Below are positions 1-64,000 of a stretch of 64,000 nucleotides of DNA, one piece after another. The translations under genes were made by a program, and so were the position numbers. Numbering within the stretch: position 1 is the stretch's first letter; each line of letters begins with the position of its first letter. Location: assembly GCA_949373095.1 (NCBI GenBank), contig CASIBY010000018.1:62001-126000 (forward strand). Reading direction: 5' to 3'. The notes under the pieces were generated by a model. The model was not told where the DNA came from. It saw only the letters and a program-made list of their open reading frames with translations, and ran no database searches. The DNA comes from Candidatus Poseidoniaceae archaeon (GTDB lineage: Archaea; Thermoplasmatota; Poseidoniia; Poseidoniales; Poseidoniaceae).

Positions 1-4
1 GGTC

Positions 5-421
5 GTGTGGATCTGGTGGCAGTATTCTTGGCGCAAGAAATCATACGAATTGAAAGGTGAATCAAGGGCGCAATATCTTGAACGTCACGAACGCAATGGT
101 GAACGGCTGCTATGGGCCACAGGCTTTGTTATTCTCGTTGCGTTCACAGGAAGAGCAGTGAGCGGCTGGTATTCAAATGGGGATTTCACATCCAATCTAC
201 TTCCTCAAAGTCTTCATGGCTTTATGGGACCAGTGGGCTTTGTTCTCATGGTCCTTTTAACGCGAATGGGAAGGGAGGCTCGAGACAAGCGAAAGGCTGG
301 TGAATCATTCGCAACAGCCAAACTCAAGCACGGACGTGCAGCAGACATCATCATCTATCTTGTTTTCATTCACGCTTTCTTAGGATTCATCTACACCTTT
401 GATGTGCTATCAGGTGTGTAA
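5..421 (+). CDS. Small multi-TM membrane protein with His residues in TM segments; possibly truncated at window edge
   Basis: 138 aa ORF with hydrophobic segments (LLWATGFVILVAFTGRAV, LHGFMGPVGFVLMVLL, IIIYLVFIHAFLGFIY); true start may lie upstream of the window. Confidence 0.55.
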   Translation: MWIWWQYSWRKKSYELKGESRAQYLERHERNGERLLWATGFVILVAFTGRAVSGWYSNGDFTSNLLPQSLHGFMGPVGFVLMVLLTRMGREARDKRKAGESFATAKLKHGRAADIIIYLVFIHAFLGFIYTFDVLSGV

Positions 422-464
422 CCCCAAAACGCCGATTCATATACACCTTGTTTTTCGCCGAGAC

Positions 465-2792
465 ATGGAAGGCGCAACCGACCCCAAAATGCTGGAAGAC
501 CGGCTATTTTACAAAATGGGATTGCTTATCCACGACCGAAGAAAGTTCATGATGGCTTTCGGCCTTGCCTCGTGTATTTTGATGGGCAGCCTCATCACAA
601 TCGGAGCGGATTGGGCTGAAGGATTTGGAGAAGATGATGTTGAATCCATCAATGCCGGAAGACTCATTTCAGAACGCTTTGCTGCAGATGAGGATGATGG
701 TGGCCCATCCTTCCGATACGTTGTTTTTCACCCTACTCTCAATGACACTTCTTCGGAGTGGCAAGATGCAGTCAGGGAAGCGCTCTCTACGTTTGAGAAC
801 CACCCTGAAGCGACGATTGAATATTCTTGGGACGAGGATGGTGTTGACCGTGATGACGTCATTGCACAGGACGAAGATGGACAATATGCCATCAATAAAG
901 TGACCTTTAGCACGGACCGGAAGGAAGCAAAGCTTTTGGTCACCGAGTTGCATGATTCCATTGATTTGGACAGCGATTTCGACGGATGGATGACCGATGG
1001 TATCTTTGTGGAGTGGACCTTTGATGACCGAATCAAAAAGGACCTCATCAAAGCAGAAGTTGTTGCCGGACCCCTTACGCTCCTTATCCTAGGGTTGATC
1101 TTCGGTTCAGTCATTGCCGCCCTCTTGCCGATGGGAGTCGGTGGAGGCACATTGGTGGCTGCAGTTGGAATGACGATTTGGTTGTCCAATGTGACGGACG
1201 TGACCGTTTATGCAACCAACATTGTCTCCCTTATCGGCATCGGTGTATCCATTGATTATTCATTATTCTTAGTGAACCGTTTTCGGGAAGAATTGGACCG
1301 TGGCCACGATGTTCGAACGGCGACTGCTATGAGTTGTGCTACTGCTGGAAAAGCAGTGTTCTATTCTGGTATAACCGTCGCAATCGGACTTATGGGGATG
1401 TTGTTTTTCACCAACACTTCGCTGCCATCACTGGGAATCGGTGGAACCATTGCAGTCACCATTGCCATGATTTACTCAACCATCGTACTGCCAGCAGTTA
1501 TGGCTGCTCTTGGACCACGAATTAACAACTTCAAAATCCCCTATGCAATTGACATGCGAGCAAAGGACGATGGGATTTGGGCAAAGATCGCTAAGAAGGT
1601 CATGGACCGACCTTGGGCCGTCCTCATTCCCACCTTGATCTTGCTTATTGGTGCAGGACTTCCCTTTGCTTACGCTGAATTTTCACTGTCCTCTTGGAAG
1701 GCCCTACCGCCCGATGATGAATCCCGCCAGGGCATGGAACTGATTGACGAATTGTGGCCAGACCAAGCCGCAAATTCCATCTTCATCGTCATCGAAACCG
1801 ATGGCGCAGACCCCCTTTCCGAGGTTAATCTGAGGGCTCAACACGCTTACGTTTTGGAACTACTCAACGATTCAAGAGTCTCTGGAGGAATTGGCGTTTC
1901 ACTGCCCGCTCCTGGAATGACTGCTGATGAGGTGGTCCAATTTTGGGCCACACCTGATGAGATGATGCCTGTAGAGCAGCAAGCCATTCGCGATAGCCTC
2001 CGGCAAGCCTTCGTTGGAGACAACGCAACGATGATGTCAATACAACTCGTTGGAGCCCAAACTAACGTTGACTCACGGGAAACGGTCGAAGATATTCGGG
2101 AAGACCGAGAGGATTTACTCAGCGAATTGACTGGGGAAAACGATCAACTCCTCGTTGCGGGGTTCGCAGCATACAATGCTGACAATTTGGAAGCGATTGC
2201 AGACAATCTCCCCAGAGCACTGGCCTTCATTCTTATCGCTACATGTCTGCTGATCTTTTTGCAAGTAAGGTCAGTAGTCATCCCTATCAAGGCAATAGCG
2301 ATGAACATCCTCTCCATCTCCGCCTCCTTTGGTATGCTCGTATGGGTATTCCAGTGGGGCTATGGTGCAGAACTTCTGAACTTCACCCCCCAACCCATTG
2401 ACTCGGGGAATCCCGTCATTATGTTCTGCATCGTCTTTGGATTATCCATGGATTATGAAGTCTTGATGCTCTCTCGTATTCATGAAGAATGGGAGCGTAC
2501 GGGAGACAACACCCTTGCTGTTGCAAACGGCCTGCAGAAAACCGGTGGCCTCATCACGGGAGCCGCCGCCATCATGGTTGTAGTGTTCAGTGCCTTTGGC
2601 CTCTCCTCAGTCATTATCCTGAAACAAATCGGACTAGGACTGGCCCTTGCAATTCTCATTGACGCAACACTCGTCCGCGCACTCGTCGTTCCTTCTACCA
2701 TGCGCCTTATGGGCAAATGGAATTGGTGGGCTCCGGCATTCATGAGGGCTAAGAAATCCACTTTAGTTAGCGATTCCTCTGAAGATGAATGA
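465..2792 (+). CDS. MMPL/RND-family transporter-like membrane protein
   Basis: ~775 aa; two repeated TM bundles, GIGVSIDYSLFLVNRFREE and FGLSMDYEVLMLSRIHEEWERTGD motifs typical of MMPL/RND proteins; start placed at internal ATG 465. Confidence 0.9.
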   Translation: MEGATDPKMLEDRLFYKMGLLIHDRRKFMMAFGLASCILMGSLITIGADWAEGFGEDDVESINAGRLISERFAADEDDGGPSFRYVVFHPTLNDTSSEWQDAVREALSTFENHPEATIEYSWDEDGVDRDDVIAQDEDGQYAINKVTFSTDRKEAKLLVTELHDSIDLDSDFDGWMTDGIFVEWTFDDRIKKDLIKAEVVAGPLTLLILGLIFGSVIAALLPMGVGGGTLVAAVGMTIWLSNVTDVTVYATNIVSLIGIGVSIDYSLFLVNRFREELDRGHDVRTATAMSCATAGKAVFYSGITVAIGLMGMLFFTNTSLPSLGIGGTIAVTIAMIYSTIVLPAVMAALGPRINNFKIPYAIDMRAKDDGIWAKIAKKVMDRPWAVLIPTLILLIGAGLPFAYAEFSLSSWKALPPDDESRQGMELIDELWPDQAANSIFIVIETDGADPLSEVNLRAQHAYVLELLNDSRVSGGIGVSLPAPGMTADEVVQFWATPDEMMPVEQQAIRDSLRQAFVGDNATMMSIQLVGAQTNVDSRETVEDIREDREDLLSELTGENDQLLVAGFAAYNADNLEAIADNLPRALAFILIATCLLIFLQVRSVVIPIKAIAMNILSISASFGMLVWVFQWGYGAELLNFTPQPIDSGNPVIMFCIVFGLSMDYEVLMLSRIHEEWERTGDNTLAVANGLQKTGGLITGAAAIMVVVFSAFGLSSVIILKQIGLGLALAILIDATLVRALVVPSTMRLMGKWNWWAPAFMRAKKSTLVSDSSEDE

Positions 2793-2842
2793 ACCGGTTT
2801 GATTGGGCAAATCTTCAAAACGAGAAGACCGGAGGATTCGTT

Positions 2843-3067
2843 ATGGCAAAGGACCGGACACTGAAGAAAGTGAACAAATTGCTCCACCGTGTTGAAAAGC
2901 ACATCGAGGAGACCCGTGATGCCCTTGAAGACTTGGAAATCGAGTTTGAAGTTCTTAAAGCCGCAGTAAAACGGCTCAAGTCTGATGATCAACCCCAAGA
3001 GGAAGTTCCTGAACCAGAGTTGGATATTGAAAATGCTTCCAACACTTCCAGTATGCGGAAATTCTGA
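2843..3067 (+). CDS. Small coiled-coil protein, unknown function
   Basis: MAKDRTLKKVNKLLHRVEKHIEETRDALEDLEIEFEVLKAAVKRL; heptad-like charged helix, abuts the preceding gene. Confidence 0.55.
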   Translation: MAKDRTLKKVNKLLHRVEKHIEETRDALEDLEIEFEVLKAAVKRLKSDDQPQEEVPEPELDIENASNTSSMRKF

Positions 3068-3068
3068 T

Positions 3069-4076
3069 TCAACGAATCGCCAATATGGTTTCCCGTTGCG
3101 ACCACATCTCCAGCCAATGCTCTAGGTTCTCTTTGAGGCCTGGTGATTGAATACGACACCCACATGCATTGGCGTGCCCTCCTCCTGTTGGATCGAGTGC
3201 TGTGGCCATACGAGAGAGGTCATATCGGCCTTGGCCTTCTTTTAGAAACGAGTTGGCGTAGAAACTCGCAGAAAGAGCAGGACGCCCAGGGGTGTCAATT
3301 GACCCGTCTGCAAAACCGTGGATGATGCAGCAAGCGTCAACTGCGTCTCCTGCCCAGGCTGTGACGAGATAGCCGTTGATTCGGAGGGGAGTTTCATCCA
3401 ACCGACATACTGCAAGTCGGTCATGAATTTCCGTGTGCGCTGCAATGTGTTCCTCTGCTATTTTTCGCTCTTGCTGAACTCGCTGCAGATGAGGTTGAAC
3501 AGAAGGATGTTGGAGAAGTGTCTCAAGGGTCATGCCTCCACTCAGTAAAGTGACCACTTCTTGCATGTACTCGGGCTCACGGGGAGAACACGTACGGGCA
3601 AATTGGACAACCGGACCATCTTCAAGAAATGCTTCTAGTGAAATACCACCCGAGTCCAGGGCATCAACAATTGGCATCATCTCAGAAAGATGGTCCATGT
3701 TCACAACCTCACGTAGTAAATCGTAAGCCAGTCGCGCAGCAGATGGCGTGGCCTCCCAATGGCTCGTCCCTCCGTCGCTGCTGAAGGTTTCTGCTTCGGC
3801 TGGAGTTGGGCGATTGGTGAGATGGTGGTCAACGTACCATCCGCATTCTGGATGGAACGGCAAGTCAACCAGTACAGTCTCTCGGTCAATGAGGTGGTCA
3901 ATTTGACCTGAGCGAATGAGGGCTGCGTGAGAAAAGACGACTTCAGCTTCTGGCCGAAAAGCCTTCAAAACCGCAGCGCCACACAGCCCATCAAGGTCAG
4001 AATCAGCAACGATGCGCTGGTAGTGAGGGACCTCATGAGCTTGCAATGGCTGAACCGTCATGTCAGCCCCTTTCAT
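3069..4076 (-). CDS. DHH-family phosphoesterase
   Basis: RIVADSDLDGLCGAAVLKAF and YVDHH motifs; GGGHANACGCRI C-terminal DHHA1-like motif. Confidence 0.85.
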   Translation of the reverse strand: MKGADMTVQPLQAHEVPHYQRIVADSDLDGLCGAAVLKAFRPEAEVVFSHAALIRSGQIDHLIDRETVLVDLPFHPECGWYVDHHLTNRPTPAEAETFSSDGGTSHWEATPSAARLAYDLLREVVNMDHLSEMMPIVDALDSGGISLEAFLEDGPVVQFARTCSPREPEYMQEVVTLLSGGMTLETLLQHPSVQPHLQRVQQERKIAEEHIAAHTEIHDRLAVCRLDETPLRINGYLVTAWAGDAVDACCIIHGFADGSIDTPGRPALSASFYANSFLKEGQGRYDLSRMATALDPTGGGHANACGCRIQSPGLKENLEHWLEMWSQRETILAIR

Positions 4077-4112
4077 TACCCGTTCATGAATTTTAGGCGT
4101 GGCCCTTCCGCT

Positions 4113-4556
4113 ATGACCATGAACAGGAACCTCGCCTCGTGGTTCATGGAGACCTCATGCGGCGTAGTTTTGGTCAACTACGGAACCGTTCTCTTGCTTC
4201 AATACCCGCAAGGGCATTGGGATTTGCCAAAAGGCCACATCGAAGATGACGATGAGGACCGACATTCAACCATGCTTCGCGAACTCCGAGAGGAAACTGG
4301 CATCTCGAAAGTCGACCTCTTACCAGGATTTGAGGAACGAACCGAATACTCTTTTCGACATCGCGGAAAGAGAAAACAAAAACAAGTCTACTGGTACATT
4401 GCTGAGACTGAAGAAATGACGGTTTCGCTTTCCCACGAACACCGAGGTTATCTTTGGCTGGATTGGGAACAGGCATTGGAGACGATTACTCATGAGGAAA
4501 CCCGAGCCGTCGTACGACAAGCCCAAATGTTTCACCGCTTGAACACCAAGCAATGA
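4113..4556 (+). CDS. NUDIX hydrolase (Ap4A hydrolase-like)
   Basis: GHWDLPKGHIEDDDEDRHSTMLRELREETGI Nudix box; start placed at ATG 4113. Confidence 0.9.
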   Translation: MTMNRNLASWFMETSCGVVLVNYGTVLLLQYPQGHWDLPKGHIEDDDEDRHSTMLRELREETGISKVDLLPGFEERTEYSFRHRGKRKQKQVYWYIAETEEMTVSLSHEHRGYLWLDWEQALETITHEETRAVVRQAQMFHRLNTKQ

Positions 4557-5252
4557 TTACAAATCAAGAAATGCGTCATCGTTTAAGCGCATTTTATTCA
4601 CTCGCTCTGCCACACCCTTTTCTGAAGAGCGCTTGCCCAGAGGAAGCCAAAGGGTTTCTTCCTCGCCCAACATTACACTCACCCAACGCCCCATAACGAA
4701 CAACCAATCTGATAATCGGTTGATATAAACCAGCGCAGTAGGGCGAATGGCCCCTTTGCCTTCGGAATCGAGCAAGTGTACCATTGAACGTTCAAGGCGG
4801 CGGGCTACGCAACGAGCGATGTGCATCGTGGCCACAGGGCCTTCGCCCGTTGGAAGAATAAAACTGGTCAAGGGTGCGACATCTTCGAGCCAAGCGTCCA
4901 TTTCCTCAACTAGCAAATTTGACTGTTCCTCTCCAATAAGCGCCATGTATTCTGGTAGTTCATCGGGCGGGCAAGCCAATTCTGCGCCCAAGTCAAACAA
5001 TTCATGTTGAAGGCGGCCAATTGCTTCAACCACAACAAGTTCAACCCGTTGTACGTTGTTTCGGTCACCACCATCTTCATGCCCAGGCATTCTCTTGACT
5101 TCCATCAAGACGCACCCAAGGATGCTGTTGAGTTCATCACACGTACCGACCGTCTCAAAACGGGGGTCTGATTTCATCCGTCGCGAGCCATCAACAAGTG
5201 AAGTTTCACCCTGATCGCCGCCTCCTGTATATACTCGTGTAATGCGAACCAT
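4557..5252 (-). CDS. Cob(I)yrinic acid a,c-diamide adenosyltransferase, PduO type
   Basis: RITRVYTGGGDQGETSLVDGSRRMKSDPRFETVGTCDELNS; C-terminal YINRLSDWLFVMGRW. Confidence 0.92.
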   Translation of the reverse strand: MVRITRVYTGGGDQGETSLVDGSRRMKSDPRFETVGTCDELNSILGCVLMEVKRMPGHEDGGDRNNVQRVELVVVEAIGRLQHELFDLGAELACPPDELPEYMALIGEEQSNLLVEEMDAWLEDVAPLTSFILPTGEGPVATMHIARCVARRLERSMVHLLDSEGKGAIRPTALVYINRLSDWLFVMGRWVSVMLGEEETLWLPLGKRSSEKGVAERVNKMRLNDDAFLDL

Positions 5253-5276
5253 GGGTCTGCCTCAGGTTACCGGAAG

Positions 5277-5762
5277 TCACGCTTCTATGAGGGGTTTACG
5301 GGAGGGGAATCCCTCTTCCATTCTGTAATACCATTCAATATCGGTCTCGCCCATTCCCCAAGAGAATAAAGCCATGCGGCGGTCAACTACGCCATACCAT
5401 ACCAAACGACCCGGATCCATACAAACAATGCGAGCACCGATTCCTTCCAACCGAGCAACGTTGGCTTGCCATTGGCCAACCAACCCACCGAGTTGTTCTG
5501 CAACCTCCATCACGTGGGGGTCATGCATGGGGAGTTGGTCGAGTAGGACTTCCAATTCCTCCGTAAGGTCGTGAGCCTCATCGCTCATCGCCTGTAAAAC
5601 CATGAGAACATTGGTCGCTTCTTTGAGGGAAACTCTCGCTTCCTCAATAGTGACAATTTTCGCCCCAGTTGGAAGAGGGTAGGGCAATTCCACTCCTGGT
5701 TCCAAGGCGTCCAATTCCATTGGAAGCCCTGTAAACAATGGTTCGTCTTGATGTATACTCAC
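5277..5762 (-). CDS. DUF2203-like protein
   Basis: ITIEEAR...L, GIGARIVCMDPGRLVWYGVVDRRMALFSWGMGETDIEWYYRMEEGFPSRKPL resembles the DUF2203 C-terminal pattern. Confidence 0.65.
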   Translation of the reverse strand: MSIHQDEPLFTGLPMELDALEPGVELPYPLPTGAKIVTIEEARVSLKEATNVLMVLQAMSDEAHDLTEELEVLLDQLPMHDPHVMEVAEQLGGLVGQWQANVARLEGIGARIVCMDPGRLVWYGVVDRRMALFSWGMGETDIEWYYRMEEGFPSRKPLIEA

Positions 5763-5850
5763 GGGTGTTGCTTAATTTGACGACCTTTAGGTTCATCGGA
5801 TGCTTAGAATGCAAGAAGACCGTTTTTGAGCGTGAATCCGCACTCCGCAT

Positions 5851-6141
5851 TCATTGAATCGCAGCAATTGTAACGGGAGTCCCCATCGGATCTTGGCGGG
5901 AGCGATAGAACTTGTATCCACTCATTGCAAAGAGTCCACCCCACATGGCGAGTTCGATGATGATGACAAAATAGTAGACTGGGCCGAGAGATTTGAGCAT
6001 CGCTGTGGCGTCATAAGGTAGACCGTAGATGGCGAGGTAAGCGGTTTGAGAGAGCAGACTCGAACAGAACCAAATCGTTACAGCGAACCAGAGAATGTTA
6101 CTTGCAGGCCAATCCTCAGCGCTCTCATGTGGTTCTTTCAT
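5851..6141 (-). CDS. Small membrane protein, unknown
   Basis: 96 aa with two hydrophobic segments. Confidence 0.5.
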   Translation of the reverse strand: MKEPHESAEDWPASNILWFAVTIWFCSSLLSQTAYLAIYGLPYDATAMLKSLGPVYYFVIIIELAMWGGLFAMSGYKFYRSRQDPMGTPVTIAAIQ

Positions 6142-6219
6142 GTTATTTAATCAACCTTGAAGGATATAACACCTCGTTTCTAATGTGCCCTCTAAGGCAG
6201 GAAACCGGAAACTAATGTC

Positions 6220-6981
6220 CTATTCAGAGTCATCTAAGCGGGTTGGAAACATCTGCTCAGAGCCTCCAAGGGCTCGTAGCGCCTCATTCAATGCTAGAAT
6301 CCATTCGCTAGCAACAGAGAGTTGACCGCCTGCATCCTCAAAGGATTCCAGCCATTTTTCGGCTTCTGTTGCATTACCATTGAATCTGTAAATTGAAGCC
6401 AAAGCGATGTAAGCCATAGGGTTCAGATGTTCTTCATCTGCATCCCACCCTTTCTCAAAACAGGTAATCGCCCCTTGGGGCCCTTCCAGTTGACCACGTT
6501 GCAAAGCCACCATGCCAGCTTGGCTCCAAGCGAGTGGAAGTCGTCCAATCAAAAGGCCTCTGAAAACCATCCATGTTTGCCCTCCTCCAAGGACGACTAA
6601 AGCGAGAAAACCTGCCCATTGTTCCAATTGATTTAGTTCGGGCCACGTTAAGACCATCAGGCCGCCAGCCCCGATGCAAAAGAGAAAACCAGACATTGGG
6701 GCAATGAATACGTCCCTTCGTGTTCGAATCATGTGATGGACCCCTACAAGAACGCCGTACGAACCTATTACCAAAACAAGGGTAAGAAGAATGTTTAGTT
6801 CCATTGGGCGAGGCGCAGATTCACCAAGAAGCGAAAGGGCAGTAATGGAAGCGAGGAGCCAACCAAACCGTCGTGAAATCTCAGGGAAGGGTTGATGCCT
6901 GCTCCCGGCTAAAAGAGAGGCTGAGACTACCGCCATTGAAAGGAAGACGAGGACTTTTCCAACGGCTGCATCGATTATCAT
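6220..6981 (-). CDS. Membrane protein with TPR-like C-terminus
   Basis: N-terminal TM helices; QAGMVALQRGQLEGPQGAITCFEKGWDADEEHLNPMAYIALASIYRFNGNATEAEKWL is TPR-like. Confidence 0.65.
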   Translation of the reverse strand: MIIDAAVGKVLVFLSMAVVSASLLAGSRHQPFPEISRRFGWLLASITALSLLGESAPRPMELNILLTLVLVIGSYGVLVGVHHMIRTRRDVFIAPMSGFLFCIGAGGLMVLTWPELNQLEQWAGFLALVVLGGGQTWMVFRGLLIGRLPLAWSQAGMVALQRGQLEGPQGAITCFEKGWDADEEHLNPMAYIALASIYRFNGNATEAEKWLESFEDAGGQLSVASEWILALNEALRALGGSEQMFPTRLDDSE

Positions 6982-7018
6982 TGCATCTCCTCAAACCTGC
7001 TGAATCATCGGTTGAATA

Positions 7019-7453
7019 TCATGCTTTGTGATATCCCGAGCCACGAGAAATTTCTGTAGCCCTGTAGAGTTGTTCAACCAACATAACCGTTGCAAGTTCA
7101 TGCGGGAAGGTCATCGGCGAAAGTGAAAGTCTCGAAATTTTAGTGATGTTCTCGTCCTTTGGCCATCCTTCTGCAGGACCTATTGCAAGGTGGATGTCTC
7201 CCGTTGACAAGCCCCATGTTTCTACGCGCTTTGAAAATGGAATTGAGGACTCAAGAATGCCTCCTTCGTCCATGAGAACAAGTTCTCCATTCAATGCAAG
7301 TAGTTTATTCACATAGGAGTGGGGGGTGAGTTTTGCAGGATGTATAACACAACGAATGGAGCGTTGTTCCAAACGTTTAGCATACATATCAATCAGCAAA
7401 GCCGAAGCCTTGTCTTTTGTTTTTCCGTGGAGGTGAACGGTGATTCGGCCCAT
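7019..7453 (-). CDS. rlmH: RlmH-like SPOUT rRNA pseudouridine methyltransferase
   Basis: MGRITVHLHGKTKDKASALLIDMYAKRL ... LAIGPAEGW ... LSLSPMTFPHELATVMLVEQLYRATEISRGSGYHKA (SPOUT knot and terminal YHK); an alternative upstream ATG would start at 7534. Confidence 0.8.
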   Translation of the reverse strand: MGRITVHLHGKTKDKASALLIDMYAKRLEQRSIRCVIHPAKLTPHSYVNKLLALNGELVLMDEGGILESSIPFSKRVETWGLSTGDIHLAIGPAEGWPKDENITKISRLSLSPMTFPHELATVMLVEQLYRATEISRGSGYHKA

Positions 7454-7532
7454 ACCGAGCGCTCTCCGGCTAAGTTCTTCAATCTCTTGCGCAATGGACA
7501 GGTCAATTAACCGAAAGCACAGGTGGTGCTCC

Positions 7533-7874
7533 ATGGGATGGTGGCCTTTCGGGAAAAAGTCAACGCCATCCCGACCTGTGGTAAACGACCCTCTTCTCAA
7601 AGACACAAGAACATGGATTAGCGAATTGCGCGATATCTGTGAGATGAATTTTGACCAGCCTGAAGAAGCACGCCGGCAGATTCGCCAAATGCAGGTTGAG
7701 TGGAGGGACGCAACCGAAGAAGGGATTTTGAATCCATCTAACCGTGAAGGGCTGGAAAGCAGAGCATTCCGTCTTTTGACCTGCACCGATAAGGAGTGGC
7801 TAGCATGGCTAGATGATCTTGATTTCTGGAAAGCTGGATGGAAACCGGAGAATGTTGGAGAGAACGAGAATTGA
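7533..7874 (+). CDS. Small soluble protein of unknown function
   Basis: MGWWPFGKKSTPSRPVV... 113 aa, charged/Trp-containing; divergent from rlmH. Confidence 0.55.
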   Translation: MGWWPFGKKSTPSRPVVNDPLLKDTRTWISELRDICEMNFDQPEEARRQIRQMQVEWRDATEEGILNPSNREGLESRAFRLLTCTDKEWLAWLDDLDFWKAGWKPENVGENEN

Positions 7875-7899
7875 ATAAGGACGGTCCTGTGGCCACATC

Positions 7900-8595
7900 A
7901 TGGGTCAAACTCCCACCTTACACATGCTCTACACCTGTCCGTTCTGTTGGAAGGTCCGAGGATTGATTGAGCACCTCGGAATGGACGTTGAATATATTCC
8001 AGTCAATGGGATGAAAATCAAGAAAGAAGTAGCGTTTACCGAAAACTGGGGAAAGGTACCGGTCTTCACCGACGAAAATGGAAAGCATTTTGTCGATTCA
8101 ACTCCACTTCTAAAACACATTGACGCAGCATATAATGATGGGCAAATGGCTGCAATGGGGGATGCTGACCGTCAAAAGCAGTGGCTTGAGTGGGTTGACT
8201 TGTACATGTCAAAAGCAACCGTCCCCATCCTCTATGGATCTCTCGGCTCTGCCCTCAAAACGACAACACGAATCTCAAAAATAGAGAAATTCGGCTTCTT
8301 TTCTAAGCGCCTCTACGCCTGGGCAGGCTTTCCAATCATGTGGGGAATCATTGCACGAAAGCGCGTAAAGAAAGACGGGCGAAAACCAAAGCAGCTCTGG
8401 CATGATTTACTCACCGAGTTTACAGCCTCACACGACGGAAAAGACTTCTTCGGAGGCACAGACCCCGACTTAGTTGATTTTGCAGCCTTCGGATACATGC
8501 GATCAATATCCCCATTCCCTCAATTCAAACTACTCACCGACCATGATGCTGGAATTGCCTGGTACAACCGAATGGAACGCACACTTGTGAAGTGA
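7900..8595 (+). CDS. Glutathione S-transferase/glutaredoxin-like protein
   Basis: TLHMLYTCPFCWKVRGLIEHLGMDVEYIPV thioredoxin-fold CPFC motif, GST-like C-terminal helices. Confidence 0.8.
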   Translation: MGQTPTLHMLYTCPFCWKVRGLIEHLGMDVEYIPVNGMKIKKEVAFTENWGKVPVFTDENGKHFVDSTPLLKHIDAAYNDGQMAAMGDADRQKQWLEWVDLYMSKATVPILYGSLGSALKTTTRISKIEKFGFFSKRLYAWAGFPIMWGIIARKRVKKDGRKPKQLWHDLLTEFTASHDGKDFFGGTDPDLVDFAAFGYMRSISPFPQFKLLTDHDAGIAWYNRMERTLVK

Positions 8596-8599
8596 GAAC

Positions 8600-9472
8600 A
8601 TGGTTCGCCTCGGATCCATCGACTTTCAAGAAGTCGCCTCGGATACGCTTGTTCTTGGATCGAACAAAGGCGGATGGATTTACTCCAGTCAACGTCCAGC
8701 CTACGAAGTTCGGCTACCTGCATTTTTCATCATGAATGAATTTCTAACCCGTGCTGATGTCGCAGCAGCGCTTCAGGCTCCGACTCCATCGGCGAAAGCA
8801 AACCTACCAATGGACGACCTTACGGCCAACGACGTCGAGGAACTTTGTCAAAACATAATGGAGTCCTCTGAATTTAATACATTTTGCGAGGAAAACGAAG
8901 GGTCGTGGGAAGTCCGCCTCCCCTCGGAATCCGAATGGTATCTTGCCCAGGGCGAAGGGACGTTTACCCTGAGTCCCGGCACTAACGAACGCCTTGTTGA
9001 CGGTCCTGCATCAAACAACAGGGGAGCCATGATGGATGGGCGTCCTCGCCCAAACGAGTTCATCGGCCCCGCATCCTCGCAGTCCGCAGTCATGGCGGTT
9101 CATCCCCGTAATGCAACCGTATTTGCAAAAGGTACGGTCCCATCTCAACGGCCCCTTCCCGGAGTTTATGCGCGCTTAGTACTCTCACCGATACGAACCA
9201 GCCCCGTAAAACGAGTGCCGACATCAACCGATGCAGGAGCCAATATTCGTTCTGAACTTCTTTGGACTACCCTACTCGGAATTGTTCCGTCTTTTGCGAT
9301 ACCAATCGCTCGGGGCATGGGAGCCTACGCCATTGACGGATGGTTCAACCTGTTTTTCGGAGGGTTGTGTGCTGGTTTCATAACCGGTGCAATTTGGAGG
9401 CCGAAACGGCCAACATTACGGTATGATGATGTTCATTCCTTGGAAGATGTATCAGATAGTGTATCCCAATAA
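8600..9472 (+). CDS. Degenerate formylglycine-generating-enzyme (SUMF1)-like domain with C-terminal TM hairpin
   Basis: AYEVRLPAFFIMNEFLTRADVAAAL, WEVRLPSESEWYLAQGEGTF resemble the FGE-sulfatase fold; hydrophobic C-terminus. Confidence 0.5.
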   Translation: MVRLGSIDFQEVASDTLVLGSNKGGWIYSSQRPAYEVRLPAFFIMNEFLTRADVAAALQAPTPSAKANLPMDDLTANDVEELCQNIMESSEFNTFCEENEGSWEVRLPSESEWYLAQGEGTFTLSPGTNERLVDGPASNNRGAMMDGRPRPNEFIGPASSQSAVMAVHPRNATVFAKGTVPSQRPLPGVYARLVLSPIRTSPVKRVPTSTDAGANIRSELLWTTLLGIVPSFAIPIARGMGAYAIDGWFNLFFGGLCAGFITGAIWRPKRPTLRYDDVHSLEDVSDSVSQ

Positions 9473-11754
9473 GACTCACTACGGATAGCATCTGCAGCGC
9501 AGATTGTTGCCATATTGACAATGTGTCGGACACCGTCTTGGCGCGCCACCAATTGAACAGGCCGGTCCATTCCTTCGAGGATTGGGCCCGTCATTTCAGC
9601 ATCTCCAAGTTCCTCTAACAATTTGTAAGCAATGTTGGCTGCTGCAAGATTGGGCAAAACCAAAACGTTGGCTGGACCTTCAAGATTCATGAACGGGTAT
9701 TCGTCTTGAACAAGGGTGTTGAGCGCCGTATCTCCTTGCATGGGGCCGTCAATAACCAATGAGGGGTCGAGTTCTCGAGCCATTAAAACGGCGTCCTCAA
9801 TGCGTTCACTTCGTTGGGCACGAGTGGAACCAAAGTTGGAAAACGATAGCATAGCAACCTTTGGAATGACACCAAACCGTCGAGCAACCTTTGCAGTCTG
9901 GACGGCAATCTCAGCGAGTGTTCTGCTGTCGGGATAGACGTTTACCGTAGCATCAGCAAGGAAAATCGTTCGTCCTTTGATGTTCATCATGTAACATCCA
10001 ATGATACAGTGACTGCCTTTTGATTTACCAATCAGTTGCAAAGGAGGACGTAGCACGTCAGCATAATTCCGGCTTACGCCGCCTACGAATCCATCTGCAT
10101 GACCCAATTGGACCATTTGACTTGCGAAATAAGGCCGGCTTTTGAGCAACCGTGCCGCATCCGGCCATGTGACTCCTTTGCGTTGCCTCCGTGCAAAAAA
10201 TGCATCCGCGTAGACGGTTTTACGTCGCTCATCGTATCTTGGGTCGAACCGTTCATACTCAAAGTGCAGACCCAATTCTCCAATCATTCGGTCAATGCGG
10301 TCAACAGGCCCGAGTAGAATTGGTAGACAGATCCGTTGTTCCGACAATTGTGCAGCAGCACGTAGAACGGCTTCGTTATCTCCTTCCGGGAACACGATTC
10401 GCTTGCCCTTCCCTTTGACTTGGTTGATGACTTGGCGCATGACGGAGTAGGACTCACCGAGACGCGATTCAAGTTCTTCCTTGTAGCGGTCAATGTCAAA
10501 ATCTTCAGCACTAACTCCGGTGATTCCTTCATCTACTGCTGCTTGTGCTACCGCAGCGGCTTCCCAAATCAAAACACGACGGTCAAAGGGCTTCGGTATG
10601 ATGTACTCGGGCCCATATTGCATGACTACACCGTCATAGGCTGCAGAGATGTAATCAGGAACTGGTTCTTTTGCAAGTTGAGCGAGAGCTTGAGTAGCCG
10701 CCATCTTCATGTTTTGAGTAATGTCTCGTGCGCGAACATCCAAGGCACCGCGGAAAATGTAAGGAAAGCCCAGTACGTTATTGACCTGATTCACGTAATC
10801 AGAACGCCCTGTAGCGATGATGGCATCCTGCCTGACTGCAAGGATTTCTTCGGGCAAAATCTCTGGACTAGGGTTGGCTAATGCAAAGATAATCGGTTTG
10901 TTAGCCATACTCTGGACCATGTCTTGGGAAACCAGTCCCCCTCGTGAAAGACCCAACATCACATCGGCGCCCTTCATGGCGTCACTGAGATCCCCCGGAG
11001 CTCGGTCATGAGCGAAGGGCGCTTTGTATTCGTTCAATTCACCTGCATCCAGTCGCTTCTTGGTGACGATACCTTGGCTGTCAACCAGCGTGATGTTCTC
11101 GATGCTCACTCCGATAGCGATGTAATGGTTTGCACATGCAATAGCGGACGCTCCTGCACCGATGACAACAACCTTCAGCGTGTTGAGGGCTTTATCCTGC
11201 AGTTCCGCCGCATTAAGAAGTGCAGCGGCTGAAATAATAGCGGTTCCGTGTTGATCGTCGTGCATGACGGGGACATCGGTCGCTTCTGCAATACGTCGTT
11301 CAATCTCAAAGCATTCAGGGGCTTTGATATCTTCAAGGTTGATCCCTCCAAATGTTTTGGAAATGTTGACAACTGTGCTAATGAATTCTTCAGGATCTTC
11401 GGTATCTACTTCAATATCAAAGACGTCAATTCCTGCAAAGGTCTTCAGAAGCAAGCCTTTCCCTTCCATAACCGGTTTACTGGCTAGTGCCCCAATATTG
11501 CCGAGTCCAAGGACTGCGGTTCCGTTGGAAATAACGGCTACAAGGTTGCCTTTTGACGTGTACTTGTAGGCATCTTCAGGTCGCGCTTCAATCTCCAAAC
11601 AAGGATAGGCTACCCCGGGGGAATATGCCAGGCTCAATTCGTGAGCAGTAGCGTGAGGTTTGGTCGGAACGACCTTGATTTTTCCACGTGGTTCTGCCTC
11701 GTGGTATTCCAGTGCTTCCTTGCGGAGCAATCGCTCTTTGGTTTCTCGTTCCAT
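9433..11754 (-). CDS. maeB: NADP-dependent malic enzyme with C-terminal phosphotransacetylase-like domain
   Basis: 773 aa; VAVISNGTAVLGLGNIGALASKPVMEGKGLLLKTFAGIDVFDIEV; C-terminal PTA-like domain GDTALN..., NVLVLPNLAAANIAYKLL. Confidence 0.95.
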   Translation of the reverse strand: MERETKERLLRKEALEYHEAEPRGKIKVVPTKPHATAHELSLAYSPGVAYPCLEIEARPEDAYKYTSKGNLVAVISNGTAVLGLGNIGALASKPVMEGKGLLLKTFAGIDVFDIEVDTEDPEEFISTVVNISKTFGGINLEDIKAPECFEIERRIAEATDVPVMHDDQHGTAIISAAALLNAAELQDKALNTLKVVVIGAGASAIACANHYIAIGVSIENITLVDSQGIVTKKRLDAGELNEYKAPFAHDRAPGDLSDAMKGADVMLGLSRGGLVSQDMVQSMANKPIIFALANPSPEILPEEILAVRQDAIIATGRSDYVNQVNNVLGFPYIFRGALDVRARDITQNMKMAATQALAQLAKEPVPDYISAAYDGVVMQYGPEYIIPKPFDRRVLIWEAAAVAQAAVDEGITGVSAEDFDIDRYKEELESRLGESYSVMRQVINQVKGKGKRIVFPEGDNEAVLRAAAQLSEQRICLPILLGPVDRIDRMIGELGLHFEYERFDPRYDERRKTVYADAFFARRQRKGVTWPDAARLLKSRPYFASQMVQLGHADGFVGGVSRNYADVLRPPLQLIGKSKGSHCIIGCYMMNIKGRTIFLADATVNVYPDSRTLAEIAVQTAKVARRFGVIPKVAMLSFSNFGSTRAQRSERIEDAVLMARELDPSLVIDGPMQGDTALNTLVQDEYPFMNLEGPANVLVLPNLAAANIAYKLLEELGDAEMTGPILEGMDRPVQLVARQDGVRHIVNMATICAADAIRSESYWDTLSDTSSKE

Positions 11755-11956
11755 ACGGACCCCTTATCCAACGGCAGGCACCTATGGTTTGAGTGTTGTG
11801 TGAGTCCTTGCTCATGAGATGCGATTCTTTGAGGCTAGGAGTCATGAGCGAAACCGATAATTATGCTTTATGAGCGCGATTTTGAGGCGATTTGTTGACT
11901 TATTGTATAGTCAAGAAGGAGCCCCTTTCAAATACCCTGAAAGTCCGGTGCGTCTT

Positions 11957-14900
11957 ATGAATCCAACCCGAAGGGCTGTGAACGACTCTCGAGCGGCTGG
12001 CCGCGCCCTATCGATGGTGCTGCTGATGGTGCTCATGTCAATGGCGCCATTGCTTACCCTTCAGACGGTTTCGGCTCATGCTGAACCCAGTGGAGTAACA
12101 TGGCCGCTGGAGGGAAGTAACGACACCGGGTGGGTGACCCTCGATGCCATCGGAGCAAACGACTCGGGTAACGGTGCTCAAGCAAGCGCAGATTGGAATC
12201 TGAGTTTTGCGCCCGGGGCCGAATTATCTAACGTCACGCTTGAAATTCGAGTGAGTGGAGAAGATGGAATGGTGATTGAAGGGCCGCTGCTTGCTGTTGA
12301 TGGAATGGGAACAAGTCTGTTTGACTGGTCCGGTTCCGGCATGCTGGGTGAATCCAATCAGTTTGACAATGGTGCCGTGTACGAAGGTCGTTTGAATCCG
12401 AACAGCAATTCGGATGCAGGTTGGACATTACCCTCTGATGCTGAAATTACAGAAATGGTCATTCAAGCCCTTGCTCCCGTTGACCCTGCGGTATCACTAC
12501 GTCCAGTTGAATCCGTCATCCACGACTATGCGGTTCATCCTGAACTTGGATTCATGTATATCGCAGTGAACGATGATCTTCTCATGCTTGATGTCAACGC
12601 GAACCCCATCGTCATTGATATGATGGAATTTACGAATTATTTGGGCATAGATGAAATGGTCGTTGATGCAAACAATGGCCTCCTTCATCTCCTTGCCGGC
12701 GACGGCACAATGCATGCGTTATCTTTGGATAATTCAAGCTTCCAACCTGCCCTACCATCTCTCACAGAATCGTTTGATACCTTCATACTAACAACGAGCG
12801 GTGAAGTCTTCGGAGCTGACGCTAGTGGAGTTTCACAGTGGGACGGTGTCGGTTGGAACAGCGTTCAAACAACCAATGCAGGAACGATCATTCCGGAAGC
12901 GGCTACAACCATGATTGAAGTCAATGGTGTCCTCTACACTGCGTTTGAAGGCGCTGGAGTATACAGATACGACTTGACAACAAACGCTCCGCTCTCGTCT
13001 TGGAATACCGGAAATACGCTTCATTCCGATGATGTTACAACACTGGCTGTTTCTGGAAACCAACTCCTGTTGGGCTCGTCCGATAACGGTCTTGCTCGAT
13101 TTGATTACTCGGCCGGCTTCTGGCTCTCCACATGGACTGCCTCGAATTGGCTTGACAGCAACGATATCGCCGGCCTTGCAAGAGTTGGAGATAACCTCTT
13201 TATTCTCAACGGTCCATCCCTCCATGTCTACAATACTACGAATGGAATATTCTCCACCACATACGCACTCTCTGACTTCGGTTTGCAATCCGAGCCCGAG
13301 GCAATGATGGTATGGGCCAGCCTCGGTCAAGCCTCACCAAGTCAAACAGGGTTGCTTATCAGCGACGGAGAAGGAACACTCGCACATTTGACCCCCGGAA
13401 ACAACCCGATATTGGAAGGGAACATCATGCTCTCAAGTGGACCCACTACGGACGAAATGGGCCTCATTGAGGAGATCAACGGAATCCTTTACATCACAGG
13501 TAACGATGGAACTGGAATCAACCGATTCGACATAGGCAATACGCTTTGGTTACCATCTTGGCCGTTGGCTGATGATGTACAGGCCATGGGCTCAGATGGG
13601 ACGGATTTGTTCCTTGCAACGTCCAACAGCACTGTTGTCCAGCACTCATCTTCAGGTACCGTCCTAAATCAGTGGAACGGACAAGGCTGCTGGGCAACAG
13701 GCTCTGATTTCCTGAGTCTTGACATGAATGCGGATTCAATCGTGGTATCGTTGGAGAACGGTGGGTTTGCAATCATCAATCGTTCACAACCGCAACAATC
13801 TGCATCCTCATGTATCGGTTACGACACTACCAACGGAGTTCCTTCATCCCTTCTTGGAGATGTTGTCCTCAACGGTGGGAGGGCTTATGTGGCTACCGAA
13901 GACAAAGGTATTCTTCGCTATGATATCACCAACGATTCATGGCTAACTCCGTGGGGCTCAACCGGAATTAACGGTGTAAGTTATGCTGGTGTTGCCATGG
14001 TTGGCGACATCCTTCACCTTGGCCTTCAAGGGTACGGCGTTGTCCGAAAGGACATTTCAACTGGAGAGATCCTTGCACCAATTCTTGCTAGTGGGCGGAA
14101 TGCTCCTTTACCAAGCAACCAAATCTATGCGCTTGCAAGTGACGGTTACAACCTCTATATTGGTACGCAACAAGGTGCTCGAAAATGGGACGGAACACAA
14201 ACGACAAGCTTCGGCCAAGGGAGCAGTTGGCAAACCCGTCCAACGCAATTCTATGACTTTGCAGTTGATGCAAGCATCTCAGGAGGTTTCATCTACGCAG
14301 GTACCAACATCGGTGTATGCAAGTACAGCATTGCAACGATGGGCGTCAGTGATTGTCAAAACGTCTACGATGGTATGCCCAACTGGGCTACCTACAGCGT
14401 GAGTTACGACAGCAACTATGTCTATGGAGGCACTACATCGGGAGTCGGGCTCATCACAAAATCAAACTTCCAACATGACTACAATTGGGGAGAAGGCACC
14501 CAAACAGAAAATGCTGTTGTGGAAATCATGGGAGATATAGCCTACATCGGCACCGATGGTCTAGGCGTCCTGCGTTACAACATCACCTCTAACGAATGGC
14601 TCACGCCGTTCACCGAAGACAACGGTGTTCTCGACGGTGGAAATGATGATGTTACTGGAATGGTTGCAGATATCCGTCAAAACCTACTCTGGGTCGGTGG
14701 AAGTGATGGGTTCCAACTCATCAACGTCACCACCGGAGGCGAGGCTTACGACATTGAGAAATCAGACAATCTCTACAGCGCTAATGGAGATCCGTATGGC
14801 ATGATTATTCATAACAACATCATGTATTATCATTCACTTACCGCTAGTGATGAAGTAAGTCGTCTTGACGTATTTAACCTCACCAATCTAGGCAACATTG

Positions 14901-17900
14901 ACATCGGCTCCCAAGTAGGTGAAAACGGTGGAGATATTGTTGGTATGGATTTAGTTGGAGACATTCTCATGACCAGTGTCGTATCTCCTCAATGGTGGAA
15001 TTCTGACGGCTCAGGCGGTATTGGAATGTGGAACACTACAAGCAATTCTTTCGAAACCAACATCCTCCCAACAGGTTCAGTTGACAGAGTTACTTCGTAC
15101 CGTTCAGCCACCGGGAACACATGGGTGTCTTGGGGTGAACTCAAACTTGACCTTTATGCTCCAAACGGAACCCTCGTCAACTCTTGGGATAACTACGAAC
15201 TTCCAATTCGCGGCATAGTAGAATATGATGGTCATGTCCTCTTCGCAGCCGAAGATGGAGTTCATCGCTACAATGAAACCTCCAACCAGTGGGCCGCAAA
15301 ATGGACTGCAGGAAACGGACTTCCAACCAATGCAGGAACAATATTCTACGAGCTGTGGACGGACGGTTCCAACCTCGCTGTTGGAGGAGCACGGTTCCAA
15401 GGATGGGGTGGATTCGCTGAGGGAATTATTTCTCTACGTGACAGCACTGGCGCCTGGTCGTCGTACGCAGCCGACTCATACACAAATATTCCAAACGGAT
15501 ATCCAATTTCAATGGAGATATGCGGTGGAGCACTCAACATTGCCATGTTCAACAACAACGGTGGAATTGCCCGCATCGACCTTCAAAATCAAACCGTACT
15601 GTCAGGATTTGACCGCTCACAACTCGACGGAACTTCCCCAGCGTCCGTGACTTGCGACTCCTCGGACACCCTCTACATCGGATACTATAACGACGATCAA
15701 CCCATTTCCAAATACAGTTTTTCCACAAGCTCATTCCTTGCAAGTTTGACAACAACGAGTCACAACTTACCAAGTGACCGTATCTGGTACGATTCTCTCG
15801 CTCACGCAAACGGGCAACTTATCGTTGGCCACGGTATTGGTAACTCGGGCTCTAATCTCATCGGCGGAGGATACTCCGTGATGTCGTCAAACGGTGCAAC
15901 GACCACTCAAGCCAACGTGCAAAGCGGTGGTTCATCTGTAACCTCCTTCCAATGGCTTGGAGGCACAACAGGCTGGATGATGGGGCAAGCTGGCGGTTCA
16001 TCAGGCTACAGTCACGTCTCAACACTGTCCACACTCGGCATGCAGAAAGTCGTCGACCTCCCAGGCCTTGTTAGTGGTCAGATTACAGCAATGGCTGGAA
16101 ACTCAACTCACATTTGGGCCGCAACAGGCGGTCAACCAGCCCAAGGCCAATTCTCAGGCAACGGCGCTGGCCTCCTTCAAGGAACCTTCCAGCCCAATGG
16201 TGATGTTCAGTGGGAATATGGGTGGACTATGGCTGCGAACTCTCGCGCTACGGATTTCTACCTTCAAGGAGACCAACTCTACATTGCAAGCAATCCTACA
16301 GGATTGATGAAGCTCGATGTCCTCAATAAGAATCTAGCTTCAATTACCGGCTCTCTTCACGACAAATTTGACCAAATGGAACTCTACAACAATCACCTCG
16401 TTATCGGTTTAGCCGGTGAAGGAGGAAGCCCTCCTGGCGTCCAAACCTTCGACCTCAATACGCAACAGTTTGACGGAGGACGGCTTATCGCAGGCCTGCC
16501 ATCCAATATTGTCAACGGATTTGACGATTCAAGCAACATCATGTACATCGGAACAAATGGTGGGCTTGGTCGGTTTAACATCACAACAGCAACAAACGAT
16601 TGGATGGATTCAGTAACGATCAACAGCGGCCTCCAAGACAATGTCATTGAAGACGTTCTAGTAATCGGAACCAATGTCTTCCTCGCTACCCCGTCTGGAC
16701 TGATCATTTGGGATGAAATCACTGAAACATCCACTCTCATGGACACATCTGACGGACTGATGGCTACCTCCACATGGGGCCTCACCAAGATACCCGTTGG
16801 ACAAATGGCACCGGCCCCTGTTCTTGTCCTGAGTCACGATGGTCGCGGAGCAGACCGTCCCGGTGTTACGATGATTAACGTCGGAACCATGCAAGTCATC
16901 TCAACCCACAGGTTTGACCAATTACCATCCAACACTGTGACCGCCCTAACTGGCGATTGGTGGGGCTTACACATTGCAACTGATATCGGCCCAATGACCC
17001 ACTGGAATTCTTCTGATACAATGTTTGAGGACGGTTTGGCATCCTATCAAACTCCCACTTGGCCGGTTGAAGGAATGATGAGCAACGGCGACGAACTCAT
17101 CGCATTCAGCAGTTCTTCGGCTACGCTAAGCGAATCAAGAACAAACAGCCATGCACGACTCACATCATTCAATCAAGGCGACATCGTTGATGGAATCGTA
17201 ACTGGGTCTCATGTATGGCTCACAACAACGGAAGGATTGGTTGGATGGCAGACTAACGGCCAATATACTGAGGTTGATGATTACACAATGAGAAGAGCCC
17301 ACCCTCTCACCGTCCGAGCCCTCTCAAACTCTCAGGGAACAGGTGGTTCAGGCCTCAATATCACGGACATGACACATCCTGGCGTTGACATTCCCTTGGT
17401 GGACCCAACCGCGCCCTTCGCTCTCGACGCCACCAAAGGAAGTGCTGGCCCTCATGGAATCATGTTGCAAAAGGTCCCTCTTGTGTTCACCTCTTCCGAA
17501 AACGGTGCGGCGATATGGGCTCGTTCAATGTCGGTAAAATACGATGCAACCGTCGACCTCAGTCAAGACCCGAATCTCGGTTCAACGCTTCAATTAGCTC
17601 TTGATAACGGATTGCTTTACGACAATACTCGCCATGTTAAACTCCGGCTCTATTCACCGTCAAACGGTTCGATGGAAGCCAGAATTACCTACGACTACAT
17701 TCGCACTGACACACCTGTTGACATGGAAGGTCTTGTTGACCGTCCTGATGACGGCGGAAGTACATTGACCGCATCTTGGTCTTTGGTCCATGACGAGGAC
17801 TTCTCACGATACCTCATTTTCCTCAATGAAGGCCCGTGGGCTACCGCACCGAACGAGCTTGCTTTGATGGGACAAACACCCGACAAGGCAGTTTCCCTTC

Positions 17901-20305
17901 ACAGTCGCCTCGGGGCTGACATTGAAACTGCAAATGGACAACCCATCAAGGACGGAACGGATTACTACGGCGTTATCGTGGTTGAATATACCGACGGACG
18001 ATGGGGAGAAGTCTCTGCTCCGTTTGGCCCTGCATCATCTTCAGATGAAATTCCAAGCGCCCCGCTGTGGGCAACTGCAAGCGCTATGGGGAGCAATGGA
18101 GAAGATGGTGACCTTGAACTTGAATGGGCCCGGTGTACGGCTCTTGACCTTGCTAGGACCAATGTATACGTCTCAACAACAGTCATGACCGACGCATTGG
18201 GGCTGTCAGTGGAAACCTCCTATCTTCCGAACCAAGGAAATCAAAGCATCCTGTCGCTCGCACCAGCAGTTCCTGTTTGGATCGGGTTCACCTGTGTTGA
18301 TGAAGCGGGACAAGAAAATCTCTCTGATGTCACGATTGTCGGACCAGTCGTTCCAACCGGTGAGCTCAACGATAATCAAGCCCCTGAACCAATCGAAGGC
18401 ACCACTGCCGCAGATATTCCTGAGGATGAAGGCGGGCGCATTTCCGTAATGTGGAACCAAAGTTCAGCTGAAGATTGTGCCTTTTACACCGTATTCATGA
18501 AACTGGGTGGAGATTCCAGCAATGATGGTATCATTGGAAATGTCGATGGGTTTTCCCAAGCAGCCGTCATCAACTCTTGTGAAGATACAGAGACTACAAT
18601 CACCTCCCTTGATGGGGTGCCCTTGATCGACGGCCAGATCTATTCCCTCGGTGTCGTTGCTTACGATGTGTGGTTGAATGGGAATATCGACAGCGTACGA
18701 ATCGTCACGGCCACGCCTTTCCAGAACATCATCGGGTCAGGTAGCGCACCTGAGCGAATCTCATCTCTACTTGCCTTTGACCACGCAAACGATGATGGAA
18801 CATCTATCGATGTCGTCTGGACGCCTTCTGGCGCAGATGATTTCGCTTCCTATACCGTGTGGGTTGCAAACCAACCTGTAGATGACCTGGCTTTGGCTTA
18901 CGCCACCTTTGGAACAAATCCAGATGTATGTGGTTGTTTCACATTCAACAAGCAATGGATTGATGAACGAACAAACTCAATTGAACTCACCATTTCAACA
19001 GCATTGTACGGTGATTCGACGTTAACAGCATCTACGCCTCAGTTAATTCAGCCCGATATTGAACTCTTTGTGGCTATAACCGTTCATGACCTCAAAGGAA
19101 ACGTACATCTTACGGACCTTACTCAGGCAACGGTCACACCGATTGACAACATCAATGACAACACAGCTCCTGACCGATTGACTGACCTGGAACTAACTGA
19201 CCGTCCTAACGATGACGGAAGCGCTCTTCTTCTTGACTTTGAACTGTCAACTGCAGATGATATTGCCTACTATGAAGTCTATGCGGCTACCTTTGAGTTC
19301 AATGCTGCAAATCCAAATGGCCAAGCCTTGACTGCCATAGCCACCTTGGACAGAAACCCTTCACTTCCACTCACCATTGATATCGTTGCTGGAGACACTC
19401 CTGTCATTCCTGGCCAAGATATCTGGGTCGCTGTTGTGGCAGTTGATACTTCGGGTAATGCGCACACAACTGACCTAACCGTGGCCAAAGCTCAATCTAT
19501 TGACGACGGAGTTACGGATCCTGGGAACTACCTCCCGGACATTGAATCTGTTACCGCTACGTGGGACATGGAGACCAATATCTTCGTTGAATGGGACCAC
19601 TCGACCGATGCACAAGTTCGTGGCTACCATGTTTACATCTCCGATTCCGCCTTTGAAGACATTACAGATGCGACAATGGTTGGCGATGTCAAGGCATCCA
19701 ATTCGTTTTTGATTACCCCAAGCCTGTTTGAAGAACTTGACAACAAAAGTGCATGGTATGTCGCTGTAACTCCGTATGATGAAAGCCTCAGCAAGGAGAC
19801 CGTCACCACGTTCAAACTGAATGCACTCGGCGATGACGGGAAAGGGTCTGTGGATGGAGATGATTCTGGACAATTGTCGCTTGAATCACTTCTTAGTGGA
19901 CCGAATTTGATCGCTGCTGGAATGCTCATCATCGTCTTGCTCTTGGCCGTACTTGTTGTTCGCTCGAGAGGAGGCAGTAATCGCCGCTCAAAGAGTTGGG
20001 AACTGCAAGAAGCAACATGGGGCATCCAAGACCAAGGCTGGGGAGACACTCCCGGCCAGGCCCCTCCTGCACCGGCCACACCTGCTCCTGCTGCAGCAGA
20101 AGGTGTTTCTCAGCAACAAGCGACTGACATCTACGCCGCTGCAAACCAAATCCAATCGAACAATTACGGACGCACAGAATACCAATCAGTTCAGCCGGTA
20201 TTACAACCACAAGTTCGTACTGATGTGCTGGATGACCTCTTGGGTGGACAAACTCCACCAACTTCGCCACAAATTGATACATCGTTCCTTGATGATCTTC
20301 TCTGA
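11957..20305 (+). CDS. Giant secreted/membrane-anchored beta-propeller and Fn3-repeat surface protein
   Basis: ~2780 aa; signal-like N-terminus, many ~40-50 aa blade repeats (LLLGSSDNGLARFDYSAG..), several Fn3-like units with RPNDDGS motif, C-terminal TM helix IAAGMLIIVLLLAVLVV and cytoplasmic tail; alternative start 11870. Confidence 0.9.
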   Translation: MNPTRRAVNDSRAAGRALSMVLLMVLMSMAPLLTLQTVSAHAEPSGVTWPLEGSNDTGWVTLDAIGANDSGNGAQASADWNLSFAPGAELSNVTLEIRVSGEDGMVIEGPLLAVDGMGTSLFDWSGSGMLGESNQFDNGAVYEGRLNPNSNSDAGWTLPSDAEITEMVIQALAPVDPAVSLRPVESVIHDYAVHPELGFMYIAVNDDLLMLDVNANPIVIDMMEFTNYLGIDEMVVDANNGLLHLLAGDGTMHALSLDNSSFQPALPSLTESFDTFILTTSGEVFGADASGVSQWDGVGWNSVQTTNAGTIIPEAATTMIEVNGVLYTAFEGAGVYRYDLTTNAPLSSWNTGNTLHSDDVTTLAVSGNQLLLGSSDNGLARFDYSAGFWLSTWTASNWLDSNDIAGLARVGDNLFILNGPSLHVYNTTNGIFSTTYALSDFGLQSEPEAMMVWASLGQASPSQTGLLISDGEGTLAHLTPGNNPILEGNIMLSSGPTTDEMGLIEEINGILYITGNDGTGINRFDIGNTLWLPSWPLADDVQAMGSDGTDLFLATSNSTVVQHSSSGTVLNQWNGQGCWATGSDFLSLDMNADSIVVSLENGGFAIINRSQPQQSASSCIGYDTTNGVPSSLLGDVVLNGGRAYVATEDKGILRYDITNDSWLTPWGSTGINGVSYAGVAMVGDILHLGLQGYGVVRKDISTGEILAPILASGRNAPLPSNQIYALASDGYNLYIGTQQGARKWDGTQTTSFGQGSSWQTRPTQFYDFAVDASISGGFIYAGTNIGVCKYSIATMGVSDCQNVYDGMPNWATYSVSYDSNYVYGGTTSGVGLITKSNFQHDYNWGEGTQTENAVVEIMGDIAYIGTDGLGVLRYNITSNEWLTPFTEDNGVLDGGNDDVTGMVADIRQNLLWVGGSDGFQLINVTTGGEAYDIEKSDNLYSANGDPYGMIIHNNIMYYHSLTASDEVSRLDVFNLTNLGNIDIGSQVGENGGDIVGMDLVGDILMTSVVSPQWWNSDGSGGIGMWNTTSNSFETNILPTGSVDRVTSYRSATGNTWVSWGELKLDLYAPNGTLVNSWDNYELPIRGIVEYDGHVLFAAEDGVHRYNETSNQWAAKWTAGNGLPTNAGTIFYELWTDGSNLAVGGARFQGWGGFAEGIISLRDSTGAWSSYAADSYTNIPNGYPISMEICGGALNIAMFNNNGGIARIDLQNQTVLSGFDRSQLDGTSPASVTCDSSDTLYIGYYNDDQPISKYSFSTSSFLASLTTTSHNLPSDRIWYDSLAHANGQLIVGHGIGNSGSNLIGGGYSVMSSNGATTTQANVQSGGSSVTSFQWLGGTTGWMMGQAGGSSGYSHVSTLSTLGMQKVVDLPGLVSGQITAMAGNSTHIWAATGGQPAQGQFSGNGAGLLQGTFQPNGDVQWEYGWTMAANSRATDFYLQGDQLYIASNPTGLMKLDVLNKNLASITGSLHDKFDQMELYNNHLVIGLAGEGGSPPGVQTFDLNTQQFDGGRLIAGLPSNIVNGFDDSSNIMYIGTNGGLGRFNITTATNDWMDSVTINSGLQDNVIEDVLVIGTNVFLATPSGLIIWDEITETSTLMDTSDGLMATSTWGLTKIPVGQMAPAPVLVLSHDGRGADRPGVTMINVGTMQVISTHRFDQLPSNTVTALTGDWWGLHIATDIGPMTHWNSSDTMFEDGLASYQTPTWPVEGMMSNGDELIAFSSSSATLSESRTNSHARLTSFNQGDIVDGIVTGSHVWLTTTEGLVGWQTNGQYTEVDDYTMRRAHPLTVRALSNSQGTGGSGLNITDMTHPGVDIPLVDPTAPFALDATKGSAGPHGIMLQKVPLVFTSSENGAAIWARSMSVKYDATVDLSQDPNLGSTLQLALDNGLLYDNTRHVKLRLYSPSNGSMEARITYDYIRTDTPVDMEGLVDRPDDGGSTLTASWSLVHDEDFSRYLIFLNEGPWATAPNELALMGQTPDKAVSLHSRLGADIETANGQPIKDGTDYYGVIVVEYTDGRWGEVSAPFGPASSSDEIPSAPLWATASAMGSNGEDGDLELEWARCTALDLARTNVYVSTTVMTDALGLSVETSYLPNQGNQSILSLAPAVPVWIGFTCVDEAGQENLSDVTIVGPVVPTGELNDNQAPEPIEGTTAADIPEDEGGRISVMWNQSSAEDCAFYTVFMKLGGDSSNDGIIGNVDGFSQAAVINSCEDTETTITSLDGVPLIDGQIYSLGVVAYDVWLNGNIDSVRIVTATPFQNIIGSGSAPERISSLLAFDHANDDGTSIDVVWTPSGADDFASYTVWVANQPVDDLALAYATFGTNPDVCGCFTFNKQWIDERTNSIELTISTALYGDSTLTASTPQLIQPDIELFVAITVHDLKGNVHLTDLTQATVTPIDNINDNTAPDRLTDLELTDRPNDDGSALLLDFELSTADDIAYYEVYAATFEFNAANPNGQALTAIATLDRNPSLPLTIDIVAGDTPVIPGQDIWVAVVAVDTSGNAHTTDLTVAKAQSIDDGVTDPGNYLPDIESVTATWDMETNIFVEWDHSTDAQVRGYHVYISDSAFEDITDATMVGDVKASNSFLITPSLFEELDNKSAWYVAVTPYDESLSKETVTTFKLNALGDDGKGSVDGDDSGQLSLESLLSGPNLIAAGMLIIVLLLAVLVVRSRGGSNRRSKSWELQEATWGIQDQGWGDTPGQAPPAPATPAPAAAEGVSQQQATDIYAAANQIQSNNYGRTEYQSVQPVLQPQVRTDVLDDLLGGQTPPTSPQIDTSFLDDLL

Positions 20306-20314
20306 GGCGAAGGA

Positions 20315-21037
20315 ATGAGTCAAACAAGTGGGCCCCGAGACGAGGTCTTTACCACTGCTGTTGTCAATCCAAAGGGACAAGTCGCTGACGGCCCGGCGCA
20401 TCTGAAGCGAATGAAAGATCATGCAAAAAGGCTGAGAATATCACTTCCTGAAACCTTTCCTCCAATGGAGTTTGAGGCAAGTGAAATGAGTCTCGTTCGG
20501 CTATCATATTCAGCTGAACACGGCTGGAAGGTTCAACACCGACCGTTCACCGTCCGTAACGAGTCATTAGACGCAATATCGGTTCCCGCCCCACGATGGA
20601 ATCCGAAGACAAACGGCTGCAAGCATGGAGATTGGGCGCCGTACAACGAAGCCCGAGCAAGGGCTGAGCAGGCCGGTTGTGATGTAGCCCTGTTCGTTCA
20701 TGAACACGCCCTGGTTGATGGTGACCGAGGTACACCTATGTTGCTTGATGAAGACGGGACGGTTTGGATACCTACTGACGAAGATGGAGGAGTGGATGGA
20801 ATCACTGCATCACTCCTTGAAGCACAACTTCCTGAACTTGGATTACCTGTACTTCGGGGTCGATTGAATGAACGTCTCGTTGCTCGATGTCATGAACTGG
20901 TGGTTGTAGGGTCAGGCCTCGGGGCGTGCCGGGTGGACTCAATTGATGGTGAGCGCGTGGGGCACTCCACCGTTTTATCCAAACAATGTCAAAAAATTAT
21001 CAACCAACATTTTACCCATGAGGCCACCTGGTCGTAG
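20315..21037 (+). CDS. Class IV aminotransferase-like, probable aminodeoxychorismate lyase (PabC-like)
   Basis: DEVFTTAVVNPKGQVADGPAHLKRMKDHAKRL; LPVLRGRLNERLV; directly upstream of the PabB-PabA fusion. Confidence 0.7.
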   Translation: MSQTSGPRDEVFTTAVVNPKGQVADGPAHLKRMKDHAKRLRISLPETFPPMEFEASEMSLVRLSYSAEHGWKVQHRPFTVRNESLDAISVPAPRWNPKTNGCKHGDWAPYNEARARAEQAGCDVALFVHEHALVDGDRGTPMLLDEDGTVWIPTDEDGGVDGITASLLEAQLPELGLPVLRGRLNERLVARCHELVVVGSGLGACRVDSIDGERVGHSTVLSKQCQKIINQHFTHEATWS

Positions 21038-21050
21038 ACGGGGCGGTAGT

Positions 21051-23291
21051 ATGTCGGTGAATATGACCGAACTTTCTACCCACCTCAGCCAGTGTAAGTT
21101 GCTTGGACAAGATGCGTTTCGACACGGTTCCCCGGACAGAGTATTGTTGGTCTCCGGCGGCCCTGCTTCACATCTAGCCAACTGGTCAATGCTGGCCTCG
21201 CCACCAAAAAAACGAGCCATCATCCGTCAACCATCTCGCTCACAAATGCCAGCAGCAAAACCACATTCTCCAATTTCAGGGACCATACAATTGACTGAAG
21301 AAAAGTGTGAGTTGAGGGCCGAAGTTGAGGAATGGAAACACGGCAGTTGGTATCACAGCGTCACCCTTTTTGCCTCAAGTATAGGGAACTTGCTGAACAA
21401 ATTACAACCGATTACATCTCAAGAACCGTTTGAAAAACCAGGGTGTAACGGAATGGCTTCAGGCCCTTTTTGGTCTGGAGCAATGGCTTACGATATGATG
21501 CAATGGACGCAACCACTTCTTCTCCAGAATCCCCCCCCGGAAGGGGCTATTTTGAGCGTCATGTGGCTTATTGAAGGAGGTGTTTTTCACGACCGCCGCA
21601 GCGATGAAATTGGTGTTTTTGGTGCAGATTCACCTTGGGCTCAAGGCGCTCTAGAAGCCCTCATTGCAGTACCTACTGAAACCATTGAAACAACCCCTCT
21701 AAGACACGTAGAAACGACAACTCACGATGATGAAACCCATATGGAGAACATAGAGCGTGTTCGCCAAGGAATCGTTGCGGGACAGGTGTATCAGGTCAAT
21801 GTTGGAAAGCACTGGCAGGGTCCCATTGAGCATCCTTTTGAGGTGTTTAAACACCTCACGGAGAGTAATCCTGCACCATATTCAGTTTACCTTGAAGCCG
21901 ATGATGTAGGGTTTGCCTTAGCCAGCTCATCACCAGAGTCTCTCCTAGATTGTGATGAGGAGCACATCCGTTCATCTCCAATCAAGGGTACATGCCTACA
22001 AGGTACAACCCCAGAAGAAGCCGCAGTTCTTCGAAATGCGATGCTAGGAGATGAAAAGGAACGTGCAGAACATCGTATGCTTGCTGACCTCATGCGAAAT
22101 GATCTCTCCAGTGTATGTGAAGTGGGCTCGGTTGATATTGACCGATTTGATGTTGAAGTTTACTCCAATGTTCAGCATCTTGTCAGCCATATTACCGGAA
22201 CATTCAGGCCGGAGCACAATGGAAAAACTGCTTTCCAGTCTATCTTTCCAGGGGGCTCTATTACGGGGTGTCCCAGAACCATGGTTTGCGCTGTAATTGA
22301 TGAACTTGAACAACATCCACGTTCGTTTTGGACCGGTTCAGCCGGCTGGGTAGATGTCCACACGGGTTCTTCATCTTGGAACATATTGATTCGGACGCTT
22401 GAAGCTCATCGAACAACATCTGGATGGACAGGAAGCATTGGGGCGGGCGGTGGAATTACTATTGCTTCCGACGCAGCAAAAGAAGTTTCAGAAGCGGTCT
22501 GGAAAGGAGCTGCATTAAGAATTGCATCAGGATGGATGGAAGCCGATAAAAGCCCTGTTCCACGAGGCGATCTTGAAATTCATCCAATCGGTTATCAAAA
22601 TCTAAGCGAGGCACAAGGAACTCCAGCCTCTGTCCAAACGCTTGAGCAGTGCATTGGGAGCAGTGGGGATTGTGGTGTGCTCTTCATTGATAATTTGGAT
22701 TCATTTTCACTTAATGTTGCAGACGCTATCGCTCAATCCGGACATGGCGTGACCGTCTTGGCAGGGCGTAACAAAAAAGCAGAACTGTTGTCAGACCCAT
22801 CGGTGTTGTTTGACCTTCTCGACCGTCTAAAGCCGACCCACATCGTTCTCGGCCCTGGGCCCGGCACCCCTGCTGATGCCCCACTGACCATGGCACTTGC
22901 TCACCATGCCCTCGCTGGACAACTGTCAATTCCAGTCTTGGGAGTTTGCTTGGGTCATCAAGCGCTCGCACTTGCAGATGGAATGGAAGTCATCCCGTCT
23001 CCACATGGCCCTGTTCATGGCGTTCCCGTTCGCATTGAGCACGATGGGACCGGCCTCTTCGCAAACTCGGCTTCGCCCGAAGCATTCACACGATATAATT
23101 CACTAATCGTCAACGATTTAGAAGGACATTCGCTCGTCATAAACGGCCGAGAAGCAGAAACTGGGTTGGTGATGGGCATTCGCCATCCCTCATATCCGAT
23201 TCACGGAGTTCAGTTCCATCCAGAGTCTATTGGCTCTCCCGAAGGACGCGCAATCATTCAAGAATTTCTTCTGAATCCATCGGATGGTTGA
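21051..23291 (+). CDS. Fused aminodeoxychorismate synthase, PabB (N) + PabA glutamine amidotransferase (C)
   Basis: SSPIKGT (Lys as in PabB), FPGGSITGCPR chorismate-binding motifs; C-terminal GATase class I with LGPGPGTP, GVCLGHQ, HGVQFHPES. Confidence 0.88.
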   Translation: MSVNMTELSTHLSQCKLLGQDAFRHGSPDRVLLVSGGPASHLANWSMLASPPKKRAIIRQPSRSQMPAAKPHSPISGTIQLTEEKCELRAEVEEWKHGSWYHSVTLFASSIGNLLNKLQPITSQEPFEKPGCNGMASGPFWSGAMAYDMMQWTQPLLLQNPPPEGAILSVMWLIEGGVFHDRRSDEIGVFGADSPWAQGALEALIAVPTETIETTPLRHVETTTHDDETHMENIERVRQGIVAGQVYQVNVGKHWQGPIEHPFEVFKHLTESNPAPYSVYLEADDVGFALASSSPESLLDCDEEHIRSSPIKGTCLQGTTPEEAAVLRNAMLGDEKERAEHRMLADLMRNDLSSVCEVGSVDIDRFDVEVYSNVQHLVSHITGTFRPEHNGKTAFQSIFPGGSITGCPRTMVCAVIDELEQHPRSFWTGSAGWVDVHTGSSSWNILIRTLEAHRTTSGWTGSIGAGGGITIASDAAKEVSEAVWKGAALRIASGWMEADKSPVPRGDLEIHPIGYQNLSEAQGTPASVQTLEQCIGSSGDCGVLFIDNLDSFSLNVADAIAQSGHGVTVLAGRNKKAELLSDPSVLFDLLDRLKPTHIVLGPGPGTPADAPLTMALAHHALAGQLSIPVLGVCLGHQALALADGMEVIPSPHGPVHGVPVRIEHDGTGLFANSASPEAFTRYNSLIVNDLEGHSLVINGREAETGLVMGIRHPSYPIHGVQFHPESIGSPEGRAIIQEFLLNPSDG

Positions 23292-23327
23292 AGAATCCCT
23301 TGCCGTTGGACGACTTGAGGGAACGCC

Positions 23328-23714
23328 ATGCCAGCATGCCGACACTGTGGAAGCACCTACCCGCGTGAATTCTTCATTCACGGAGTTGGACCTCGTGCGC
23401 AGGTATGTGCACAATGCGGGATAGACCAGGGCTTGGTCACCAAGGAGGAAGTTCCTATTCTCTTTGAAAAAGAACTTGCAAACGCCCGTTTCTCCGCTGT
23501 GGCTCGGCGCTACAGTATTTTCCTTTACATCCCATTCCTTTGGGCTCTGTGGGGATTTACCCTTTCGGATGTCAAACCCTGGGGGCTCTTCTTCCTCGGA
23601 CTACTGATTGTCCTCACACTTCTCGCACCGATTATCTTCATCTACCGAGGTGGACGATACTCCGGAGATATGGCTCGTTTGAGCCCAGCATATGACCGTC
23701 CAAAAGGTCACTGA
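23328..23714 (+). CDS. Zinc-ribbon membrane protein
   Basis: MPACRHCGSTYPREFFIHGVGPRAQVCAQCG followed by two TM helices. Confidence 0.65.
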   Translation: MPACRHCGSTYPREFFIHGVGPRAQVCAQCGIDQGLVTKEEVPILFEKELANARFSAVARRYSIFLYIPFLWALWGFTLSDVKPWGLFFLGLLIVLTLLAPIIFIYRGGRYSGDMARLSPAYDRPKGH

Positions 23715-23715
23715 A

Positions 23716-25005
23716 TCACGATTTAGCGTGAATTTTGAGTACGTCACCATCCGACAACTCGTGATCTGCACCCACCACGCGACGAGTTTTTCCATCAACG
23801 CCGCGAATGAAACCGTCTCCTAAGTCTGTATGGACATGATAGGCCAGGGCTTTGGCTTGGATTCCTGATGAGACAACAAAAGCATCTGGCAAAACTTTGC
23901 CGTCACCGTCCACCCAATGGGTTTCATCTTGTACGGGATAAACAACGATTTGTTCGAGGAGGTCAAACAAGACCCGATCCAATAACCGGGCCACGCCCGT
24001 TCCATTGGACGATTCCATACGAGCAAGCATATGAGCTAAAGCCTTGGTTTGAGGCTCATTTAGTGCCGATGAATCGTTGATTGTGAATGAGGCTTCTCCC
24101 GGATGATACGAAATGATGTTCGCATTAGCTGCTCTTCGGAGTGCGAGTTCAACATCGGCCATGCACGGTTCAATCGAATACGAAGAGAGGTCGTCAATCA
24201 CTCCTTCCGGTGCTATGTCCCACTTGTTCGCTGCGTAAGCAATTGGAAACAATCCTTGCCGTAACGTCGCAGCAAGTGCTCGGAGAATCTCGGCACTCCA
24301 ATCCCACGGTTGTCCTTCCGGACGTTGTTCTTGTTGGAACTGTAACATGCATTGTGAAACGAGTTGAGTCGTAGCCCCGAGCCCGCTTAATCGCTCTTGA
24401 ACAAACGAAGCCAAACCCTTCTCTCCTTCCGCTTGTACTCTGCGTACGCCACGAGTCCAGCCCTCATTGAGAATGCCGGCTATCCACGCATCCAGCTCTT
24501 CTTCAAGAAAAGCAATCTCTTCTTTCATTGCATTGAGCGCCTCTTCTTTTGAGGAGGCCCCCCCTAGGAACTGTCCTTCTAAATCGGTTGTTCCCGCAGC
24601 GTCAACAACCTGAATCAGAACATTGGAATTTGCCAAGTCAGAAAGAAAGGCATTGCCTCTCCCTCTCCCTTCACTCGCTCCAGGGACGAGACCGGCAACA
24701 TCGACCAGGGCTACGGGAACAAAACGGCGGTGACCTACACACGAACCCGTGCGCGGTTCACAAAGGCTACCTTGACGAGGGTCATCTGTCGAGGCGGGTT
24801 CAAGACGTCCTTCGGATTCTAATTTCTCACGCAAGGCTTTGCACGGGCAAGCAAGGCGTGCTTCTACAAAGGCAACTCCGACGTTAGGGTCGATGGTACA
24901 AAATGGATAGTTTGCAATGTCGACTTGAGCGAGCGTTGCTGCACTAAAGAACGTAGATTTCCCCACATTTGGTTTGCCAACAAGGCCAATTCGCACCGTC
25001 ATCAC
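23716..25005 (-). CDS. OBG-family GTPase (YchF/archaeal type) with TGS domain
   Basis: RIGLVGKPNVGKSTFFSAAT, DVAGLVPGASEGRGRGNAFL; C-terminal TGS-like RRVVGADHELSDGDVLKIHA. Confidence 0.92.
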   Translation of the reverse strand: MMTVRIGLVGKPNVGKSTFFSAATLAQVDIANYPFCTIDPNVGVAFVEARLACPCKALREKLESEGRLEPASTDDPRQGSLCEPRTGSCVGHRRFVPVALVDVAGLVPGASEGRGRGNAFLSDLANSNVLIQVVDAAGTTDLEGQFLGGASSKEEALNAMKEEIAFLEEELDAWIAGILNEGWTRGVRRVQAEGEKGLASFVQERLSGLGATTQLVSQCMLQFQQEQRPEGQPWDWSAEILRALAATLRQGLFPIAYAANKWDIAPEGVIDDLSSYSIEPCMADVELALRRAANANIISYHPGEASFTINDSSALNEPQTKALAHMLARMESSNGTGVARLLDRVLFDLLEQIVVYPVQDETHWVDGDGKVLPDAFVVSSGIQAKALAYHVHTDLGDGFIRGVDGKTRRVVGADHELSDGDVLKIHAKS

Positions 25006-25020
25006 GCCCGGTGACGACCC

Positions 25021-27015
25021 TCATTCTTCCTCGGAGCTTGCCGAGGGAATGATGTCGTAGTCTCGCTTGATTTGAGCAATGGCAATATCAAGTTCTGGAA
25101 GGTTAAGTTCTCCATCACCATCTAGGTCCATGATTTCCATCAATTCACCCGATTCAACGGAGGATAGCGCGTCAATATCTGTTGCCTGAAGAGCGGTGAG
25201 GAATTCTTCACCGTCGACTTTGCCTGAAGCATCCAAATCCATGGAACGGAATAGGTCGAAGACTGATTGGCCACTGTCGGTAAGGTATTGGACGAGTTGA
25301 ATCATGGCTTCTGTTGGAGCCTTTGGAGGGAACTCTGTGATCTCGTCGTTGTGGAGTGAGGAGTCAACGGCGATGATGGTTGAGCCACCCTCGATGTCCT
25401 CGGTTTGACTGACAACCAATTCCGTATCAACACCAACACCTCGGCCAATGAGTGTGCGGATGGTGGTTGAAGAGCCTGCTACGAGGGTGTAGGTGTTCAC
25501 ATCAGAAACGGTTTCGGGTGATACCGAGCGTCCTAATGAGGAAATACCGGTTCGGATGGTCACGAGGGTTGCAAGAATACTTCCAATTCCAAGAATGTAG
25601 AACATTGCTGCTCCGGTGAGGAAGAAACCACCCGAGGGGGCTACAACATCTTCGATTCCTGAGGTTGTGATAGCGTTGGTTGTGAAATCGCCAACGAGGA
25701 AAGTAACGGTAGAGGTAACTCCTCCAACGAGAACCATCCAAACTGCTAGGTTGGCAGTTGATGGAGTGGCGAGTGGTTTTCCAATGGCCATTGGATAGCT
25801 GTTGAATACAGAGGAAAGAATGAGCAAGCCTCCGACAGTAAACATCATTCCCATGTCAATGGTATGTGCCATAGCGCCGAGTTCTCCGGTTCCAACAAAG
25901 ATATCCATTGATGTGAAATAGCCGCCAATAGCGAAGAATGGAAGAAGGACAAAGGCGAGCATGCCAGCCATTGAACCTGGGTTCTTTACCACAGAATCCA
26001 TACCTGCATTTGCGGTCATGATGATGTTCACTGAACCTGCGAATATTGGAAGCAATCCTAGTGTAAGGAGAATGGCTCCGAGGTTCACTAAAACGTTGCC
26101 ACCCTCGCCGGCAGACATGAAGAATGGAGGGAGTGTGACAAACAACAGAAGCATGCTTGCAGAGCGCATCGATGGTGACCAAATGGGTTTCTCTGAAACC
26201 ATTGGGACTGTGTAGTACCCTACCGAGAACATTAGAGCAAGAGGGACCCATCCGTTCGAGACACGCTCACCAAGCCAGACGGTTTGGGTTGAGTCGGCCA
26301 ATTCGCCCAAGAAGATGTAGACCATTGCGAAAATCTTGGAAACAAGAGCCATGATGAGGAACCAAGAACTGGTTGAGAGTTCTTGTTCTCCACGGGTAGC
26401 AGTTGTCAGAAGAACGTTGATGAGTACCGGGATCAGAAGAAGCCCAATTGCAAGTGATTCCAAGCTAAGCAGAAGGGTTGAGATGACTGTTGATTCGGTA
26501 TCAACATCAAGGAAACCAAAGATGAAGGGGAGTAGAACGCTCGCAATCAGAACAACCGTCAACAACAAAGCAACCATTGATGCGTTTGCTTCACTGGCAA
26601 GACGACCATTTCCGTTTCGGGAAACAGCGATGAGTCCTCCACCGACAAGACCGTAGAGAAGAGCCAAACCAAGAAGGTTCAGCGTAGCATCACGAAGGGA
26701 TGAGCCGTCGTCGTAAGACCAGCCAATGCTTGCTAGGGAGTCGAGAGCCGTAGGATCGTAGTTGTGCCAGGCTGCCAAAAACCCAAGGACGCTTGCGAAG
26801 ACAAACCAAAGCATTCCGAAGTTCATCCATGTACGGGAACCGCTACCATCTTTGTCATCAAAAATATCAACAAGGCCGGGTGGGTTCTTCCTGAGAATAA
26901 ACAACCCGATTTGTTGGAGCGCCCCTCCCACGTTTCCTGCACCACGTGCAAGAGTTTGAGAAAGAAAGAAAAGAACCGCAATAAGAAGCGTGCCGGTAAT
27001 AAAAATAGTTTCCAT
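25021..27015 (-). CDS. Multi-TM protein resembling heme-copper oxidase subunit I (CcoN-like) without most ligand histidines, C-terminal EF-hand pair
   Basis: SLRDATLNLLGLALLYGLVGGGL, GWVPLALMFSVGYYTVPMVSEKPIWS, MAHTIDMG positions parallel CcoN motifs; DLDASGKVDGEE and DLDGDGELNLPE are EF-hand loops. Confidence 0.6.
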   Translation of the reverse strand: METIFITGTLLIAVLFFLSQTLARGAGNVGGALQQIGLFILRKNPPGLVDIFDDKDGSGSRTWMNFGMLWFVFASVLGFLAAWHNYDPTALDSLASIGWSYDDGSSLRDATLNLLGLALLYGLVGGGLIAVSRNGNGRLASEANASMVALLLTVVLIASVLLPFIFGFLDVDTESTVISTLLLSLESLAIGLLLIPVLINVLLTTATRGEQELSTSSWFLIMALVSKIFAMVYIFLGELADSTQTVWLGERVSNGWVPLALMFSVGYYTVPMVSEKPIWSPSMRSASMLLLFVTLPPFFMSAGEGGNVLVNLGAILLTLGLLPIFAGSVNIIMTANAGMDSVVKNPGSMAGMLAFVLLPFFAIGGYFTSMDIFVGTGELGAMAHTIDMGMMFTVGGLLILSSVFNSYPMAIGKPLATPSTANLAVWMVLVGGVTSTVTFLVGDFTTNAITTSGIEDVVAPSGGFFLTGAAMFYILGIGSILATLVTIRTGISSLGRSVSPETVSDVNTYTLVAGSSTTIRTLIGRGVGVDTELVVSQTEDIEGGSTIIAVDSSLHNDEITEFPPKAPTEAMIQLVQYLTDSGQSVFDLFRSMDLDASGKVDGEEFLTALQATDIDALSSVESGELMEIMDLDGDGELNLPELDIAIAQIKRDYDIIPSASSEEE

Positions 27016-27029
27016 ACATCACACCTCCA

Positions 27030-27311
27030 TCATTCTGCGAGTACCTCACCCACGAGCGTTGCTACAATTGCACCAACGCCAACAATAAATCCAATCAAGT
27101 AGTACCAGATTCCGCTACCGCCCAAATTCTGGACCAAAGGAACGAGTTCTCCAAGCAACGGAAGGTTGTCCCACCCGAAGACATTTGCAAACAAAGAATA
27201 GAGGCCCAAAAGGCCAACAAAGAACAACGTGAGAATCACGCGACTTGATGTTGGTTCTCCTGTTCCGACGGTTGTATCTGGAAGGGTTGTGGAATTTGAC
27301 ACGGGCCTCAC
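27030..27311 (-). CDS. Small two-TM membrane protein, predicted partner of the downstream CcoN-like protein
   Basis: 93 aa; ILTLFFVGLLGLYSLFANVFG and IWYYLIGFIVGVGAIVATLV; 14 nt from next gene on same strand. Confidence 0.6.
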   Translation of the reverse strand: MRPVSNSTTLPDTTVGTGEPTSSRVILTLFFVGLLGLYSLFANVFGWDNLPLLGELVPLVQNLGGSGIWYYLIGFIVGVGAIVATLVGEVLAE

Positions 27312-27411
27312 CTCAAATTGACCCCATAGGGGTCATTCCTCCGACTTGCCCGGCGGTCATAAACATTCACCATCGCAGGTGAAGGAAAAGGGGTACCTGC
27401 GAGCAAAGAAA

Positions 27412-28578
27412 TCATGGAGAGCGCAGTGTCTCCAGAGTTGGTGCTCGACGAGGTTTTGAAAGCCCTAATGGAAGTGGGAGTTGGCGCTCAAGCATCAACT
27501 CAGTCTCCCATTTTTTCTGACAGTCACACTCTAATCCCTCAAATTCTAAGAGACTACCTGAAACTGCATAGCGTTCGATGGCTGCAACAACTTCTCCATC
27601 GCACGACCCACAATTATGCGAGCCACGGATCTTTCCTCCAGCAGTGGGGTGGACGATGAGACGTGAAACTTGGTCTGCTTCTCCGTTCATTCCACCTTTG
27701 GGGTGGATGAAAGGGTGTGCTCGTTGAATCATGGCGACAAGCGACCAGAGCCAAGGGGGGCGGTATTCATTGTGGCGATGCAAGCGGTCGATTACAGTGC
27801 CTCTTTGGATGTTCATCGGGTTAACGGAGATTTCATCAGACCGCTCTGCAATGGCTTCAATCCATTTGACACTGTGATCCAATGCGTCAGCTTCACTCAT
27901 GAAAGGGGGTTTGAACATCAGATATGTTTTGACTCGGAGATTAAACGTTTCAAGATTGGTTACGGCTCGGTCCCAAGAAGATGTTGTGAATCCTTTGTTG
28001 ACGTGGAAGCGAAGCACTTCGTCATCATATGCCTCCAATCCAATCGCAACGGTAAACGACGGGTTGATGGATGTAGCCCATTCAAGTTTTGATTCAGTCA
28101 ATTGTTCACAACGACTTTCTACAATCAATTCTTTTCCAAGTTCAGCACAGTCTCTGAGAACTGTTTCTTGGAATTCAACCGGAATTTCTCGGTCTTCAAG
28201 GAGTGAACCAGATGTGTAAACCTTCACCATGGCGTGTTCTTCAAAGCCGTTCAATTTCTCTTTTGCATAGGCCCATTGCGAATGAAGGTCATCGTTGGTA
28301 ACATCGTCCCTCGTGTCGTTAAAGTAGCCGCAAAAGGTGCATCCAGATGACCACCACCAATGACAACCTTTGGTCCGAAGAATAACAGTTGCTGCCGTGC
28401 ACGGAGTGCCATCGGGCAACGCTTCTGGAGTCGTATATACCGTAGCAGGTTCGCTTGCATCCCACGATTGTTGGCGAGCTTTTGCCCACGGAGTATTAGC
28501 TGGAGCCTTAACCAAATCATGGATGCGCAAGCCCTTCTTTCCTTGACCAAGAAGATGCAAATTGGACGGCTGCGACAT
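27412..28578 (-). CDS. Archaeosine biosynthesis radical SAM protein RaSEA-like
   Basis: TKGCHWWWSSGCTFCGYFNDTRD Cys cluster; ISVNPMNIQRGTVIDRL; C-terminal NCGSCDG. Confidence 0.85.
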   Translation of the reverse strand: MSQPSNLHLLGQGKKGLRIHDLVKAPANTPWAKARQQSWDASEPATVYTTPEALPDGTPCTAATVILRTKGCHWWWSSGCTFCGYFNDTRDDVTNDDLHSQWAYAKEKLNGFEEHAMVKVYTSGSLLEDREIPVEFQETVLRDCAELGKELIVESRCEQLTESKLEWATSINPSFTVAIGLEAYDDEVLRFHVNKGFTTSSWDRAVTNLETFNLRVKTYLMFKPPFMSEADALDHSVKWIEAIAERSDEISVNPMNIQRGTVIDRLHRHNEYRPPWLWSLVAMIQRAHPFIHPKGGMNGEADQVSRLIVHPTAGGKIRGSHNCGSCDGEVVAAIERYAVSGSLLEFEGLECDCQKKWETELMLERQLPLPLGLSKPRRAPTLETLRSP

Positions 28579-28612
28579 GTGCTCCCCTAACCTGCCGTCA
28601 GCATTTGAGGTT

Positions 28613-29686
28613 TCAAACCACCGCAGAGGGCTGAGTAAGGCTATTCTCGAAAAACGAGACCAAATGCCCCCGATACGTCTCCGTTTGAGTCATCATCAGC
28701 GTCACGTGAGAAAGCACGCCTGGCTCATCTCCATCTTGGTGCGAAATTGATGAATGGTCAAACCAGCATTCTACGAAGCCTCCTTCCTTGACATTCTCTT
28801 TGGCCGTTTCACACATTGAATTACCGTGGTGAATCTTAATGCGATAGTCATCGTTTGATTGCGTGATGAACATTGAACGGTTTCCAATATGTTCCGCTCC
28901 TGACAGCGGTTCAAATTTGACAAGATTATCACCAGATTGAATCTTACCAGCAAACACTGCTGCATCCTTGAGGAAGGTGGGGAATCCTGCAAACTCCAAT
29001 TCCTCGGAGATGATTCGGTCCATAGAGGAAAACGGAGAATCCAAGAACACTGCCTCAATATCTCGCTCTTGATCAAAAGCGATTGCAGTGGTCCCCGCCC
29101 CTAGAGAGATCCCCATGATTCCGATTGAGGGTGCTGGGATGCCTTTCTCTTCTTGGAGCCATGACCAGACAGCGAGAACATCGCGATACTCCCTTTGTCC
29201 TGCAGAAACCAATCCATCTTCGACAGTACTGTTGCCGTGGTCCCTTAAATCAAAAAGAATGATGTTGAAATCTGCTTGGTGAAGCATTGCCGCAGGAATC
29301 AAAACCTCGTGATTTGCTTTACAAGAACGGATGCCATGAACGAGAATGACCCAAGGCTGAGATGCATTGGTTTCCATGACCCAGGCGGCCAAGGTGATCG
29401 GTTCATCGGGTACGTCAATAGTGGTGTTATCCCATTGGTCAAACCAATAAGATTCCATATCGGAAGCAATGGTAGCATTCTTTTCCATAATTCCTTCCTC
29501 CAAACCTTCGTCCCAAAGATGCGGGGTAAAGTTGTCTGGAGTGTTATACGGTGCATGGTCTGAACATTCCAGATTGCTTGCTGCAGCCTGAGTATAAACC
29601 AAACTTCCAAGTTGATAATATACGATCGGCATGCTGCATATGAGCAAAATTAGTATGGCTGGTACGCTTCTTTTCCATCTACTCAT
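28613..29686 (-). CDS. Membrane-anchored alpha/beta hydrolase
   Basis: N-terminal TM; VILVHGIRSCKANHEVLIPAA, GIMGISLGAGTTAIAF nucleophile elbow. Confidence 0.85.
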   Translation of the reverse strand: MSRWKRSVPAILILLICSMPIVYYQLGSLVYTQAAASNLECSDHAPYNTPDNFTPHLWDEGLEEGIMEKNATIASDMESYWFDQWDNTTIDVPDEPITLAAWVMETNASQPWVILVHGIRSCKANHEVLIPAAMLHQADFNIILFDLRDHGNSTVEDGLVSAGQREYRDVLAVWSWLQEEKGIPAPSIGIMGISLGAGTTAIAFDQERDIEAVFLDSPFSSMDRIISEELEFAGFPTFLKDAAVFAGKIQSGDNLVKFEPLSGAEHIGNRSMFITQSNDDYRIKIHHGNSMCETAKENVKEGGFVECWFDHSSISHQDGDEPGVLSHVTLMMTQTETYRGHLVSFFENSLTQPSAVV

Positions 29687-30543
29687 TCTTCTTCATCTCC
29701 CTTAGTATGAAACATCACGGTTGAACCGGCTTGAACAAATGCGCCTTTTGGCTGAGAAGAATCCTTTGCTTCAGCTGAGATGAGATCGCATGTATATCGG
29801 TTCGCTGGGACGCGAACGTCAACCCGTGACCCGAGACGAATCATTCCAATGCGTTGACCTCGTCGAACCGATGCACCCTCTCCAACCCATGGGATGACCG
29901 TGCGTGCTAACGCTCCCGATATCTGCGTCATCTCAATCATCGTATCGTCCTCTAAGCGGTACACGGAACGAACTCGTTCATTGTATTGACTCTCTTTTTT
30001 GAACGCAAATGCGAAAGGTCCACGCTTCAGGCCTTTTCCAGTACGATGTTCCAATCGTTCTAATGTTCCTTTGCCTGGAGCGCGGTTAACATGAACGTCA
30101 AGAGGTGACATGAAAACGGCTACTCGAATTACATCCGAGGCTTGCTCTTCACCCTTCCCTACAGCCTCATATCGTTGCTCAGTCGCAAAGGTGAGCGGCT
30201 CAACAAGAGGTTGAGGGTACCACTCTCCAGTGAGTGAATCGGACTCCATCGGTCCTTGTTCTCGTTCAGCCTTAGAAGGGCGGCGCCCTGTCGCTCGCTC
30301 TCTGCGAACGAACATGACGTGTCCGTCAGCTGGAGAAACTAAAATTCCCTCTTTCCGAGGTATTGGACGATCGGGGTCACGCCAAAAATTGACGAAGAAG
30401 GCTGCCAACATCAAACATGAAATTCCAAAAAGAGGAACGAGGCCTAAGATTGGGTCAATAAGGGCGCCGACAAAAAGAGCGCTTACGCCCATTGTTGTCA
30501 TGATGAATACTGGGCCGTGGCCGCCGTGGGCCAAACCAGCCAT
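29683..30543 (-). CDS. Phosphatidylserine/archaetidylserine decarboxylase-like protein
   Basis: FWRDPDRPIPRKEGILVSPADG, MSPLDVHVNRAPGKG, IRLGSRVDVRVP pyruvoyl-type cleavage motif. Confidence 0.88.
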   Translation of the reverse strand: MAGLAHGGHGPVFIMTTMGVSALFVGALIDPILGLVPLFGISCLMLAAFFVNFWRDPDRPIPRKEGILVSPADGHVMFVRRERATGRRPSKAEREQGPMESDSLTGEWYPQPLVEPLTFATEQRYEAVGKGEEQASDVIRVAVFMSPLDVHVNRAPGKGTLERLEHRTGKGLKRGPFAFAFKKESQYNERVRSVYRLEDDTMIEMTQISGALARTVIPWVGEGASVRRGQRIGMIRLGSRVDVRVPANRYTCDLISAEAKDSSQPKGAFVQAGSTVMFHTKGDEEE

Positions 30544-30551
30544 GTCAACAC

Positions 30552-31325
30552 CTACTGTCCAGACCAGGGGTCTTCGCCGTCGCCCCAGGATGCTGCAGGT
30601 GCTCCGTCAGTGGATTCGTCCTCTTCTGGTGCTGCTTCCTCTTCTGGGGCTGCTTCCTCTTCAGGGGCTGCTTCCTCTTCTGAGACTGCTTCAACCACTT
30701 CGATTGAGGCTGTTGCTTCGGTCGTTGCTTCTACCTCAGCTTCTTGAGTTGCTTTTTCATCGGAACGTGCTTGGACCATTTCCTCCATGCGGTCGTTGAA
30801 AGCCCTCGACATATGTTGTGACTTGCGCTCGGTTTCAACGGCTCGCTCGATCATCTCGTAGCGGTCCTTGATAGCCTTGTTAAGATCTTCAAAAATTTGC
30901 ATGTGAGCGACATACCAGTCATCACGAGACTTCATTTCAGTAACTGCCAGACGCAAATCATTGTCAAGTTCTTCTGCAATTCCAAAGACCTTACCCAAGC
31001 GGTCTTTTTCACGAGAGTATTTCTCTTCCATCTTGTCAAGTTCAGGTTCCAAGTGTTCAACACGCTTGGATGCCTTCGTTGCCTTCATTTCCAATTCTCG
31101 AACTCGGACTTCCTTTTGAGAAATAATTGATTCAAGGGATTCTTTATCGATTTCTCGGTCAATAATTTCCTTTTCTAGAACTTCAATTTCTGCACGTGCA
31201 TCTACCAAGTCTTTCTCTTGAGTTTCATATGCTGCAAACAATTTCTGAAGACGGTCTGTCTCAGTAGCAAGAGAGTCTTGCAGTTGTTGAATTTGTATCT
31301 CTGGCGTGATGGTTCCTTCAGTCAT
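30552..31325 (-). CDS. Coiled-coil protein with acidic repeat tail
   Basis: Long heptad region then EEEAAPEEEAAPEEEAAPEEDESTDGAPAASWGDGEDPWSGQ; start MTEGTITPEIQ near 31325. Confidence 0.7.
   Translation of the reverse strand: MTEGTITPEIQIQQLQDSLATETDRLQKLFAAYETQEKDLVDARAEIEVLEKEIIDREIDKESLESIISQKEVRVRELEMKATKASKRVEHLEPELDKMEEKYSREKDRLGKVFGIAEELDNDLRLAVTEMKSRDDWYVAHMQIFEDLNKAIKDRYEMIERAVETERKSQHMSRAFNDRMEEMVQARSDEKATQEAEVEATTEATASIEVVEAVSEEEAAPEEEAAPEEEAAPEEDESTDGAPAASWGDGEDPWSGQ
30619..30690. repeat. Four 18-bp tandem repeats (tcctcttctggggctgct) encoding the EEEAAP repeat
   Basis: Units at 30619-30636, 30637-30654, 30655-30672, 30673-30690 with few substitutions. Confidence 0.9.
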
Positions 31326-31427
31326 CTTCTCACCCGGAGGCAAGCCTCCATTCTCGCCGAGTCCACTCCTCCCTATCAAGCCGACGCTTGAACGGGTCCA
31401 AAAGTGCGGGCCTTCCGAGGTTTTTTC

Positions 31428-32390
31428 TCAACGCAGAGCATCCGTTGCTGCGACCAACTCTCTGGCAATGCTGACTTCTCCCATGGAATGGCCTGCGTCG
31501 GGTACAATCGTCAAGGTGCTGTTTGGTAGCACTTGATGCAAATCCCATGCGCTACGAGCAGGACAGACAACGTCATATCGCCCTTGAACAATAACCGTTG
31601 GAATCGATTGAATAAGAGATACATGGTTCAAGATATGGGCTTCTTCTAGGAAAATGCCGTTGATGAAATAATGGCATTCAATGCGAGCGAATGCGACTGC
31701 AAAATCAAGGTCTTCTGCTTTTTCAAGATAGCTTGGGTCCGGGAACAAACGGCTGGTCGCCATTTCCCAGCGCGTCCACTCTTTTGCTGCAGCGCGGCGA
31801 ATCGCCTCCTCTGAACTGGTAAGTCGATTGTAGTAGGCTTTGATCAGATCGCCCTGCTCCTCAGCAGGAATGTGGTCACGATAAGGGGCAAATGCATCAG
31901 GGAAGATATGGCTTGCACCATCTTGATAGAACCACTGCAGTTCACTTTTCCTGCACATGAAAATGCCACGTAGAATCAAACTTTCAACTCTATTTGGGTG
32001 CTCCTGGGCATAGATCAATGAAAGAGTCGAACCCCACGACCCTCCAAACACATGCCATGATTCAATTCCTAAATGTTGACGCAGTGTTTCGATATCTTGC
32101 ACAGATGCTTGCGTTGTGTTATCTTCTAATTCCGCATGTGGCGTCGATTGACCGCATCCTCGTTGGTCAAATTGAACGATATTGTAGGCTTCGGGATCAA
32201 AGTATTGGCGATATGAAGGCTGACCGCCTCCTCCTGGGCCACCATGGATGACCACGACAGGGATTCCGTCAGCATTGCCGCTTGCTTCCCATGCAATAGT
32301 ATGGAGGTCAGTAACGGAAAGTGTTCCTTTCTGGTAAGGCTCACAGGGTGGATAAAGGACATCGCTGAGCGTGGTAACAGTGTCAAGCAT
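31428..32390 (-). CDS. pip: Prolyl iminopeptidase
   Basis: VVIHGGPGGGGQPSYRQYFDPEAYNIVQFDQRGCGQSTPHAELEDNTT, HVFGGSWGSTLSLIYAQEHP. Confidence 0.93.
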   Translation of the reverse strand: MLDTVTTLSDVLYPPCEPYQKGTLSVTDLHTIAWEASGNADGIPVVVIHGGPGGGGQPSYRQYFDPEAYNIVQFDQRGCGQSTPHAELEDNTTQASVQDIETLRQHLGIESWHVFGGSWGSTLSLIYAQEHPNRVESLILRGIFMCRKSELQWFYQDGASHIFPDAFAPYRDHIPAEEQGDLIKAYYNRLTSSEEAIRRAAAKEWTRWEMATSRLFPDPSYLEKAEDLDFAVAFARIECHYFINGIFLEEAHILNHVSLIQSIPTVIVQGRYDVVCPARSAWDLHQVLPNSTLTIVPDAGHSMGEVSIARELVAATDALR

Positions 32391-32467
32391 GAACTCCCGA
32401 AGAAGAGGTGATGAATGTTCTTTTCGTCATGAACACCTTCAAAGACGGGTTTCATCAGACCCGTTTC

Positions 32468-33097
32468 ATGGACCAAAGGAAAGCCACCGAAGTCTTTCAT
32501 GAATGGGCAGAAAAAGGCAAAGATGTGGGAATGGAAAAAGGCCATGCTGCAAGCGTAGATGTGATGTTGAACATTCTTCTGGGAGATGTATCGAAACCGT
32601 TCTCTGCCATTGACATTGGTTGCGGCAATGGATGGGTGGTTCGCCAACTTTCCAGCCATCAGCACTGTACTACCGCTTCCGGAGTTGATGGAGCCACTGC
32701 TATGATTGAACGAGCAAATGAAATCGACCCTGATGGTTTGTACCATTATGGCCAACTTCCTGAATGGAAACCTGAGCAAACCGTTGATGTCATCCACAGC
32801 ATGGAATGTTTGTATTACTTACAGCGACCGCTGGAGTTTCTTCAAATTATCCACGATGATTGGATGAATCCAGAAGGCAAGCTCGTGATTGGAATGGATC
32901 ACTATGAAGAAAATCCGGCAAGTCATGATTGGCCCGATTCACTCAACGTGCACATGACGACTCTCTCAATTCCAACATGGCTGGAAGGAATGCGAAACGC
33001 AGGATTCGGGAATGTAAGTGCAATTCAAACCGGAGCAAAGGAAGGCTGGGCAGGCACACTTATTCTTTCTGGAACTAAGCCTCAGCGTCATCAATGA
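32468..33097 (+). CDS. Class I SAM-dependent methyltransferase
   Basis: FSAIDIGCGNGWVVRQLSSH; VIHSMECLYYLQRPLEFLQ. Confidence 0.85.
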   Translation: MDQRKATEVFHEWAEKGKDVGMEKGHAASVDVMLNILLGDVSKPFSAIDIGCGNGWVVRQLSSHQHCTTASGVDGATAMIERANEIDPDGLYHYGQLPEWKPEQTVDVIHSMECLYYLQRPLEFLQIIHDDWMNPEGKLVIGMDHYEENPASHDWPDSLNVHMTTLSIPTWLEGMRNAGFGNVSAIQTGAKEGWAGTLILSGTKPQRHQ

Positions 33098-36000
33098 AGC
33101 CGAGTTGTTCTCCTTTTGGGCCGCACCGACGAACATCGCCTTTGTAGTACGGACAGCCCTGGCACACAGTGGAATCCGATTCCAAACGTTCAGGTTCTTC
33201 ACTTCCGTTCGTAAGGTGCATCATAGTGCGCCAGTGAAGGTGTTGTTCAAGGTCAGCCTTTGCAGCCAAAAATTCCTCTTCCGTCATTTGGACGATGCGT
33301 CCGTTTGCCCCTAACAGCAGTGCTGGCGGGAGAACACGTCGCTGTTCTTCCTTCGATTTGAGTTGTTCAATCGCTTCAAGAGCGACCGAATAGAGCGTCA
33401 GTTGGAGGCGGTGCTCATAGAGAATCTCTGCCTCAGAATCTGATTGAGGAAATGGGTTCGTAGTTTCGGGGCCAACCTCTTGCAAGACGTGACCTTTTTG
33501 CGGGAGGTCTGGGTTGAACGGAGACATGCATCCCTTTGTTTTCAGGTCAACCACCTGAAGACATCCTTGCCCGTTTTCGTCAGCGAGCGCCAATACCAAG
33601 TCAGCACGTCCGTTAAAATTCATATCAACGCGTTCAACGGTGGCTTGCTCAACGGGGCCATTAGGGGAAAAACGACTGCGCTTGAACGAATCAATTGAAA
33701 CCGGATACGAATGTATGAACGGAAGCTCGGTTCGGACTGCTTCGATAATGAATCCGTGGAGAGGTTCTCCGGCTACCCATCGTCCAAGAAGACCCGTGTC
33801 AATGAGAGAACTGAGATGGAGCATGCGTTCCCTCCACCGGTATTCTGTACTGCCTTTACGTTGAGTTTCACCATATCCAAATTCGGCCATGACTCTTCCA
33901 ACTGTTGTTTCGGATGCTAGATTTCCATCGTTTTCATGATGCCAGTCCCGGGGCAATTTCGGAGTATCTTTTGAGAATTGGAGAGGATTTCTAAGCCCTA
34001 TCTCAACGATGCGATGCATCATCAATCCAAATTCTGTCGGTAGAGGCCAGCGCTTTTGTCTGGGTTTCGTTAGGCTATTTGGAATGTTAAACGGTTCAGA
34101 GGCCCACCCCTTCATATGCTCAAGCCAATACCTCCGGGGACAAGCATCTGTAGCGTCTAAATGGTGGGCTGCGCCTTTGATTGTCTCTCGCAGAGGCTGG
34201 AGGATGACATCATTATCCCTCTCGTTCAAGGTTGATTCGTCAAGATGTGCCTCCAGCATACGAAGACGTTGTTGAGGGGAAGGCGGAGTCGTTTGATGGA
34301 AGCAGTCAGGGTGGTGATAGAGGCGGATGCCCGACACACCGTCTTCGCCAAGAGGGTTGTTTGCCAGGAGCAAGGCTGGGTTGAGGGCAACGGGTACTTT
34401 GGATGAAGCGTATGGCGAAAGTGAAGTAGCTCCATAATCTCCAGAAAGAAGCCACGGACTGTGTTCATCGCCAGCTCGCCAAGATGCTCGCCGTAACCCT
34501 TCAACCCACATCCGTCCCATGGTTCTGGGGTCGGGTTTTACGACCAAGGAGAGTTGCCCAGATTCAGCATCAAATGTCGAGGTGTTGGTCGGCCTGCCGG
34601 TAATGATGAGGCGGTCTTTTACTCGGGTGAGTGCAACGTAGAATTTCCTTCTCAATTCTGCCTTGTCTTGAGCCGTGTTCATTTCACTTGCAAACGCCCA
34701 GAGTCCGTCAACAGGGCGTGCGTGAGCGTGCCAAGGTTGGATTCGACCAGCCACGACTTGGGGCGTAACCAATACATTGTCTTTAACCGAAGTCGTGACG
34801 TCGGCCATGCCCGCTGTAAAGATGCCTGAGACTGCTACGACGGGGGCTTGAAGACCCTTTGCGCCGTGTATCGTCATGATTTGGACCGCGGCCTTGGTGG
34901 GCTTACTGATGGCTTGAGGGCCTCTCTTTTCAAGGCCAATCAATTCGTTCAACCGGCGGTAAATCGCCGTGACTGAATGACCGGTTTCATTCCCGATGCT
35001 GTGAATCATACCAAGCCATGCCTCTGCATGTTGGCGCTGGGAATCATCACTATACGCAACAAGAAGGTCTGAATGGTCGAGCACTGCATCCATCACGTCA
35101 TAAATAGCTCCCAAAGAGGCGAGATGGTGGAGATGGCAGAGAAGGGCCTCAATCGAATCGTTCGGTGCATGTTCAAGAAGTGCATCCCATGCAGTGTGCT
35201 CATCATCAAGTCGGTAAAATGCAGCATGGACTTGCGATTCATTCATTCCAACAACAGCGGAGCGAGCCAATTCAATACCTGCTTTTCTAGAATATGGGTG
35301 TGCAAGAAGTTCCAACACCGCCATCAATGGCTGAACAACGGGCTGCATAAGCAACAATCCTTGCCGATCCGCCATGACGGGGATGCCTCGCGCTCGCAAT
35401 CGTTCAAGCAGATCCGGGAGATGTCTGCGGGAATTAATCAAAATCATAACATCCTCCGGACGCACCTCGGGTCCGGCCTCTGAGACCTCTTCCCACTTCG
35501 CGTCAAGTGAATTCCAGACGCGGGAATCTTCTCCCTTGAGCAACGAATGGAGTCGCGTTGCAAGCAATTCGTGCTCGAGTTGCACATTGGAAGCATTTGG
35601 ATTTTCGAAGGTGTTGAGCGGGACATCTAGGTCATACGATGCATGTTGAAGTGATCCCTGTATGGGAAGAAGCCACTCCAATACACCCTCCTCTTCAGTT
35701 ACTCTCGCAGGATGTAAACGCTGAGCTTCAGCATGCCAATCCCCTGGTAATGCATGATGGCGTGGCGAAAATACTTCGTCAAAAATATCGTTCATTGATT
35801 CCATCAAATTCGGACGGGTACGATGGTTTGAGGTTAGGTCAATGTGACCTTCCTGTCTTCGCTCAAGGCGCTCACCTGTGATGCTTGAACTGGTATCTCC
35901 ATCTTCCCAGGCATAAGAGACATAGCTGTGCGGGGCTGAAATTTCGGCTCCATGCTCATTGGTGTATGAGCCTGTTTCTCCTCCTGCACCAACCGGACGC

Positions 36001-38015
36001 GGGTCTCTTCCTTCCCCATCTTTGCGCAAATGAATAAGGCTGGATTCATCGGCTTCAATTCTATTGCAGTCTCGTACAGCAGCAACTGCTCGTCGCATGA
36101 CAGATACTTCGGCTTGTCTGAACCGATAGATACTTTGTTTCATGTCACCGACAATACAAACCGTTGGGTCCCAGTATCCTTTAGGCCGTGGGGGGTCGTC
36201 AACATGTCGTGATCTCCGCCCCCATAGGCGTGCTAGTAATCTGTAGTGTGAAGGGTTAGTGTCTTGATATTCATCGATGATGAAGGCCCGGAATTGGCGT
36301 CGCAGTTCCCCTAAAACTGCAAACCTTCGGTGGAGGTCATCTTGAAGTTCAGATTGGTCGTTGAGCAACGTTAGTGCTCTGGAAATGTGTTCATCACTCC
36401 ATGGATTATCACCTAATCCGTCCAATGCATCGATTACATCCGGAGGGTAACGATGGCGACAGACATCTGGGCACCGGGCGAGAAGAAGGTCTGCGGCAAA
36501 GCGTTGAATGTCATCGAAATCGTGCATTCCTTCCAGTGACTTTCTGCGAGCAAGTATTTGGTGGCATCCGCGGTGAACGGTGATGAGATCGCTCAGGATT
36601 TCCATCTGCAAATCGGCCGAAACATAAGTTCCTCCCTCAACAGGCGTCGGTCCGATAGAAGGGGGGAGAGGAACCAAGCGAAGAGGAGAGTCCAAGGGCA
36701 TTCCATCATATCCGTCTCCGGGGTTGAGTAGGAAGGCGGATTCAGCCAAGAGCCGGATTAAGATGCCGAGGGGCGATTGCAATTCTTGTTTCAGGTCACC
36801 TTGTAAGGTTACACTAGCAGAGAATAGGGCGTCCTTGTCGGTTCCTTTCATTTCCTTTACCTTTCCTTTTGCAAGCAATCCACCCTGCCATTTGTCCGTC
36901 GAGGGTAGATTGTTTCGGGGGAAAAATGTGGGTGGGTTTTTGCTTAAGGCAGATGAACCAGCCATTCCAATCATGGCCTTCCACATCCACACCAGTTGGT
37001 CCGCAGGCCGTTCTGGAAGTGGAGTACTGACAAGACGGGCAAGATGATTGAAGCGAGTGAGAACAGTGTCATGTTCTTCTTCAATCGGTTCTGCGCATTG
37101 CTCTGTATGTGGGAGGAACAGACTTACCCAGTTGTGTAGTTGTGGGGCGAATCTATTGATGAAGCCAGGAAGTTCTGAAGCGATTGGTTGTGCGACCATG
37201 TCCAAAAGAAGCGAAACCGGAGCAGGCCCCCGGCCATTCCAAGGGAGCCCCAAGTCTTGAGCTCGTTGAATCATTGAGCGGTGAGATTGTTCTACGAAAA
37301 GTGAAGTGTTGAGGAGACCATTGAGAACCACTTCTGCGGGTTCCTGCCCACCTAATCGCGTAACCAGCCTGTTTCGAGACTGAATAAATTCATGTTGATG
37401 GTTGAGTACTCCCGCATCTGAGGCGTCGTCCGTTGTCCGTATTCGCCAAACAGCATGCATAGTATCACGAAGCATGAGTGGAGCGCGCTCTTCGGGAACT
37501 TGGTCGCTTGCTGAATGGAGTGTGACGGTGTCAATATATGGCCGTACCAATCGGTGAAGGAAGGCGTCAATTGTTGAGATGGGCGCCTCGTCAAGGCTTG
37601 ACAGGAGCATTTCGACATCAGCATCATCTCGAAGTCTTGGGTCAAATATTCCTTCAATGTCTTCTTCCTTCGGGGGCTGAGCCCGGCTTTGAGCAAGACG
37701 ATGACGTATTCTTGCCTTGAGTTCAGCCGCAGCTTTCCTGGTGAACGTGATGGCAACAACTTCGGAAGGCAATAGCCCGTTCCAATCTTCAATCTCTGTG
37801 CGCTCTTTCTTCGGAGCGCGTAAAGAACCATGTCCCGAAAGCGGGACCCGCGGCCCCGGAGGAGTCATGTGCGTTGCGCGTTGGTCGTTGGCTAGCAAAT
37901 GCTGAACATAACGCTCGGCCATGACGGTTGTCTTGCCGGTGCCTGCTCCTGCGTCCAAAGCAATATGCTTGTCCAAATCAAGACCAAGGCGCTGACTGTT
38001 GTTGAAATCAACCAT
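33075..38015 (-). CDS. UvrD/AddA-like helicase-nuclease
   Basis: ALDAGAGTGKTTVMAERYVQHLL Walker A, AFIIDEYQDTNPSHYRLL, TIHGAKGLQAPVVAVSG; nuclease VVDLKTKG; C-terminal CQGCPYYKGDVRRC. Confidence 0.9.
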   Translation of the reverse strand: MVDFNNSQRLGLDLDKHIALDAGAGTGKTTVMAERYVQHLLANDQRATHMTPPGPRVPLSGHGSLRAPKKERTEIEDWNGLLPSEVVAITFTRKAAAELKARIRHRLAQSRAQPPKEEDIEGIFDPRLRDDADVEMLLSSLDEAPISTIDAFLHRLVRPYIDTVTLHSASDQVPEERAPLMLRDTMHAVWRIRTTDDASDAGVLNHQHEFIQSRNRLVTRLGGQEPAEVVLNGLLNTSLFVEQSHRSMIQRAQDLGLPWNGRGPAPVSLLLDMVAQPIASELPGFINRFAPQLHNWVSLFLPHTEQCAEPIEEEHDTVLTRFNHLARLVSTPLPERPADQLVWMWKAMIGMAGSSALSKNPPTFFPRNNLPSTDKWQGGLLAKGKVKEMKGTDKDALFSASVTLQGDLKQELQSPLGILIRLLAESAFLLNPGDGYDGMPLDSPLRLVPLPPSIGPTPVEGGTYVSADLQMEILSDLITVHRGCHQILARRKSLEGMHDFDDIQRFAADLLLARCPDVCRHRYPPDVIDALDGLGDNPWSDEHISRALTLLNDQSELQDDLHRRFAVLGELRRQFRAFIIDEYQDTNPSHYRLLARLWGRRSRHVDDPPRPKGYWDPTVCIVGDMKQSIYRFRQAEVSVMRRAVAAVRDCNRIEADESSLIHLRKDGEGRDPRPVGAGGETGSYTNEHGAEISAPHSYVSYAWEDGDTSSSITGERLERRQEGHIDLTSNHRTRPNLMESMNDIFDEVFSPRHHALPGDWHAEAQRLHPARVTEEEGVLEWLLPIQGSLQHASYDLDVPLNTFENPNASNVQLEHELLATRLHSLLKGEDSRVWNSLDAKWEEVSEAGPEVRPEDVMILINSRRHLPDLLERLRARGIPVMADRQGLLLMQPVVQPLMAVLELLAHPYSRKAGIELARSAVVGMNESQVHAAFYRLDDEHTAWDALLEHAPNDSIEALLCHLHHLASLGAIYDVMDAVLDHSDLLVAYSDDSQRQHAEAWLGMIHSIGNETGHSVTAIYRRLNELIGLEKRGPQAISKPTKAAVQIMTIHGAKGLQAPVVAVSGIFTAGMADVTTSVKDNVLVTPQVVAGRIQPWHAHARPVDGLWAFASEMNTAQDKAELRRKFYVALTRVKDRLIITGRPTNTSTFDAESGQLSLVVKPDPRTMGRMWVEGLRRASWRAGDEHSPWLLSGDYGATSLSPYASSKVPVALNPALLLANNPLGEDGVSGIRLYHHPDCFHQTTPPSPQQRLRMLEAHLDESTLNERDNDVILQPLRETIKGAAHHLDATDACPRRYWLEHMKGWASEPFNIPNSLTKPRQKRWPLPTEFGLMMHRIVEIGLRNPLQFSKDTPKLPRDWHHENDGNLASETTVGRVMAEFGYGETQRKGSTEYRWRERMLHLSSLIDTGLLGRWVAGEPLHGFIIEAVRTELPFIHSYPVSIDSFKRSRFSPNGPVEQATVERVDMNFNGRADLVLALADENGQGCLQVVDLKTKGCMSPFNPDLPQKGHVLQEVGPETTNPFPQSDSEAEILYEHRLQLTLYSVALEAIEQLKSKEEQRRVLPPALLLGANGRIVQMTEEEFLAAKADLEQHLHWRTMMHLTNGSEEPERLESDSTVCQGCPYYKGDVRRCGPKGEQLGFIDDAEA

Positions 38016-41000
38016 TAGAATGACCCCCCTGTGAACGACGAGACGGAACATGATTGGCGCAGAACGCAGTAGTTGCAATGCGTGCCTGGAGTTGGATTGA
38101 CTTGCCCGTCATGGGCTGCTTGTACACCACGTTGAGCCGCTTTTAATCTCTCATACATCCATGTCCTAAACGGGGAACGTTGGATTCCTTCACCGTTCAG
38201 TGAAGGGAAGTGGAGAGGCAAATATTCGGTTGGCTCGCCCAGGCGTAATTCATCCTTCACCGAGGCCATGTCGGTATCCAACTCAACATAATGTGCGGTG
38301 AATTCACCAATTTCTGTCGCACCGACACCAATCACTCGGTCTCCCGGGTGAGCGACCTCCCACGCCCTAGCATACAATGCAAGTTGTAATTCTTCAAACA
38401 AGCAACGAAGATGACGCAGCCCTCTTTGCTTGACTTGTGGGCCGCGAACGGTTTTCAAATCTCTTACGATGACCAGACGTTTGGCAGCGTAAGGCGAACC
38501 GTCAAGAGGCGCTGGTGTCGTGTGTTCACTTGACTCGTCCAAAATCCCTAGGCCAGTTAGTGTCTCACGTTGGGCTTTATCCAGTACTACCACGTCGACA
38601 CGGTCTGCATACCCAAACATTTCGAATGATGCCGCTTCATCATCTTCGCCCGTTGTTTCCAAATTGATACTTGTTCCCTCAGAAAGGGTCTTCCATTCAC
38701 AGGCCACGGGTGCTGAATGTTCAAGAGTCAGATCCGATTGATACATTCTGAAAAGACGCCCGCCTGGGGGAATTTGCTCCCCTGTCTCCTGATAATCATT
38801 CCATTCTGCTGGAGTGGCGTCAATGAGGTCCCGGGTTCTGTGAACAGAAACTGCATTGTATCTACCCATCCACTGTGCATGCTCGTTAAGGTGTTCAAGG
38901 ATTACATTCCAACCTGCATCTACATCTCCCATTGGCCCGAGATGAAGGGGTTCTATCCGTTCAAGGTCAGGGCCACTCACATGGACGCCGTGGCCTGAAA
39001 GGAGAGCCCCCTCGACCTCATGGGCAAGGATTCCGCGAATTCGCAAATCAACGTCCTCAGAGACGCCTTCGTCTTCGTTTTTAGCGTTCAAAAACTGATT
39101 CATCCACGCGCTTCTTGGGCAATGAAGCCACTTCTCAAGCCGACTTGGCGACCAAACTTTACGAACCAATGAAGCATCAATACTGCCAAAGCGATTGTTA
39201 AGCGAAAGACCTGTTGGAGCATAGGCCGGAAGAGGGCGTGGATCAACACTAAGGGAGACAACCTTCGTTTCCTTGTGGCCAAGATGAGGCCACTGTGCTG
39301 CACTAACTCCGGGGGCTTTGGCTGAAGCATGCTCGGGGCGTAATCTCAACGCATCTACTCCGAGGAGGTGGAAGCGAAGGTCCCAGGAAAGCGTTGCTCC
39401 TTCAGTGAGCCCTCGCAACGAGGGGTGTCTCTGTTTTCGGTCATGTTGAATAGCCCCCTCAAATGCATGAGTTAGCGTTGGCCGATGGATGAGTTGTTCG
39501 CGGGGTTGAATGGATTCTTTGAGGTCCATACCGAGCTGTTGACGAGCATCTCGCGGAAGATAGCCATTGCGAATCAGGCGCGTTCTCCCCGCTTCTTCTG
39601 TAGCCCATGACGATACAGGCGTTAACCAACTCCCTTGCCCGATTTCGCGTGGTTTCCACTCCCAATTTCGGGAGCCCGATGATCCTTGATAGGTATCTTC
39701 TGGAAGGAATCCCGGGGGCGCTCGCATGCCATTCCAATCCCCTGAGCGTCGCACGTCAGACAACCATTCTGCGTAAGGAGCACTTGGACCCCCTCCATCC
39801 TCAGGACTGGAATCAAACATAACGATGCACGGAGCTGCATTGAGGAGATGTCGTAGATGATGACGACCTTGGCGAATGAGTAAATCTGTTTGAAACATCC
39901 CAAGTTCAAGTTGGGCTTTCGCATCCAACCAAGGTATAACGGAGGTTTTCATGGGCCAAGCATCCACATCAAGGCCTGCAAATATAATCAAATCCGCTTC
40001 GAGTCCTAATGCTTCTTTGGGAGTGAGTACTTCAATTCCAGACGTTTTCATCTTGGTTTGGGAAAGGGAGGTAACTTGGCCGATATAGGTCAGAAGGTCA
40101 ATGAAGTCGGAACCATCGACTGGGATATGACGTTCTGTTTGAGCCATTGAAGATTGAACCTTTTGAATGGATTCTAAAATGGCATGGAAGGCGCCGAGAC
40201 TACGGTTGTAGGGGGCTTGTCTCTGTTCCAGAGCGCCAAAATCTAGCCATTTTACAAATTGTGTCATCCATGCAGGACCGTTTTTTGGCGATACTGGAAG
40301 AGGAAGAAATTCTCCTGTACTACATCCCTCAACATCGTATCGCAACATGTGCACATCTTCACCCATTAGCAAGGGCTTCCAAGCATGTAGCATACATGAT
40401 AGCCACCATTGGGTTTCCTCAAGGTCTTGGCTTCGTTGCTCTGGATTGCGTTCTGTGGCTGAAGGTTTAGCACGAGAAAGAGCCCCTACCCATCTTGAAA
40501 TCGCACCTGGGCCACCAAGGACGTGGAATTGTTGGGCAATACTTTGGAGCGCTTCACGATGAGGTCGAGGCCGCCATTCTTCTTGTGTTGGGTGGACAAG
40601 TTCGGGGAACATATCCTCTTTGAGAGGAAGGGAAGTGGAATCCATTACGGAGTGGAGCGCGTTCATCCCCCATGCACTCATGCCTTGGGACAAACGAGAC
40701 GCTTGGAGAAGAGCATGGAATAGGGGTTGGTCTTCCAACAGTTCGGTGCTTGAATTCCACTGAATACCAAGGGAGCCGAGCGACTGTGTCCAAAGATGCT
40801 GGCGGTCTCGGGCTGAGCCATCAATGACCAGTATTCGACCTTGAGATGAACTACGGAAGTGCTTGATCAATTCAATAGTAGAATTTACAATATGGTCTCG
40901 CTCGTCAACCGTTACTCTCGTAAATTGTGTATTTTTGGATACACCAATACGAGACCTCCAGGAATCAGAGGTTTCACTCCACACCTCATGGAAGGGAACC

Positions 41001-41749
41001 CAAGAAGGAAGTGTTTTCTGGATACAAGGATACTCATCAACGAGGAAAGCTCCATGGTACCCAAGGCGAAATGACCCCGGGTTCAGTAACTGATGAATAG
41101 GGGTGAAGCGAGAAAGGGAGCATAGAATCGCCCGCTCTATTTCTGTAAAGTCTGGAGCATGGTCGAGGACAATAATTCCGTCAACATGAGAAAAATGAAA
41201 CGGAGTCGTCTTGGCGGATTCAAGCGCTTGGAGAACATGTTTTGGAAGTAGTACTGGGAGTGTTCCTCCACGTTCCTTTTCAAATGCAAGCAGGATGTTT
41301 TCATAAGTTTCAAGGCCAGGATTGTTCTCCCAATTGAACGGGTCAAGAAGCGAACTCAAATGAGCATGAAGGCTTTCCAGCCGTTGTGTCTTCTTCATAC
41401 CCCAAGGACCATGTTCGCCACTGTGAAGGAGTGGAAATTTGTACTTCTCACCTGCATCTGTACACATTCTATGAATCCCAATGAAAGATGTGGCTTCGTC
41501 ATCTAGAAGAACGGGGAGACGAAAATCAACGTGCAGTAACCTGAGAAGCTGATTCATAGTAACATGTTCTTGGGGTTGAGCAGCCATGCCTTGTTGACCA
41601 AGTCCTTCGAGAGTAGCCCTACGATGATGCTCTGTTGGATGTATGATCATGATATTAGACTCAAGAGACTTAGATGAGCCCGAAAACAACCAATCAGGAG
41701 CGCCTTGCCCCGGGGGGATAAACTCTGATGTGATGGCATAATCTCCCAT
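38015..41749 (-). CDS. AddB-like protein with PD-(D/E)XK nuclease domain
   Basis: Upstream of and coupled to the AddA-like gene (TAATG overlap); CPRSAWMNQFL, LVIVRDLKTVRGP, CNYCVLRQSC. Confidence 0.78.
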   Translation of the reverse strand: MGDYAITSEFIPPGQGAPDWLFSGSSKSLESNIMIIHPTEHHRRATLEGLGQQGMAAQPQEHVTMNQLLRLLHVDFRLPVLLDDEATSFIGIHRMCTDAGEKYKFPLLHSGEHGPWGMKKTQRLESLHAHLSSLLDPFNWENNPGLETYENILLAFEKERGGTLPVLLPKHVLQALESAKTTPFHFSHVDGIIVLDHAPDFTEIERAILCSLSRFTPIHQLLNPGSFRLGYHGAFLVDEYPCIQKTLPSWVPFHEVWSETSDSWRSRIGVSKNTQFTRVTVDERDHIVNSTIELIKHFRSSSQGRILVIDGSARDRQHLWTQSLGSLGIQWNSSTELLEDQPLFHALLQASRLSQGMSAWGMNALHSVMDSTSLPLKEDMFPELVHPTQEEWRPRPHREALQSIAQQFHVLGGPGAISRWVGALSRAKPSATERNPEQRSQDLEETQWWLSCMLHAWKPLLMGEDVHMLRYDVEGCSTGEFLPLPVSPKNGPAWMTQFVKWLDFGALEQRQAPYNRSLGAFHAILESIQKVQSSMAQTERHIPVDGSDFIDLLTYIGQVTSLSQTKMKTSGIEVLTPKEALGLEADLIIFAGLDVDAWPMKTSVIPWLDAKAQLELGMFQTDLLIRQGRHHLRHLLNAAPCIVMFDSSPEDGGGPSAPYAEWLSDVRRSGDWNGMRAPPGFLPEDTYQGSSGSRNWEWKPREIGQGSWLTPVSSWATEEAGRTRLIRNGYLPRDARQQLGMDLKESIQPREQLIHRPTLTHAFEGAIQHDRKQRHPSLRGLTEGATLSWDLRFHLLGVDALRLRPEHASAKAPGVSAAQWPHLGHKETKVVSLSVDPRPLPAYAPTGLSLNNRFGSIDASLVRKVWSPSRLEKWLHCPRSAWMNQFLNAKNEDEGVSEDVDLRIRGILAHEVEGALLSGHGVHVSGPDLERIEPLHLGPMGDVDAGWNVILEHLNEHAQWMGRYNAVSVHRTRDLIDATPAEWNDYQETGEQIPPGGRLFRMYQSDLTLEHSAPVACEWKTLSEGTSINLETTGEDDEAASFEMFGYADRVDVVVLDKAQRETLTGLGILDESSEHTTPAPLDGSPYAAKRLVIVRDLKTVRGPQVKQRGLRHLRCLFEELQLALYARAWEVAHPGDRVIGVGATEIGEFTAHYVELDTDMASVKDELRLGEPTEYLPLHFPSLNGEGIQRSPFRTWMYERLKAAQRGVQAAHDGQVNPTPGTHCNYCVLRQSCSVSSFTGGSF

Positions 41750-41919
41750 GACCGATTCCCCCGCAGAGAAGGTGTTGGTGACCCTTATTGAAGGTGGCGA
41801 GATGAAACACTACCGGTTTGTCCACTGTAACGCAATCTTGAAGCATTCATGTTTTATGTTAGTGGAAGGTTTGATCGGGCGGCGGAATAGGAATATAAGC
41901 AATTACGACTTCCAATTTT

Positions 41920-41939
41920 GTTAAAAAAAGGTTTTTAAC
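41920..41939. promoter_or_regulatory. Perfect 8-bp inverted repeat GTTAAAAA-AAGG-TTTTTAAC upstream of TFB promoter
   Basis: Read directly from sequence; 31 bp upstream of the TATA-like element. Confidence 0.6.
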
Positions 41940-41961
41940 CTGTCGCGGCAACTCCCCATCT

Positions 41962-41980
41962 AACCAAAGGTTTTATATAC
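41962..41980 (+). promoter_or_regulatory. Archaeal BRE/TATA-like promoter element for TFB
   Basis: aaccaaaggttttatatac, ~110 bp upstream of the TFB start codon. Confidence 0.6.
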
Positions 41981-42007
41981 GGCTCGTCACAATAAGAATA
42001 TGTCATA

Positions 42008-42094
42008 ATGTTGAGCGGACGATTAAGCGGGCGGAAAAATCCCGTTCTTTATAACCCCTTAACGGCATGTATTAGAGGAAGTGAGCAAAAATGA
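42008..42094 (+). CDS. Candidate 28-codon leader ORF MLSGRLSGRKNPVLYNPLTACIRGSEQK overlapping TFB start
   Basis: ATG 42008; stop TGA 42092-42094 overlaps TFB ATG 42091-42093 as ATGA; no expression evidence. Confidence 0.35.
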   Translation: MLSGRLSGRKNPVLYNPLTACIRGSEQK

Positions 42095-43242
42095 GCAAAA
42101 ATATGGAATGTGAAGAGTGCTGTGGAACAAAATTTACGATTGACCAAGCTCGTGCTGAGCGAGTGTGTGATGGTTGTGGCCTGGTTGACCCACACTACAC
42201 TACCGATGCTGACACCAACAGTTCAATTGGACTGGGGGACACCCGTCAGACTGAATCCTTGGATGTCTTTGCAAACAATCCTAATGCTGCCCAAGGCGGT
42301 CGCATGAACCCCTTTGGAGACCGTACCGATTACTCTGGAAGCCGCCTTACTTCGTCTCAACGCCGTATATTTATCCGTTTGAGCCGTGCTGACCGCTCTA
42401 GTCAACGTGAAAAGGACCCAATGTGCCGTGAAGTAAAGCAAACTTTGGCTCGTATGTTCGGTGATAATGTCGCTCGAGCTACCACTCACTTGGCTAATGC
42501 CGCATGCCGAAAATTGACCCCTGACCAGGAAGCTGTGCGTAAGACTCTCACTTCTGGAGAGATTTCAGCTTTGAGTTGTCCAAAAACCTCCATCACTCGG
42601 AAGGAGAAGGGAGTTCGTGGTGAAAGTCATCAAGATAATCTCCAAATCATCGCGCTGGCTATCGCTTCACTCTCCCACGAATGGCTCAACACTCCTGCTT
42701 TCAACCACCAGATTGTCATGGCTGAATATGATATCTCTGAGGCCCAATTCAAAAATGCAAAGTCTACAATTAGCAAATCCTACAAGGCCCGATGTCGCCA
42801 AGGATGGGCCGCTGCGCCACGTGTTATGGCTCGAGGCGCTCTTCGTGCTGACCAACTTGATATTGTTGCAGAGAACCTCGACCGAGCCCTCTCCCAGCAA
42901 CTCTCACCAAGCGACCTTGATGCGGTGACTGGGTACTTCTGGAATACCATGACAGAATTGAACGAACCTACCGTCGAAGGACCTTTGGCCAATGTAGCCA
43001 TTGGCTATGTGGCTGGTTGTGTCATGTATGCTGCCCTTGACCTGGCAGGACTGGGTCATGGGAATCTTGGACGAGTGGCAGAGGCTGTGGAACTCTCTCC
43101 TGCTGGCTTGACCAACCGACTCAAGAACATTCAGTCTCAGATGAGTGCTGGTCAGTTGCCTGAAGCTCGTAGCATGTTCACACTTGATGAAGCCGATGAA
43201 GATTCGGGCTCCCCTCCTACTAAAGAAGGCGCTGAGGAATGA
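42091..43242 (+). CDS. tfb: Transcription initiation factor IIB (TFB), divergent
   Basis: CEECCGTKFTIDQARAERVCDGCGLV zinc ribbon; C-terminal cyclin-like repeats. Confidence 0.85.
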   Translation: MSKNMECEECCGTKFTIDQARAERVCDGCGLVDPHYTTDADTNSSIGLGDTRQTESLDVFANNPNAAQGGRMNPFGDRTDYSGSRLTSSQRRIFIRLSRADRSSQREKDPMCREVKQTLARMFGDNVARATTHLANAACRKLTPDQEAVRKTLTSGEISALSCPKTSITRKEKGVRGESHQDNLQIIALAIASLSHEWLNTPAFNHQIVMAEYDISEAQFKNAKSTISKSYKARCRQGWAAAPRVMARGALRADQLDIVAENLDRALSQQLSPSDLDAVTGYFWNTMTELNEPTVEGPLANVAIGYVAGCVMYAALDLAGLGHGNLGRVAEAVELSPAGLTNRLKNIQSQMSAGQLPEARSMFTLDEADEDSGSPPTKEGAEE

Positions 43243-43288
43243 ACCATCTAGAAGTCGGTTTCATATCTTCTTCCTCGCTGGCCGTTGT

Positions 43289-44206
43289 ATGCGCCGCGCT
43301 TTGGTTGTGTTTGCCTCGTTCATGTTTTTCGCATTGTCAGCCCCCGTTGCCCCAGCATTACCTGCTGAAAGTCTCGACAGGGGTATGATGTTCGGTGGCC
43401 AATGGTCTGATGCTAACAACACCACTACAGATCTTTCCAACCTTACCGACCTTCCCGCTGTCGTGGAAGTTTATACTGCAACTTGGTGCGAGAACTGCGT
43501 TGACGTTGAGCATGCATTGGATGAGGTACAAGATGCTGGTTTGATAGAACAATATCACATTCATCGTGCAATTGGAGAAACTCAAGACCCGTTTGGAAGT
43601 GAAGCCATTGATGCCCGTTGGAACTCTAAATACGGCCAAAACGCCCCTCCTGCCGTGGTATTCAACGGTTCCATGAAGAAATTAGGCAGTGTTGCCGATG
43701 AGGCAACGTTGGTTGATGAATTCACTGGCCTAGCGAACACAGACCTCGCGCTGGGTGGTGGTACGACAAGTTTTGGCTGGACGCCAACCACCGCCAGTTC
43801 TGGAACAGTTACATGGAACCTCAACATTGATGATAGTCATCTTGAAGATTCAACCCTCAATGTTACTGCTTGGATTGTAGAAGCTGCGGCTGAATTCGAA
43901 GAAGGTTCAAACGGACTTGGCACCTACCCCCATATTGTTCTTGACATCATTTCTTTGGGAGACGGTCTGCAAGGGAGCGTTGCGATACAGCTCCCAGACG
44001 CCAACGATGGAAATGACCTCCAAGTGCACCTCATCTACGAAATCGTACCCTTGGTTGAAGAGCCAACGGATGATGTGAAAGTTGAAGACTCGGACGATTC
44101 GGAATCCGTACCGTTTCTAACCGCATTGACCACAGTCACTGTCCTCTTAGGAGCCGCTTGGGCACACGGCGGCAACGTTAACCAAAAAGGTCGCCAAGAC
44201 CAGTGA
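43289..44206 (+). CDS. Secreted/membrane thioredoxin-like protein
   Basis: Signal peptide-like N-terminus; VVEVYTATWCENCVDVEHAL CxxC motif; C-terminal hydrophobic segment. Confidence 0.75.
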   Translation: MRRALVVFASFMFFALSAPVAPALPAESLDRGMMFGGQWSDANNTTTDLSNLTDLPAVVEVYTATWCENCVDVEHALDEVQDAGLIEQYHIHRAIGETQDPFGSEAIDARWNSKYGQNAPPAVVFNGSMKKLGSVADEATLVDEFTGLANTDLALGGGTTSFGWTPTTASSGTVTWNLNIDDSHLEDSTLNVTAWIVEAAAEFEEGSNGLGTYPHIVLDIISLGDGLQGSVAIQLPDANDGNDLQVHLIYEIVPLVEEPTDDVKVEDSDDSESVPFLTALTTVTVLLGAAWAHGGNVNQKGRQDQ

Positions 44207-46568
44207 GTTCAGTGAATTCTTTTTGTTTTCGGGGCTCATCGGTCAAGTCTTCATGCAACTGCCAGGGATAACGCTCAACGGTATCAGGGGCACGCTCCAC
44301 ATTGGCATAATTCCACCATCGAGGAGGGGCTCCCCGGACGCCTTGTCGGCGTTGACTTTCTCCAAGGAGGTCAGTAAGACGGAGGCGAGCATTCGGGCGT
44401 GGATGATCCCGACGAATGTAGTGGGTATGGTTTGGCCCCTCGATATCTTTGACATAGCCAAGAATTGATGCAATTTGTCGCACGAAACGGCGCTCTACCG
44501 TATTGCGCAGTGTCACCTTAAGGTCCACGTTTCCGAATTCAAGAGCAGCACCGTATTTGGCAGGGATTAGGAAATCTGAGCCCAGAGGTTGAGATGTCAA
44601 AACGCTCCAAATTCGGGAATATACTTCACACCAACGCCGTTCACCGTCGCGTATATCTCCAATATCGTGGACATCGTCTCTTCTCCTCGGCATAACCGCA
44701 TGACGCCGATGATGAATCTGTCTTCGGAAGTCACCGTATCTGAAGGCTCGCTCTTCTGCGGATGAGCGATGTACCGCATGAGCTCGGTAAGGTTTGACGC
44801 CTCCTGCCCATCGCTGAATCACGTTATGAATTGGAAACGTTCCGGACTCCTCAAAATGTTCTTGGAAAATCTCGTTCCATTCGGTGTTCCGGCGTTCACT
44901 GATTCGTTCACCGTGACGGAATTGACGTTGCAGAAGGCCGCGAAAGCCTCGGTTCCCTCGCTCCGGTTCAGGCTCATAACGGCCTCGAAGTCTCGTACCA
45001 TGGATCAGCGACATAATTGTGATGGTGGTAGGTCAATTCTTTGAGGGCCTCTTGGTCAAGAACAGCAATCCATTCCCTTGGAACTGGCCGTAGAAAACCA
45101 AACGGAGGACGGTTGCGTATCAAATCATTCAAGCTGTCAATGTTGAGGGTCGCAGTGCCGTGTCGTTGTACATTGAGAGCACTACAGACCCCATGGTATC
45201 TCCGAGAGGGACCGTGGAATGGTACTGGCCGTTGTGAATGCAAATCGCATGCTTTGTGCTCCCGGCCAAGTCCGCTGAGGTGGGAGATCAGATACGGCGC
45301 GCCGTGTTGCCCCCTTCGTCACATTGATCTCGTAGCAGTGACCCTAATTTCCCAACCACAAGAACGCTGTTGCGTTCTTGACATACACTCGGTCGGTGAG
45401 CCCGTTCAGGATTCCATGACAAAATTCCAGAGAGCGGACCATCTGAGTCGGTCGGGGCATCCGTTTTGAGGTAAGCCTGGGACCAATTGTGCTGCAGAGC
45501 CCAGAAGGATCTTTCCAGCATCGGAATTCAACGGCGATAAGCGCAAGCGAGACGAGAATCGCCAGGTGTACCGGTTGACGGGGAATTTGAACGAGGCGGG
45601 TCCGGCCAACTTGACTGCGGACGCGAAGCGAAATGTGCTTTTCTGAAACTCGCAGAGGCCAATCCAGAGGTGTTCGCTGGAATCTTGAACTCTTTCGGGT
45701 CCCTCCAGTGCCTCATCCATGGCGTATCGTAACAGTCAAACAAACCCCGAGGGTGGTGTGAGAACGCTTTGCGGAGGTCATCCATGTGGGTGCGGCCTCC
45801 GTTTCGGATCAGTTCGCTACGAACATCGAAAGGCCCACGAGATGAACCCGGCTTTTCCGGACAGTCCTGGTTTGCTTTGAGCCGGTCAATCTTGACCCTG
45901 GTGGAGAGCCAAGCAAGCATTGAGGCCATCGGGCGAGAGTTAGAATCACCATTCGCAAAACCCGTAGTGCAATCGCACGGATATCCCGCCCGTCCTGTAT
46001 GCCTGTTTGCGGACGGCGTACTGCAAGAGAGGCCTACGATGAGTTTCGCGAGATCCCATCCGCTCCGGAGTTCTCTATCGGTCATGATGGGGAAAAGGGA
46101 GCGAGAGACTGATGACGGATGGAAGTTCGACATCGTCAAGGTATTGGCGGTCATCCAGTATTCTAAAATAGGAACCATCGTGAAATTCAATTCCCTCCGC
46201 CAACCATCGGTTTTGGGACACTTGATAGCGCATTCCCCTGAACAAAAGCATTTCCAAGTTCCTTAAACTCAGCCTCACTGCAGGGAAGGTCGGCAATTGG
46301 TTCCATTGCTTCATGTTCTAGTTTAGCCCAATTCGCGTGCTCACCATCCCCCAGCGAATCGAGCCAGTCGTTTCCAGCGACCTGAGGCGTGAACGGATGG
46401 CCCTCCGAACAACGCAATAGCACGTTCATGATCGGTTGGAGTAAGAGGGACCGACCATCCCTCTCGTGGATTAAAATCAATCATTGATTGACACCAATCA
46501 CAAACGATTTCTGCCTCATTAGAGACCAAATTATACTTGCAGTCAATGTAAGAAGAGTGCGAACTCAT
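44178..46568 (-). pseudogene. Probable decayed/frameshifted gene(s) on minus strand, unknown family
   Basis: Successive protein-like segments in changing minus frames: MSSHSSYIDCKYNLVSNEAEIVCDWCQSMIDF (46341-46568), CSEGHPFTPQVAGNDWL (46187-46480), RYQVSQNRWLAEGIEFHDGSYFRILDDRQYL (46075-46314), 45528-46190, 45406-45720, 44974-45243, 44178-45014. Confidence 0.5.
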
Positions 46569-46606
46569 ACCGCATAAAAACGGCGACCTGTTATGAAGTC
46601 AACAAC

Positions 46607-47650
46607 TCAGAAAATACGTTTACAAAGGTCGATAAAACGATCAACGTCTTCATCCGTGATATGCAAGTGAACAACAATACGGATGTGGGTTGGAGAAATA
46701 TCGAAAACGTCAACGCCGTTATGTTGTAATTCAAGTGCGACTTCATCGGCTGGGCGTGCGCACTGAGCATAGACCATGTTCGTCTGTACCGTTGTCATAT
46801 CAACTGAAAAGGAACCCATTGAATCAAGTGCTTGTGCAATGGTTTTCGCACGTTGATGGTCTTCTTCCAGCCGGAGTACATGATGGTCAAGAGCGTACAT
46901 ACCAGCAGCCGCGAGTATACCGGCTTGCCGCCACCCTCCACCAAACAGTTTGCGCCAGCGATGTGCTCGTGCAATGAAGGAAGATGTACCTACTAAGACT
47001 GAACCTACCGGAGCCCCAAGGCCTTTGGAAAGACAAATTGATATTGAGTCATAATGCTTGCACATGGTCGCTACATCAACGCCTGTTGCGATCGCTGCGT
47101 TGAAGATACGTGCGCCGTCGATATGTGTTTTACAATCGTTGGCTTTAGCAACCTCAGCAATTTGGTCAAAGACCTCTTGGTCGTAACATGAGCCCCCGCC
47201 AAGGTTTGTCGTGTTCTCAATGCAAACCAAACTGCCGTTAGGATAGTGGCTGCCTGAACCTTCTGCTTTTCGTATGGCCTTCTGAACTTGCTCTGGAGTC
47301 ATCAAACTTTTTTCTCCGTCAACCAGAGCGATAGAGGCTCCACAGAGTGCTGCATATCCGCCGCCTTCATACCGGTAGATGTGGGCAGTTTTGTCGCAAA
47401 CAATTTCATCCCCTGGGACGGTGTGTGTCCTCAATGCAATAGCGTTTGACATGGTCCCTGAAGGCACGAAAAGTGCGGCATCCTTCCCAAACATCTCCGC
47501 AACACGGTCCTGAAGGGCAATGACCGTTGGGTCGTCACCTAACACATCGTCACCAACAGGAGCCGTCATCATTGCTTCTCGCATGGCTTGGGTTGGTTGA
47601 GTGACGGTGTCTGAACGAAAATCAATGCGGTCTGAAGCATACTCGCGCAT
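46607..47650 (-). CDS. Low-specificity/L-allo-threonine aldolase
   Basis: DFRSDTVTQPTQAMREAMMTAPVGDDVLGDDPTVIALQ; ICLSKGLGAPVGSVLVG. Confidence 0.95.
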   Translation of the reverse strand: MREYASDRIDFRSDTVTQPTQAMREAMMTAPVGDDVLGDDPTVIALQDRVAEMFGKDAALFVPSGTMSNAIALRTHTVPGDEIVCDKTAHIYRYEGGGYAALCGASIALVDGEKSLMTPEQVQKAIRKAEGSGSHYPNGSLVCIENTTNLGGGSCYDQEVFDQIAEVAKANDCKTHIDGARIFNAAIATGVDVATMCKHYDSISICLSKGLGAPVGSVLVGTSSFIARAHRWRKLFGGGWRQAGILAAAGMYALDHHVLRLEEDHQRAKTIAQALDSMGSFSVDMTTVQTNMVYAQCARPADEVALELQHNGVDVFDISPTHIRIVVHLHITDEDVDRFIDLCKRIF

Positions 47651-47691
47651 GAATCACGCTCCACGCTCTCCTTCATCAATGCCTTGTAGTG

Positions 47692-48108
47692 TCACAAGAG
47701 CTTGAGATGGCCAGTAATATTGTCGAGGTGTTCCTCGTCAAAAGGGCCCAGAGCAAGAACGGTTTGGGAGCCATTAGGAATCTGAGTATGGCCGGCATCT
47801 CGTACGATATGGCAGGGGATATGGTCTCGGTTTGCAGCATCCATAAGTTCGGACAAAACTACCTCGTCCTTACCTTTCAAACAAATTTTCTTCTGCCCAC
47901 TAGCCAGCCAAGCATCCAGATGTCCAGGGTGTGTTGCCCCTGCGCGGAGAAATGATTCTACTGCAGCGTGTCCAACCTGAGCAGCGACCTTTCCTTTGCC
48001 CATTTTCAGCGATTGGTTCACGACACAAACGAGTTTCATGTTCCCCTGGACAGCCTGCCCGTTCGTCTTTGGAGCAGTCATTCGGTGAATGAACGAACGT
48101 AATCCCAT
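47692..48108 (-). CDS. pth2: Peptidyl-tRNA hydrolase Pth2 (copy 1)
   Basis: MKLVCVVNQSLKMGKGKVAAQVGHAAVESF ... DAGHTQIPNGSQTVLALGP ... NITGHLKLL. Confidence 0.88.
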   Translation of the reverse strand: MGLRSFIHRMTAPKTNGQAVQGNMKLVCVVNQSLKMGKGKVAAQVGHAAVESFLRAGATHPGHLDAWLASGQKKICLKGKDEVVLSELMDAANRDHIPCHIVRDAGHTQIPNGSQTVLALGPFDEEHLDNITGHLKLL

Positions 48109-48118
48109 ATGTTCACCA

Positions 48119-48487
48119 TCAAAGGGTAGACAGGTCGCCTGTAATCAAGTCCAATGACCTGCGCGGTGCTGGCCCAATTCCAAGAACTGTAACCGTCCCG
48201 GCAGGAACTTCGGTATGCCCAGCATCTTGGACCAAGTAGTAGGATAAATTTGCTTGCTGTGCTTCATTCGCTAAGCGATGTAAGGTAGGTAGGTCGTCAG
48301 CAACCAAACAAATCTTTCGAGCCCCAGCCCTTCGCCAGCGTTCCATGAGGCGGGCGTGTTGACGGCGTGCTAGAAAGGCACATTGAACTGCTGCATGGGC
48401 ACATTGAACTGCTGTTTTACCAGCGGAAAGAGAGAGGTCACCCCGAACGATCAACGCCATGGATGGGGCATCATCCCTCGACGACAT
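48119..48487 (-). CDS. Pth2-like protein (copy 2, diverged)
   Basis: MALIVRGDLSLSAGKTAVQCAHAAVQCAFL ... DAGHTEVPAGTVTVLGIGPAP ... LITGDLSTL. Confidence 0.82.
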   Translation of the reverse strand: MSSRDDAPSMALIVRGDLSLSAGKTAVQCAHAAVQCAFLARRQHARLMERWRRAGARKICLVADDLPTLHRLANEAQQANLSYYLVQDAGHTEVPAGTVTVLGIGPAPRRSLDLITGDLSTL

Positions 48488-49130
48488 AGTCTTCGACCAC
48501 CGATTGTTCCAATTCTTCTAACGAGTCAATGGATTCCAACGCTCGGAAGACGAAATGTCCGAACCAGACTGCAAAGGTGAGATTGCCGAGGGCGTGCAAG
48601 ACATCAAATGGAATCCCATGTGCGAGGTAAACGGCAAAATCAGAAAGGGTCGTTGCGGATGTGACAATGGAAAGTGATGCAATGAAGTCAAACATGAATG
48701 CTGAGCATATTGCTGCTACATAGAGTTGTCCTGAACGGAATTTATCTGCAGTTCCGAGGTTCAACTGCGAACCAAGAATCGCCACTGCACTCCATCCAGC
48801 GGCTTGAAACAAGGTCCACCAGCCATCTCCAATCAACAGGTTCGAGAGCAACGTGACAAGGACGGCGAAGGCAACTCCGCGACGGGCGCCTAATTGTGCA
48901 CCTACGAGAAGAGCAGCCACTGTTACCGGCTGTACATTCGGAAGAGGTTGAAGAAGAACTCGCAGCGCAGTCACAGCAGCAACGAAGGTTACGAGAAGGT
49001 AGACATCATGTCGAGATGTTCGTGGTGCTGTTACAAGAAGAGCGAAGGCGAGCCCCACCAATAGCACGTCAATGACCATGTCCGCAAACGGAGTCAATTC
49101 GGGTCCGTGGACGCCAAAGGCTTGGAACAT
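48471..49130 (-). CDS. ECF-transporter S-component-like membrane protein
   Basis: ~6 TM helices, VQPVTVAALLVGAQLGARRGVAFAVLVTLLSNLLIGDGWWTLFQAAGWSAVA S-component-like pattern. Confidence 0.62.
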   Translation of the reverse strand: MFQAFGVHGPELTPFADMVIDVLLVGLAFALLVTAPRTSRHDVYLLVTFVAAVTALRVLLQPLPNVQPVTVAALLVGAQLGARRGVAFAVLVTLLSNLLIGDGWWTLFQAAGWSAVAILGSQLNLGTADKFRSGQLYVAAICSAFMFDFIASLSIVTSATTLSDFAVYLAHGIPFDVLHALGNLTFAVWFGHFVFRALESIDSLEELEQSVVEDYVVEG

Positions 49131-49161
49131 ATTCTATCCCAAAGGGCGTTCCTCCTTGAGC

Positions 49162-50835
49162 CTACCGACGAACTAGGCGCCAATGCAAGATGATGGAATC
49201 CGAAACGGTTTGGCGGTCGGAAGATTGTCCCGCGCGTTCACCGTTCAAGAAATACTCCCATCCGGACCCCTCTTCTCCATTAATTGAAACCACATAGGAG
49301 CCAAGTTCAGTTGATTCAACATTCACCTCCCATGATGCTTCATCAGCCGCTGCGAGTGTAAGGTCAAGAGCTGTTTGATAGCCATTCAAACCGCCTACAA
49401 CCTGCTGCTCTCCATCAATTTCAAGAATCACAATTTGAGTGTCAATCCAAGATTCAGGCCACGTTTCATTCCAAGTATCTGAACCATCTGTTGAGCTGTT
49501 TTCAATCACTGATTGAGACCATCTCGAAGAAAGGTCTGGGGTGATTGCAAGGGTCGAAACAAGAAGAACGAGCATGACAAGTCTCCACGTCCATTCATTG
49601 CGATTGAGGGATGAAGCATAGGCTCCAATTGAGAGGGTGGAAATCAATAGGATGGCCCCTATAATCGGGACCCAATCGTAGTCCTGGGAATCAGTTGTAA
49701 CAGTAAGTTGTTGAACATACATCATGAGGACGCCAGCATCATTCCCCATTGCTATTCTGCTTTCTCCAAAGGACGGGGCTGCTGTTCCGTAACCGTCATG
49801 CGGCGTTGAAAAATTGACAGTAGAGGTGATGTTTCCAGTCTCAGTGATAGTTGTAACGGCCCAATTGCCATTTGGTTGATTTACAGGATACCATACTGTT
49901 TGGGCGCTCCCCCATGCCAGTTCCCCATTGGTCGTAGTTGGATGCTCTGAAACAAGAGAACAGTTGCGTTCACAGTCAAAAATTGAGAGAAATGAACTGT
50001 CTCCAGTAACCACATACCGTTCATTGGAAATCGGAATGGCTGGCGAGGCCCCCCCTTGGTGAATTGTGACTGTACTGCCGTTCGTAACATTTAGCAAATG
50101 AATCGTGCTCGTTGCTCCTCTCTGTACGTGAACAAAAATACCCGATGATGTTTGAATCGGTGCATGACGGATGGAACCCCCTAAATCTGCAATCAACGAC
50201 GATGTTCCATTACGCGATACTTTCCAAATGTTCCCAGATTCATCTCCCTGCCAAAATGCATCGTCGGTGGTCAAGATTCCATTACGCCACCCCAGGCCTA
50301 GTTCAACTTCGAAATCCATTTCGCCGTTTGAAATGCAGAGGCGCATCATACCGGTTCGAGTCGGGACAACCAAATGGTCGCCGTCCTGAGCAATTGCTCC
50401 GGTAATGCCCCAGCCCTGTGATGCTGATGTTCGGTTCCAAAGCGAGGTCCCATCATCTGCCCGTAAAACCTCTACAGTTCCGTCTGCCCATCCTACTGCA
50501 ATAAGGTCGGGCCAAGAGCCGCAGGGGCCAAATCCACTAGAAAGAAGGAGAAGGGGGCTCATATCATGTTGAACGGTTGTTGCACTCGTTCGGTTCCATC
50601 GCTCTTCACCCCCGGTTGAAAATGCGAACACCTGTGGCCTCTCTTCTCCAGTCCAAAATCCAGAGGTCCGAACGTAAACGGAGCCATTGTCTATAATCGG
50701 ATGAGTGGTAATGTAGCCCTCGGGAAGATCGATTTCCCATTCTAACTTCCATGATTCTGGCGTCATTGCCTGCGCAGGAAAAAGCACGCTAAGCGTTGCG
50801 AGGAGGAGACAGGCAAGGACCGTTCGCCGGACCAT
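49162..50835 (-). CDS. Secreted PQQ-like beta-propeller protein with TM helices and C-terminal DUF4430-like domain
   Basis: Signal peptide MVRRTVLACLLLATLSVLFPAQA; propeller blades; C-terminal GYQTALDLTLAAADEA..YVVSINGEEGSGWEYFLNGERAGQSSDRQTVSDSIILHW. Confidence 0.72.
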   Translation of the reverse strand: MVRRTVLACLLLATLSVLFPAQAMTPESWKLEWEIDLPEGYITTHPIIDNGSVYVRTSGFWTGEERPQVFAFSTGGEERWNRTSATTVQHDMSPLLLLSSGFGPCGSWPDLIAVGWADGTVEVLRADDGTSLWNRTSASQGWGITGAIAQDGDHLVVPTRTGMMRLCISNGEMDFEVELGLGWRNGILTTDDAFWQGDESGNIWKVSRNGTSSLIADLGGSIRHAPIQTSSGIFVHVQRGATSTIHLLNVTNGSTVTIHQGGASPAIPISNERYVVTGDSSFLSIFDCERNCSLVSEHPTTTNGELAWGSAQTVWYPVNQPNGNWAVTTITETGNITSTVNFSTPHDGYGTAAPSFGESRIAMGNDAGVLMMYVQQLTVTTDSQDYDWVPIIGAILLISTLSIGAYASSLNRNEWTWRLVMLVLLVSTLAITPDLSSRWSQSVIENSSTDGSDTWNETWPESWIDTQIVILEIDGEQQVVGGLNGYQTALDLTLAAADEASWEVNVESTELGSYVVSINGEEGSGWEYFLNGERAGQSSDRQTVSDSIILHWRLVRR

Positions 50836-50839
50836 ACGA

Positions 50840-52858
50840 TCACTCCGTGACCGATTGAATGGCCGCCCGTAGCAAAGCGCTGACTTCTTTTCCATCCGCA
50901 CCGCCAGCCGCTTGCATAACGATGCCCATCAAAGGGCCCATGGCGCCCATGCCCCGTTCTTTGACAAAGTCAAGGCGTTCGGCAATGATCTTGTCAATCA
51001 CGTCTGCAAGTCCACTAACATCTGCCGGGGCAAGTCCGTTGGCCTCACAATACGAACTTAGCAATTCCATTGATGGGTTTTGACCCCCATGAGTTTCAAT
51101 AACGCTATCGACGTGCTCACGGGATAGATGTCCGCCCTCTCTCAATTTGAGGACGTTGACAAGGAGGGATGGGTGTTCCTCGTCATGAACCAAAAGCAGT
51201 GATGCCCATCCCTTTGCGGGTATGCCTTCCACATGATTCCAAAACACATCGTCCAGTTCCCTTGCAAGCAATTGAGATGCCTGATCGTTTGAGATGTCAA
51301 ACCCAGAGAGTCGTTCCGCTCGTTCGTCATCTGACATGGGAAGATTATCCAGAATATCACCCCAGTGCGATGTCGTAACACTTTGAGGGGGGACATCGGT
51401 TTCCGGATACATTCGGGACCGTCCCGGGAGAGGGCGCATAGGCGCAGTTGTCCCGTCTTCTGGAGAGCCTTTCTTTACGACAACGTTTCGAACCTCTTGC
51501 GGAATGCGATGCCAGGCAAGGCGGGCTCGGTTTAATGCAGCTTCAAGTGCTAGTTCAGCCTGCCAGAATGGTGCACAGCAAAGCACATATCCGTCTGTTT
51601 CGTTCAAGTCTAATGATGTACGAACACTGTTGATTTCTTCTTCGGTGATGCCGTATGCTGGGAGTTCATCGGCGTGGAAAATCCCCTTGACTCCGGCGAG
51701 TTTTGCTGCTCCAGCGAGTTCACGGCCCAATCGTGGAAGTTGGGCACCGTTGTGGTCGACTGCTTTGACCCCTAATTTTCCTTTGAGGCCAGGAAGAGGT
51801 AACGCGATCATCCGTGAACCGCTGCTCAACCCCTCTTGAATCATCTTTGAATCGCACGCAGTGAATGCATCGGTAACATCGTATGAAATCCATGGAAGGG
51901 CTTCTTCAACTCGATTAGCAACTTGCTGCTCAACGTCTGCATTGTCCTCATCCCGGTGCGATGGGAGAGTGGGGAGGTTCAAACTGCCTCTCAAGTCATT
52001 TGCAAGACGATAAAAGTGGAGTTGGCGGGCCATTTCCAATCGGATGATACGCGGAATCCAGTCCAAATCCTGACACCCTTTGATTTCAACTCGGTCACCT
52101 GCGCCAATAGATACATTCAGGTCTTGGCGAATACTTCCAAGTCCGCGGCGAACTTTTCGGGTTTGACGCAGGACCCGACCAAGAGCGATGGCCGTGGATT
52201 TGGCATGTTCTGGAGTTTGCACTTCAGGAGATGTTGCAATCTCAATCAGAGGCAATCCCAACCGGTCGAGATTGTAGAGTACTTGTTGGCCTCCTGGAAC
52301 ATCTATTGTATCCAATTTCCGAGCACTGTCTTCTTCCAGACAAAGGACGTCAACACCCACTGGTCCTTCTGCAGTTTGTAAAACACCGCCTGTAGCAATC
52401 AGAGAAGTTCGTTGAAAACCACTGGTGTTAGAACCATCAACAACGGTTTTCCGCATGGTTTGAATCAGTGAAACAGGATTGGCATTGAGCAAGGCGGCGA
52501 CGGTGAGTGAAATCTCAACTGCATCCTCGTCAAGGTCTACCGGTGGTTGTTCATCAAGTTCAATCAAACCTGCATTGGGTGATTGAGCATAAATGAATGA
52601 GCGATTTCGCTTTGCCTCAAAGCGTGCAGCAATGTCAATTGCTCCACCTTCTCCACGGGATGCCCGTAATTTTCGGGCAAAGCGAGGCCAATGGTCTGGG
52701 ACGGTTTCAACCGTGACATCGTAGAGTTCACCTGTTTGACGTGAGTGAAGTTTTCCCGTCGCTAATTGCTGATGCACTTCGAGGCCACACATGAAGCCGA
52801 TTTGGACAGGGTCCAACAGGTCGGGGCGGTCAACATCACCTTCGGGTTCACCGGCCAT
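50840..52858 (-). CDS. gatE: Glutamyl-tRNA(Gln) amidotransferase subunit E
   Basis: MCGLEVHQQLATGKLHSRQ; SFIYAQSPNAGLIELDEQPP; GatB/E C-terminal domain. Confidence 0.95.
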   Translation of the reverse strand: MAGEPEGDVDRPDLLDPVQIGFMCGLEVHQQLATGKLHSRQTGELYDVTVETVPDHWPRFARKLRASRGEGGAIDIAARFEAKRNRSFIYAQSPNAGLIELDEQPPVDLDEDAVEISLTVAALLNANPVSLIQTMRKTVVDGSNTSGFQRTSLIATGGVLQTAEGPVGVDVLCLEEDSARKLDTIDVPGGQQVLYNLDRLGLPLIEIATSPEVQTPEHAKSTAIALGRVLRQTRKVRRGLGSIRQDLNVSIGAGDRVEIKGCQDLDWIPRIIRLEMARQLHFYRLANDLRGSLNLPTLPSHRDEDNADVEQQVANRVEEALPWISYDVTDAFTACDSKMIQEGLSSGSRMIALPLPGLKGKLGVKAVDHNGAQLPRLGRELAGAAKLAGVKGIFHADELPAYGITEEEINSVRTSLDLNETDGYVLCCAPFWQAELALEAALNRARLAWHRIPQEVRNVVVKKGSPEDGTTAPMRPLPGRSRMYPETDVPPQSVTTSHWGDILDNLPMSDDERAERLSGFDISNDQASQLLARELDDVFWNHVEGIPAKGWASLLLVHDEEHPSLLVNVLKLREGGHLSREHVDSVIETHGGQNPSMELLSSYCEANGLAPADVSGLADVIDKIIAERLDFVKERGMGAMGPLMGIVMQAAGGADGKEVSALLRAAIQSVTE

Positions 52859-52905
52859 GAGCCTGCGACGGGCTCACCCTTCATGAGCACCACCCTCAAT
52901 TGGTG

Positions 52906-55038
52906 TCAAACCACTTGCAGGGTCTCATATCCTGACGGGCGCATCATTCGGCCATCTAGACATAGTTTATCGATGATGTCTTCTGCTTTCTCACGGTTGA
53001 TTTCGTTGCGCTCAGCCTCTGTTAATACATCGAGTAAATTTGCGGAACTTCCTGATTCATTCTGTAGGGTTGAGACCAAGTCAAGAATGATTCTCTCCTG
53101 ATTTCGGACCGTCCCTTTCTTTCCAGATTGCATAGTCGTCTCGTCGAAATGTTCACCCATCAAATCGTGGCGCCAAGTCTTAGTGAGGAGAATGGCTCGT
53201 TCTGCATCCTCAAGGTTTGCATCTTGTGAAAGACGAATCCGAGCGCTCGCTTCTGATAGGCGGGAAAGGGCTTCAAGAGAACGGGCGGTGATTGCTACGC
53301 TATCGGTAGATTCCCCCCCAGCTTTACGAGTTTCAACGTAATAGGCGACTATAGCTGCCTGTGCGTCCTCCGTAAGTTTAGGGTGAATGTTTCGTTTGGA
53401 GTAGGCGATGTATTTCCGGAGGATTTCACGAGACAAGATGTCGTAATCCTCTTTCTTCTTCTTGCTGACCTTTTGTGTTATTGCGGTTGGGCGAGATGGA
53501 TCGGGTAATGAGCCTTCGTTGACCAATAATTCGCTACTACCTTTCATACGGTTTGCAATGATGTGTTGAGCAATCTTCTGGTCGTTATCTGCATCTGCTG
53601 TGTCGGTAATGAGCCATATGATGTCAAAACGAGAAACCAACGGTGGCGCAAGGTCAATTTGAGCAGTGAAGGGGAGGTCACTCACCGGTTCAAATCGGCC
53701 CGCTTTCGGGTTTGCTGCAGCAAGAACCGCACAGCGTGTCCTAAGACTCGCGTTGATTCCTGCCTTAGAAATTGAAATGCGTTGCTGTTCCATGGCTTCG
53801 TGCATACTGGAACGATCTGAGCTGTTCATCTTGTCAAATTCGTCAATCGCTGCGAGACCTAGGTCAGCCAATACCAGTGCACCCGCCTCAAGCGTCCAGC
53901 GGCCATCTGCCGTAGCGTCTTGAACTGCGGCTGCGGTTAACCCTGCTGCCGAAGCTGATTGTCCGGACGTGAACCTTCCACGAGGAGAAATCGACGCCAT
54001 GTAGTTCAGCAGTTGCGACTTTGCAACACCAGGGTCTCCCATGAGCAAGATGTGAATGTCACCACGGTTTCTTGTTCCGTCTGAATTCAACTGTGCCACT
54101 CCACCGAATAATTGCAGCATGAGCGATTTCTTGATGTGGCCCATGCCAAAAATTGAGGGTGCGATGCTCCGTGTAAGCAAATCGTAAACGTCGGGCTTTC
54201 GTGCGATATTTCTGATTTCCAATTCTTCTTCTTCTGAAATTATGATTTCTTCCAACGGAATATTTTGCCGTTCAAGTGAGTGGATGCGAAGGAAAATATC
54301 GAAAACTGGAGTGTCTTTTCCTCCCTTTCGTTGTGAACGAATGAAAAGAACACCGTTGGCCTTGACTCGGTCACCTGGATTGAGTTTACCCGCTAGGTCT
54401 TGCTCACCGATACAGATGATGCGTTCTGGCTGGATACCACCTTTCATCTGTTCTGGTAATTCCTGAAGTTCAATGAACTGGGAGTTGATGAGATGCGATG
54501 CTTGTTGTTGCAATTGGAACCGTGTTTGGCGTTTTGGACGACCGCATCCCCCGTCTATTTGTGAACATTCAAGCGGTTCAATCAATTCTTGCTCGTTCGG
54601 TTGATTGATTTCGATGGTGTGGCCGCAGGCAATGCATTCAAAGACAGCAGAATATAATCGGGGACGAACACCGGAGATTTTGGTCGTCACTGCATCAAGA
54701 GCAACCATTTGGCCAATATCATCTGCCCTCAATTGAGACACAGTGCGAATCTGGTCGCTAGGGAGGTGCTCAATTCGAACGAAGGGAAGAATGGTTCCAT
54801 GTCCAGCATCGAGTAGAAATTGGTGAAGTGCTCTGTTTGCCGCTGAGAAGTGGAGGTCGGGATTTGCTAAGAGATCCTGCGCAAACTCGTGGTCATACCC
54901 TTCAATGACTCGGTATGATATGGTCATTGATTGCTCGTCGGGCCACATGTGTGCAAGATTATGCACTGCCTCCGAGAAGTTGTCTTGAATCAATGAAGTC
55001 CAACGAGCAGGCAAATCAAATTCTTGAATTGAGACCAT
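52906..55038 (-). CDS. mcm: Replicative minichromosome maintenance (MCM) helicase
   Basis: HILLMGDPGVAKSQLLNYMASISPRGRFTSGQSASAAGLTAAAVQD; DLGLAAIDEFDKMNSSDRSSMHEAMEQQ; start placed at ATG 55038. Confidence 0.97.
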   Translation of the reverse strand: MVSIQEFDLPARWTSLIQDNFSEAVHNLAHMWPDEQSMTISYRVIEGYDHEFAQDLLANPDLHFSAANRALHQFLLDAGHGTILPFVRIEHLPSDQIRTVSQLRADDIGQMVALDAVTTKISGVRPRLYSAVFECIACGHTIEINQPNEQELIEPLECSQIDGGCGRPKRQTRFQLQQQASHLINSQFIELQELPEQMKGGIQPERIICIGEQDLAGKLNPGDRVKANGVLFIRSQRKGGKDTPVFDIFLRIHSLERQNIPLEEIIISEEEELEIRNIARKPDVYDLLTRSIAPSIFGMGHIKKSLMLQLFGGVAQLNSDGTRNRGDIHILLMGDPGVAKSQLLNYMASISPRGRFTSGQSASAAGLTAAAVQDATADGRWTLEAGALVLADLGLAAIDEFDKMNSSDRSSMHEAMEQQRISISKAGINASLRTRCAVLAAANPKAGRFEPVSDLPFTAQIDLAPPLVSRFDIIWLITDTADADNDQKIAQHIIANRMKGSSELLVNEGSLPDPSRPTAITQKVSKKKKEDYDILSREILRKYIAYSKRNIHPKLTEDAQAAIVAYYVETRKAGGESTDSVAITARSLEALSRLSEASARIRLSQDANLEDAERAILLTKTWRHDLMGEHFDETTMQSGKKGTVRNQERIILDLVSTLQNESGSSANLLDVLTEAERNEINREKAEDIIDKLCLDGRMMRPSGYETLQVV

Positions 55039-55227
55039 ATCTTTCCCACCCGTAGATACCCTACTCGGTTGCCTAGGGTACATAATGAATTCCCAAACGG
55101 AGCACTACCCCTTGGTTTCCACTGGAGAGTATGCCTTTTGCTGGGCCCTTTTCCCAGCCTTCTGAGATGACCATTGGAACCCAGCCAGAACCGCAGGACA
55201 AATGAATCACCGCTCGTTACCCGTACC

Positions 55228-56253
55228 ATGCCTGAGCACCGATTCACCCCTGTTCGTGGCCGTATTGACCGCTGGTCGTTTGAATCTGAACTACTCAAGA
55301 ATCGTTTGGGGGATCCCACTGAACGAGAAATTCTCGTACACATTGCACCTGAAGGAATCAGTCTGCTGGAGGCAGGGGGAGCGCTCCCTGTCATCATTTA
55401 CCTTGCCCCATTCACATCAAGTGGCCCGCAGCGTGCAGGATGGAAGGCTTTCGGGGAGACGCTGCCTCAGCGGCATGAACGGTTGGTTTCAGAAGGAGTC
55501 ATGGAGCCCGTGATTCTGGTCATGCCCGACACGTTCACTTCCCTAGGAGGTAACCAATTCGTTGATTCTCCTGTTCTCGGAAAGTGGTCTTCATGGCTAG
55601 CCGATGGGCTACGCCCCGAGATTGTGAGCAGATACGCTACGAACGAACGATTTGGACTTGTAGGGAAATCGTCCGGAGGATACGGTTCAATGGTCAATGG
55701 TATGCTTCGGCCCGATGCTTGGTCTGCTCTTGCTTCTCATTCAGGAGATGTTGGATTTGAATTGATGTACGGTGGTTCTTGGGGAGAAACCGTCACTCAC
55801 GTTGCACCAGACGGTTCAGCTGAAGCCTATCTTGCTCGACTTGCGAACGCACCGTCAATGAGGTCCTCGGATTTTCACACGATGATGATGTGTGCACTTG
55901 CAGCATCTTACGACCCGCGCCCCGTTGATGCTTTGCTTCATTTGGGCGTGAAGTTGCCTGTTGATCTCAGCACCTGTATCGTTGATACTGAGGCTTGGGG
56001 ACGATGGATGACTTTTGACCCTCTTTCAATGGTGGAACTCCATCACGACGCTCTGGCTGAAATGAAATTATTCTTCGTAGACTGTGGGGGGCAAGACCAG
56101 TATCATATCCATTATGGAACTCGCCGATTTGTCGCAAGGCTTGACGCTCTTTCTGTCCCCAATGTGTACGAAGAATTTATTGGGACTCACAGTGGGATTG
56201 ACCACCGCCTTGATGTTTCGTTTCCTCTTCTCTCAAAAGCACTGCGAGAATGA
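55228..56253 (+). CDS. Alpha/beta hydrolase, esterase D/enterochelin esterase-like
   Basis: RFGLVGKSSGGYGSMVNGMLRPDAWSALASHSGD nucleophile elbow; MPEHRFTPVRG start. Confidence 0.8.
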   Translation: MPEHRFTPVRGRIDRWSFESELLKNRLGDPTEREILVHIAPEGISLLEAGGALPVIIYLAPFTSSGPQRAGWKAFGETLPQRHERLVSEGVMEPVILVMPDTFTSLGGNQFVDSPVLGKWSSWLADGLRPEIVSRYATNERFGLVGKSSGGYGSMVNGMLRPDAWSALASHSGDVGFELMYGGSWGETVTHVAPDGSAEAYLARLANAPSMRSSDFHTMMMCALAASYDPRPVDALLHLGVKLPVDLSTCIVDTEAWGRWMTFDPLSMVELHHDALAEMKLFFVDCGGQDQYHIHYGTRRFVARLDALSVPNVYEEFIGTHSGIDHRLDVSFPLLSKALRE

Positions 56254-56304
56254 TGCAACGAAACCAAGCGGTTTCTTCTTGAGGCGCCGACTTGTGGTTG
56301 CGCT

Positions 56305-57417
56305 ATGGACGAGCCCATGGATTACGCAAGTGCTGGGGTTGATATTGACCTTGAAGGCTCTGCAGTTGCATCCCTTATCGGAGCCTTGAGCCAGAGCGTT
56401 CGCAAATCTGGAACACCAGGGGCGCCCGTTGACCTCCCCGGAGGATTTGGCGGACTCATTGAATTCGGAGACAGCTTACTGGCAATGGCTACTGATGGAG
56501 TCGGAAGCAAATTACAAATTGCAACAATGCTAGAACAATGGGGCGGCGTTGGTATTGACTGCATGGCAATGAACGTCAATGACCTGTTGTGTGTTGGCGC
56601 AGAACCGATTGCCTTCGTAGACTATGTCGCTGTGCCAAAACCTGACCCAGCCATTCATGCAGCACTTGGAGCGTCCCTTGCGGAAGCCTGCCGCCAAGCA
56701 AGAGTTACCTTGGCTGGCGGAGAAACTGCATCATTACCAGGAATTGTCACTGAATTGGACATGTCGGGAACCGCTCTTGGATGGTTGCCGAAAGGAGAGG
56801 CCATCACTGGAGAACATCTGAAAGAAGGAGATGTGTTGATCGGCCTCCCCGCATCAGGAATTCACTCAAACGGCTACTCTTTGGTTCGACGAATCGTTGA
56901 ACATGCAGGAATTGACTACCGTTCCCCAGCACCCTTTGATAGTGAACACCCCCATCGTACACTCATTCGTTGGACTGAAGGTGAGCCGACCATGGGTGAA
57001 GTGGTTCTAAACCCAACAAGGATTTACTGTGACCCTGTAGTTGATTTGCTCAATGAAGCACGAAACGGTTCATCTTTTTCAATTTCCGACATTCATGGTA
57101 TTTGCCACGTAACAGGCGGTGGACTGTCAAATCTCCTTCGCCTTCACGGTTCCTTAGGATGGTCCATTGATTCTCCGCTCCCAGTGCTGCCTGAATTCAA
57201 GTGGTTGCAGGAAGCAGGAGGGGTGGAAACCCGAGAGATGTATCGTACGTTCAACATGGGAATGGGAATGGTCATTGCAGTTGACAAAACCCATGCGCAA
57301 GGCATCACTGACTGGATTTCCGCACGACTCCCAGGGACTGCAGTTGTCGGTTCTGTAACCAATGACGGCCATGTTGTTACCCACGCTATTGAAGGCGTTG
57401 AATTCTCTCATTATTGA
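56305..57417 (+). CDS. purM: Phosphoribosylformylglycinamidine cyclo-ligase
   Basis: MATDGVGSKLQIATMLEQWGGVGIDCMAMNVNDLLCVGAEPIAFVDYVAV; LAGGETASLPG. Confidence 0.95.
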   Translation: MDEPMDYASAGVDIDLEGSAVASLIGALSQSVRKSGTPGAPVDLPGGFGGLIEFGDSLLAMATDGVGSKLQIATMLEQWGGVGIDCMAMNVNDLLCVGAEPIAFVDYVAVPKPDPAIHAALGASLAEACRQARVTLAGGETASLPGIVTELDMSGTALGWLPKGEAITGEHLKEGDVLIGLPASGIHSNGYSLVRRIVEHAGIDYRSPAPFDSEHPHRTLIRWTEGEPTMGEVVLNPTRIYCDPVVDLLNEARNGSSFSISDIHGICHVTGGGLSNLLRLHGSLGWSIDSPLPVLPEFKWLQEAGGVETREMYRTFNMGMGMVIAVDKTHAQGITDWISARLPGTAVVGSVTNDGHVVTHAIEGVEFSHY

Positions 57418-57465
57418 TTTGGCTCGCGTCGGTGCGGTCTTGAGGGAGAGGTTCTTCCCCGATTT

Positions 57466-58809
57466 ATGACCGGAGAACATGAGGGGGCGAAATCTCCCGG
57501 TCATCTTTGGCTTGAAGGCAGAACCCTCGTGCATTTGCGTGAAGACCAAGAGCGCCCAACCCACATGCCAAGGGGGCCAGCAAAACGTACAGGACCCGGA
57601 TTCCTTAATCCTGCAATGGCGCCGGCCCGAACACGGTCTGTGATGCTGCTCGCCGATGCATTGGAGCACGATTGGTTGGTCAAACCGGGCCACGACCTTC
57701 GCGCCCTGGACGCTCTTTGCGCTACTGGAGTACGCGTTCGGCGGTGGCGAAATGAACTACCTGCTGAAGTACAACCTCGCCTCCGAATTGCAGCGAACGA
57801 CCTCGACATCTTCGCTCTTGATTGGCTCAAGCGCTCCCATGACGCATTCCCTCCCAAAGTGACAGTAGGCCACGCCCTTGAGGATGACCGATACGAACGA
57901 ATTCCCGAAGGGACGATGGAGAACGGAATTTTTGTTATGCAAAACGACGCCCGAATTGCATTGATGGAAGCCGCCTATCAGTGGGTAGACCTCGACCCGT
58001 TTGGCTCTCCTGTTAATTTCCTAGACTCTGCTATCCAAGGACTCGCAAGAATCGGGTTCCTTGAAGTGACCGCTACCGATACCGCTGCTCTAACAGGCTC
58101 AAGCGCTTCATCCCAGCAACGCCGTTACGGAGCAAAGGGGATCGTTGATACCTATGCTCACGACGATGGAGTACGGGTTCTCCTCGGCCACGTGGCAACA
58201 ACTGCCGCTCGACATGACCGATTCATCGAACCGGTTCTAGCGCTGTTTGACGGCCATCATGTCCGTGTAAGTGTCAAGGTACGGCGGAGCAAGGAGCGTG
58301 CATCTGATGTCATGGACATGATGGGGTGGCGAATTCGTGAACCTAGTGGCGGCTACCGTTTTGTCCAGCATCCAACTCCCGAAGAGGTGGAGCGGGGAAG
58401 TGGGCCAATGTGGGTCGGTCCTCTTTGGAGTAAAGATATCGCTGGAAGGATGACTGAAGAGTGGGCACTTGCTCTATGCTCGCCCTCAATTGATGAAATT
58501 GAACTGGCAAGAACTGCTGGGTTAGAATGGGACGATGCCGACCAAGAATACTCCCAACGCGAAGTGCGAAGGAGTGTTCGTTACATTGCCGATGCTGCAG
58601 ATTTGATGAGTCGGGAGCACCTTTTGTTGCATATTGATGACCTTCCTAATATGGCGGGAGTGACACACGCTCCGAAAATGGAAGTCCTGTTTGCATCGCT
58701 CAGAGAGCACGGACATTGTGCGGCCCGAGTCCCTGATATTGACCCGTTTTTTGCCACCGATGCTCCACTTGAAGCGGTTCTTGAGCGTGTTCGTGCGCTG
58801 GTCGGATAA
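57466..58809 (+). CDS. trm1: tRNA (guanine(26)-N(2))-dimethyltransferase Trm1
   Basis: FLNPAMAPARTRSVMLLADAL; DLDPFGSPVNFLDSAIQGLARIGFLEVTATDTAALTGS. Confidence 0.93.
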   Translation: MTGEHEGAKSPGHLWLEGRTLVHLREDQERPTHMPRGPAKRTGPGFLNPAMAPARTRSVMLLADALEHDWLVKPGHDLRALDALCATGVRVRRWRNELPAEVQPRLRIAANDLDIFALDWLKRSHDAFPPKVTVGHALEDDRYERIPEGTMENGIFVMQNDARIALMEAAYQWVDLDPFGSPVNFLDSAIQGLARIGFLEVTATDTAALTGSSASSQQRRYGAKGIVDTYAHDDGVRVLLGHVATTAARHDRFIEPVLALFDGHHVRVSVKVRRSKERASDVMDMMGWRIREPSGGYRFVQHPTPEEVERGSGPMWVGPLWSKDIAGRMTEEWALALCSPSIDEIELARTAGLEWDDADQEYSQREVRRSVRYIADAADLMSREHLLLHIDDLPNMAGVTHAPKMEVLFASLREHGHCAARVPDIDPFFATDAPLEAVLERVRALVG

Positions 58810-58826
58810 CGGCCCAAAAGAGCTCT

Positions 58827-59585
58827 TCAACCGAATGATGGGTCAATATCTGTGATGTTGGTTGCCTCAGGGGCAGGAAGCATCTGTGAGGCGTTCTCGA
58901 TGATGTTTCGCACGTTATCTTCAATGTCCCGGGCGTTTTCAAGTAAGTCTGTCAGTGGGATTTCAAGCCCTGTCAAATCACTAATAGCTTCAACTGCAAT
59001 AGCAGCAGCTCGAGCGTCTGGATACATTGGATTCGCCTCTGAAAGAAGAGCGGTAATATCGATTCCCAAACGGTCACCTTCGCCCAATAAGAATCCGGTG
59101 ATTCCAGCAACAATTCCTTGCTGAATAGGTTCGATGTCCAAGTTCTTCAACCGGCTTCTCGATGCTTGGATTGACCCCACACCGAACAACGCTCCTTGTG
59201 TCAATTCCTTTTCTGGACGAACAAGTCCGTCAATGATGATCAGTCGGTCAAAACCGCCCTTTGTGAACCACTCGAGAACGGTGGATGCAAAGGTAATATC
59301 GGTTTCATTTCCGAACTGGATTTCAGAAGTGAAAACCCCAATTCCATCACCCTGATAGACACGCACAGGGTGTTTTGGAATCTCATTGTGAATGAGAGCA
59401 ACAGCAGGGAAATCAGCATGCATGACTGTTCCTAATTGTTTCAACTTTAGGGCTTTGATAATGTGAGACGTTGCAATAACACCGACCATTCCTGCCGTTG
59501 TGAAGCCGCATATAGCCACGCCTCCAGTTCTCGGGTCAGCGTCTTGGTGCAAAACTAACGCGTAAGATTGAAGATTTGCATCCAT
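58827..59585 (-). CDS. Proteasome assembly chaperone (PAC2) family protein
   Basis: GGVAICGFTTAGMVGVIATSHIIKALKLKQLGTVMHADFPAVALIHNEIPKHPVRVYQG. Confidence 0.88.
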   Translation of the reverse strand: MDANLQSYALVLHQDADPRTGGVAICGFTTAGMVGVIATSHIIKALKLKQLGTVMHADFPAVALIHNEIPKHPVRVYQGDGIGVFTSEIQFGNETDITFASTVLEWFTKGGFDRLIIIDGLVRPEKELTQGALFGVGSIQASRSRLKNLDIEPIQQGIVAGITGFLLGEGDRLGIDITALLSEANPMYPDARAAAIAVEAISDLTGLEIPLTDLLENARDIEDNVRNIIENASQMLPAPEATNITDIDPSFG

Positions 59586-59641
59586 TGTATTCCCTCCGAT
59601 TTGTATCCACTCGTCAGCCCATGAAAAGGCTCACGGCTGAA

Positions 59642-62600
59642 TCAATCTTCCCAAACGACCCAGTCTTCCCAGCCTTCTTCACGGTGCCACCAGACGCCTT
59701 CTTCATCTTCCCACCATTGGGTGCCGTTTTCGTCCGTGGAGATTCCATCATCCTCTTCTGCTTCTTCCTCGGCCCATTCTTCTTCCGCTGGATATTCCGC
59801 ATCATCGGTTTCTTCAGCAACTTCTTCAGCAACTTCTTCAGCAACTGCATCCTCAGCAGTTGCACCAAATTGGAAGGCATCGGCGCTGCTTCCTAACATC
59901 GAGGATTCAATTCCTTCTGGGGCTTCTTCATGGAGTTCCTTACCTTCTGCCTTGAGGGAATCTAGAGACTTAGAGGCGTTCAAATCTAGACTCTTCTGTC
60001 CCGGGCGAGCTTCAGGAGCATCCATTGCTTCAGCGTAGTAATCATCGTCATCATCATCGCCAAAATCAATATCGCCACGAGAACGCATGAAGATGACTCC
60101 TCCGATGAGGACGGCTACGAATATAAAGACGCCAATTCCCACCAAAACTGGAGTTGTGGAGCTTGATGCACTATCTTCTCCATCCTTGGTTGTGTCCGTA
60201 TTGTCAGAGGGTTCTTCGAGTTGCTGTGCTAGCGTCCAAACCAGTTCACCTTCAGTGCTGGCTGTAGGCGTGGTCATGGAATCGCACTGATTGGCTCCGC
60301 CGAACTCAGAGCATGAAAAGAAAACGACGTACCCCACGCCTTGAATTCCGGGGAACAAACCATCGGATGGCCCATTACGGACCGGCGAGAATTGTACTTG
60401 GATCGAGGCCTCCGCAGAAATGGTGAGGGGCGGCCCGCTGCCCACACCAAAAGGCGCCTCAAAGGTCAACGGAGGAGTTGTGGCTGAAGTGACCTTCCAA
60501 GAGAATCCAAGGAACACATCAAACGGATTCGGATTGGTAATGGTGCACGTAATGCTCTCGTCGGTACTGTTCTGATCCCATGCGTAGGTTGCAGTTCCAC
60601 AGTCAATCGTTCCAGCCAGCGTTACATCCGGGAATGTCGTCTGGTTTGTGGTATTGTTAGGGTCGGTGGTGTTGGTTTGATTTTGGTCATTAACAAGTGC
60701 TGCCTCGAACTCAATCATGACGGCCATGCCTTGGGTGTAGTAGTAAGGAGTGAATGTATCCAGGTGAATGTGTAACATTCCACCGTATGCACCAATTCCT
60801 GAAAGTTCCATTTCATTCCCACTAACTTCCCCAATTCCAAATGATACTTCTGAGCCGTTTTCATCGTTTGCAACCCATCCCACGACCATGTTAGCGAGCA
60901 AGACTTGCTGGTCGGCGATGTGTGCGTTAACGAGGAGGACCGTTGAAAACGAATTGTTCTCGCCAAGAAGGATTGGCTCAACGGTCGTGAAGGATACATC
61001 AACGACGCCAAACGCAGAGGTTTGGTTGTAAGCAGGTGATAGCGGGCGGTCAATGAGGCCCCCTTGACTTCCTAGATAGGAAACTGAAAGGGTCATTTGA
61101 CCAAGGGCTTCGATCGGGCCAAGTGTAGTGAGGTCGGAGATTGAAAACACTACTATGCCTGATTCATTCGTTGTTTCGCTGACAGTGAAGTTATCATTAT
61201 CACCAAGGATATTCAATGCTACTTCCGCTCCGGCAATACCCGAGCCGTTCTGATGTAAATGAGCGGTAACGTTCAACGCTCCTTGTTTCTTCAGCAATAC
61301 ATGTGAAAGGTTTTCATCGCTTGTAAATCCGACGTATGAGACATCAAGCGAACTGGTGAGGACCGTGTCGTTTCTGGTGAAGACGGGGCCGAATGCGGTC
61401 ACATCGTATGAATAATTACCAAACTGGTCGACACCAATAACAGCAACGAAATATGGCGTTCCATCAAGGAGATGTTCACCATGGTTGTCAACGTTCAAAG
61501 TGGTATTGAAGACTGATGCTGCTGTAGTCTTAGAGGTATTCAATCCCTCAACTGAAGTGAAGTTCATCGTGCTGAGATAGATATGATGTACATTCACAGA
61601 CGGATGCCCTGTAGACCAAGAGACGTCCAATACACCTCCAACGTCATCGGGATGGTCTTCAGCAGTAACATTTGGCATGTAGGACTGAGGAAGCGGATAT
61701 GGAACGGAAATAGATAGTGGGGCAGAAAGATTACTGGTTACACCAAAATCATGGACGCTGCGAACATAGTAATCGTATTGCTCACCTGGAAGGAAGTTGA
61801 TATCAAACGTAAAGTTACTAATGCTGTTTGCGTAGACATTTGATAAATCTAAGGATTGGCTCTGGCCAACTCTGTAAATCATAAATTGAAGTAAGTCGTC
61901 ACCAAAATCACTCTGATTCTGCCAAGCAAGTTCCAAGGTGGTGCTGTTCAATTGATTGATTTGCAAGATTGGAGTTGGGGGGAGGGCGATATTTGGGGCA
62001 CCTTCGATGTAGGAGATTGTAGGGTTGGATACTTCGAAACTACCGTTTTGTGTTGAGTGAAACAGCAAAGGTACATTCAACGCTCCTGATCCACCGGTCA
62101 TCTGTTGATTCAATACATTGGTCAAATTGCCGGAAGGATGTGGATTGAAATTTACTTGGAATTCTGTATCGTATGTGACGTTGAGGTCTGCGAAGGTGAA
62201 CATGCCTCCAGCCAACGTGTTCAATGAGAAGTTTACCGGAGACATCTGAATTCCGTATCCATCTATGGCCCATGGCCAACTGAAACTCATTGCGCTCAAT
62301 TGACTGCTGAGGTTGTTGTTCGGGTCAAGTATCTGAAGTGGCCCAAGGGAATTTGAACCGTTACCGGCATAGCCTGATGCAGTAAAGTCAAGAACAGAAT
62401 TCTGGTCTACATCATAACCAATTTCATGCCATGCGCTAACAAAAACCCCGTGCTGTGAACCTTCACCTGCGACGACAATGTGCTCTCGAATGCCATCGCC
62501 ATCAAGATCTCCAAAATCAATAGATTTTGGCATTGTCCAAGGTTCGAGTATTGCAGAAGCGGATGAGTCAACCCGTCCCTTGTTGTTGCCCCAAGTACGG

Positions 62601-63994
62601 AAATCATAAGCAGTAAAGTTACCATCCAATGTGCTCGAAAGACCATCACTAATGGTTAATTGCGGGAGGAGGAGGGAGCTGTCCATGTCGTAGTCGTGGT
62701 CAATAATCGTCGCATTGGTGAGATCCAAAAGACCGTTGTGATTGTTCTCATCCCATGAAGTAACGCGGTTTTCAATGGACCGATGGCCTGAACCCCGTGT
62801 GGCAATGAAATCAAGATCTCCATCGTTATCAAAGTCACCGTAAACCGAATCTGTTCCCAGTCCATCAAACCGACCCACAAGTTCTGCAAAGGCTCCATTT
62901 TGGCCATATTTCAATTGAATACACTGGCCGGTAGTATCGACCACGATCAACTTGTAAGGGTCCAATTCACCATCAAAACGAGCGAGGTACATCGCTGTCA
63001 GCGTAGCTGGCGTATTGCTTTGGGGTGATACATACACCACTGCAGAATCTACAGTGGAAAAGCCGTTGGATTTAGTACTAAACTCTGCTATATCAATTGC
63101 TCCACCGGTTCGAATGGTCACCAAGTCTGCATAACCATCATCGGCAACATCTCCAATTTCCAAGTCAATCACGGAGGAGGGGAGTGTGTAGTTGGCGCGA
63201 GTTGGGAAGTTTCCTGTTGTACCGTTGTAAATGTGAATGCAGAGTAAACTGTCCAAAGGTGCGTATGTAATCACATCTTCATAGGAATCGCCGTTCAGAT
63301 CATCCACCATCACTCGTGTGGCGTTTGTGCATGTTGGGACCCATGATGTGTTTGAGACACCCGTGGTATTTGTGTAACTCATGACCGTGAAGGCGGTCCC
63401 AACGCCTGTACTTGCATTGGTAGAGGAAAGTAGGATGGCGTCTGACAAACTATTGTTTTCAATATCGCCAATTGCCGTATCTGTTATGGGCCCCAAAGGA
63501 AAGAAACCACCGGAAAGAGTGGGTTCGAATCTAACTTCCATTCGTGCGTCGCTTATCACAGAGCCATAAGGAAGAAGAAAGTCTGAAGTGTTTGAATTGA
63601 GGGCTTGGACCGCTCCGTTTGGCTCCATAAGTAACGATGAAGAATTATTTCCATCTGCGAACATGGTCTGTAAACCAAAGTCTCCGTAATTGGTTTGATT
63701 GAATTCCCATTCATTCTCGCCATTCTGATCAATATCCAACCAGACCTTGCCGGGTGATTGGGTTGTTCCCGAGTCTGGCGAGAGGAAGAAGAGGGATTGT
63801 TCAATGGTGGTATTTCGCTCCAAATCAAATCCAATTGGCGCATGCATGCCTCCGCTCATAGTGATTGTTTCGTCGGCAGTCCCGGTGGAGAAGACAGAAA
63901 CTGTAGTGGATTGGGCGCTAGCAAACATAACTGACCAGCCTGGTCCAACCATCATCAAAACAAGTAGGGTTCCCAAAATTTGACGGGATTTCAT
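59642..63994 (-). CDS. Large secreted FG-GAP/Fn3-type surface protein with TM anchor and acidic Trp-rich tail
   Basis: Signal peptide MKSRQILGTLLVLMMVGPGWSVMFASAQS; repeated DxDxDGxxD-type segments (VYGDFDNDGDLDFIATRG, DFGDLDGDGIREHIVV); TM VLVGIGVFIFVAVLIGGVIFM. Confidence 0.9.
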   Translation of the reverse strand: MKSRQILGTLLVLMMVGPGWSVMFASAQSTTVSVFSTGTADETITMSGGMHAPIGFDLERNTTIEQSLFFLSPDSGTTQSPGKVWLDIDQNGENEWEFNQTNYGDFGLQTMFADGNNSSSLLMEPNGAVQALNSNTSDFLLPYGSVISDARMEVRFEPTLSGGFFPLGPITDTAIGDIENNSLSDAILLSSTNASTGVGTAFTVMSYTNTTGVSNTSWVPTCTNATRVMVDDLNGDSYEDVITYAPLDSLLCIHIYNGTTGNFPTRANYTLPSSVIDLEIGDVADDGYADLVTIRTGGAIDIAEFSTKSNGFSTVDSAVVYVSPQSNTPATLTAMYLARFDGELDPYKLIVVDTTGQCIQLKYGQNGAFAELVGRFDGLGTDSVYGDFDNDGDLDFIATRGSGHRSIENRVTSWDENNHNGLLDLTNATIIDHDYDMDSSLLLPQLTISDGLSSTLDGNFTAYDFRTWGNNKGRVDSSASAILEPWTMPKSIDFGDLDGDGIREHIVVAGEGSQHGVFVSAWHEIGYDVDQNSVLDFTASGYAGNGSNSLGPLQILDPNNNLSSQLSAMSFSWPWAIDGYGIQMSPVNFSLNTLAGGMFTFADLNVTYDTEFQVNFNPHPSGNLTNVLNQQMTGGSGALNVPLLFHSTQNGSFEVSNPTISYIEGAPNIALPPTPILQINQLNSTTLELAWQNQSDFGDDLLQFMIYRVGQSQSLDLSNVYANSISNFTFDINFLPGEQYDYYVRSVHDFGVTSNLSAPLSISVPYPLPQSYMPNVTAEDHPDDVGGVLDVSWSTGHPSVNVHHIYLSTMNFTSVEGLNTSKTTAASVFNTTLNVDNHGEHLLDGTPYFVAVIGVDQFGNYSYDVTAFGPVFTRNDTVLTSSLDVSYVGFTSDENLSHVLLKKQGALNVTAHLHQNGSGIAGAEVALNILGDNDNFTVSETTNESGIVVFSISDLTTLGPIEALGQMTLSVSYLGSQGGLIDRPLSPAYNQTSAFGVVDVSFTTVEPILLGENNSFSTVLLVNAHIADQQVLLANMVVGWVANDENGSEVSFGIGEVSGNEMELSGIGAYGGMLHIHLDTFTPYYYTQGMAVMIEFEAALVNDQNQTNTTDPNNTTNQTTFPDVTLAGTIDCGTATYAWDQNSTDESITCTITNPNPFDVFLGFSWKVTSATTPPLTFEAPFGVGSGPPLTISAEASIQVQFSPVRNGPSDGLFPGIQGVGYVVFFSCSEFGGANQCDSMTTPTASTEGELVWTLAQQLEEPSDNTDTTKDGEDSASSSTTPVLVGIGVFIFVAVLIGGVIFMRSRGDIDFGDDDDDDYYAEAMDAPEARPGQKSLDLNASKSLDSLKAEGKELHEEAPEGIESSMLGSSADAFQFGATAEDAVAEEVAEEVAEETDDAEYPAEEEWAEEEAEEDDGISTDENGTQWWEDEEGVWWHREEGWEDWVVWED
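59810..59845. repeat. Three 12-bp tandem repeats (ttcttcagcaac) encoding VAEE repeats
   Basis: Units 59810-59821, 59822-59833, 59834-59845 identical. Confidence 0.85.
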
Positions 63995-64000
63995 TTCAAG

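Follow-up and report, generated by a model that had tools for sequence, protein, structure and literature searches.

The locus and its two genes

On the reverse strand of the window (the whole 64,000-nucleotide stretch of DNA that was analysed, from a genome of Poseidoniales, the marine group II archaea), positions 25021–27015 hold an open reading frame with an ATG start whose product, a membrane protein of 664 residues, matches CcoN, the subunit I of cbb3 oxidases, in profile and in fold, and is predicted by alignment to lack the ligands of the heme-copper oxidases (HCOs). All features described below lie on this same strand. The protein begins with an additional membrane helix (residues 2–24, 26944–27012), assigned by DSSP on an AlphaFold model and lying outside the CcoN match, followed by a short and probably amphipathic helix ahead of TM1 (residues 30–43, 26887–26928) in which F39 and K43 are near-invariant. 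The 12 model helices of the HCO core then occupy residues 58–491 (25543–26844) and match the CcoN structure over about 480 columns. Past TM12 come a conserved, presumably cytoplasmic motif in the TTIRTLIGRGVGVDT region (residues 516–534, 25414–25470) and a module with a pair of EF-hands (residues 564–653, 25057–25326). The protein has no cysteine, 27 methionines and, just as the sequence-only reading had counted, exactly three histidines (H84, H384 and H555).

Only 14 nt upstream lies a second gene (27030–27311), whose 93-aa product is predicted to have two membrane helices and lacks a CxxCH motif. Each of the 150 loci of the HCO-like gene has a same-strand homolog of this small protein, at a median gap of 12 nt and within 150 nt in 147 cases, so that the pair behaves like a single unit. 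The order RaSEA (archaeosine) radical SAM gene, 93-aa gene, HCO-like gene and YchF-like GTPase gene is conserved in both families of Poseidoniales, namely Poseidoniaceae and a second family taken as Thalassarchaeaceae. With these as neighbours, no CcoO or CcoP cytochrome c gene lies beside the HCO-like gene, no respiratory gene is encoded near the locus, and the CxxCH heme motif is absent from the aligned set of 93-aa partners.

Of 146 genomes of the class, 121 gave relatives in a protein search; when a profile of the membrane part (A2) was run against 394 genomes of the phylum, 125 were positive, one of them through a marginal match of 66 positions. When this match is excluded, 124 of the 127 Poseidoniales genomes are positive and none outside the order is, i.e., the HCO-like gene is a near-universal core gene of Poseidoniales. 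One contig labelled as a Verrucomicrobiales bacterium (L092) bears the whole Poseidoniales locus and was probably mis-binned. Elsewhere in the window, a 128-aa zinc-ribbon-like membrane protein (23328–23714) is found near the locus in many Poseidoniaceae, and positions 11870–20305 encode a secreted-looking protein of 2811 aa in which propeller-like segments recur and a single membrane helix lies at the C-terminus, for which there was no Pfam match at E 0.01.

Descent from the CcoN branch

The resemblance to CcoN had been proposed from a handful of co-linear segments. Single-sequence searches of Pfam, NCBIfam and the PDB with the window protein returned its EF-hands only, and profile methods were therefore needed. 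The A2 profile, run against 177,635 PDB sequences with E values up to 10 accepted, gave three matches, all of them CcoN chains (9g6b_A, 3e-9; 3mk7_A, 9e-9; 6xkw_n, 1.5e-5), co-linear across 330–370 positions. It also matched all seven plasmid-derived CcoN proteins and two CcoN-like variants, and none of 33 A- and B-type oxidases convincingly, so that the label “CcoN-type” was well chosen. In a profile–profile comparison, the HCO-like family aligned with the C-type set over 434 columns at E 9e-17 (5e-23 in a second run with other settings), where the yardstick, A/B-type against C-type HCOs, scored 3e-18 and the negative control, the unrelated multi-helix protein NuoL, scored 0.29; the co-linearity is thus real and far above chance. 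The reverse search, from the C-type profile to the HCO-like family, gave a best E of 7e-13, and in one relative the Pfam COX1 model reached 34.5 bits against a cut-off of 34.8.

Structure prediction pointed the same way. The AlphaFold model of the window protein has a pLDDT of 79 (about 90 across much of the membrane part), and that of a distant relative without EF-hands has a pLDDT of 82 and a pTM of 0.84. With both models Foldseek placed CcoN best (target-normalised TM 0.78 for the window protein, 0.81 for the distant relative), with NorB next and the ba3, aa3 and bo3 oxidases among the further matches; no protein other than an HCO occurred among the best 44 matches of the window model or the 50 listed for the distant relative. 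This search had been named beforehand as one that could refute an HCO fold, and the fold withstood it. On the evidence of profiles and models, the HCO-like protein is thus a descendant of the cbb3/CcoN branch of the HCO superfamily.

The term “paralog” calls for caution: a cbb3 oxidase was not found in the same genome, where an A-type-like COX1 is the one oxidase subunit I that was detected. This COX1 (L003, G000:C11) has a CSCHGG motif in an extension at its N-terminus and seems to continue, within a single very long frame, into a part that resembles subunit III. Evolutionary intermediates were sought in other Thermoplasmatota and none was found, the sole match outside the order being the 66-position piece (E 3e-4).

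Loss of the heme and copper ligands

The ligand positions of CcoN were mapped through the profile onto 137 distinct proteins of the family. Residues I386-D387-M388 of the window protein (25852–25860) correspond to CcoN H345 (heme b3), V346 and H347 (low-spin heme b). Histidine occurs at the H345 position in none of the 137 proteins, which mostly have V, L, I or M there, and at the H347 position in two; at the H60 position, the other low-spin heme b ligand, it is likewise found in none, the alignment there resting on two references only. A histidine of genus g16 (AAIHVVTAFG) was considered as a surviving H60, but its spacing is one residue off and it is not claimed as one. Of the CuB positions, H257 and H258 are histidine in 0/137 and 9/137, respectively, with an alignment that shifts by a few columns between references, and H207, which corresponds to R251 (26263–26265), is arginine in 70, histidine in 34, glutamine in 14 and lysine in six.

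The canonical ligand set was accordingly found in none of the 137 relatives, and no histidine, cysteine or methionine is invariant across them at the former ligand sites, which upholds the claim of the sequence-only reading that the ligands are absent. Its details fared less evenly. At most one histidine was thought to be retained; H384 is present but off the ligand positions, the b3-ligand position being I386. The CuB histidine is indeed missing from the window protein, with the nuance that a basic residue is often kept in its place (110/137: R70, H34, K6). With both the heme and the copper ligand sets lost, the HCO-like protein cannot be an oxidase. As read from the alignments and models, the family is a non-catalytic, ligand-less branch of the HCO superfamily, as had been supposed, although its heme and copper content and its activity are inferred.

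The strictest conservation is seen at W63, W70, T204, W279, S280, P323, N330 and T334, residues that are scaffold-like and partly common to CcoN. Acidic residues are also widely kept, at positions 371 (125/137), 387 (99/137) and 443 (110/137), which are D371, D387 and D443 in the window protein and all lie toward the outer ends of their helices. These acids raise the possibility of a charge cluster where the active site used to be, a suggestion made without side-chain distances.

The C-terminal tail and its EF-hands

Lysine and arginine residues cluster in alternate loops and at the C-terminus, from which a cytoplasmic C-terminus is inferred by the positive-inside rule, as expected of the HCO topology; the same loop charges would place the EF-hand pair in the cytoplasm. 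The motif past TM12, common to both families, resembles TTIRxLxxxG(V/A)GxDT, with R520, G526, D530 and T531 near-invariant. The two EF-hand loops that had been noticed behind the membrane region, DLDASGKVDGEE (residues 593–604, 25204–25239) and DLDGDGELNLPE (residues 630–641, 25093–25128), are both canonical and are detected by Pfam (EF-hand_1, 5.7e-7). Two canonical loops are retained in 94 of the 97 relatives with a long C-terminus, which suggests a real use of Ca2+, its binding being inferred from the loop residues only. An identity with the NCBIfam family XopAW was rejected, since only the EF-hand motif is shared and the score was 32 bits against a cut-off of 120.

The fusion to EF-hands described for the window protein stands for that protein, but it does not define the family, because the proteins of the other Poseidoniales family lack EF-hands and end shortly past the TM12 motif. 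Judged from the distribution of sequences, the EF-hands of the HCO-like protein are an addition of Poseidoniaceae. Tails of other kinds were also seen. The HCO-like proteins of several genera end in a SAP domain (L066:4842-7019; L060:4788-7061; L053:3109-5193; L035:2374-4200), normally a DNA-binding domain and an odd one on a membrane protein, and one relative (L062) has helix-hairpin-helix repeats instead of SAP.

The same EF-hand module on other proteins

When the EF-hand module was searched for across the class, with an E value below about 1e-10 taken to mark close relatives, all close relatives outside the HCO-like protein were found in bioenergetic membrane subunits, with one exception in an unknown protein (L261). 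All 18 genomes of the genus to which the source genome belongs, itself included, have an EF pair inserted in the complex I subunit NuoL (examples are L002:2-1561, from G000:C4 of the own genome, and L215:902-3481). In genus g2, 25 of 27 genomes have it inserted in subunit I of the A-type ATP synthase, AtpI (e.g., L213:2472-4832 and L216:4065-6473). At the C-terminus of a NuoJ-like protein encoded beside nuoL it occurs in three genomes of genus g5 and one of Thalassarchaeaceae; examples of such genes lie just upstream of nuoL (L249:2505-3080; L250:2251-2847). A weaker relative is present in NuoL of two Thalassarchaeaceae genomes (genus g18). The host proteins were confirmed by Pfam and NCBIfam, the NuoJ-like assignment being weak (E 4e-5). 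The NuoL insert sits in the loop following helix FNHAMAKGMLFMASG, between membrane helices, and the AtpI insert precedes the membrane part; both are flanked by His-rich linkers and, going by known subunit topology, should presumably face the cytoplasm.

In genera g3 and g4 this EF subfamily is found on the HCO-like protein only, more distant soluble EF proteins aside. A tree of the module has too few columns, so the order and dates of the grafts cannot be fixed. Further EF-hand proteins (L256, L257, L258 and L262) include small soluble ones and others with zinc-ribbon-like and membrane parts, and proteins that bind Ca2+ seem to be numerous in Poseidoniaceae. A survey of archaeal families (PMC9258230) also reports modules specific to Poseidoniales that contain calcium-binding domains, with no mention, in the text consulted, of the HCO-like family or of the EF grafts.

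Proposed role and rival explanations

The occurrence of the EF module on complex I and ATP synthase points the role of the HCO-like protein toward the regulation of bioenergetic complexes, and, given where the module is found, control of energy conversion by Ca2+ is the leading hypothesis. We propose, tentatively and with reservations that slightly outweigh our confidence, that the protein, free of cofactors and responsive to Ca2+, regulates the energy-converting membrane complexes or serves as their scaffold, a role inferred in the absence of any experimental function. The product of the two genes would be a cofactor-free membrane subunit that associates with these complexes, on or between them; Ca2+ on the EF-hand pair would alter the conformation or the contacts of its cytoplasmic face, and respiration or ATP synthesis would thereby track cytoplasmic Ca2+. 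The Thalassarchaeaceae form would keep the scaffold role without the Ca2+ input. The respiratory chain of marine group II comprises complexes I and II and a cytochrome oxidase but no canonical bc1 complex, and the A1Ao ATP synthase of these archaea is putatively Na+-driven (PMC6336850). Against this regulatory role it must be said that data on interaction, expression and Ca2+ binding are all lacking and that, apart from the 93-aa gene, the neighbouring genes are unrelated. The ancestral function may not have been Ca2+ sensing, because the EF subfamily is confined to the HCO-like protein in g3 and g4 and the Thalassarchaeaceae protein has no EF-hands, and the module could be a generic tag, because other EF-hand proteins occur in these genomes. 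The bolder version, in which marine group II has a dedicated layer of Ca2+ control over oxidative phosphorylation, with one EF module moved among complex I (NuoL, NuoJ-like), ATP synthase and a cofactor-free pseudo-oxidase by which they are linked or gated, is possible but on the whole doubtful.

Foremost among the rivals is conduction of ions by way of the charge cluster. A channel or transporter on the HCO scaffold, with Arg, His or Lys at the CuB position together with D371, D387 and D443 gating or carrying H+, Na+ or another cation and the EF-hands sensing Ca2+, would account for the basic residue at that position in most of the family and for the three kept acids, and asparagine at position 371 is indeed seen only in proteins whose residue 251 is non-basic. 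This co-change is phylogenetically clustered, however, and may be a single event; no charged residue along the path is invariant and the strictest conservation is scaffold-like. We rate ion conduction as unlikely. Small subunits accompany both CcoN and NorB, and the strict pairing with a small two-helix protein, like the status of core gene in both families with or without EF-hands, would also suit a respiratory-chain subunit whose role is structural or in assembly alone, e.g., one that takes the place of absent complex III or supercomplex subunits, and whose EF-hands add only Ca2+-dependent stability in Poseidoniaceae. The absence of a canonical bc1 from marine group II (PMC6336850) speaks for such a subunit, whereas the distance of the locus from respiratory genes and the canonical EF ligands kept in 94/97, suggesting real Ca2+ use, speak against it, and it is given a rather small chance.

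Two further explanations carry much less weight. A cryptic redox protein, binding heme or metal through non-canonical residues, could draw on the histidines at the H207 position (34/137) and at another CuB position (9/137) and on the methionine-rich composition, but with no histidine at the b3 position in any relative, no invariant His, Cys or Met at the former ligand sites and no CxxCH in the partner, it is very improbable. That the protein is not an HCO at all, its likeness being a convergence of membrane-helix composition, might be argued from the single-sequence Pfam scan, which found EF-hands alone; the PDB-wide profile search that returned CcoN only, the failure of the NuoL control and two models that match only HCOs, with CcoN best, already contradict it, as far as profiles and predicted structures can, and leave it hardly any room.

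Comparison with known systems

The closest known system is CcoN itself (3mk7, 9g6b, 8smr), with which the HCO-like protein shares the 12-helix fold (TM 0.78–0.81), more than 400 co-linear columns and scaffold residues (N289/T293 of CcoN correspond to N330/T334, and S236 to S280). It differs in having no heme or CuB sets, only the H207 position being still histidine in some relatives, and in its additional N-terminal helix, its EF-hand tail and the absence of CcoO/CcoP genes nearby. NorB (3o0r, 4xyd) has the HCO fold as well and forms the next-best structure group (target-normalised TM 0.69–0.74), below CcoN; the HCO-like protein has neither its heme ligand set nor a NorC. Of the heme-ligating histidines and FeB site of the NorB type, those histidine positions that CcoN also has are missing from the family, the glutamate lying outside this comparison. 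A known EF-hand regulatory domain fused to a membrane protein of energy metabolism follows the same fusion principle, but its membrane part is unrelated, and the archaeal modules are found on complex I, ATP synthase and the pseudo-oxidase.

Among archaea, the family survey describes fam02696, a hypothetical family specific to Halobacteria whose homology to HCO subunit I is distant (PMC9258230). Like the HCO-like family it is archaeal, HCO-derived by HMM comparison and without annotated function; unlike it, fam02696 is reported to be confined to Halobacteria and to lie beside cbb3/NorB genes (PMC9258230). Kinship between the two is not established.

Significance

A search of the literature, limited to open-licence papers, found no non-catalytic heme-copper oxidases. 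HCO subunit I is among the best-studied of membrane enzymes, and we know of no described branch of it that has lost its ligands completely and is yet a core gene of a whole order. Marine group II includes some of the archaea that are most abundant in surface ocean waters, and the presence there of the same EF-hand module on complex I, ATP synthase and the pseudo-oxidase would mirror, in prokaryotes, the control of mitochondrial energy metabolism by Ca2+. It would also provide a testable claim on the regulation of an unusual respiratory chain that has no canonical bc1 complex. Taken with the distribution of the module, the HCO-like protein suggests a tuning of energy conversion by calcium.
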